A stretch of 32,550 bases of DNA, taken from the NCBI GenBank assembly GCA_947447955.1, contig CANFLS010000029.1:1-32550 (forward strand), given 5' to 3'. A program made the position numbers and the translations under genes. Below the pieces are notes generated by a model that did not search any database, was not told the origin of the DNA, and worked only from the letters and a program-made list of their open reading frames with translations. Numbering within the stretch: position 1 is the stretch's first letter; each line of letters starts with the position of its first letter. The stretch comes from Flavobacteriales bacterium (lineage in GTDB: Bacteria; Bacteroidota; Bacteroidia; NS11-12g; UBA955). Positions 1 to 32,550 of this stretch are shown piece by piece.

Positions 1-141
1 CGTAAGTCTATTTAAAATTGTAGTGTCAAAAATGAAAATAGGTTTTACTGGGTAACCACTTACTAACGCTTGGAATAAACCATGATTATCAGCAACTCTT
101 AAGTCCCTCCGAAACCAAAAATAGGCAAATTTATTTTTCAT
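1..141 (-). CDS. Deoxyribodipyrimidine photolyase/cryptochrome family, N-terminus only (cut by window edge)
   Basis: The minus strand from 141 to the window edge encodes 47 residues without a stop, starting at ATG (141-139). Residues 8-14 read YFWFRRDL (roughly) followed by RVADNHGL and later PIFIFD, which is the hallmark N-terminus of the photolyase/cryptochrome alpha/beta domain (established family signature). These flavoproteins use blue light to repair UV-induced pyrimidine dimers or to signal. Only the antenna-binding Rossmann-like start is visible; the FAD-binding C-terminal domain lies outside the window, so photolyase and cryptochrome cannot be told apart. The start codon lies inside the last codons of the upstream TIGR01777 gene (11-bp overlap), so the two are probably co-transcribed and translationally coupled. 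A B12-type MerR regulator sits just beyond, which fits a light-response locus (inference). Confidence 0.88.
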   Translation of the reverse strand, partial: MKNKFAYFWFRRDLRVADNHGLFQALVSGYPVKPIFIFDTTILNRLT

Positions 142-1054
142 GAATCAATTGATGGATGGCTTTTTGAATGTTTTCATATTGAAAATCAAAGCCATTGTTT
201 AACGCTTTAGCTGGATAAATATTTTGATTGGTTAAGGCCAATATACTTTGTTCTCCCATGATAAGTTTCAATACAAAAGCGGGTACATTGGGTGTGAAAT
301 TCATATTAAATGCAAATTTATTGGCATTTTTCATTTCAGTGATAATTCTTTTGGCAATTTGGCCTTGGCTACAACAAGTTGGGGAAACACCGTTATATAT
401 TCCTTGTGGCAGGGTTCCTTCAATGAGTGCAATATACATATTTACCAAATCTAGAATGTGGATCCAACTCCACATATTTTTTGAATTCCCAGTGGTAGGA
501 ATCAAACCGAAGTTTTTAAATTTTGCAATAACGGGGTAAACGCCACCTTCATTGGCAAGCACCAAACCCGTTCTAACAATACTTGATTCAATACCAAGTT
601 TAGACATTTGGAGGGCTGTTTTTTCCCAATCGATACAAACATCAGCCAAAAAACCTGATCCATGTTGTCCAGTTTCATCTGTTTTTTCAAGAATAGGGTC
701 GTTGTAATATCCAATCCCTGAAGCGCAAATAAAGCGTTTTGGTTTTGACGGCAGTTTTTGTAATGTTTCAAATAATAAGTTATTTCCATCAATTCTAGAA
801 TGGTAAATACTTTCTTTATTATTTTTTGTCCAAGACTGCGCAATGTTACTTCCTGCCAAATTCACAACGCAATCGGCATCTGAAAACGCTTGAATATCAA
901 TTTTTTTGGAAAAAATGTTCCAAGTAAAATCTTTTTTGCCACTTTGATTGTTACTCTCGTGAACCAACGGAACAATTGAATGATTTCGCTTTTTTAACTC
1001 ATTAATTAGCGCTTTGCCAATTAGACCGGAACTACCACAAATAACTATTTTCAT
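131..1054 (-). CDS. TIGR01777 family epimerase (YfcH/SulA-like SDR protein)
   Basis: This 307-residue protein is an extended short-chain dehydrogenase-like protein. The N-terminal nucleotide-binding glycine motif GSSGLIG is at residues 7-13. VNLAGSNI (64-71), ASGIGYY (111-117), RTGLVL (161-166) and WSWIHI (195-200) are the landmarks that separate the TIGR01777 family from other epimerases. Length is normal for the family. The true substrate of this family is not established; the NAD(P)-binding fold is a family inference. The start ATG (1054-1052) lies only 5 bp from the divergent MerR start. The 3' end overlaps the photolyase start by 11 bp, so the pair probably forms one operon. TIGR01777 genes often sit beside photolyase and B12-type MerR genes in light-responsive clusters, which gives context but not a reaction. 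Confidence 0.9.
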   Translation of the reverse strand: MKIVICGSSGLIGKALINELKKRNHSIVPLVHESNNQSGKKDFTWNIFSKKIDIQAFSDADCVVNLAGSNIAQSWTKNNKESIYHSRIDGNNLLFETLQKLPSKPKRFICASGIGYYNDPILEKTDETGQHGSGFLADVCIDWEKTALQMSKLGIESSIVRTGLVLANEGGVYPVIAKFKNFGLIPTTGNSKNMWSWIHILDLVNMYIALIEGTLPQGIYNGVSPTCCSQGQIAKRIITEMKNANKFAFNMNFTPNVPAFVLKLIMGEQSILALTNQNIYPAKALNNGFDFQYENIQKAIHQLIHEK

Positions 1055-1059
1055 AACTT

Positions 1060-2016
1060 ATGAACGACAATATAACAATCGAAACGAAAAAAAGTCGGAC
1101 GATTCTAAAATCTAAACGAGATTTTAGAGATAAGTACTTCATCAAGGATGTAGAAAATATTACCGGAATCAAAGCGTTTACACTAAGAATTTGGGAGCAA
1201 CGTTATGGTATGTTGGTTCCTAAAAGAACCGATACAAATATTCGTTACTACGAAGAAGACGATTTAAAATACATGATGAATGTGGCATTATTAAATGCAC
1301 ATGGTCATAAAATTAGCAAAATTGCTGAAATGTCGCGCGAAGAAGTTCAACGCCGTACATTAACTATTTCAGAAAGCAACTCAACATATCAAAGTCAAAT
1401 TCAGTCACTAACAGCCTCAATGTTTGATTTTGATGAGAAAGAGTTTAATAAAGTACTTTCAATTAATATATTAAAGTTAGGAATTGAAGAAACTACAGCC
1501 CGCATCATATTTCCACTGCTTCAACATGTTGGAATATTGTGGTTAAGTGGTTCAACCAATATTGCCCATGAACATTTCATAACCAATATCATCAAGCAAC
1601 GAATGTATTCGGCAATAGACCAAATCACAACCCCAATGTTGCCTAATGCCAAAAAGTTTATCCTATTCTTGCCTAATGGTGAAAACCATGAATTGAGTTT
1701 GTTATTCGCTTCTTACATTCTTAAATCACGTGGTCACATGGTCATTTATATTGGATCATCAACCCCAATTGATGATTTAGATCAAATGACCAAGGTGCAT
1801 AAACCTGATGTTTTGTTTTGTGCCATCACAAATGCCAATAGCAACATGCCTATTCAAGTGTACATCAATACTATAACCAGAAAATGGCCAGATACAACCA
1901 TTTGTTTGACGGGGAGTCAAGTAACAAAACGTAAAGATTTGAAAACTCCTCCGAATTGCAGAATCATTGCCAATCCAGATGATTTTATCGAGTTTATTTC
2001 GAAACTAGATAATTAA
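1060..2016 (+). CDS. MerR-family regulator with B12-binding domain (CarH/LitR-like)
   Basis: The 318-residue protein has a MerR winged helix at about 26-95 (YFIKDVENITGIKAFTLRIWEQRYG, then RYYEEDDL), preceded by about 25 basic residues. A helical bundle (about 115-190) carries W161-x9-E171-H172, the Wx9EH signature of CarH-type cobalamin photoreceptors. A Rossmann-like domain follows with E208-x-H210, the ExH core of the B12 motif whose His is the lower cobalt ligand. The usual Gly three residues after that His is Ser213. The residue after Trp161 is Leu, where Thermus CarH has His132, the ligand that captures cobalt after photolysis. Family knowledge predicts a cobalamin-dependent, probably light-controlled repressor; the neighbouring photolyase supports this. 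No other ATG lies before the HTH, so the start at 1060 is retained despite a 5-bp divergent gap. The 3' end overlaps the convergent FAD gene by 23 bp. Confidence 0.87.
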   Translation: MNDNITIETKKSRTILKSKRDFRDKYFIKDVENITGIKAFTLRIWEQRYGMLVPKRTDTNIRYYEEDDLKYMMNVALLNAHGHKISKIAEMSREEVQRRTLTISESNSTYQSQIQSLTASMFDFDEKEFNKVLSINILKLGIEETTARIIFPLLQHVGILWLSGSTNIAHEHFITNIIKQRMYSAIDQITTPMLPNAKKFILFLPNGENHELSLLFASYILKSRGHMVIYIGSSTPIDDLDQMTKVHKPDVLFCAITNANSNMPIQVYINTITRKWPDTTICLTGSQVTKRKDLKTPPNCRIIANPDDFIEFISKLDN

Positions 2017-3070
2017 ATTGATTGATATCTAATTCAGCATTTAGTTCGATATGTTGAGTTAGATGTTCTGCATAATGCTTGCTTAAAATGCTTGCAAGAG
2101 AACTACCTTTGCTTCCCAGACCATTATAAACATACAAATTGTTTAGATTTGGATGTTGACCTAAGTAAGGCCTTCTTTCCGCTACTGTTGGCCTAATGCC
2201 TTTAACATGCGATAACAGCTTTACAGGTTGTCCCACCCACGATTCAAATTCTTGTATTAACCAATCTGCATCCTTTTGTTCGGGATTTACCGATAAATCA
2301 TTTGAATGATACGTACTTCCTCCAATCCATTGGTCATTTCCAATAGGAATGAGCCATTCTTTCTTTTTTAAAATATGATTTTGAGGGATATTTTGTATTT
2401 CAACCTTCACAATGTCACCGCCCGATGGGTTAAACGGCAAGTATTGAAAAAATGGATTCTCTAATATTCCAATTCCTTCTGCAAAGATCACTTTTGAAGC
2501 TTGGATGTGTTTGTAATTCCAAACCAGATTTGATTGTTTCAAATCGTCATAATTGAAAGCTTCTTCTTTATATTGTATGTTTTTATTGCTGAAATGCGAT
2601 TTAGCAGTTTCCAAGAATTTAAATACATCCAAACGACCTGTTTGAAGCACTTCAATGCAATCGAAATTTAATGGTTTCATGCATTCCGGAAGTTGCGGTG
2701 CATGTATATTTAAATATTTATCGAAGCCAGGTTCTCCCGCGCGAATGGTCCAATTATGAACCTGACGTAAATTTTTATGAATTTGTAAACTTGGAATCAC
2801 CTGCATGAATGAAGTATTCCATTCGTTTTCAAATGATTGATAATATTCAAAAACATGAGGGAAGATTTCATCGCATTTCCAGGTTTTGCGCACATTGCGT
2901 GGCACCATGGGACTAATTAAACCAGCGGCAACACGAGAACTACTCATTGAATAATTGTTGTCGATCACCAAAATAGATTGATTCAGTTTGCTCAATTCTA
3001 ACGCCAATGTGGTTCCCGCAATTCCAGCACCTACGATTAAAAAATCCACATTAATTGTTTTTTCGCTCAT
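1994..3070 (-). CDS. FAD-dependent oxidoreductase, DAO family
   Basis: The 358-residue protein has an N-terminal dinucleotide-binding motif at residues 10-19 (FLIVGAGIAG) and an acidic residue at the end of the second strand (D37), the classic FAD-ADP site of the D-amino-acid-oxidase superfamily. The C-terminus (about residues 290-335) has GIRPTVAERRPYLG followed by GLGSKG (317-322), the second FAD-contacting region. GLGS[RK]G is also seen in the FAD domain of the tRNA modification enzyme MnmC, so an MnmC-like role is possible, but glycine/D-amino-acid oxidase-like activity is equally compatible. ATG at 3070 is preferred over an in-frame TTG two codons upstream. A -7-like element TATCTTTG lies at 3081-3074, but no clear -33 element was found. 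The gene converges on the MerR gene (23-bp overlap). Confidence 0.82.
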   Translation of the reverse strand: MSEKTINVDFLIVGAGIAGTTLALELSKLNQSILVIDNNYSMSSSRVAAGLISPMVPRNVRKTWKCDEIFPHVFEYYQSFENEWNTSFMQVIPSLQIHKNLRQVHNWTIRAGEPGFDKYLNIHAPQLPECMKPLNFDCIEVLQTGRLDVFKFLETAKSHFSNKNIQYKEEAFNYDDLKQSNLVWNYKHIQASKVIFAEGIGILENPFFQYLPFNPSGGDIVKVEIQNIPQNHILKKKEWLIPIGNDQWIGGSTYHSNDLSVNPEQKDADWLIQEFESWVGQPVKLLSHVKGIRPTVAERRPYLGQHPNLNNLYVYNGLGSKGSSLASILSKHYAEHLTQHIELNAELDINQFNYLVSK

Positions 3071-3106
3071 TATCAAAGATATTGCTACAAAAATAAGTTT
3101 TCTGGA

Positions 3107-3736
3107 GTGAAATCAATTGTAATAAGTCTTTTTGCCCTCACTATTTCTAGTGTGTTCGGCCAATCAAAAAATTATCCGAGTGAATTAACTGCAGGGAAAC
3201 TCTATTATTATCCTTCATTTCAATTATTAGCCTGTCAAATAGATGGTGATAACTCTTCTGGCTACAACAAATTGGGTTATCAATTGTCACTTTCTAGCGG
3301 ATTAAAGTTAGAAAACAACAAAACCATTGAATTGATGATGGGAATTTCGGAAAGGGGGAGTAGACGGTCCTATAATGTTGATGACCCTTCTGTAACTGCC
3401 TTTCATTTGCATTATAGCGCTTTGGATTTTGGACTGTTTTACGGTCGTTTATTTGAAAATAAACTGCATGTGAATGCCGGTTTGCATGGTCAATATTTGT
3501 TATCGATTACTGAATCTGAGGGTTTCTCAAATAATTTGGAATTGGACTATGAAAAAATCGGATTGTTGATAGATGTAAATGCAAAATATCCTTTAGGTAA
3601 TAACTTTGCAGTGACTGCTTCTTTTAACTATAGTTTGATGAGTTTATTGAAATCAACAGTAAGCAATCCAACGTTTTATCAAGGTGCAGGGGTATATCAC
3701 AATGTGTTGGGATTAGGAATAGCGTGGATTTTATAA
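3107..3736 (+). CDS. Predicted outer-membrane beta-barrel-like protein, function unknown
   Basis: This 209-residue protein starts with a GTG codon; no ATG is available nearby. The N-terminus is a Sec signal peptide (hydrophobic residues 4-17, likely cleavage near ...SSVFG/Q). The mature part alternates short polar and aromatic/hydrophobic segments (for example SGLKLENNKTIELMMGISERGS, YSALDFGLFYGRLF, KLHVNAGLHGQYLLS, NFAVTASFNYSLMS) and ends VLGLGIAWIL. This pattern suits a small outer-membrane porin-like or OmpW-like barrel of about eight strands (inference; no specific family recognised). The gene starts 36 bp from the divergent FAD oxidoreductase start and is followed at once by the lipoprotein gene, so genes 3107-5686 probably form one operon. 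Confidence 0.68.
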   Translation: MKSIVISLFALTISSVFGQSKNYPSELTAGKLYYYPSFQLLACQIDGDNSSGYNKLGYQLSLSSGLKLENNKTIELMMGISERGSRRSYNVDDPSVTAFHLHYSALDFGLFYGRLFENKLHVNAGLHGQYLLSITESEGFSNNLELDYEKIGLLIDVNAKYPLGNNFAVTASFNYSLMSLLKSTVSNPTFYQGAGVYHNVLGLGIAWIL

Positions 3737-3744
3737 ATTTGAAA

Positions 3745-4233
3745 ATGAGAATATTTTTTCGTATATTATTGGGAATTGTAATTACTATTGGAGTTAATGG
3801 TTGTGGCTACGGCGATAGAATTCACCATGAAGAGTTCCACAGGAAGTTTAATCAAATGCCCAAATACACGTTTGTAGACGTTCAAAAAGTTTTGGATGAA
3901 CAAATTACCCAATGGAATAATGGGAGCGTAGATGGATTTATGAAGGGATATTGGCAGTCGGATTCGATGCTCTTTATTACCTCCAAAGGGCCACGATACG
4001 GATACCAAGCTGTTTCTGATTCTTATAAGAAAAACTATCCCTCAAAAGAAGCTATGGGAACCTTGCGATTTGAAATCGTAAAAATGCAATGGATAGAGCA
4101 GCAAGCAAGTGTTTGCGAAGTTTTGGGTAAATGGCATATCGATGAAAGTTCAAGTCCCAAATCAGGATATTTTTCTCTGATTTTCAAGGCAATTCAAGGT
4201 AAACCGAGAATTGTAATTGATCATACTTGGTAA
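3745..4233 (+). CDS. Predicted lipoprotein with NTF2-like (DUF4440/SnoaL) domain
   Basis: The chosen ATG at 3745 gives 162 residues with a short hydrophobic signal sequence ending VNGC, with Cys20 as a likely lipidation site (an imperfect lipobox). A GTG at 3724 overlaps the previous gene and would put charged residues before the signal, so it is less likely. Residues about 40-160 match the cone-shaped NTF2-like fold of DUF4440/SnoaL proteins: a helix with VLDEQITQWNNGSVDGFMKGYW, then DSMLFITSKGPRYGYQAVSDSYKKNYP, and a sheet ending in IVIDHTW. Such domains may be ligand-binding or catalytic; nothing here identifies a substrate. The protein is probably anchored in an envelope membrane facing the periplasm (inference). 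Confidence 0.75.
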   Translation: MRIFFRILLGIVITIGVNGCGYGDRIHHEEFHRKFNQMPKYTFVDVQKVLDEQITQWNNGSVDGFMKGYWQSDSMLFITSKGPRYGYQAVSDSYKKNYPSKEAMGTLRFEIVKMQWIEQQASVCEVLGKWHIDESSSPKSGYFSLIFKAIQGKPRIVIDHTW

Positions 4234-4243
4234 ATTGAAATCG

Positions 4244-5686
4244 ATGGAGTTGTTTCTAAGTCGTTTTAAAAGGTGGCACTTTGCGTTTGTACTTATATTG
4301 GTGCAAGTTATATCGCATTTTGCCTATTTAAAATTACCCGCTGTTGGAAACCACGTTTGGAGGCAGTGTAATACCTTAGCGGTAGCAAGGAATTACTACC
4401 AAGAGGATATGGATATTTTATATCCACGAATTGATAAGCGATATCATTCCAACGGAATAACTGGTCCTCAGTTTACGTCATATGATTATACTTTGGCTTT
4501 GGTTTACAAGGCTTTTGGATTTTCTCAAAATGCCCACAGGTATTTAAGCTTGATTATAGGGATCTTTGCTATATTGGGCATGTTTTATTTGGCCCATTAT
4601 TATTTCCGAAGTGATTTTTTGGCATTTTTATGCAGTTTGGGACTCATTGGAATTCCAGAGTTTTATTATCACAGTATCAATGCTGTACCTGATTTACTGG
4701 CGTTGGCGGCCATGATTTGGGGATGGTTTGGATTTCAGAAATATATGAAACGACCAAGTTTGAAATGGGCTTTGTTTACGGTATTACTGATGACATTGGC
4801 CGGAATGACAAAAATTATGTTTTTAATTCCGGGGTTTGTTTTCTTGGGGGAAATAATGCAACAAAAAATCTATCGCAAATTGGCTATTATCCCAATATTG
4901 ATAATGGGTTTAGTTGTAATATCTGCAAGTTTAGGATGGTATTATTGGGCTAAAATTTTGACTTCAATGAATGGCATTTATGAGTTTGTTCATGAGGTGA
5001 GATTTATTGAGGGATGGGGAAATAGGGCGATAACTCTTTTAGATAATGTATTTAAAGATATTCCGGAAACGTGGGTGGGTTATGGCTTTTTAATGATGTT
5101 TGTAACTGGAATTTATTTCGTTGTAAAAAAGAGAATCCATGACCTCAGAGTTTTGTTTGTGTTATTTGGTGTTTTGTTATTTTATGTTGCCATGCAATAT
5201 CAATTAAGGGTCCATGGATACTATACGCTGCTATTTGCGCCATTTGTTTTATTAATTGGAGTGTGGGGATGGGATAAGTTGCAAAGTGGCCTGGTGAAGC
5301 AAATAATGCTTGTTTTGATGTTGTTGTCTCCCGTTTGGGCATGGGCAAGAATCAATAGAAATTGGCAAGAACAAAATTTTAGGGTAGCTGCTGAATTGAT
5401 TGTCCCTCAAAACCAAGAAAAAATCAGACATTTATCTTCTCAAAGAAAATTTTGGTTGGTTGGCCCGGATCAATCCGGGTGCGTTGATTTCTATTATTTA
5501 CAGGCAAAAGGATTTCCATGGTATAACTTGGAGGAGAAATCGGATTTGTTTGAGAAGTTTATAAAAGATGGGGCAGAGGGATTAATCACCAACGACACGA
5601 TTCATGCCCAGGAGTATTTTCGTGAGTTGAAAATGAATCCTAAGTGCATTGGGAGTGTAGGCAATTACTATTGGTACGTTTTTTAG
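4244..5686 (+). CDS. Integral membrane GT-C glycosyltransferase-like protein (GT39/ArnT-type)
   Basis: Starting at ATG 4244, rather than a TTG at 4217 inside the previous gene, gives 480 residues. About ten to twelve hydrophobic segments are visible, with a first transmembrane helix at about 12-30. The first extracytoplasmic loop has HVWRQCNTLAVARNYYQE and then a YPR motif, the loop 1 signature of the dolichyl-phosphate-mannose/ArnT-like superfamily that moves sugars from polyprenyl-phosphate donors. In many relatives the residue after WRQx is Asp, the proposed catalytic base; here it is Asn. A soluble C-terminal portion of about 110 residues follows the last membrane helix. The acceptor is unknown; lipid A, glycoprotein or polysaccharide modification are possible. 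The preceding gene ends 10 bp upstream, which suggests an operon. A block of short repeats begins within 7 bp of its stop codon. Confidence 0.78.
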   Translation: MELFLSRFKRWHFAFVLILVQVISHFAYLKLPAVGNHVWRQCNTLAVARNYYQEDMDILYPRIDKRYHSNGITGPQFTSYDYTLALVYKAFGFSQNAHRYLSLIIGIFAILGMFYLAHYYFRSDFLAFLCSLGLIGIPEFYYHSINAVPDLLALAAMIWGWFGFQKYMKRPSLKWALFTVLLMTLAGMTKIMFLIPGFVFLGEIMQQKIYRKLAIIPILIMGLVVISASLGWYYWAKILTSMNGIYEFVHEVRFIEGWGNRAITLLDNVFKDIPETWVGYGFLMMFVTGIYFVVKKRIHDLRVLFVLFGVLLFYVAMQYQLRVHGYYTLLFAPFVLLIGVWGWDKLQSGLVKQIMLVLMLLSPVWAWARINRNWQEQNFRVAAELIVPQNQEKIRHLSSQRKFWLVGPDQSGCVDFYYLQAKGFPWYNLEEKSDLFEKFIKDGAEGLITNDTIHAQEYFRELKMNPKCIGSVGNYYWYVF

Positions 5687-5750
5687 GTTGATGCTTCGCT
5701 GTTTACGCCTTTGGCTGTTTACACCTTCGGTAGTTTACAGCTTCGCTGGG

Positions 5751-5801
5751 TTTACGCTTCGCTGTTTAATTTGAAGCAACTAACCTCAAATATCTGTCTA
5801 A
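5751..5801. repeat. Left copy of ~50-bp inverted repeat flanking rplS
   Basis: This segment matches the reverse complement of 6498-6547 at about 46 of 50 positions by eye, with one extra C here. It covers the last mini-hairpin of the run, a 20-odd-nt spacer with TTTAATTTGAAG, and the first 9-nt family B unit. The two copies face each other across rplS. Confidence 0.8.
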
Positions 5802-5819
5802 CCCGTCTAATCCGTCTAA
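5793..5819 (-). repeat. 9-nt tandem repeat, family B (TTAGACRGR), three units
   Basis: Three consecutive 9-nt units (TCTGTCTAA, CCCGTCTAA, TCCGTCTAA) are seen on the plus strand, which is TTAGACRGR read on the minus strand. No hairpin potential is seen. The same unit recurs at 5914-5949, 6471-6506 and 14875-14910. Confidence 0.9.
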
Positions 5820-5863
5820 CCTCAAAAGTATACGCTTCGCTGTATTTTCTTTGCTTACCAACC

Positions 5864-5903
5864 TTTATAAACGCTTATAATCTCTCATAAACTTTTATAA
5901 ACC
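5864..5903. repeat. 10-nt tandem repeat, family C (AACNNTTATA-like), four units
   Basis: Four 10-nt units read TTTATAAACG, CTTATAATCT, CTCATAAACT and TTTATAAACC. The 20-mer CATAAACTTTTATAAACCCT within it recurs exactly at 16017-16036 and, inverted and slightly changed, at 14921-14938. Confidence 0.8.
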
Positions 5904-5913
5904 CTAAAATTAA

Positions 5914-5949
5914 TCTGTCTAATCCGTCTAATCTGTCTAACCCGTCTAA
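5914..5949 (-). repeat. 9-nt tandem repeat, family B, four units
   Basis: Four units (TCTGTCTAA, TCCGTCTAA, TCTGTCTAA, CCCGTCTAA) plus a trailing CCC. This is the second family B run in the same intergenic space, separated from the first by family A and C units. Confidence 0.9.
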
Positions 5950-5952
5950 CCC

Positions 5953-5980
5953 AAATTACAGGGTTTAAACGCTGTAATTT
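5953..5980. other. Perfect 9-bp stem-loop upstream of rplS
   Basis: AAATTACAG (5953-5961) pairs exactly with CTGTAATTT (5972-5980) around a 10-nt loop that itself contains GTTTAAAC. No T-run follows, so it is not a typical intrinsic terminator. It lies about 30 bp before the rplS -33 element and could be the end of the glycosyltransferase transcript or a protein site. Confidence 0.6.
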
Positions 5981-6010
5981 AAGATGATTTTAAAAATTAT
6001 TAAGAAAAGG

Positions 6011-6041
6011 TTTGAGATTGTAAAATAAAATGTTATTTTTG
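6011..6041 (+). promoter_or_regulatory. rplS promoter (Bacteroidota type)
   Basis: TTTG at 6011-6014 and TATTTTTG at 6034-6041 are separated by 19 bp, matching the Bacteroidota consensus TTTG-N19-21-TAnnTTTG. The following GCAACCC is shared with the rpmB promoter. The rplS ATG lies 23 bp downstream. Confidence 0.75.
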
Positions 6042-6064
6042 CAACCCAATTTTGGACCAAAGTC

Positions 6065-6415
6065 ATGAACTCGATTGTAAATAGCATCTCGCAAGAATTT
6101 TTAAGAAAAGACCTTCCTGATTTCAAGGCGGGCGATCGTATTACCGTTCACTATAAGATTAAAGAAGGAAACAAAGAACGTATTCAGCAGTACCAAGGCG
6201 ATGTTATTCAACGTCGTAATTCAGGTATTGACGAAACTTTCACTGTTCGTAAAATTTCTAATGGTGTAGGCGTAGAACGTATTTTCCCATTCAACAGCCC
6301 ATTTATCGATAAAATCGATGTTAACCGCAGAGGTAAAGTACGTCGTGCACGTATTTTCTATCTACGCGACCAAATTGGTAAAGCTGCCCGTATTAAAGAA
6401 TTACGTCGTAGATAA
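6065..6415 (+). CDS. rplS: 50S ribosomal protein L19 (bL19)
   Basis: The 116-residue protein is full length and shows the standard L19 signature: an N-terminal helix, [29 protein letters not shown] (about 21-49), the [25 protein letters not shown] block and the basic C-terminus [23 protein letters not shown]19 sits at the interface of the 30S and 50S subunits near 23S rRNA. In many bacteria rplS follows trmD and rimM; here it is a single-gene unit with its own promoter and a strong terminator. It is isolated between two repeat blocks that contain inverted copies of the same ~50-bp sequence. The ATG at 6065 is well placed relative to the promoter, and no alternative start is needed. Confidence 0.97.
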
Positions 6416-6432
6416 TATTTACTTAAAACATA

Positions 6433-6468
6433 TTAAAAAAGACCTTCGAGAGAAGGTCTTTTTTTTTG
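6433..6468 (+). terminator. Intrinsic terminator of rplS
   Basis: GACCTTC (6441-6447), loop GAGA, GAAGGTC (6452-6458), followed by ten T. An A-run on the left flank extends the stem, so it could also act on the opposite strand. Confidence 0.93.
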
Positions 6469-6470
6469 GA

Positions 6471-6506
6471 TTAGACAGATTAGACGGGTTAGACAGATTA
6501 GACAGA
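6471..6506 (+). repeat. 9-nt tandem repeat, family B, four units
   Basis: Units TTAGACAGA, TTAGACGGG, TTAGACAGA, TTAGACAGA begin two bases after the rplS terminator T-run. The orientation is opposite to the runs on the other side of rplS. Confidence 0.92.
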
Positions 6507-6547
6507 TATTTAGGTTAACTACTTCAAATTAAACAGCGAAGCATAAA
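6498..6547. repeat. Right copy of ~50-bp inverted repeat flanking rplS
   Basis: The reverse complement matches 5751-5801 at about 46 of 50 positions, including the non-repetitive spacer between the family B run and the first mini-hairpin, so the match is more than shared simple repeats. Confidence 0.8.
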
Positions 6548-6714
6548 CAGGCACAGCCGTCAACCGCGCAGCGTAAACAGGCGCAGCCGTAAACAGCCGA
6601 AGGCGTAAACAGCCGAAGGCGTAAACAGCCGAAGGCGTAAACAGCCGAAGGCGTAAACAGCCGAAGGCGTCAACCGCGCAGCGTAAACAGGCGCAGCCGT
6701 CAACCGCCGAAGGT
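6536..6714 (+). repeat. Mini-hairpin repeats, family A, block 2 (twelve units)
   Basis: Twelve mini-hairpins in a row are joined by 7-nt linkers GTAAACA or GTCAACC. They are GCGAAGC (6536), GGCACAGCC (6550), GCGCAGC (6566), GGCGCAGCC (6580), GCCGAAGGC five times at 16-nt spacing (6596 to 6668), GCGCAGC (6676), GGCGCAGCC (6690) and GCCGAAGGT (6706). Stem sequence changes on both sides together, while the triloop stays GNA or ANA. Between here and the sigma gene start (6715-6873) no gene was seen. Confidence 0.93.
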
Positions 6715-6873
6715 ACAAAATTGAAACAATAGCATAACAATAACTTAACAATATCGAGTATACAAAAATGTACACTTTTTTCGCTATTCACATTCAATGT
6801 CTTAAACTTTCAACTGCCAAATGATACATTTAAAGCAAAATGCATTCATCTTCGCATCAACAACCACACAATT

Positions 6874-7479
6874 ATGAATGTTACTAAGCTTAAAGTAAAA
6901 AGTGAAAAAATGCAAAAAGCTGAAGTTTCAATTAACTTCCAGCGACTTGATGATTTTCAAATAATTTCTTATTTCTCAAAAGCAGAACATGTTGAATCTG
7001 CATTCAGAGAATTAATACGCCGTTTCCAGTTGCCTTTATATAATCATGTTCGTTCTATGGTAGTTTCTCATACTGCTGCCGACGAAGTGATTCAAAATGT
7101 ATTTGTAAAAATTTGGGAAGGATTAAATTCATTTAGATCAGAAAATTTAAAGGCTGATCTTTATCGAATTTCTTCCAATGAAACAATTGGGTATCTAAGA
7201 AAAAAATTCCCTCAAATTGATTTTGATGAAGCGCAACCAGAATTTGCTGACTTTTTGAATTCAGATGAATATCTTTTAAACAGTTCTGAAGAATTGAAAT
7301 TCCAAAAAGCAATGTGCTATTTAACCTACAAACAGAAATTGGTTTTCACATTGAATTATTTCGATGGATTATCATTTGATGAAATTGCTGAATTAACACA
7401 AACCACAGAAACAAGTATTGTGGCCACGTATCAGCATGCGGTAAAAAAGTTGGAAATTTATATTAAAGTTTTAGGATAA
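6874..7479 (+). CDS. RNA polymerase sigma factor, ECF (sigma-70 family)
   Basis: The 201-residue protein has sigma region 2 at about 43-110, including DEVIQNVFVKIW (70-81), the core-binding and -10 recognition helix, and region 4 at about 145-195, including KQKLVFTLNYFDGLSFDEIAELTQTTETSIVATYQHAVKKLE, the -35-binding helix-turn-helix. Regions 1.1 and 3 are absent, which defines the ECF group. The N-terminal 25 residues are extra; a start at Met13 is possible. The gene is followed 12 bp downstream by an anti-sigma-like membrane protein and then a periplasmic Spy-like protein, the usual three-part Bacteroidota envelope-stress operon. The stimulus and the target promoters are not visible here. 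Its 5' region has no clear TAnnTTTG promoter, which leaves autoregulation possible. Confidence 0.92.
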   Translation: MNVTKLKVKSEKMQKAEVSINFQRLDDFQIISYFSKAEHVESAFRELIRRFQLPLYNHVRSMVVSHTAADEVIQNVFVKIWEGLNSFRSENLKADLYRISSNETIGYLRKKFPQIDFDEAQPEFADFLNSDEYLLNSSEELKFQKAMCYLTYKQKLVFTLNYFDGLSFDEIAELTQTTETSIVATYQHAVKKLEIYIKVLG

Positions 7480-7480
7480 T

Positions 7481-7486
7481 AGGAGG
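7481..7486 (+). promoter_or_regulatory. Consensus Shine-Dalgarno before the anti-sigma-like gene
   Basis: AGGAGG lies five bases before ATG 7492. Strong Shine-Dalgarno sites are uncommon in Bacteroidota, whose 16S anti-SD is largely sequestered. This site therefore stands out, and it fixes the start codon. Confidence 0.6.
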
Positions 7487-7491
7487 TAAAT

Positions 7492-9468
7492 ATGGATTTT
7501 CAATCAAATAAAATCAATCAACCATTTAATCCTAGCCCTAATTATTTCCAAGGATTGTCAAACAACATCCAAAACCGGGTAGGTATTGAAGTGAAAAATG
7601 TTGTAGAAACGAAAGCTCCTAAAATAGAATTCAACAAAAATCAGAAGCCTATTCAATTAACTGTTGAATTTGGATTTCCTTTAATTGCTGAAAAAAACAC
7701 TGCAATTGATTCTAGTGAAAGTCAAAACGTAGAAACTTTTGAATCAAACAATATAACGGATCAAATTATTGACTCACCAAATAACTTGGTGAAAGATGAT
7801 GAATTTGGTCAAATACATATTGAGCCTATTCAATTGGCTGCCAATCCTAATCCTTACTGGCATAATTTTAATTCAGACGATGAATTAGAAGGGTTGGTTT
7901 TAGATTCTGAGGGACAAGAGATGTCTGACATCACTATAAATGGTGATGCCATGTTTGATATCGATCAACATTTCTTGCGAAAAGAAAAACCTGAAATGGG
8001 AGTAATCGAAATTGCTGAAACAATCAATGAAGTTGAAGCAATAAATCCGTTAGTTCATGAATTGGAAATAAATACAACAGAAATAGCACCTTCAGTTATT
8101 GAAAATATATCATCAGTTGTAATTGAACAAGAAAAACCTGAAAATGATTTATTTTCAGTTGTAAATGATGCTGAAATTGTTAAAAATGATATATCATTGG
8201 TTGTAGAGTCAACTCAAGAAGAGGAAACATTTTTTAGTTTTTCATTTACGCCTGAGATAGCAGAAGTAACTGAAATTACAAATGATATTGAATCGATCGA
8301 AGCTGCACCAATCGTTAACGAAATTGAATCGATCGAAGTTGCACCAATCTTAAACGAAATTGAATCAATCGAAGTTGTATCAGTAGTAAGCGAAATTGAA
8401 TCGATCGAAGTTGCACCGATAGTGAGCGAAATTGAATCAATCGAAGTTGTATCAATTGTAAACGAAATTGAATCAATCGAGGTTGCATCAATCGTGAACG
8501 AAATTGAATCGATCGAAGTTTCACCAATCGTGAACGAAATTGAATCGATCGAAGTTACACCAATCGTTAACGAAATCGAATCTATCGAGGTTGCATCAAT
8601 CGTAAGCGAAATCGAATCTATAGAAGTTTCACCAATCGTGAACGAAATTGAATCGATCGAAGTTGCACCTATCATAAGTGAAGTTATTTCTGAGGAATCA
8701 AATGAAATCATAGAGTTTTCAAATGAACTTCATTCAATAGCAGAAAATAACCAGGCAATTGAGTATTCATTTAGCGATGCTGAATTAGACAATTTGCATG
8801 ATCAAATGTCGCAACAGTTTGAAGTTGCACAACCAGAACAAAAGGTTGCAAAGAATAATCAATCTGAAATTTCGGCAAATACATTTGTAGAATTTAGTAC
8901 AAATGAAATTGTATTTGATCCAGAAAGAGAATATACAGATGCTGAACTTGATTTATTGCATGAGCAATTGTCGAAAGAAATAGAGGCTTCTAAACCAAGA
9001 GTTTCTGAACCAGTTGCGATAGCAAAAAATGTTAAAGAGGAAGCTGCTACTTCAAATTACGAACCAGTTATTGAGGCTAAAACTTCAATCATGGAGATGA
9101 TACCTTGGTCAAGTGTTTTTGGTATTGTTGCATCAATGATGGCTGTTGCTTCGGCTTGGTTTATTTGGAATAGCATTCAAAAGCCAATTGCAATTGATGA
9201 ATTTATAGATAGTAAAATTGCACCTATGGTAAGTCAAGTAAATGCTCCCGTTCCTGCTGATAATGTAGATAAAACTTTATCGTTGGCGCCTGCAGATTTT
9301 ATTGCAAACGAAATTTTAACAGAAATAGAAAATCCTTCAACAGCTGAAAATAATTTCAACTTTGTGAATTTGTCTGAACAGTCTAAAATAAGTGCAGTAG
9401 TGTTAGAAAGCAATGGCTTAACAACACTTGATTTAGAAGATAATTTTTTTGAAGATTTAGGAATATAA
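7492..9468 (+). CDS. Anti-sigma-factor-like single-pass membrane protein with expanded acidic repeat region
   Basis: The 658-residue protein begins with PFNPSPNYFQGLSNNIQNRV (11-30), resembling the F-x-x-P-x-x-YF N-terminus of Bacteroidota anti-sigma proteins encoded after ECF sigma genes. A long acidic region follows, with eleven perfectly phased 12-residue repeats at 266-397 (consensus IESIEVAPIVNE). Next is a duplicated motif DAELDxLHxQ (around 428 and 484). A single membrane helix lies at about 538-560 (VFGIVASMMAVASAWFIW) before a roughly 98-residue periplasmic tail. The expected topology is N-in, C-out (inference). Position between the ECF gene and the Spy-like gene supports an anti-sigma role. 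The repeat expansion and size are unusual, since most such proteins have about 200-350 residues. The function of the repeat region is unknown; it may be a flexible spacer. Confidence 0.75.
   Translation: MDFQSNKINQPFNPSPNYFQGLSNNIQNRVGIEVKNVVETKAPKIEFNKNQKPIQLTVEFGFPLIAEKNTAIDSSESQNVETFESNNITDQIIDSPNNLVKDDEFGQIHIEPIQLAANPNPYWHNFNSDDELEGLVLDSEGQEMSDITINGDAMFDIDQHFLRKEKPEMGVIEIAETINEVEAINPLVHELEINTTEIAPSVIENISSVVIEQEKPENDLFSVVNDAEIVKNDISLVVESTQEEETFFSFSFTPEIAEVTEITNDIESIEAAPIVNEIESIEVAPILNEIESIEVVSVVSEIESIEVAPIVSEIESIEVVSIVNEIESIEVASIVNEIESIEVSPIVNEIESIEVTPIVNEIESIEVASIVSEIESIEVSPIVNEIESIEVAPIISEVISEESNEIIEFSNELHSIAENNQAIEYSFSDAELDNLHDQMSQQFEVAQPEQKVAKNNQSEISANTFVEFSTNEIVFDPEREYTDAELDLLHEQLSKEIEASKPRVSEPVAIAKNVKEEAATSNYEPVIEAKTSIMEMIPWSSVFGIVASMMAVASAWFIWNSIQKPIAIDEFIDSKIAPMVSQVNAPVPADNVDKTLSLAPADFIANEILTEIENPSTAENNFNFVNLSEQSKISAVVLESNGLTTLDLEDNFFEDLGI
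8287..8682 (+). repeat. Eleven 36-bp in-frame tandem repeats in the anti-sigma-like gene
   Basis: Eleven units of exactly 36 bp (8287 + 36n), each coding a 12-residue I-E-S-I-E-V-x-x-I-V-[NS]-E unit. Codon-level variation between units is modest and the palindrome TCGATCGA recurs in most of them. The strict phase suggests recent unequal recombination or slippage. The antisense frame is open across this array only because the unit lacks a stop there. Confidence 0.96.
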
Positions 9469-9470
9469 CG

Positions 9471-9971
9471 ATGAAAGCTACAATAAAATTATTCATATTT
9501 ATTATTATCGTATTTTCTCAAAGTCAGATACAAGCTCAAACATTAGATTCTGCTAGAGAAGCACAAATTGACGCACTTAAGGAATACAGAGAAGCTTTAT
9601 TTGTTGAAAAACTAAAGTTAACTGCGGTTGAGTCAAAAGAATTTTTCCCAGTATACGATTTGTACATGAGTGAGTTGAAAAAAGCCAAGAAGGTTTTTAG
9701 AAACAAATGGAAAAAGACTACAATTGAATCATTAACAGAAGCAGAAGCATTGGAATATTATAATGACGCAATTGTTCTTCAACAGAAAGAAATTGATTTA
9801 TTTAAAGATGCTTGTGAAAAATTAAAATTGGTTATGCCAATGACTAAGATAGTTTTAATTTCAAAGTCTGAAAGAGAAATTAGAATAAAACTAATAGAAA
9901 AAGCCGACAAAATGAAGGTGAAGAGGGTGAAACCAAAACCAAAAGTCGAAAGTGAACCAAATATTAAGTAA
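9471..9971 (+). CDS. Periplasmic Spy/CpxP-like protein, probable sensor of the ECF system
   Basis: The 166-residue protein has a Sec signal peptide (residues 1-22, long Ile-rich core, cleavage near QIQA/Q). The mature part is almost entirely charged helices. The segment LTAVESKEFFPVYDLYMSELKKAKK (about 50-74) corresponds to the helical LTxxE..F.P.Y..Y motif found in Bacteroidota proteins annotated as sensors of ECF-type sigma factors, related to the Spy/CpxP group. The C-terminus is very basic (KVKRVKPKPK). The ATG lies 2 bp after the anti-sigma-like stop, so translation is coupled. The probable role is to sense envelope or metal/misfolding stress and influence the membrane anti-sigma (inference from context). 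Confidence 0.72.
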   Translation: MKATIKLFIFIIIVFSQSQIQAQTLDSAREAQIDALKEYREALFVEKLKLTAVESKEFFPVYDLYMSELKKAKKVFRNKWKKTTIESLTEAEALEYYNDAIVLQQKEIDLFKDACEKLKLVMPMTKIVLISKSEREIRIKLIEKADKMKVKRVKPKPKVESEPNIK

Positions 9972-10036
9972 TTGTTAAATTAATATCTAATCAATGATCG
10001 TTGTCTTTCAAAGCGAATGATCAATGACAAAAAAAT

Positions 10037-10061
10037 GACGCTGTGGTTGGCGTCTTTTTTT
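10037..10061 (+). terminator. Intrinsic terminator of the sigma operon
   Basis: GACGC (10037-10041), loop of 8 nt, GCGTC (10050-10054), seven T. It closes the three-gene sigma operon. Confidence 0.85.
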
Positions 10062-10234
10062 GTTTTATAGGGTATTGGTTTTTAATTACTTATAAATTGT
10101 TGATATTTTTATTCTTCCTTGAATTCTACCTTAAAACAATAATTTGCAAGTAAATTATGATGTAAACTTGGGGTAAAGAGAATAAATGCAGTGATTTTTA
10201 GTTTTAAATATTGAAGTTGAATTAATGTGGTCAC

Positions 10235-10265
10235 TTGCAATTAATGGAATAGGGCCGTATTATTG
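10235..10265 (+). promoter_or_regulatory. Probable exbB operon promoter
   Basis: TTG (10235-10237) and TATTATTG (10258-10265, one mismatch to TAnnTTTG) are separated by 20 bp, 25 bp before the exbB ATG. The rest of the 319-bp gap (9972-10290) holds the terminator and AT-rich DNA; no gene was seen. An 8-bp inverted pair TTGCAAGT (10144-10151) and ACTTGCAA (10233-10240) overlaps the -33 element and could be an operator. Confidence 0.5.
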
Positions 10266-10290
10266 CAACATTTTTTAGAAACATTTAACT

Positions 10291-11121
10291 ATGAGCAATA
10301 ACACAAAACAATCAGGAAACAGCGTTTTCAAAGCTTATTTCGCTGGGGCAGCATTATTGTTTGCCTTACTTACAGGAGTATTAATTTACAATTTAGTGAT
10401 GGGTAACCCAGCAAACTTTGAAGGTGCGGGTTTAAAACCAGAAGAAATTGTTGAAAAAGGTCATCCAAAAAACATTTTGGGTATCATTCACAAAGGAGGA
10501 TTTATTGTTCCTTTGCTTATTGCGGTAAACATTTCTGTAATTTTAATTAGTTTGGAGCGTTTCATTACGTTGGCTGCTGCAAACGGTAAAGGAAATGCAG
10601 AGAAATTTGTGAGAAGTATGCAAGGAATGTTAACTAAAGGTGACTTCGACGGTGCTATCAAAGCATGTGATGTTCAACAAGGTTCTTTGGCTAACGTTGT
10701 AAAAAGCGGTTTGGTTCGTTACAAATCAGTAGCTGGAAATGACAACTTAAGTCGTGACGAGAAAAAAGCAGCAATTGAAAAAGAATTAGAAGAAGCAACT
10801 GGGTTAGAATTACCTATGATGTCTAAAAATTTAGTTATTGTTTCTACAATGGCTTCTATTGGTACATTGGTAGGTTTGATCGGTACAGTATTGGGTATGA
10901 TTAAAGCGTTTGCTGCATTGGCAAATGCGGGTGCTCCTGATACAGCTGCCTTAGCAACAGGTATTTCTGAAGCCTTGGTAAACACTGCATTCGGTATCAT
11001 TGGTTCTACTTTAGCAATTATCAGTTATAACTATTTTTCGAATAGAATTGATAGCATGACTCATGCAATGGATGAGGCTAGTTATTCAATTATTTCAAAT
11101 TTCCAATCAACCAACGCATAA
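10291..11121 (+). CDS. exbB: ExbB-type proton channel protein (MotA/TolQ/ExbB family)
   Basis: The 276-residue protein has four hydrophobic segments: residues about 15-36 (an extra N-terminal helix common in Bacteroidota), 70-92 (FIVPLLIAVNISVILISLERF), about 180-210 (VIVSTMASIGTLVGLIGTVLGMIKAF) and about 226-250 (ALVNTAFGIIGSTLAII). The last two carry the MotA/TolQ/ExbB signature with small residues and the polar threonine of the proton path. With ExbD it forms the inner-membrane motor that uses proton motive force to energise TonB. The two exbD genes and tonB follow in the same direction with short gaps, typical for this phylum. The start at 10291 is the first ATG after the promoter. Confidence 0.94.
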   Translation: MSNNTKQSGNSVFKAYFAGAALLFALLTGVLIYNLVMGNPANFEGAGLKPEEIVEKGHPKNILGIIHKGGFIVPLLIAVNISVILISLERFITLAAANGKGNAEKFVRSMQGMLTKGDFDGAIKACDVQQGSLANVVKSGLVRYKSVAGNDNLSRDEKKAAIEKELEEATGLELPMMSKNLVIVSTMASIGTLVGLIGTVLGMIKAFAALANAGAPDTAALATGISEALVNTAFGIIGSTLAIISYNYFSNRIDSMTHAMDEASYSIISNFQSTNA

Positions 11122-11168
11122 TTCATTTACTTTTTAAATTGAATGCGTATTAAAACTAACAAAACGTT

Positions 11169-11846
11169 ATGCCAAAAGTAAAAATGCCTCGCTCAACGCC
11201 TGCATTGGATATGACTCCAATGGTGGATTTGGCGTTTCTATTGGTAACGTTTTTCATGTTAACCTCTAGTTTCAGGTCGCCAGAACCTGTAATTGTAGAT
11301 CCACCATCTTCTACAACCGAAATACAAATACCAAAGCAAACTTTTTTGGTAAATATTGATTCGAGTGGTAGAACATTTATTGACATTACAAACAATGCTG
11401 TTAAAATTAAAGTATTGAAAAAAATGTTGAAGATTTATAATGTTCCCATGTTGTCAGAAGAAGATTGCAAGAAATTTGCAGGAATTGGTTCTTTTGGAAT
11501 AAGCATTAGAGAAATTCCACAATTTATGGAACTTGAATCTAATGAAAGAACTGCCTATTTGCAAAAAGGTATTCCTAAGGATTCTACAAAAGGAGGTTCT
11601 CCAAGTGAATTGTATAACTGGGCTTACAATACCCGTATTGAAGCTCACAACGATTACAAAGCGCGTGAGGAAGAGGCTAAGATGAAAAACATGGAATTTG
11701 ACAAAACCAATTATATTCAATTTGCAATTAAGGCGGAAGCTGGTGCAAAATATAACGTTGTTAAATCTGTTATCCAAGTCTTTAGAGATGCTAAAGAAAA
11801 GAAGTTTCAAATGATTACCGGGCTTGAAAAAAGTCCTTCAAATTAA
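11169..11846 (+). CDS. exbD: ExbD family biopolymer transport protein (first copy)
   Basis: The 225-residue protein has a short cytoplasmic N-terminus, then DMTPMVDLAFLLVTFFML (14-31), the single membrane helix with the conserved Asp (D20) that carries protons in ExbD/TolR. The periplasmic part is larger than in E. coli ExbD (about 140 residues) and includes an insertion around 88-180 before the C-terminal YNVVKSVIQVFRDAKEKKF strand-helix. The larger form is normal for Bacteroidota. The gene is 47 bp after exbB and 14 bp before the second exbD, so all belong to one operon. The two ExbD copies probably form a heteromeric motor or serve different TonB partners (inference). Confidence 0.93.
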   Translation: MPKVKMPRSTPALDMTPMVDLAFLLVTFFMLTSSFRSPEPVIVDPPSSTTEIQIPKQTFLVNIDSSGRTFIDITNNAVKIKVLKKMLKIYNVPMLSEEDCKKFAGIGSFGISIREIPQFMELESNERTAYLQKGIPKDSTKGGSPSELYNWAYNTRIEAHNDYKAREEEAKMKNMEFDKTNYIQFAIKAEAGAKYNVVKSVIQVFRDAKEKKFQMITGLEKSPSN

Positions 11847-11860
11847 GAAAGGAAAAAGAA

Positions 11861-12490
11861 ATGGCAGAATTAAACACAGGTGGTGACGGCGGTAAAGGCG
11901 GTAAAAAAAGAGCCAAGAAACAGAGTACCAGGGTAGATATGACTCCCTTGGTAGATTTGGCTTTCTTATTACTTACCTTTTTCGTTTTAACCTCAACATT
12001 TTCAAAACCTAAGGTTTTGCGTATGATTTTTCCAGAAAAAATTAAGGATTTAACTAAAATTGATCAACCTGAAGTTAAAAATGGTTTGACAATACTGTTA
12101 ACCGAAAATAATAGAATTTTCTATTACAACGGAGCCCTTAATAATAAAACTGTTTTGGAAGAAACCGATTTCACAAAAGATGGATTGCGTAAAATTTTAA
12201 TTGAACGCAACTCTCCTTTGTTAAAAGAATTAAGCGCGCTTCAAATGGAATTGTCAAAAATTCCAGAAAGAGACACCGCAGCGAAAAATAAAGTATTGAA
12301 CAAAGTAAACGAAGCTCAAACAAAAGCATCACTCGTGGTGCTTGTTAAAGCCGATGAAAAAGCTACTTATGCCAATATGATCGATGTAATGGACGAGTTT
12401 TTAATTACTCAAATTGCAAAATACTTCCCAATTGATGAAGGTATGATGCCGCTTGAGAAAAAACTTGTTGCTGATAAACTTAAATTGTAA
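11861..12490 (+). CDS. exbD: ExbD family biopolymer transport protein (second copy)
   Basis: The 209-residue protein starts with a Gly/Lys-rich cytoplasmic segment (residues 6-22), then DMTPLVDLAFLLLTFFVLTS (26-45) with the conserved membrane Asp at D32. The periplasmic domain is distinct from the first copy (for example VLRMIFPEKIKDL, NRIFYYNGAL, then ATYANMIDVMDEFLI) and has the ExbD C-terminal domain. Two different exbD genes in a row are usual in this phylum. The gap to tonB is 5 bp. A role in proton-driven TonB energisation follows from the family and the neighbours. Confidence 0.93.
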   Translation: MAELNTGGDGGKGGKKRAKKQSTRVDMTPLVDLAFLLLTFFVLTSTFSKPKVLRMIFPEKIKDLTKIDQPEVKNGLTILLTENNRIFYYNGALNNKTVLEETDFTKDGLRKILIERNSPLLKELSALQMELSKIPERDTAAKNKVLNKVNEAQTKASLVVLVKADEKATYANMIDVMDEFLITQIAKYFPIDEGMMPLEKKLVADKLKL

Positions 12491-12495
12491 GCGCT

Positions 12496-13326
12496 ATGGA
12501 TAATTCATTTAAACAATTAGCAAACAGTTGGAACCAACCTGAATCTGAATCAAGATTAGAGTTGGTATTTAACGACCGATTTAAGGAGTATGGCGCTTAT
12601 CAAATTAGAAAAAGCTACAGATCTCGTATCATTCTAGCAACAATCATTGCATGTGTGTTCTCACTGTTTTTATCTTCTTTGCCAATTATCATGGACAAAG
12701 TAGGTAAGGATACCAAACCAAAGAAAAAGTTGGTTTTTGTGGTTGAAAATATCGATGATATTAAAGATCCGGAAGAAGAAATTGAAAAACCAAAAGATCT
12801 TCCAAAACCAAAAGAACCTGAAATGGCTCAAGATGCTTATGTAGCTCCAAGAATTAATCCTGAAGCAACAAAAGAAGCAGACATTTTGCCTCCAGACTTA
12901 ATCGATAACCCTAGCGACAAAAACGTAAAGGGCGATAAAGATCCTACATTCCCAGATCCTAACGAATCTGGTGGACCTACTGGTGGTGGAGATGACGACA
13001 AAGGCGAACCTAAAACCGCTCAAGTAAAAGCGTCTTTCCCTGGTGGTGAAGCGAAGTTTAGAGAATATGTGCAGCGTGAATTCCAATACCCTGTTCGTTG
13101 TCAAGACGAAGGGATTAACGGATCAGTTGTTCTTCGATTTATTGTTGATTCAAAAGGTAAAATTTCTGATATCAAAGTAATCGAAGACACAAAAACTTGT
13201 CCTGAATTTACAACTGAGGCAATTCGTATCCTTCAAAAATCTCCAAGATGGGTGCCAGGTCAAAACAACGGCCGATTCATCAAATCTTATCGAGAGATTC
13301 CAATTAAATTATCTGTTCAAGAATAA
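12496..13326 (+). CDS. tonB: Energy transducer TonB
   Basis: The 276-residue protein has a cytoplasmic N-terminus with FNDRFKEYGAYQIRKSYRSR (25-44), typical of Bacteroidota TonB, then one membrane helix (about 45-66). A Pro/Glu/Lys-rich periplasmic spacer (about 95-175) and a TonB C-terminal domain (about 176-275: FPGGEAKFREYVQREFQYPVRC, GSVVLRFIVDSKGKISDIKVI, SPRWVPG) follow. It couples the ExbB/ExbD motor to outer-membrane receptors such as the one at 27577-29913 (inference). It ends the operon and is followed by a strong terminator. The C-terminal domain is closely similar to that of the gene at 14983-15846. Confidence 0.95.
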   Translation: MDNSFKQLANSWNQPESESRLELVFNDRFKEYGAYQIRKSYRSRIILATIIACVFSLFLSSLPIIMDKVGKDTKPKKKLVFVVENIDDIKDPEEEIEKPKDLPKPKEPEMAQDAYVAPRINPEATKEADILPPDLIDNPSDKNVKGDKDPTFPDPNESGGPTGGGDDDKGEPKTAQVKASFPGGEAKFREYVQREFQYPVRCQDEGINGSVVLRFIVDSKGKISDIKVIEDTKTCPEFTTEAIRILQKSPRWVPGQNNGRFIKSYREIPIKLSVQE

Positions 13327-13331
13327 TTCAT

Positions 13332-13360
13332 AAAAAAGGGTGGCTTGCCACCCTTTTTTT
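13332..13360 (+). terminator. Intrinsic terminator of the exbB-tonB operon
   Basis: GGGTGG (13338-13343), loop CTTG, CCACCC (13348-13353), seven T, with a matching A-run on the left. The next gene starts 18 bp later. Confidence 0.95.
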
Positions 13361-13378
13361 ATGTAACATTGCAATGTA

Positions 13379-14878
13379 ATGAGCCTTCAGCCCATCATTC
13401 AAATAAACAAACTTAGCATTCAAGCCAATAACAAAACGCTTTTGTATATTGAAAGCCTTTGTTGCAATGCCGGAGAAATCCATTCCATTATTGGTGAAAG
13501 TGGAAGTGGTAAATCATTAACGCTACTTACCATTATTGGATTGCTTCCTAAAAATCTTACTGTATCAGGAGAGGTTTTGTTGTGGCATAACAACACGTTT
13601 ATTGATTTACTAAAACTTTCCAATAAAGATTTTCAAGCCTACAGAGGAAAATTAATTGGAATGGTATTCCAAGAACCTATGTCGGCCTTAAATCCTCAAA
13701 TGACATGCGGCAAGCAATTGATTGAATCATTTTTGGTTCACGGATTAAAAACTGAAGCGATGAAGGTCATTGCTGAAAAGTTAGATAAAGTAGGGTTGGG
13801 ACAAATGGTTGATAGGGTAATGGAATCATTCCCACATCAATTGAGTGGAGGTCAACGCCAAAGGGTCATGATAGCAATGGCATCTTTACATAATCCCTTG
13901 GTATTATTAGCCGACGAACCCACCACCGCACTCGATTCATTTTCGAGAAATCAGGTAATGGAAGATTTTACCCGACTTGCAAAAGAAATGAACTGTGCGC
14001 TTATTTGGGTAAGCCATGAACTTGATTTGGTTGCAAAATTTGCAAATCATATTACTGTTCTTAAAAAAGGCGAACTTATAGAGCAAGGTGAAGCCAATTC
14101 ACTTATAAATAATCCACAGCATCCATATGTAGTTGAATTATTAGAAGCGGTTCCGAAGCTGAAAGAACAAAAAAATATCCCTCAAAATCCTGTTTTAATT
14201 GTAAAAAACGTATTTAAATATTACGGCAAAGGAAAAAATCAGGTGAATGCATTGAATAATTATTCGGTGAGTTTGTCACCTGGTGAAACTTTGGCTGTGA
14301 TTGGAACATCGGGTTCGGGTAAATCAACGTTGGCGAAATTGTTGGTAGCACTGGAAAAGCCTAGCAGCGGTGAAATTCAATTACATGGCAATAATATTCC
14401 ATCCAAGCCTCCAACGGGCATTCAAATGGTATTTCAGGATCCTTTTGCATCGTTAAATAGAAATCACACCGCTTTGTATGCCGTATCTGAAATTATTGAA
14501 CTCAAAAATCCAGAAATAAAAGAGATTGAAATCAATCAACGGGCTTTAAAAGTGCTGAATGATGTTGGATTTGATGATCGATTAATGAATGCGAAGCCAG
14601 ATCAAATGAGTGGGGGACAGCGTCAGCGTTTGTGCATTGCAAAAGCGCTTTGCACCAATCCAGAAGTACTCATTTTAGATGAAGCAGTTGCCGCATTAGA
14701 TCCGCTGATACAAAAACAAATTTTAGATTTATTGAGGGACATTCAATTGGCTAGGAAATTGATATATATCTTTATTACCCATAATTTAGACGTTGCCAAA
14801 TCATTGGCCGATAAATGGTGCTATTTGGACGGTGGGGTTGAAAAGGAGATTCCGGCAGAGTGGATCATTCAGGGTTAG
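13379..14878 (+). CDS. Fused double-ATPase ABC transporter protein (dipeptide/oligopeptide type)
   Basis: The 499-residue protein contains two complete ABC ATPase domains, like a DppD-DppF or YejF fusion. Domain 1 has Walker A GESGSGKS (39-46), signature LSGGQRQR and Walker B LLADEP followed by TTALD. Domain 2 has Walker A GTSGSGKS (309-316), signature MSGGQRQR and LILDEAVAALD. Each domain keeps its Walker B glutamate (DEP and DEA). NPQHPYVVELLEAVPKL between the domains is the oligopeptide-transporter linker motif. No permease or solute-binding gene is nearby, so its membrane partner is encoded elsewhere and the substrate is unknown. The start ATG follows the tonB terminator closely, leaving little room for a promoter. 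The stop codon TAG lies within the first unit of a 9-nt repeat. Confidence 0.92.
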   Translation: MSLQPIIQINKLSIQANNKTLLYIESLCCNAGEIHSIIGESGSGKSLTLLTIIGLLPKNLTVSGEVLLWHNNTFIDLLKLSNKDFQAYRGKLIGMVFQEPMSALNPQMTCGKQLIESFLVHGLKTEAMKVIAEKLDKVGLGQMVDRVMESFPHQLSGGQRQRVMIAMASLHNPLVLLADEPTTALDSFSRNQVMEDFTRLAKEMNCALIWVSHELDLVAKFANHITVLKKGELIEQGEANSLINNPQHPYVVELLEAVPKLKEQKNIPQNPVLIVKNVFKYYGKGKNQVNALNNYSVSLSPGETLAVIGTSGSGKSTLAKLLVALEKPSSGEIQLHGNNIPSKPPTGIQMVFQDPFASLNRNHTALYAVSEIIELKNPEIKEIEINQRALKVLNDVGFDDRLMNAKPDQMSGGQRQRLCIAKALCTNPEVLILDEAVAALDPLIQKQILDLLRDIQLARKLIYIFITHNLDVAKSLADKWCYLDGGVEKEIPAEWIIQG

Positions 14879-14910
14879 ACAGATTAGACGGGTTAGACGG
14901 ATTAGACAGA
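14875..14910 (+). repeat. 9-nt tandem repeat, family B, four units
   Basis: Units TTAGACAGA, TTAGACGGG, TTAGACGGA, TTAGACAGA. The first unit contains the TAG stop of the ABC gene, so the repeat reaches into the coding end. Confidence 0.93.
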
Positions 14911-14920
14911 TGGATTGTAA

Positions 14921-14938
14921 AGGGTTTATAAAAGTTTA
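14921..14938 (-). repeat. Family C 10-nt repeat, inverted and partial
   Basis: AGGGTTTATAAAAGTTTA is the reverse complement of TAAACTTTTATAAACCCT, the conserved core of family C at 5887-5905 and 16017-16036. Confidence 0.7.
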
Positions 14939-14982
14939 GACTGATGGGTTCGAAAAATAATAAAAAATATAGTTTGAAAAAT

Positions 14983-15846
14983 ATGAATAAGAATTTATTG
15001 ATAGTTGGACTCACTGTAATAGTGAATTTGATATTTGCTCAATCGAATGGGGCTAAACCGAGTGAAAATACTTCTGAAACGAAAGTGAAGCAAATTCCGT
15101 GGCAAATGATAAGTACTTTAGATGAAGGTGTACCGGTTTCACGAGTATATTTGAATAGGATAGAAACAAATTCAAATTCAAATAATAAGGAAGTCTCAAA
15201 ACCGACTACTAAAAATCAACCAAAATTGCCTGCGAAAAACGCAAAAACGAAAGTAAGAGTAAAAACAAATTCAAAAACAAAACCACAAGTATATTTTATT
15301 CCACCTGTTAAAAAGGATGAAGATTCAGATACAATTAAAATGAATCAATTAGGTGTAGATGCTAGTCCACCAGTAAACAACCCAGGATATAATGGTGAAA
15401 ATAATCAGAGAATTGGGAATGAAATTTCAAATTTAAAAGGAGATGAGCCAATGAATCAAGTTGGTGAACCATTTCCATCTGAAGGTATGGTAAGTGACGG
15501 TCCTAATATTGAATCTCATTCTTCAGAGCCAATTGCGAATCCCGATGTACAAGCCAGTTTCCCTGGCGGTGAGTCGAAGTTTTATGAGTATTTAAGAAAT
15601 AGATTAGAATTTCCCGCTCGTTGCATGGAAGAAGGAATATCTGGAACGGTGAAATTGCGTTTTGTAGTGAATGTTCAAGGAAATATTAGTCAAATTAAAG
15701 TAATTGAAGAAAATAAATCGTGTCCTGAATTTACGAAAGAAGCAATTAGGGTAATCAGGCAATCACCAAAATGGATTCCAGCCCAAATCAAAGGCAAGTT
15801 TGTGAATTCTTGGATGATGATTCCGGTTACTTTTAACTTGGAGTAA
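14983..15846 (+). CDS. TonB C-terminal-domain protein, paralogue of tonB
   Basis: With the ATG at 14983, which places a hydrophobic segment at the N-terminus, the protein has 287 residues; ATG 14944 would add 13 residues. Residues 4-19 (NLLIVGLTVIVNLIFA) form either a cleavable signal peptide (cut near FAQ) or a short anchor. A Lys/Pro/Asn-rich spacer (about 60-185) follows, then a TonB C-terminal domain (about 188-287: FPGGESKFYEYLRNRLEFPARC, GTVKLRFVVNVQGNISQIKVIEENKSCPEF). This is strikingly like the C-terminus of the tonB at 12496-13326. The cytoplasmic YGAYQIRK segment of that TonB is absent. It could be a TonB working without the usual anchor, or an outer-membrane-associated partner. 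ExbB/ExbD contact is not evident. No exb gene is adjacent. Confidence 0.8.
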   Translation: MNKNLLIVGLTVIVNLIFAQSNGAKPSENTSETKVKQIPWQMISTLDEGVPVSRVYLNRIETNSNSNNKEVSKPTTKNQPKLPAKNAKTKVRVKTNSKTKPQVYFIPPVKKDEDSDTIKMNQLGVDASPPVNNPGYNGENNQRIGNEISNLKGDEPMNQVGEPFPSEGMVSDGPNIESHSSEPIANPDVQASFPGGESKFYEYLRNRLEFPARCMEEGISGTVKLRFVVNVQGNISQIKVIEENKSCPEFTKEAIRVIRQSPKWIPAQIKGKFVNSWMMIPVTFNLE

Positions 15847-15864
15847 CGCCTTCTGCGGGTTGAA

Positions 15865-15981
15865 GCTGCGCTGTTGACGCCTTTGGCTGTTTACGCCTTC
15901 GGCGGTTTACGGCTAACGCCTGTTTACGCCTTTGGCTGTTTACGCTATGCGGTTGACGGCTATCGCCTGTTGACGCTACGC
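15865..15981 (-). repeat. Mini-hairpin repeats, family A, block 3 (eight units)
   Basis: Plus-strand hairpins GCTGCGC (15865), GCCTTTGGC (15879), GCCTTCGGC (15895), GGCTAACGCC (15911), GCCTTTGGC (15928), GCTATGC (15944), GGCTATCGCC (15958) and GCTACGC (15975). Linkers between them are TGTTTAC, GGTTTAC, TGTTGAC or GGTTGAC. On the minus strand these are GC or GGC/GCC stems with loops GCA, AAA, GAA, GTTA, ATA, GATA and GTA. Two stems have 4-nt loops of GNNA type. The region starts directly after the TonB-like stop. Confidence 0.9.
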
Positions 15982-16010
15982 TGTTTATTTTTAGTGCTTC
16001 ATAAAAACTA

Positions 16011-16050
16011 AACGCTCATAAACTTTTATAAACCCTTATAAACCCTATAA
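16011..16050 (+). repeat. 10-nt tandem repeat, family C, four units
   Basis: Units AACGCTCATA, AACTTTTATA, AACCCTTATA, AACCCTATAA at exact 10-nt spacing. Confidence 0.85.
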
Positions 16051-16137
16051 TTGCCCTCTTAATCTAATTTTGTATACACCCACCGACTTGTGGAAATCAC
16101 CCCATAAATAGCATCAGCCAACTTCGTACTTTTGAGT

Positions 16138-17097
16138 ATGAAGTTTTTTGCATTTATCGCTGTTTTTGCGGTTAGCAGTTTTGCTAGCGCTCAAGTCAAT
16201 GTTGCTAAGCCTGCTGTATCGTCGGATACCCTTGGATTAACCCTTTTACACAAGGTTAAAAAAGGTGAAACAGTCTATAAAATAGCAAAAATGTATAAGA
16301 TGACCGTTCCACAAATTCAAGCGCTTAATCCACAAATGACAGTGATCAAGCCTGGAATGACCATTCATGTTGTACGACACATGCCCGTTGGTAGCAATAG
16401 AACAGCTACGGTAAACGTGCCTACTCAAAATACTGTAGATCATGTTATTGTAAAAGGAGAAACTTTATACAGCATTGCAAAGAAATACCATACAACCGTT
16501 GATATTATTCGCAAATGGAATAATTTGGGTGACGCCGGTTTAACACTTGGTCAAACCATTAAAGTTCCAGTTGTAAATCCACTTGGAGATATTAATGATG
16601 GTAATCCTTCTATCGGAAATGTAGAGCCAGTCAAAGAAATAGAAAATAAGCCTTCAAAACCAATTGAAGATAAACCCAAAATAGAAACCAAACCTGAAGA
16701 TGGAAAGGGAGCTGCGATTGTTGTTCCAACAAAACCTACTATGATTAAGGTTGACGACAAAGGAAGAGATCAGGGTGGAATGCCAGAGAAATTAGTGAAA
16801 CCAAATGCTGAAACTGGATTAAAAGAAAATGAAAAAAAGGGAGTTTTGGTATTGGCGTCAGATCAATTTGTTGAACCAGGAAGTGAAGATAGGGCTTGGG
16901 TTTTATTCAACGACGCCCAAGAAAACGAAGTAGTTGCAGTAGTGAATACAAAAAACAACAATTTGGTTTGGTGCATAGTGAAAGGTAAAAACAAAAACGG
17001 TGGATCTGCTGTAGGTGTTTCTAAATTTGTTGCTGAGAAATTAGGGATTTTTGACGAAAAAACCGTTGTTCGCGTAAAGTATGCAACAGCAAAATAA
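16138..17097 (+). CDS. LysM-domain peptidoglycan-associated protein
   Basis: Starting at ATG 16138 (a TTG at 16132 is less likely) gives 319 residues with a Sec signal peptide (1-19, cleavage after ASA). Two LysM domains follow: residues about 38-79 (HKVKKGETVYKIAKMYKMTVPQIQALN) and about 102-145 (HVIVKGETLYSIAKKYHTTVDIIRKWN). LysM repeats bind N-acetylglucosamine-containing glycans such as peptidoglycan. A Pro/Lys/Glu-rich linker (about 150-215) leads to a C-terminal region (about 233-319) rich in beta strands, whose family I could not name. No peptidase or transglycosylase motif was seen, so a structural or division-associated role is likely. A -7-like TAATTTTG lies at 16065-16072. Confidence 0.85.
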   Translation: MKFFAFIAVFAVSSFASAQVNVAKPAVSSDTLGLTLLHKVKKGETVYKIAKMYKMTVPQIQALNPQMTVIKPGMTIHVVRHMPVGSNRTATVNVPTQNTVDHVIVKGETLYSIAKKYHTTVDIIRKWNNLGDAGLTLGQTIKVPVVNPLGDINDGNPSIGNVEPVKEIENKPSKPIEDKPKIETKPEDGKGAAIVVPTKPTMIKVDDKGRDQGGMPEKLVKPNAETGLKENEKKGVLVLASDQFVEPGSEDRAWVLFNDAQENEVVAVVNTKNNNLVWCIVKGKNKNGGSAVGVSKFVAEKLGIFDEKTVVRVKYATAK

Positions 17098-18319
17098 TTC
17101 AATAAATAGCATAAGAAATTCCATTTTCATTGGAAGCTTGGCTGTTTATTTAGGTGCCATTCATTTTTCACCCAGTATTGCCTCTATTGCTTCAATTATA
17201 TTGTTGATAAATGCCGCTTGGCACTTCAATGAAAATATTCATATAAAATCATTATCCATTGCTCAGACACTGTTTATCAGTGTCTTTTTTGTTTCAATTG
17301 GTATTTCAATGGCACATGGTTGTGCGTTGAACCAATTGATGCCCAAATTGCTCGTTCGTTTGCCTGTGGTTTTTTTGCCATCGCTGATGTCGTTTGTGAA
17401 ACACAGAAATATTGTCCTTTCAAAATATTGGTATTTATTTGCCTTGCCCATTTTTTGGTTGGCAATTGCCAGTGTTTGTAATTATGCAGTGCATTACAAT
17501 TTCTTGTCGCAAATGGTTTTAGAAAGCAAGCCGTTGCCCATTTACAGCAAGGTGTATCACATTGAATTTAGTGTTATTATTTCGCTGGTTTTATTGGTTT
17601 TGCTCAGTTGGAAGCTTGAAAATCATGAAATGAAAATGGGAGGGATTAATTTCTTCTTTTATTTGATTTTTGGGGGATTATTTATCGCCTTACACGTTTT
17701 ATCGGCTAGAACTGGGCTATTGGGCTTTTGGTCAGGTGTAATGTTCATGGCTTGGAATTATAGACGCAGATTGTCGCTCAAATATATAATGGTGGTTGCG
17801 GTGGGCATGGTGGCAATCGTGTTTGTTCCCTCCGTAAAAAACAGAATTGTAAATACCCTTGAAGATTTGAGTGCAGTAACGCATAAACAAGATTTAAACG
17901 ATAAAAGTTTTGGCCAACGCTGGGAAGCTTGGGGTGCCATAGTGCATGCCGGCAAAAAGACGCCTTTATTTGGCGTAGGACAATGTAATATTGAAAATAC
18001 CATGCAACAATCGTTTGATGAGTTAAAGTCTGATTTAGATGTTGAAAATAGAATTTCGCCGCACAATCAATATTTGCAATGGTTTATTGAACTAGGTTTG
18101 GTTGGAATGGTTCTTTGGTTTGTTGCAATGGCATTTACAATCCTTACAGCTAGGAAGTGGGAGATATCTATTTTCATTTTTTCAATTGCGTTGGCAATTG
18201 GATTGAGTATAATATTTGAGAGTTTATTTGAAAGACAGGCGGGAATACTAGCAATTGTTGTATCTTTGTGCTTGATTTCGAGTAATAAATTAATAACTAA
18301 CACCAAATCGGATGCATAA
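17081..18319 (+). CDS. O-antigen ligase-like polytopic membrane protein (Wzy/WaaL family)
   Basis: The 412-residue protein has about ten to twelve hydrophobic segments and the O-antigen ligase/polymerase (Wzy_C) landmark near residues 285-345. There, FGQRWEAWGAIVHAGKKTPLFGVGQCN precedes a loop and SPHNQYLQWFIELGLVGMVLWF. The H-N-x-x-L pattern is the usual signature of this family, which joins glycans to lipid A-core, polymerises O-antigen or ligates glycans to proteins. The ATG lies within the LysM gene (17-bp overlap in another frame), so the pair is translationally coupled. No sugar-nucleotide or flippase genes flank it, so the specific glycan is unknown. Function as ligase rather than polymerase is not decidable from sequence. 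Confidence 0.82.
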   Translation: MQQQNNSINSIRNSIFIGSLAVYLGAIHFSPSIASIASIILLINAAWHFNENIHIKSLSIAQTLFISVFFVSIGISMAHGCALNQLMPKLLVRLPVVFLPSLMSFVKHRNIVLSKYWYLFALPIFWLAIASVCNYAVHYNFLSQMVLESKPLPIYSKVYHIEFSVIISLVLLVLLSWKLENHEMKMGGINFFFYLIFGGLFIALHVLSARTGLLGFWSGVMFMAWNYRRRLSLKYIMVVAVGMVAIVFVPSVKNRIVNTLEDLSAVTHKQDLNDKSFGQRWEAWGAIVHAGKKTPLFGVGQCNIENTMQQSFDELKSDLDVENRISPHNQYLQWFIELGLVGMVLWFVAMAFTILTARKWEISIFIFSIALAIGLSIIFESLFERQAGILAIVVSLCLISSNKLITNTKSDA

Positions 18320-18350
18320 GAATTATTTTTTAATGATTTTTTACAAAACG

Positions 18351-18382
18351 TTTGGATTTAAATAAATAAAAATCTATATTTG
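18351..18382 (+). promoter_or_regulatory. rpmB operon promoter (Bacteroidota type)
   Basis: TTTG at 18351-18354, 20-bp spacer, TATATTTG at 18375-18382, followed by GCAACCCC as at the rplS promoter. The rpmB ATG is 14 bp downstream. Confidence 0.8.
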
Positions 18383-18396
18383 CAACCCCAAAAACT

Positions 18397-18630
18397 ATGT
18401 CTCGCGTTTGTGATTTAACCGGAAAAAAGGCCTTAAAAGGAAATAGAGTTTCGCATTCTAACAAGAAAACGAAACGCAGATTTTATCCTAACCTTCAAAC
18501 AAAGAAGTTCTTCATTGCTGAAACTGGAGAATGGATAACTTTGAAAGTTGCGGCGTCAACTATAAAGACCATCGATAAAAAAGGCATCACTGCATGCATC
18601 AACAATTTGTTTAAGAAAGGAAAAATCTAA
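18397..18630 (+). CDS. rpmB: 50S ribosomal protein L28 (bL28)
   Basis: The 77-residue protein shows the L28 pattern: [35 protein letters not shown] (5-40), then [19 protein letters not shown]. The length fits Bacteroidota L28. L28 is a late-assembly large-subunit protein near the L1 stalk side. It begins the rpmB-rpmG-DUF4295 operon, is preceded by a clear promoter and followed 2 bp later by rpmG. The ATG at 18397 is the natural start. Confidence 0.97.
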
Positions 18631-18632
18631 TC

Positions 18633-18815
18633 ATGGCAAAAAAAGGTAATCGTGTTCAAGTAATTCTTGAATGCACAGAACAAAAAGGTTCTGGAGTAGC
18701 TGGAATGAGTCGTTACATTACGACCAAAAACAAGAAAAATACCGCTGAAAGAATTGAATTGAAAAAATACAATCCTTACATGCGCAAAGTAACTTTACAT
18801 AAGGAGATTAAATAA
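18633..18815 (+). CDS. rpmG: 50S ribosomal protein L33 (bL33)
   Basis: The 60-residue protein begins [18 protein letters not shown] and continues to [35 protein letters not shown], the standard L33 sequence. Only one Cys (C14) is present, so it is a zinc-free (C-minus) form, which is normal for this phylum. It is in the large subunit near the E site. The stop TAA overlaps the next ATG by one base (TAATG), so it is coupled with the DUF4295 gene. Confidence 0.96.
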
Positions 18816-18970
18816 TGGCTAAGAAGGTTGTTGCAACATTGAAAAAAGAAGGCGCTGGTAACGAAGTAGTAAAAGTTATCAGAACAGTAAAATCACCAAA
18901 ATCTGGTGCTTATAGCTTCAAAGAGGAAATCGTTCCTGCTGACAGAGTAAAAGACGTATTAGCTAAGTAA
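18815..18970 (+). CDS. DUF4295 small protein (Bacteroidota-specific)
   Basis: This 51-residue basic protein starts with [21 protein letters not shown] and ends PADRVKDVLAK. It is predicted from the ATG overlapping the rpmG stop by one base. Its sequence and position (rpmB-rpmG-this gene-ftsY) match the DUF4295 family, which occurs in Bacteroidota next to L28 and L33. It lies in the middle of a ribosomal operon, so a ribosome-associated role is suspected, but no function is established. It is shorter than most gene-finder cut-offs, so it may be missed. AGGAG lies 10 bp upstream of its start, inside the rpmG coding end. Confidence 0.93.
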   Translation: MAKKVVATLKKEGAGNEVVKVIRTVKSPKSGAYSFKEEIVPADRVKDVLAK

Positions 18971-18992
18971 TACTTTTTTAAATATTTTATAT

Positions 18993-19016
18993 AGCCCCTT
19001 TAGGGGCTTTTTTTTT
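18993..19016 (+). terminator. Intrinsic terminator after DUF4295
   Basis: AGCCCC (18993-18998), loop TTTA, GGGGCT (19003-19008), then about eight further T. It closes the rpmB operon. Confidence 0.95.
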
Positions 19017-19054
19017 ATACATTCGGAATTAAAATCAAACAAATCAACATTTTA

Positions 19055-19086
19055 TTGTTCCTTTCGGTATATTCATTTTATCTTTA
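19055..19086 (+). promoter_or_regulatory. Possible ftsY promoter
   Basis: TTG at 19055-19057 and TATCTTTA at 19079-19086 (one mismatch to TAnnTTTG), spacing 21 bp, 15 bp before the ftsY ATG. This is weaker than the ribosomal promoters. Confidence 0.4.
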
Positions 19087-19101
19087 CACTATAATTTAAC
19101 T

Positions 19102-20073
19102 ATGGCATTTTTTAATTGGTTTAACAAGAAAAATAACGTTCCAGAAGAACAACTTCAGGAAACCAAATCGGCCTTGGGTAAAACCAGAGAAAATATATTC
19201 TCTAAACTAAGTCGTATTGTAGCGGGAAAACGTGAAATAGATGCCTCTTTTCTTGATGAAATTGAAGAAGCACTATTAACTTCCGATGTGGGTGTTGATA
19301 CAACCATTGAAATAATTAATGCGCTAGAAGCAAAGGCTAAAGAAACCGGCTTTTTAAACGTAGAAGAATTGAATAGTTGGTTGGCTGAAGTGATTGCCAA
19401 TTTAATGCCTGAAATTAATGCCCCTGTTGCCCCTGATTTTACGCTTGAAGGAATTCCTCGCCCTTATGTGGTTTTGGTTGTTGGTGTGAATGGAGTGGGT
19501 AAAACAACTACCATTGGCAAGATGGCATATCAATATGCACAAGCAGGACATAAAGTAATACTTGGCGCAGCCGATACTTTTCGTGCGGCAGCTGTTGATC
19601 AATTGAATATTTGGAAAGATAGGGCAGGCGTAGAAATCGTTTCGCACGGAATGAATGCAGATCCAGCTTCTGTAGCTTTCGATGCTGTAAAACAAGGGGT
19701 TGAACAAAATGCCGATGTAATTATAATAGATACTGCCGGAAGATTGCATAACAAAGTAGGATTGATGAATGAACTTGCCAAAATTAACCGCGTTATTCAG
19801 AAATTTAAAGCCGATGCACCTAACGAAATTATATTGGTGATTGATGCAACTACAGGGCAAAACGCTTTTGAACAAGCCAAGGAATTTACCTTCGCTACAA
19901 AAGTAAATGCATTGGCAGTTACAAAATTAGACGGTACCGCCAAAGGGGGTGTTGTTATTGGTGTGAGTCATTCACAAAATATTCCAGTAAAATACATTGG
20001 CATAGGAGAACAAGCCAATGACCTTAAATTGTTTGATAAATATTCATTTATAGCATCTATTTTCCAGTCATGA
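19102..20073 (+). CDS. ftsY: Signal recognition particle receptor FtsY
   Basis: The 323-residue protein has the N domain (about 25-110, helical) and the SRP-type GTPase G domain with G1 GVNGVGKTTTIGK (128-140), the I-box ADTFRAAAVDQL, G3 DTAGRL and G4 TKLDGTAKGG. It docks SRP-ribosome complexes to the SecYEG translocon. The N-terminal acidic A domain found in E. coli is nearly absent, as is usual for short FtsY forms. It follows the rpmB operon terminator, and its stop overlaps rimO by four bases (ATGA), so the two are coupled. Confidence 0.97.
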   Translation: MAFFNWFNKKNNVPEEQLQETKSALGKTRENIFSKLSRIVAGKREIDASFLDEIEEALLTSDVGVDTTIEIINALEAKAKETGFLNVEELNSWLAEVIANLMPEINAPVAPDFTLEGIPRPYVVLVVGVNGVGKTTTIGKMAYQYAQAGHKVILGAADTFRAAAVDQLNIWKDRAGVEIVSHGMNADPASVAFDAVKQGVEQNADVIIIDTAGRLHNKVGLMNELAKINRVIQKFKADAPNEIILVIDATTGQNAFEQAKEFTFATKVNALAVTKLDGTAKGGVVIGVSHSQNIPVKYIGIGEQANDLKLFDKYSFIASIFQS

Positions 20074-21380
20074 GAACCAAATCAATTCATACCCCTAAAG
20101 TAAATGTAATTACTTTGGGTTGCAGCAAGAATACTGTCGATTCAGAAGTGCTTATGGCGCAATTGCAAGCAAGTAAGTTTGATGTTGCTCATGAAAGTAA
20201 AACCGAAGATTCAGATATTGTGATCATCAATACCTGCGGATTCATTGAAAATGCAAAACAAGAAAGTATTGACACCATTTTGCGATTTGCAGATGCAAAA
20301 GCAAATGGACAAATTGAAAAATTATATGTAACAGGTTGCTTGTCACATCGTTATAAAGACGATTTAATGGGCGAAATTCCTGAGGTAGACGCCTGGTTTG
20401 GAACTTTAGAGTTACCAAACTTATTAAAAACAGTTGGCGCCGATTATAAGCACAATCTTTTGGGTGAACGTTTACAAACTACACCAAAGCACTATGCCTA
20501 TTTGAAAATTGCGGAAGGATGTAATCGTCCTTGTTCTTTTTGTGCAATACCACTCATGCGAGGCAATCATGTGAGTAAGTCAATTGAATTTTTGGTTCAA
20601 GAAACTAAGAATTTGGTTAAAAATGGCACAAAGGAAATCATGCTCATTGCCCAAGATTTAACCTATTACGGATTAGATAATTACGGGGAAAGAAAGCTTG
20701 CAGACTTATTGCGAAATTTGAGTGATATTGAAGGATTAGAATGGATTCGTTTGCATTATGCTTATCCATCGCAATTTCCTATGGATGCCATTAAAGTAAT
20801 GGCTGAAAGAAGCAATATTTGCAAATATCTAGATATGCCTATTCAGCATATTTCAGACAATATGTTAAAGGCAATGCGCCGCGGTATCACCCGCCGCAGA
20901 ACCATTGAGGTAATCAATGAAATTCGTCAAATGGTACCTGAAATCGCACTTAGAACAACAATGCTAGTGGGTCACCCAGGTGAAACGGAAGAAGATATTG
21001 TTGACTTATTAAATGCGTTGGATGAGATTAAGTTTCAGCGTTTGGGCGTATTCACCTATTCACATGAGGATAACACCCATGCATATACCTTAGAAGATAT
21101 TATCCCTCAAGAAGAAAAACAAGAACGTGCCAATAGGGTCATGGAAAAACAAATGGATATCAGTTGGGCTTATAACCAATCTTTGGTTGGAACTACCCAA
21201 AAGGTTTTGTTTGATAGACTTGAAAATGATCATTTTGTGGGAAGAACCCAATACGATAGCCCAGAGGTTGATAATGAAGTATGGGTTCCAATTGATGGCA
21301 ATTACGTGCGAATGGGAGATTTTGCAAACGTATTGATTACAGAAGCAACCCATTACGATTTGAACGGTAAATTGGTTTAA
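20070..21380 (+). CDS. rimO: Ribosomal protein S12 methylthiotransferase RimO
   Basis: The 436-residue protein has an N-terminal MTTase domain with three Cys (C18 in LGCSKN, C56 in NTCGFI, C90 in VTGC) for the auxiliary cluster. A radical SAM domain follows with CNRPCSFC (C151, C155, C158), and a C-terminal TRAM domain. SKNTVDSE after the first Cys is diagnostic for RimO, against MiaB. It adds a methylthio group to Asp in ribosomal protein S12. Translation is coupled to ftsY by ATGA, and bshC follows after one base. Confidence 0.95.
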   Translation: MRTKSIHTPKVNVITLGCSKNTVDSEVLMAQLQASKFDVAHESKTEDSDIVIINTCGFIENAKQESIDTILRFADAKANGQIEKLYVTGCLSHRYKDDLMGEIPEVDAWFGTLELPNLLKTVGADYKHNLLGERLQTTPKHYAYLKIAEGCNRPCSFCAIPLMRGNHVSKSIEFLVQETKNLVKNGTKEIMLIAQDLTYYGLDNYGERKLADLLRNLSDIEGLEWIRLHYAYPSQFPMDAIKVMAERSNICKYLDMPIQHISDNMLKAMRRGITRRRTIEVINEIRQMVPEIALRTTMLVGHPGETEEDIVDLLNALDEIKFQRLGVFTYSHEDNTHAYTLEDIIPQEEKQERANRVMEKQMDISWAYNQSLVGTTQKVLFDRLENDHFVGRTQYDSPEVDNEVWVPIDGNYVRMGDFANVLITEATHYDLNGKLV

Positions 21381-21381
21381 T

Positions 21382-22968
21382 ATGAATTTCACAGTTTCCG
21401 ATTATCCTGTTAATTTTTTATCGGAAAGGCTGATCAATATTGCTTGGGGAAAAGAAATTACCCATTTATATCCGTATACAGGGACTTCTTCGATTATTGC
21501 TGCCGTAGAAAATAATATACGCAATTTTTTCGACAATTCAAAACGCAAGAAATTACATGATATTATCTTAGGGCAATATGTAGGCGTTGACTTGTCAAAA
21601 GAGCAACAACAAAATGTTGCTTTGATCCTTCAAGAAAATACATTTACGGTAACAACAGGTCAACAAATTCATGTAGGATTGGGACCGATGTATGTTTGGA
21701 ATAAAATTGAATCTGTTTTAAATACAGTGGCTGTTTTAAAGTCGGAGAATCAGGCCTGTAATTATGTGCCAGTATTTTGGATGGCCACAGAGGATCATGA
21801 CTTTGAAGAAATCAAAGATGTGGTTCTCTTTGGCGAAAAGTATTCTTGGAATACCAATCAAAAGGGTCCGGTTGGTGGATTTGAAACAAGTGAATTAAAA
21901 GCGGTTTTCGATTCTATAAAATTGAAGTTTTCGAATGATATAGAAGCGTTGGGCAGATTGGAAATTGTTGAAGACATCTACTTGAAAGAGAAAATGACTT
22001 TGGCTCAATCCACTCGGTTGTTGGTGCAATTTATTTATGGTGAAACTGGATTGTTGGTTTTAGATCCAAACGATGCGCAATTGAAGTCAATGAGTAAAGA
22101 TTTATGGCATCAAGATATTTTAAAGAGAAGTATTTATCCCGCTTATATTGAACAAAACAACCAATTGCTAAATGCTGGTTTTACAACCCCAGCTTATGCC
22201 AGAGAAATAAACTGTTTTTATATTGAAGAGGGACAAAGGGAGCGTATTGAATATTCAAATGAGAAATTCACCCTGGTAGATTCTAAAAAAGAATTTACGA
22301 TGGTAGAAATGGAAGAACTTATTGAAAATTCGCCAGAGCATATAAGTCCCAATGTGTTATTGCGTCCTCTTTACCAGCAAAGTATTTTACCCAATGTGGT
22401 TTATATAGGAGGACCCGCGGAATTTGCATATTGGATGCAGTGTTCAAAAGCATTTGAAGTGTGTGGTATTCCGGCTCCAAGAATTCAATTGAGATTGAGT
22501 AGTGTTTATTTGTCGGCACATGTTTCGAAAAAGCTTCAAAAGTTAAGCCTAACCACAAATGACATGTGGCAAACTTGGGAAGAAATTGAATCTAAGATCA
22601 TACAACAGCAAGCTGAAAAATATACATTAGACAATCATATTGAAAAACTAAATGAAAGTTTTGAAAATGTGCGTCAATCGCTTTACGAAATCAAATCTGC
22701 TCAGTTAAAAGAGATCAAAAAGCAACAAGATGAGATGTTGAAGGGATTGAAGAAGGTATCTGTTGAATTTAAGAATAGTGCTGAAAACAATAACCAACTT
22801 TCAAAAGATTTAACAACGGCTAGAATTTTAAAAAATGAGTATTTCGATGTGCAAAATGCCCAAGAAAGAAACTTGTTTTGGTTAGAATTGTATTTGAAAG
22901 ATGGATTGTTTTTAAATTCTGAAAATAATAATGCCCAAGAGATCATTTCATTTTTATTGATTCAATAA
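21382..22968 (+). CDS. bshC: Bacillithiol biosynthesis cysteine-adding enzyme BshC
   Basis: The 528-residue protein resembles BshC in length and motifs: an N-terminal segment with VGLGPMYVWNKIESVL, the VPVFWMATEDHDFEEI segment at about 132-146, GPVGGFETSE, LRPLYQQSILPNVVYIGGPAEFAYW at about 331-355, and a C-terminal coiled coil (about 400-480). Family knowledge assigns it to the last step of bacillithiol synthesis, addition of cysteine to GlcN-malate. BshA and BshB are not in this window. The gene starts one base after rimO, which suggests co-transcription. Confidence 0.92.
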   Translation: MNFTVSDYPVNFLSERLINIAWGKEITHLYPYTGTSSIIAAVENNIRNFFDNSKRKKLHDIILGQYVGVDLSKEQQQNVALILQENTFTVTTGQQIHVGLGPMYVWNKIESVLNTVAVLKSENQACNYVPVFWMATEDHDFEEIKDVVLFGEKYSWNTNQKGPVGGFETSELKAVFDSIKLKFSNDIEALGRLEIVEDIYLKEKMTLAQSTRLLVQFIYGETGLLVLDPNDAQLKSMSKDLWHQDILKRSIYPAYIEQNNQLLNAGFTTPAYAREINCFYIEEGQRERIEYSNEKFTLVDSKKEFTMVEMEELIENSPEHISPNVLLRPLYQQSILPNVVYIGGPAEFAYWMQCSKAFEVCGIPAPRIQLRLSSVYLSAHVSKKLQKLSLTTNDMWQTWEEIESKIIQQQAEKYTLDNHIEKLNESFENVRQSLYEIKSAQLKEIKKQQDEMLKGLKKVSVEFKNSAENNNQLSKDLTTARILKNEYFDVQNAQERNLFWLELYLKDGLFLNSENNNAQEIISFLLIQ

Positions 22969-23014
22969 GTTTGAATCAATACTAAAATAGATTATCATTG
23001 CTATTCAAAAAATC

Positions 23015-24622
23015 ATGTTAAGTAAAACTATAGGAAAAGATCTAGGAGCATCGTTGGTGGTGTTTTTGGTGGCCCTTCCACTGTGCATGGGAGTTGCGTT
23101 GGCATCAGGAGGTAATGTAATTCAAGGTATTTTAGCAGGTGTAATCGGCGGTGTTATTGTTGGTGCCATTAGTGGATCTCATGTAAGTGTTTCTGGTCCT
23201 GCAGCAGGCTTGATTACAATCATAGAAAGTTCATTTGAAAGTTTAAAAGAATTAAATGCCGAACACTATTTAGAAGCATTTGCCCTTGCAGTAGTTTTAT
23301 CAGGTTTGATACAATTAATTTTGGGTGTCATTAAAATAGGTGTCATTGCAGATTTTATTCCTGTGTCGGTAATTAAAGGAATGTTGGCAGCCATTGGTAT
23401 CATCATGATTTTGAAGCAAGTTCCCCATTTGGTAGGTTATGACAAAGATGAGTTTGGGGAAGAAGAATTTTTGCAACATGACGGTCACAATACATTTTCG
23501 GAATTGTTCTTTTCCATTGAACAATTCACCATATTGGCCATAATTATTGGTTTAATTGGTTTGGTGCTTCATTTTTTATGGGACAATCCTAAATTTAAAG
23601 CCTATAAAATTACACAAGTTATACCTGCATCATTAATCACGGTAATATTAGGGATTTCAATTAATGAACTGGCATTAAAATTTTCGCCTGAATATGCGAT
23701 TAAGCCAGAACACATGGTTTCTGTGCCTGTATTATCAGATTCTGTGAATATTGGAAAATCGCTGCATGGTTTATATCAGCAATTTAATTTTCCAGATTTT
23801 CACTTTATTCAATCTATTGTAGTTTGGAAAATTGCCATTTTGTTGGCAATCGTTGCAAGTATAGAATCTTTACTGAGTTTAGAAGCGGGTGATAAAATTG
23901 ATACACAAAAAAGAACATCGCCAGCTAACAGAGAGTTGATTGCACAGGGAATAGGTAACGTTGTTGGTGGATTTGTTGGCGCATTGCCCATTACGGCTGT
24001 AATTTTCAGAACATCTGCGAATGTAAATGCAGGTGCTAAAACGAAATCGAGTACAATTTTCCACGGAATTTGGTTACTTGTATTTGTATTGTTTGCGCCA
24101 AAATTAATTAATAGAATTCCACTTTCTGCTTTAGCATCTATTTTGATTTATGTAGGTTATAAATTAGCCAAACCGATTTTATTTATTGAGCAGTTTAAAA
24201 AAGGGAAGAATGCGTTTTATCCATTTTTGGTTACAATAATCGCAATATTATTTTCTGATTTATTAATCGGTATTAGTATTGGATTATTGTTGGGATTTTA
24301 TTTTGTAATCAAATCTAATTTTCATAAATCATTCAATTTGGAACGTGAAGATAATAATGTACTTATACGTTTTCACCATCAAGCTTCTTTCTTAAATAAA
24401 TCCATTTTGAAACGAAAATTGGCTACAATTAAACCCAATGAATTTGTAGTGCTAGACTTTATCAATTGCACTTTCATGGATCCCGATATATTAGAGATTT
24501 TGACAAACTTTATGGCACATGCCGAGTTGAATAAAATTAGTGTTGAAATGAGCTTTGCCAGCGATTCACAAGAAACAAACATATTGAAAAGTATTAAATT
24601 ACCCTTGAATTATGGAAGATAA
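23015..24622 (+). CDS. SulP-family anion transporter with STAS domain
   Basis: The 535-residue protein has about 11-13 hydrophobic segments in the SulP core, starting KTIGKDLGASLVVFLVALPLCMGVALASG (4-32), with the SHVSVSGPAAGLITII motif at about 54-69. Later come LEAGDKIDTQKRTSPANRELIAQGIGNVVGGFVGALPIT (about 290-328). The C-terminal soluble part (about 450-530) is a STAS-like domain (RFHHQASFLNKSIL, FVVLDFINCTFMDPDI). Substrates in the family include sulfate, bicarbonate and other anions. The gene overlaps a beta-carbonic anhydrase by 11 bp, which points to bicarbonate transport (inference). A -7-like TAAGTTTG lies at 22966-22973, over the bshC stop, without a clear -33 partner. Confidence 0.93.
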   Translation: MLSKTIGKDLGASLVVFLVALPLCMGVALASGGNVIQGILAGVIGGVIVGAISGSHVSVSGPAAGLITIIESSFESLKELNAEHYLEAFALAVVLSGLIQLILGVIKIGVIADFIPVSVIKGMLAAIGIIMILKQVPHLVGYDKDEFGEEEFLQHDGHNTFSELFFSIEQFTILAIIIGLIGLVLHFLWDNPKFKAYKITQVIPASLITVILGISINELALKFSPEYAIKPEHMVSVPVLSDSVNIGKSLHGLYQQFNFPDFHFIQSIVVWKIAILLAIVASIESLLSLEAGDKIDTQKRTSPANRELIAQGIGNVVGGFVGALPITAVIFRTSANVNAGAKTKSSTIFHGIWLLVFVLFAPKLINRIPLSALASILIYVGYKLAKPILFIEQFKKGKNAFYPFLVTIIAILFSDLLIGISIGLLLGFYFVIKSNFHKSFNLEREDNNVLIRFHHQASFLNKSILKRKLATIKPNEFVVLDFINCTFMDPDILEILTNFMAHAELNKISVEMSFASDSQETNILKSIKLPLNYGR

Positions 24623-25244
24623 AATTAAATTGATGTTGAGTAATCGCGCTTGGGCGAAAGAAAAACTTGAAGGTGATACTGAGTACTTTTTAAATTTATC
24701 AAAAGATCAAGAACCCGATTATTTGTGGATTGGTTGTAGTGATAGCCGCGTTCCAGCCAATGAAATCATTGGCGCGCAACCAGGCGAATTATTTGTACAT
24801 AGAAATATCGCCAATTTGGTTGTTCATACTGATTTGAATTTGCTGAGTGTGTTAGAATATGCAGTAACCCATTTGGGTGTTAAGCACATTATTGTTTGTG
24901 GTCATACCGGATGTGGTGGGGTTAAAGCTTCGATGACACAAAACAATTTCGATTTGTTAAATAAGTGGTTAAGGAATTTGAAGGATATTTATTTTCATCA
25001 CAGATTAGAAGTTGATTCCATTGAAAGCGAAGAGGATAGGGTAAATAAGTTGGTTGAAATCAATGTTGTTGAGCAAGTGAATAACCTGGTGAAAACCAGC
25101 GTGGTTCAAAAAGCTTGGAAACATAAGCAAGCGCCGAAAATTCATGGCTGGGTTTACGACATGAAAACTGGGCTGCTAAATTCTGTGATAGAATTAAATC
25201 ATGAGTCACCCATAGATGAAACCTACAGATTTGATAATCTATAA
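24612..25244 (+). CDS. Beta-class carbonic anhydrase
   Basis: The 210-residue protein has all beta-carbonic anhydrase zinc and catalytic residues: C42, D44 and R46 in CSDSRVP, then H98 and C101 in CGHTGCGG. The numbering equals that of E. coli Can. It interconverts carbon dioxide and bicarbonate. The start lies within the SulP gene end (11-bp overlap in another frame), so the two are translationally coupled. Together they resemble the SulP-carbonic anhydrase pairs and fusions known in other bacteria, which supports bicarbonate as the substrate of the transporter. It is followed by a convergent gene 10 bp later. Confidence 0.96.
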   Translation: MEDKIKLMLSNRAWAKEKLEGDTEYFLNLSKDQEPDYLWIGCSDSRVPANEIIGAQPGELFVHRNIANLVVHTDLNLLSVLEYAVTHLGVKHIIVCGHTGCGGVKASMTQNNFDLLNKWLRNLKDIYFHHRLEVDSIESEEDRVNKLVEINVVEQVNNLVKTSVVQKAWKHKQAPKIHGWVYDMKTGLLNSVIELNHESPIDETYRFDNL

Positions 25245-25254
25245 GTTTTAAATC

Positions 25255-25962
25255 TTACTTAGGTCTTTTTGCTGATTTCTTATCAATGCGTAAATTGATA
25301 ATTTCAATGGTAAATGAAAATGCCATGGCAAAATAAATGTAACCTTTATTTATGTGCTGTTGGAATCCTTCAGCTAATAAAGACATACCAATCATAACTA
25401 AGAAAGAAAGTGCCAATATTTTTATTGATGGGTTATTGTTCACGAAATCAGAAATTGGTTTACTTGCTATCAACATGATAATCATTGAAATAACCACTGC
25501 AGCAATCATTACCCAAAGTTCTTTAGCCATACCAACAGCGGTAATAACACTGTCTAAACTAAAAACAACGTTTATTAATATCATCTGTAAAATGATGCTA
25601 GACCATCCTTTTGCTGAAGTTCTATCTTTGATTTCTTCTTCAACGCCTTTCATTTTTTCATGAATTTCATGAACACTTTGGTATAGTAAAAACAATCCTC
25701 CTACAATTAATAACAAATCCTTGCCACTGATTGGGTGGTTGAATAATTCAAACAAAGGGGTTTCTTGACGTTGTATAAAGTTTAAACCAAATAGCAAGAT
25801 GATTCTGACAACCATACCCAAAACCAAACCCATTGTTCTGGCTTTGCTTTGCTGATCTGTAGGCACCTTGGCCGCTAAAATTGAAATAAAGATGATATTA
25901 TCAATACCTAATACAATTTCTAAAATTGTTAGGGTGAATAAACTGATGAGTGCTTCGTTCAT
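25255..25962 (-). CDS. TerC-family integral membrane protein
   Basis: Starting at ATG 25962, which overlaps the miaA stop by four bases (ATGA), gives 235 residues; longer starts reach into miaA. About seven membrane segments are visible. The N-terminal LEIVLGIDNIIFISILA (about 14-30) and the later VFSLDSVITAVGMA segment carry the conserved acidic residues typical of TerC/Alx proteins, which move or bind metal ions such as Mn. An exact substrate is not identifiable. The coupling with miaA suggests the operon pRiA4b ORF-3-like gene, miaA, terC. Confidence 0.88.
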   Translation of the reverse strand: MNEALISLFTLTILEIVLGIDNIIFISILAAKVPTDQQSKARTMGLVLGMVVRIILLFGLNFIQRQETPLFELFNHPISGKDLLLIVGGLFLLYQSVHEIHEKMKGVEEEIKDRTSAKGWSSIILQMILINVVFSLDSVITAVGMAKELWVMIAAVVISMIIMLIASKPISDFVNNNPSIKILALSFLVMIGMSLLAEGFQQHINKGYIYFAMAFSFTIEIINLRIDKKSAKRPK

Positions 25963-26858
25963 TGTGTTGCAAATATAGATTGTATTGGTTGCTTTGGAGA
26001 AATCCAATTAGATGAAAATTGGTTTTTAAACCATGTAATTTGCCTTTTGGCGTAATTTCTTGTATGTTGTTTGATGTTTTCTATCGCTTTGTCTTGGCTA
26101 CAGAGGTTATTGAAACTTTCAAATAACTCAGAATAGCCCACAGTTTGAAGTGCTTTTAATTCTTGAAATGGAATCAATTCTCTCACTTCCTCAATCAAAC
26201 CATCTGAAACCATTTTGTCGACCCGTTCATTAATTCTGCGGTATAAATTATCTCTATGGTAATCAATGCAATAAAAGTCAACTTTTGCATCGCTTGGAAT
26301 TGTGCTATTTTTTTTGTATATTTCACTAAGTGGTTTGCCACAAAGTAAAACCAATTCTAATGCTCTTTTTACTCTTGAGGGATTGTCGAGCTTTACAAAA
26401 TCGGCAGCGTTGGGATCGATGGCCAAAAGTTGCTCTTTTAATCCCCACAAACCAATTTCTTTGAATTTTACTTCAATGGAATCTCTAAGTGCTTCATCTG
26501 TTTCAGGGAATTCATCAAGTCCCTCCAATAAAGCCTTGATATACAAGCCCGTACCTCCACAAATTACAGCAGAACCGTAATTGTTGAGTAATTGATTCAG
26601 AACAAGTTGTCCTTGCTTTTGAAAGTCGCCGGCATTAAAATGTTCGTGAATGGAGGTACAAGAAACAAAATGATGTTTGATTTCATTCAGTTCAGAATGA
26701 GTAGGTTTGGCTACGCCAATATTCAGTTCTTTGTAAATTTGACGGCTATCGGCATTGATAATTTCAGTGCCTAACTTTTTAGCAACGTCTATGGCAAGTT
26801 GTGTTTTTCCTGAGGCCGTAGCTCCACCAATCACAATGATTTGCCTATTTACAGACAT
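25959..26858 (-). CDS. miaA: tRNA dimethylallyltransferase MiaA
   Basis: The 299-residue protein has a P-loop GGATASGKT (11-19), DSRQIYKELNIGVAKPT (37-53), GGTGLYIKALLEGL and the C-terminal QTVGYSELF and RNYAKRQITWF motifs. These are the full set for isopentenyl transfer to A37 of tRNAs that read UNN codons. Length fits. The start overlaps the upstream gene stop by one base (TAATG) and the stop overlaps terC (ATGA), so all three are translationally coupled. Confidence 0.96.
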   Translation of the reverse strand: MSVNRQIIVIGGATASGKTQLAIDVAKKLGTEIINADSRQIYKELNIGVAKPTHSELNEIKHHFVSCTSIHEHFNAGDFQKQGQLVLNQLLNNYGSAVICGGTGLYIKALLEGLDEFPETDEALRDSIEVKFKEIGLWGLKEQLLAIDPNAADFVKLDNPSRVKRALELVLLCGKPLSEIYKKNSTIPSDAKVDFYCIDYHRDNLYRRINERVDKMVSDGLIEEVRELIPFQELKALQTVGYSELFESFNNLCSQDKAIENIKQHTRNYAKRQITWFKNQFSSNWISPKQPIQSIFATQ

Positions 26859-27502
26859 TACGGTTGTTTGTCTTCGCCGAAGCCATCCATATCCATTTCA
26901 TCGGTGCTGTCACCGTATGATTTGAATCCCAATTCATCTTCATCTTCCTCGTCATCATCGTCATCATCCACTTCCAACTCGCTTAATTCAGCAGTAAGTT
27001 CATTTTTGATTCCTTTAGTCGCCAATATTTTCGCTGCCAAAGCATCAAATTCATTGTCGTCGAGCAATTTGAATTTGCTATCTTCTCTTTGGCGTGGCGC
27101 TTTTCCTTCAGATTTGAACAAATTAGGGTAGGTCAATTTCGGGTCAGAATCAGCAATAGATAACAATTCAATATTAAGGGTCCAATTTGCCAAATAATCA
27201 GTAACATAAATAAACCTTTGGTGTGGGTCGTTTACATACTCTCTCAACTTGGCATTGTGCATCAAAATAACTGGAATTTCATCTTCTGATCCTTCATTAT
27301 CGCTCATGTCTTCTAACATGATTTCAAACAAGCGTTTCCATTTGGCATCGCTCACATAGAAACTCGCAAGTTCTTTTTTATCGAAACCAATTGCATCTTG
27401 AATAGCGTTATGAAAGTCAAAAAAAGTAGTAGATGGTTTTGCGTCAATCCATCTAATGATATCCTCTTGGTTTTCAAACCAAATTTTAAAGCGATAAACC
27501 AT
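26858..27502 (-). CDS. Plasmid pRiA4b ORF-3-like protein with acidic tail
   Basis: The ATG at 27502 gives 214 residues; a TTG three codons upstream is less likely. The N-terminal region (VYRFKIWFENQEDIIRWIDAKPSTTFFDFHNAIQDAIGFD, then HLASFYVSDAKW-like text at about 45-58) matches the IS1096 passenger/pRiA4b ORF-3 fold, widely found in Bacteroidota chromosomes next to miaA and not linked here to any transposon. Function is unknown. The C-terminal 40 residues are strongly acidic (DDDDDDEEDEDE), which suggests binding of a basic partner or of metal. A -7-like TAATTTTG (27516-27509, minus) lies just before the ATG, which would give a very short leader. Confidence 0.8.
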   Translation of the reverse strand: MVYRFKIWFENQEDIIRWIDAKPSTTFFDFHNAIQDAIGFDKKELASFYVSDAKWKRLFEIMLEDMSDNEGSEDEIPVILMHNAKLREYVNDPHQRFIYVTDYLANWTLNIELLSIADSDPKLTYPNLFKSEGKAPRQREDSKFKLLDDNEFDALAAKILATKGIKNELTAELSELEVDDDDDDEEDEDELGFKSYGDSTDEMDMDGFGEDKQP

Positions 27503-27576
27503 TTCATGCAAAATTAGTTATTCCGATTGAATTTTACCCGAAATATCATAGATTTCACTTATTTTCGTGTGTTTAT

Positions 27577-29913
27577 ATGAAAAAATGGTTGGTGGTTTTG
27601 GTGTTCATAGGCTTGTGTGGCCAATTGAGCGCGCAAAAAAGTGCTGAAAATAAGGAAGAGGTTTATTACGGTGATGTACGTGGATTCATTTATAATGAAC
27701 AAACTGGAGACCGTATGCCCGGAGCAACAGTTTATATTGTTGAAGCCAACCGTGCTGCCATTTCAGACCAAGATGGATTTTATGCACTAACAAATATCAA
27801 AACAGGAAATGTACATGTTCTTTGTTTTTCCGCAGGATTTGATACCATTTTAATTCCCAATTTGACAGTTTTTCCTGGATCTAATGTAAAGAAAGATTTC
27901 TATTTGAGTCCTTCCGATAAAGAAGGGAATGTGGGCAAAATTGACCAAGTAGATATCATAGCAAAATCAAAAAATAAAAATCCAAATATTTCTGTTCAAT
28001 CAGTTGATGCCAAAACCATTTATAAAATGCCTGCAGTAGGCGCTGAACCAGATATCATTCAATACTTGCAAGTTTTGCCAGGGGTTGTTTTTAGTGGGGA
28101 CCAAGGTGGTCAACTTTATATTCGTGGCGGATCACCAGTGATGAACAAAGTAATGTTAGATGGAATGACCATTTACAATCCTTTTCACTCAATTGGTTTG
28201 TTTTCGGTGTTTGAAACCGATTTGATTCAAACGGCAGACGTTTATTCTGCTGGATTTGGGGCTGAATACGGTGGCAGAATTTCTGCAGTAGTTGATATCA
28301 AAACCCGTGATGGTGATAAAAAGAAATTCAAAGGTAAAGTTGGATTAAGTACATTTTCAACCAAAATGTTGCTTGAATTTCCCTTGAAAAAATTTAAAGC
28401 GGGTGAAGACAACAGTACTTTGGTTGTTTCTTACAAGAATTCCTTCTTGAAGCAATCATCGCGTTTGTTTTATAATTATGCCAACCCAAGCAAGTTGCCT
28501 TACACCTTTGGTGATTTATTTGTAAAATACGGATCAAACTCAGCAAGTGGAGGATATACAAAATTGTATGCATTTAACTTCAGCGACAATGTAGATTTCC
28601 CAACATCAACAAGCTACGCATGGAACTCTTATGGTTTTGGAGGGAAGTTTTTGGTAGTACCTGAGCAGTCTAAAACCAAAGTTGACGGTTATTTCCTTTA
28701 TAGCAATTACGACATTGAGCAAAAAGAACTCGATGGAAAACCCAGAAGCAGCAGCATTGGTGGATTTAATATGGGAATGAATTTTTCATACAATTTCAAA
28801 AAAGACGAATTGAAATTTGGAATGGAAATCAATGGGTTTAGAACAATTTTCTCTATCTATAATTCAAACGATCGTTTTATTTCTCAAGATGAAAGTACTA
28901 CGGAAATCAACGGATTTGCGAACTATAAGTTTGTTAGAAAACGTTTCGTTGCCAATTTGGGATTAAGAGGTCAATATTATGCATCATTGAGCAATCAAAG
29001 TCTTGAACCGAGATTCCAAATTAGATATAATCCATTTGGTGGATTAGGAATCAAATTTGCTGCCGGTAAATACTCTCAGAATTTATTGTCGGCGATTAGC
29101 GATAGGGATGTAGTAAACTTATTTTATGGTTTTTTGTCTGGTCCAGATAACTTACCAAAGTCGTTCAATGGGCAAGATTTAACCCATAAACTTCAAACAG
29201 CCAATCATTTTGTTTTTGGTTTTGATTATGTAATTAAAAAACATTCTACTTTCAACTCTGAAATCTTTTTGAAGGATTTTACCCAGATTACCAATATCAA
29301 CCGCGACAAATTGTTTGACAACGATGAGTTTAACCTCGACAAACCAGCGAATTTGCGTGAAGATTTTGTAGTAGAATCTGGAAAAGCATACGGTGGAGAT
29401 ATCTCATACAAATACAGCCACAAAGGTTGGTATGTTTGGATGGTTTATTCTTTAACTTGGGTTACTCGTTTTGATGGAGTAAACACGTATCAGCCAACAT
29501 TTGATCGCCGTCATAATGCTAATGCCATGGTTTCTTACGAGTTTGATAAGAAAAACCCAACAGAAGTATCGTTGCGTTGGAATTTTGGTTCTGGATTTCC
29601 ATTTACCCAAACCCAAGGGTATTATGAGAAAAATAGTTTTTCTGGTGGAATTAGTACAGATTATACCTCCGGCAATGGAAGCCTAGGAATTGTATATGCT
29701 GGCTTGAACAAAGGTCGTTTGCCATATTATCACCGTTTAGATTTCTCTGTAAAAAGGACTTGGAAGTTGGTTGACAAACGTGAGTTCAATTTGATTTTCA
29801 GCATTACCAATGTCTATAACCGTAGTAATATTTTCTATTACGATCGTATCAAAAATATCCGTGTGGATCAATTGCCAATTCTACCTGCTTTGGGTGTGAA
29901 TTATACTTTCTAA
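27577..29913 (+). CDS. TonB-dependent outer-membrane receptor with CarboxypepD_reg domain
   Basis: The 778-residue protein has a Sec signal peptide (1-19, ending LSA/Q) and an N-terminal CarboxypepD_reg-like domain (about 30-112: VRGFIYNEQTGDRMPGATVYIVEANRAAISDQDGFYALTNIKTG). A plug domain (about 140-250) follows with DIIQYLQVLPGVV, YIRGGSPVMNKVMLDGMTIYNP and YGGRISAVVDIKTRDG. The rest is a 22-strand-type barrel ending at an aromatic C-terminus (GVNYTF). No SusD partner gene follows, so this is not a classic polysaccharide pair. The imported substrate (siderophore, vitamin or other) is unknown. Energy probably comes from the exbB-exbD-tonB cluster in the same window (inference). Confidence 0.93.
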   Translation: MKKWLVVLVFIGLCGQLSAQKSAENKEEVYYGDVRGFIYNEQTGDRMPGATVYIVEANRAAISDQDGFYALTNIKTGNVHVLCFSAGFDTILIPNLTVFPGSNVKKDFYLSPSDKEGNVGKIDQVDIIAKSKNKNPNISVQSVDAKTIYKMPAVGAEPDIIQYLQVLPGVVFSGDQGGQLYIRGGSPVMNKVMLDGMTIYNPFHSIGLFSVFETDLIQTADVYSAGFGAEYGGRISAVVDIKTRDGDKKKFKGKVGLSTFSTKMLLEFPLKKFKAGEDNSTLVVSYKNSFLKQSSRLFYNYANPSKLPYTFGDLFVKYGSNSASGGYTKLYAFNFSDNVDFPTSTSYAWNSYGFGGKFLVVPEQSKTKVDGYFLYSNYDIEQKELDGKPRSSSIGGFNMGMNFSYNFKKDELKFGMEINGFRTIFSIYNSNDRFISQDESTTEINGFANYKFVRKRFVANLGLRGQYYASLSNQSLEPRFQIRYNPFGGLGIKFAAGKYSQNLLSAISDRDVVNLFYGFLSGPDNLPKSFNGQDLTHKLQTANHFVFGFDYVIKKHSTFNSEIFLKDFTQITNINRDKLFDNDEFNLDKPANLREDFVVESGKAYGGDISYKYSHKGWYVWMVYSLTWVTRFDGVNTYQPTFDRRHNANAMVSYEFDKKNPTEVSLRWNFGSGFPFTQTQGYYEKNSFSGGISTDYTSGNGSLGIVYAGLNKGRLPYYHRLDFSVKRTWKLVDKREFNLIFSITNVYNRSNIFYYDRIKNIRVDQLPILPALGVNYTF

Positions 29914-29934
29914 TAAATTTCATTTAATTGCAAA

Positions 29935-29962
29935 TGTAATTACAATGTAATGACTTTGTAAT
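29935..29962 (+). promoter_or_regulatory. Candidate operator of mazEF: three TGTAAT repeats at 11-bp spacing
   Basis: TGTAAT occurs at 29935, 29946 and 29957, exactly 11 bp apart, and the first is part of the palindrome TGTAATTACA (29935-29944). The array ends one base before the mazE ATG. This suits a helix-phased binding site for the MazE or MazE-MazF complex (inference). Confidence 0.5.
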
Positions 29963-29963
29963 T

Positions 29964-30233
29964 ATGGTGGTTGTGAAAATTATTCAAATTGGCAATTCAA
30001 AAGGCATTAGAATTCCAAAACAAGTATTGGAAGAATTTGATTTAGATGAAAATTCTGAAATTGAATTAGATACCCAAAATGGTAGTATTATATTAAAACC
30101 TAAAAATCACCCAAGAAATAATTGGATCTCCCAATTTCAAGAAGCGCAAGCGGTTTATGAAAAGCCTGAGGTTCACAAAGATGCGTTTATCGAACTATCT
30201 AACGAATTTGATGAACAGGAGTGGACATGGTAG
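29964..30233 (+). CDS. mazE: MazE/AbrB-type antitoxin
   Basis: The 89-residue protein begins with an AbrB-like swapped-hairpin DNA-binding domain: KIIQIGNSKGIRIPKQVLEEFDLDENSEIELDTQNGSIILKP (residues about 5-46). This is followed by a flexible acidic C-terminus (EVHKDAFIELSNEFDEQEWTW) that in MazE wraps the toxin. Several start codons in a row (ATG GTG GTT GTG) make the exact start uncertain by three codons. It overlaps mazF by seven bases. The upstream TGTAAT array is a good candidate for autoregulation. Confidence 0.9.
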   Translation: MVVVKIIQIGNSKGIRIPKQVLEEFDLDENSEIELDTQNGSIILKPKNHPRNNWISQFQEAQAVYEKPEVHKDAFIELSNEFDEQEWTW

Positions 30234-30550
30234 TTCAGAGATTCGAAATTTGGTGGGTGAATTTAGATACTACAATTGGCAGTGAAGTAAAAAAGATTAG
30301 ACCTTACTTGGTAGTTTCTCCCAATGAAGTGAATCAGTATTTAAATACGGTTACCGTGATTCCATTGACTTCTACTTTAAAATTATATCCCACAAGGTTA
30401 AATTGCATCATCCAAGGAAAACAAAGTCAATTGGTTATTGATCAAGTGAGAAGTATAGATAAGTTGAGATTAAAATCGAAAATGATGGATTTGCCAATTG
30501 AATATCAAGGCCCAATCACAACTATGATTTTAGAATATTTCAAACTTTAA
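30227..30550 (+). CDS. mazF: MazF/PemK-type toxin (mRNA interferase)
   Basis: The ATG at 30227, preceded by AGGAG (30218-30222), gives 107 residues. The protein has the PemK/MazF barrel pattern: RFEIWWVNLDTTIGSEVKKIRPYLVVSPNEVNQ (5-37), VTVIPLTSTLKLYPTRL, VIDQVRSIDKLRL. In the family the Arg (RPYLVV) and Thr (PLTS) take part in RNA cleavage. It probably cuts mRNA or rRNA at short sequences; the specificity cannot be read from sequence. It ends one base before the convergent mutS end. Chromosomal position beside mutS shows no mobile-element marks. Confidence 0.92.
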   Translation: MVVQRFEIWWVNLDTTIGSEVKKIRPYLVVSPNEVNQYLNTVTVIPLTSTLKLYPTRLNCIIQGKQSQLVIDQVRSIDKLRLKSKMMDLPIEYQGPITTMILEYFKL

Positions 30551-30551
30551 C

Positions 30552-32549
30552 TTATTCTACCACCTTTTTCATGTTCTGAAGCTTCAATAAGGCTTCAACA
30601 GGTGTAATGGCATTGATGTCAATTTGCTTCAATAGTTTTTTCAACTCAATAAACATTGGGTCTTCAGTTTGGAACATGTTCATTTGATAAACAGGTTTCG
30701 ACTCCATTTGCTTCAGTGATTGACGCTGATTTTGCTGGGTTCTTGATTTTTCTAACTCTAATAAAATTTCACTTGCCCTGATTAACACGGGATTGGGAAT
30801 CCCTGCCAATTGAGCAACGTGAATACCAAAACTATGTTCGCTGCCACCGCGTTTGAGTTTTCTTAAGAAAACAATCTGGTTGCCTTGCTCCCTAATTTCA
30901 ATATGGAAGTTTTTGATGCCTTCAAGTTTACCTTCAAGTTCATTTAGCTCATGATAATGGGTAGCAAATAGCGTTTTCGGTTTGAAATTATGACTTTGCA
31001 AATATTCTGCAATGCTCCAAGCCAAACTCACACCATCGTAAGTGCTGGTTCCTCGGCCAATTTCATCGAGAAGCACCAAACTGCGTTCGCTAATGTTGTT
31101 CAAAATGCTTGCAGTTTCACTCATTTCAACCATAAAGGTACTTTCTCCCAAACTAATGTTGTCGCTGGCACCAACCCTGGTGTAGATTTTATCTACCAAA
31201 CCAATTTCGGCTTTTGAGCAAGGTACAAAACAACCAATTTGTGCAAGCAATACAGACAATGCAGTTTGACGTAAAATTGCACTTTTACCACTCATATTTG
31301 GCCCCGTTAAAATGACCATGCGTTGGTCGTTGTTGTTCAGAGAAATATCATTTGGAATATAACTTTGATCTGGTGGCATTTGACTTTCAATTACAGGATG
31401 TCTAGAATTCTTCAATTCTAAGCCAAGTCCCTCATGAATAATAGGTTTGCAATAATTCCTATCAACAGCCAATTGCGCAAACCCAACCAAAACATCCCAT
31501 TCAGCAACCAATTGCGCATCATTTTGAATGGGTTGAACCATTGAGGAAATACTTTCAATTAATGCTTCCCAAAGCTGCGCTTCAAGGGCAAGCGATTTAT
31601 CTTCGGCAGATAGTATTTTCTCTTCGTAAGTTTTTAATTCAGGGGTAATATAACGCTCAGCATTACTCAATGTTTGTTTTCTAATCCAGGTTTCTGGCAC
31701 TTTGTCTTTGTGCACATTGGTTACTTCCAAATAATATCCAAACACATTGTTAAATCCAATTTTGAGGGACTGGATGCCGGTTTCTTCACTTTCACGGTGT
31801 TGAATTTCAATAAGCTTGTCTTTTCCGTTGGTGGTAAGATCACGCAATTCTGCCAATTCTTCATTTACGGACGACAAGAAAACACCGCCTTTACTGAGCA
31901 CCATGGGTGCATCTGGTGAAATTTGGCTGTCGATGATATGGCGCAACGCGCTGTGGTCGGAGATTTTTTGAGCAGCTTCGGCCAACGCGGGGAACCCACT
32001 TTCTAAAAACGATTCCTTTAAATTGGTGACTGCCGCCATGCTTCGCGACAAATGCAGCAACTCTCTGGCATTGACGCGTTTGAGTGCTACTTTAGAAATC
32101 AAACGCTGTAAATCGCCAATATCTTTCAGTTTATTGGCACTATGCAACAATAATTTCTGATTTTTAACAAAGGTTTCAACTAGGTTTAATCTGTTTTCAA
32201 TGGCCTTTTGGGTCTTTAAAGGCAACAAAACCCAATTTCTTAGAAGCCTAGCGCCCATTGGGGTTGAGGTTTGATCAATGATTTCCATCAAACTCTTTCC
32301 CTCAGGATAAATGGGGCGAACCAATTCTAAATTGCGAATGGTAAATCCGTCGAGCCAAACATAATTTGATTCATCCAAACGAGAAATCTTTTGAATGTGC
32401 CCTGTATGGTGATGGTGGGTAATATCGAGGTATTGTAATGCCGCACCCGCCGATAGTATGGCACTTGGCAAATCGGCGATTCCAAATCCTTTTAAACTCT
32501 TGGTATTGAACTGTCTGTTTAGTTTTTCTTCGCAATAGTCTGCTTGGTA
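30552..32549 (-). CDS. mutS: DNA mismatch repair protein MutS, N-terminus beyond the window
   Basis: The minus-strand frame stays open to the window edge; the 666 visible residues lack the first about 200 of a normal MutS (about 870). The N-terminal mismatch-binding domain with Phe-x-Glu is therefore not visible, while the connector, lever, clamp and ATPase domains are. The ATPase has Walker A GPNMSGKS and Walker B VLLDEIGRGTSTYDG, followed by ATHYHELNELEG. The end (LLKQIDINAITPVEALLKLQNMKKVVE) matches the family C-terminus. TTG 32471 is only an internal codon and not the start. The gene is single at its 3' end and converges with mazEF. Confidence 0.95.
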   Translation of the reverse strand, partial: YQADYCEEKLNRQFNTKSLKGFGIADLPSAILSAGAALQYLDITHHHHTGHIQKISRLDESNYVWLDGFTIRNLELVRPIYPEGKSLMEIIDQTSTPMGARLLRNWVLLPLKTQKAIENRLNLVETFVKNQKLLLHSANKLKDIGDLQRLISKVALKRVNARELLHLSRSMAAVTNLKESFLESGFPALAEAAQKISDHSALRHIIDSQISPDAPMVLSKGGVFLSSVNEELAELRDLTTNGKDKLIEIQHRESEETGIQSLKIGFNNVFGYYLEVTNVHKDKVPETWIRKQTLSNAERYITPELKTYEEKILSAEDKSLALEAQLWEALIESISSMVQPIQNDAQLVAEWDVLVGFAQLAVDRNYCKPIIHEGLGLELKNSRHPVIESQMPPDQSYIPNDISLNNNDQRMVILTGPNMSGKSAILRQTALSVLLAQIGCFVPCSKAEIGLVDKIYTRVGASDNISLGESTFMVEMSETASILNNISERSLVLLDEIGRGTSTYDGVSLAWSIAEYLQSHNFKPKTLFATHYHELNELEGKLEGIKNFHIEIREQGNQIVFLRKLKRGGSEHSFGIHVAQLAGIPNPVLIRASEILLELEKSRTQQNQRQSLKQMESKPVYQMNMFQTEDPMFIELKKLLKQIDINAITPVEALLKLQNMKKVVE

Positions 32550-32550
32550 A

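Follow-up and report, generated by a model that had tools for sequence, protein, structure and literature searches.

Mini-hairpin arrays with conserved pairing and variable sequence within a composite intergenic repeat of freshwater Flavobacteriales

In this work, we describe a dispersed, intergenic repeat of composite structure, in which tandem mini-hairpins, 7-11 nt in size, conserve their folding while their sequence varies, and their loop preferences suit DNA better than RNA. The explanation we favor, to which we give about an even chance, is that these are structure-conserved DNA repeats, where folding of single-stranded DNA drives the duplication of the units, and the resulting copies serve as recombination seams for gene modules. 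Repeats between genes are widespread, but conservation of folding at this scale would preserve a natural trace of how selection or mutation acts on the structure of single-stranded DNA inside cells, something normally difficult to observe. No prior description of these repeats was found in the open-licence PMC literature.

Composition and distribution of the repeat

The window, i.e. the whole stretch of DNA analyzed, is 32,550 nt long and corresponds to contig 29 of the source genome, G000 (2.8 Mb, 70 contigs). Its relevant features are the following.

5687-5768, minus strand: mini-hairpin array, 5 units; part of an inverted copy of the same composite, located across the L19 gene
5796-5821, minus strand: 9-mer array of the inverted composite
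5865-5902, minus strand: 10/11-mer array (TTTATAAACYC type)
5911-5949, minus strand: second 9-mer array
6065-6415, plus strand: gene presumably encoding ribosomal protein L19 (rplS); anchor of the between-species comparison
6469-6507, plus strand: 9-mer array (GATTAGACR), immediately 3' of a terminator-like hairpin (6435-6464)
6508-6528, plus strand: leader between the 9-mer array and the first hairpin; shared, inverted, with 5769-5795 and also with G013 (compared by eye)
6529-6714, plus strand: mini-hairpin array, 12 units, on the GTMAAC linker strand (read directly)
14872-14911, plus strand: 9-mer array, left boundary of a gene absent from G013 (by between-genome comparison)
14944-15846, plus strand: TonB_C-domain gene; at this junction G007 too has an ORF, whose ends are similar, and G013 has none (domain match and between-genome comparison)
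15859-15987, minus strand: mini-hairpin array, 8 units, including the GNNA tetraloops GATA and GTTA
16009-16050, minus strand: 10/11-mer array (TTTATAAACCC type), bordering the TonB_C-domain gene on its right

In the focal array (6529-6714), direct reading reveals 12 units in a row, each made of a linker and a hairpin of 7-9 nt. The original prediction had assigned to all of them a fixed 7-nt linker, either GTAAACA or GTCAACC: this is correct for ten units (7/12 and 3/12, respectively), but the first two carry TTAAACA and ATAAACA. The hairpins are GC-GAA-GC and GGC-ACA-GCC, found once each, GC-GCA-GC and GGC-GCA-GCC, found twice each, GCC-GAA-GGC, found in five consecutive units, and GCC-GAA-GGT in the final one. 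Stem changes had been described as always occurring on both sides, which applies to nearly all units but not to the last, where one arm only is changed, producing a G.T. The three blocks of the window total 25 units, or 26 if an imperfect edge unit is included, in line with the about 26 hairpins initially counted. By a pattern requiring linker, core and linker, the window contains 24 units, each of them paired at the first variable position, whereas 200 dinucleotide shuffles never yielded more than 3 units or more than 2 paired ones.

The tandem mini-hairpins, first regarded as a family of their own, turned out instead to be one word of a longer composite, dispersed intergenic repeat, which also contains 9-mers, 10/11-mers and a leader, and whose core hairpin unit is a 6-nt linker, GTMAAC, followed by a mini-hairpin, repeated in tandem. 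At 6469-6714 the order is 9-mers, leader and hairpin array; an inverted copy, with leader letters in common when compared by eye, lies across the L19 gene at 5687-5821. Elsewhere, 9-mers and/or 10/11-mers (GTTTATAAAAG) are frequently followed by a leader ending in AATTAAAC and then by hairpins; in some composites the first hairpins are followed by others of a second type, whose linker is TCTAAAC, along with an 18-base palindrome, TCCCGAAAGCTTTCGGGA. The unit sequence is fixed in the 9-mer part, while the hairpin part features 120 distinct arm-loop-arm forms among 231 units.

Nested units, with an outer stem enclosing an inner mini-hairpin and GA steps on both sides, were seen by eye at a few sites (L064, 119-258 and 2918-3046; L065, 146-273); the GA steps are possible tandem sheared G.A pairs. 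Two contigs of G000, C4 (at 134958) and C20 (at 44061), have their ends within arrays of an 18-base hairpin unit repeated almost exactly: such arrays thus seem to break the assembly, hiding their true length. The window also contains a 36-base tandem repeat (8280-8677) inside the ORF at 7492-9468, beside the sigma-factor gene, which encodes a protein repeat around NEIESIEVAPIV, and a MazE/MazF-like toxin-antitoxin pair at 29964-30550 (PF04014, PF02452).

The pattern search of the genome and its relatives, suggested by the original prediction, established that arrays are not unique to this locus. Genome-wide, the hairpin pair pattern matched 64 linker pairs in G000, versus 14 in the reversed control; counts were also above control in G013 (40 vs 17) and G009 (17 vs 11), and below it in G004 (7 vs 10), G006 (6 vs 12) and G007 (5 vs 14), where clear units were nevertheless present among the matches listed. 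None of the three matches of G002 (1 in the control) is a unit by eye. The 9-mer pair pattern is present in 6 of the 14 genomes of the genus, with zero matches in the other 8: 207 pairs were counted in G000 (46 in the reversed control), 127 in G009 (17), 56 in G013 (9), 7 in G007 (1), 2 in G006 (2) and 1 in G004 (0).

In G015, belonging to another genus of the same family, 17 matches were found, versus 5 in the control, mostly due to a different array of 7-mers. These tandem GTAAACC/GTAAACT words (for example at C79:3831-7976) have the same letters as the linker, with no hairpin in between, and could be either the ancestor of the hairpin arrays or a parallel case. Out of 39 pattern-matching database stretches, 17 derive from five array-bearing freshwater MAGs (CANKVM 7, CANFVI 4, JAIYAW 3, CAIRMY 2, CANFUB 1), while the remaining 22 look like single matches within the approximately 200 bases around each. 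As far as the search extended, arrays occur only in MAGs of freshwater Flavobacteriales/Bacteroidota, most of them of one genus. Outside the genus, two or three words resembling GNA mini-hairpins lie by a GTAAAC pair in Saprospiraceae SLDF01000086.1 (L074, about 2536-2600), and may be due to chance.

The repeats are not evenly spread over G000, but form clusters. A non-random sample of five 20-kb stretches, drawn from contigs with no strict hairpin-pair match, contains no 9-mer pair and a single hairpin-like match, located inside a gene; other parts of contigs C2, C5 and C9 do carry 9-mers. Contamination of the bin was discarded as the cause of clustering, since 9-mers are found in C2 and C5, which have no strict hairpin pairs, and C2 also contains a looser array. 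A phage origin was similarly rejected: viral contigs yielded two single matches for one pattern, with no array in the approximately 350 bases around each.

Pairing, loop rules and genomic placement

Units were selected within 403 kb of G000 as a linker, a core C-N2-3-A-G and a next linker, leaving the arms unconstrained; the final loop A and the C-G closure are required by this core. In the resulting 231 units, the first variable position is paired in 208, versus 101.9±6.3 upon shuffling and 43/231 in a slid control, and the second in 169/230, versus 60.8±6.4. The excess is maintained when distinct units only are considered, both at the first (103/120 vs 49.5±4.8) and at the second position (97/119 vs 31.2±4.8). 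First-position pairs are 126 GC, 60 CG, 21 AT and 1 TA; mismatches, about one in ten (23/231), include CC (8), GA (5), GT (5), GG (2) and three singletons. The same excess recurs separately in G000, G013, G009, G007 and G004, being weakest where units are few (24 distinct ones in G007, 16 in G004).

The sharpest of the pairing controls, which retains both composition and relatedness, consists in crossing the arms of adjacent units. Among 236 pairs of adjacent units whose arms differ, both base pairs are formed in 148 cases when the arms come from the same unit, in 10 when the 5' arm is combined with the 3' arm of the neighbour, and in 5 for the reverse combination; pairing is thus confined to each unit. 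The claim that pairing is conserved, and sequence is not, is accordingly supported in five genomes analyzed one by one, and the pairing holds within units and not between them. In homologous arrays, a large part of the stem differences is due to replacement of whole words and to recombination, and the middle bases of loops differ as well.

Whole-word differences, exact tandem copies (38 of 295 adjacent units are identical to their neighbour) and the evident exchange between arrays would also be expected from neutral slippage of a list of words, in which palindromic units arose once each and were then copied and shuffled, with no present selection on folding. We regard this explanation as rather unlikely: it does not account for many different stems, nearly all paired, for the GNA-type loops, nor for the C-G closure, observed in 205 of the 256 units obtained by a looser selection (87 in reversed sequence).

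By the same looser selection, GNA is the commonest class of triloops (159/197), which fits the proposed membership of these hairpins in the d(GCGNAGC) class; GAA is the most frequent loop in the arrays. RNA tetraloops prefer GNRA, while DNA prefers cGNAg and cGNNAg. To look at loops without selecting for them, 168 distinct hairpins with at least 3 pairs, located between linkers, were collected from four genomes; many of these are expected to be due to chance. GNA accounts for 49 of the 105 distinct triloops, and its complement, TNC, for 4; among the 63 distinct tetraloops, 18 are GNNA, of which only 2 are GNRA. In the background of perfect stems of at least 4 pairs from repeat-rich stretches, the GNRA fraction of GNNA loops is 88/156, and further background sets gave 51/109, 104/169, 111/184 and 35/51. 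The rarity of GNRA (2/18 vs 88/156) points to DNA hairpins rather than RNA ones, and loop rules as a whole make a moderate case for DNA. PMC6479982 describes the sheared G.A pair present in GNA loops, and a gain in stability of about 6 C for GAA over GTA loops. Of the two kinds of structure initially suggested as possible targets of selection, single-stranded DNA and RNA, loop rules favor DNA.

A point against this case comes from generic folding energies. DNA folding energies of three arrays, computed by ViennaRNA, are ordinary when compared to shuffles (z 0.70, -0.62 and -0.62); the DNA parameter set scores triloops equally on the stem tested, and is thus blind to any GNA bonus, while equally offering no support. 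The whole-array thermodynamic test was set aside as uninformative.

The RNA fold of 6530-6714 is, by the same program, mildly better than shuffles (z -1.78), as might be expected if the arrays were transcribed and had a protein-binding or stability role. We consider such an RNA-level element very unlikely. Not only do GNNA loops avoid GNRA, but orientation relative to genes is free: the 100 arrays or single units with an ORF on both sides are in tandem with genes on the same (33) or opposite (21) strand, between convergent (28) or between divergent genes (18), all 241 gaps of at least 80 bases being tandem (125), divergent (77) or convergent (39). In addition, the focal array lies beyond the terminator-like hairpin at 6435-6464, and no Rfam match at gathering threshold was found in the window, so that a known structured RNA family was also discarded. 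Arrays are mostly intergenic, 8 out of 120 arrays or single units falling inside an ORF of at least 100 aa, as identified by a simple ORF caller in stretches of four genomes.

The absence of an orientation rule relative to genes led us to reject a promoter or leader function. Similarly, array strand is unrelated to GC skew: in G000, where the skew is positive, 20 arrays are on the minus strand and 19 on the plus strand, and where it is negative each strand has 6. A simple lagging-strand effect is therefore not apparent, and a lagging-strand element was rejected. Free orientation, lack of a link with skew and the terminator-like hairpin before the focal array together argue against roles as promoter, leader or replication-strand signal.

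Gene turnover at the repeats and candidate enzymes

At the junction between the L19 and sigma-factor genes, composites of differing make-up are found in G000, G013 and G009, a decayed one in G007 and one in opposite orientation in G006; reading of the same junction in ten relatives (G001, G002, G005, G008, G010, G011, G012, G014, G016 and G017) revealed no composite.

For neighbouring genes conserved in both members of a genome pair, gap lengths were compared at 205 junctions in 6 genome pairs, leaving out genes matching over less than 50% of their length or at less than 72% identity, and neighbours whose matches fell on different stretches or strands. Gaps differ by at least 400 bases at 16 of 62 repeat-bearing junctions and at 7 of 143 repeat-free ones; the Fisher probability, 4e-5, is too good, because stretches were mostly chosen for their arrays and the same junction may recur in several genome pairs. 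An earlier form of the test, with fewer stretches and a less strict rule, had given 9/22 versus 2/67. In these array-biased stretches, gene-scale insertions and deletions are thus commoner at the repeats than at repeat-free junctions, an observation new to this work. Examples are an 8.0 kb segment of G000, with an array at each end, which corresponds to one array in G013, and a 10.2 kb one, which corresponds to one array in G007. At the TonB_C junction, the ORF of G007 sits between 10/11-mers, without a hairpin array; its presence implies that the difference seen in G013 may be a loss and not an insertion.

Also new is the observation that three arrays look chimeric, each joining parts of two others, and would mark crossovers inside arrays. 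One, in G009, matches A2 on its left (186/195) and A3 on its right side (83/88); the second, in G013, matches A1 (151/170) on the left and A3 (140/157) on the right, with shorter matches to A2 (60/66) and A1 (57/69); the third, at another site of G013, where CANFUB too has one array, matches the left (82/90) and the right array (136/143) of G000. Crossovers inside repeats do not tell hairpins from mere repetition as their cause.

Genes found between repeats encode DUF6088 (AbiEi-like), HigB with an HTH gene, RES with Xre, AAA_14/DUF4143 and Fic proteins; one of the ten proteins scanned had no family. G000 and G009 carry DUF6088 proteins with 84% identity to each other, at two different junctions, both repeat-bearing, from which we infer that the gene probably moved between junctions. 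A stretch of G000 where repeats are dense (C1:126-135k; L052, 10172-18620) lies around toxin-antitoxin genes, its neighbours being presumably sugar-epimerase- and glycosyltransferase-type genes; a transposase-like ORF near it (L052, 965-1792) is, we assume, IS3 orfB.

Composites might be the folded single-strand sites of an unrecognised site-specific recombinase, with the modules in between acting as gene cassettes, as in integrons. Conservation of structure without sequence, the loop bias to one strand, the toxin-antitoxin-like nature of several modules, the DUF6088 gene at two junctions and the same-strand arrays flanking modules of contig C16 would all agree with this reading. In contrast, no integron integrase (TIGR02249) over cut-off was found in 14 genomes, weaker matches occurring both with and without arrays, so that this enzyme was rejected as a candidate; repeats are dispersed, no single platform having been observed, and those crossovers which can be placed fall at different units of different arrays, which is better explained by homologous than by site-specific exchange. 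Given the missing integrase and the scattered crossovers, we rate this reading low, as quite improbable. A broader version, a DNA-structure-coded recombination system, in which the main conserved property of the arrays would be the folding of each unit as a DNA mini-hairpin on one strand, and these folds would be the recognised sites for insertion, removal and movement of gene modules, several of them toxin-antitoxin-like, with an integron-like logic, another site architecture and an enzyme yet to be found, is likewise rather improbable.

The original prediction had proposed copying by a REP-associated (RAYT) or IS200/IS605 Y1 transposase, and this was not supported. The Y1 domain, PF01797, was not found in any of the six array-bearing genomes of the genus (G000, G013, G009, G007, G006 and G004, with G009 58% and G004 74% complete), and a RAYT/IS200-IS605 origin was rejected on this basis; one of 14 genomes, G012, has three copies, and this genome lacks 9-mer pairs and, among the matches listed, any hairpin unit. 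Arrays could still be remnants of such a hairpin-copying element, whose enzyme has since been lost: hairpins have a fixed flanking motif, reading GTTKAC directly before the hairpin on the other strand, and the target of IS608 is TTAC. Besides the lack of Y1 genes alongside arrays, however, neighbouring stems differ from each other, whereas those of a REP family are fixed, and we deem such an origin most improbable. Copying by a reverse transcriptase, of the DGR or retron type, was also discarded, PF00078 being found in one of 14 genomes only, G011, which has no arrays.

The preferred explanation, folding-driven duplication followed by homologous exchange, would need neither a dedicated enzyme nor a benefit to the cell. 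Hairpins would fold on the GTMAAC strand of DNA made single-stranded by replication, repair or uptake, adopting the stable d(cGNAg) or d(cGNNAg) folds. By slippage or by strand switching, folding would aid the duplication of units, and those able to fold would be the main ones to multiply; the many similar copies would then offer crossover points for RecA-type recombination or single-strand annealing, and modules of one to several genes would be inserted or deleted at array crossovers. Should the link with gene turnover hold in unbiased complete genomes, the repeats would make visible a system of seams at which genes are exchanged with no need of an integron integrase, and would allow a direct test of whether DNA hairpins, beyond repetition, set recombination points.

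Comparison with known systems

Mini-hairpins of the d(GCGNAGC) type are, to our knowledge, known mainly as oligonucleotides, while those described here form natural genome-wide arrays. The two share a C-GNA-G core, here too extended by 1-3 further pairs (PMC6479982).

Fungal mitochondrial double-hairpin elements are also mobile intergenic hairpins with compensated stems; they differ in residing in organelle DNA, in having longer hairpins and in not being arranged in tandem with a fixed linker.

Integron attC sites are one long imperfect palindrome, while arrays are composed of tandem units of about 14-19 nt, with no integrase over cut-off in the 14 genomes and no single platform seen. Chromosomal integrons include toxin-antitoxin modules, and modules resembling these lie between the sites here as well. 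As in integrons (PMC2727003), hairpins are conserved in their single-strand structure and not in sequence, and may mark the borders of gene modules.

With the TAACTGA heptamer repeats, as reported in PMC4679880, our repeats share the intergenic location, the short tandem units and a patchy occurrence, TAACTGA being found in Bacteroidota and Cyanobacteria, with some long arrays. Heptamers are, by the same report, fixed in sequence, with no particular RNA structure predicted, and in Maribeggiatoa mostly lie just upstream of start codons; in the repeats described here, structure is kept, while sequence and orientation are free. Definition as a fixed-sequence tandem repeat, accordingly, applies to the 9-mers and fails for the hairpin part.

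REP/BIME sequences, associated to RAYTs (PMC3733652 and PMC3116915), are equally short intergenic palindromes present in many copies, and carry a GTAG or CGTC tag (PMC3733652). Instead of a tagged palindrome of this type, each array presents many stems, varying from unit to unit, the constant part being the 6-nt linker GTMAAC, and no Y1 gene was found in the genomes that carry them. None of the families considered thus fits in full; as a kind, the composite belongs to the dispersed intergenic palindromic repeats.
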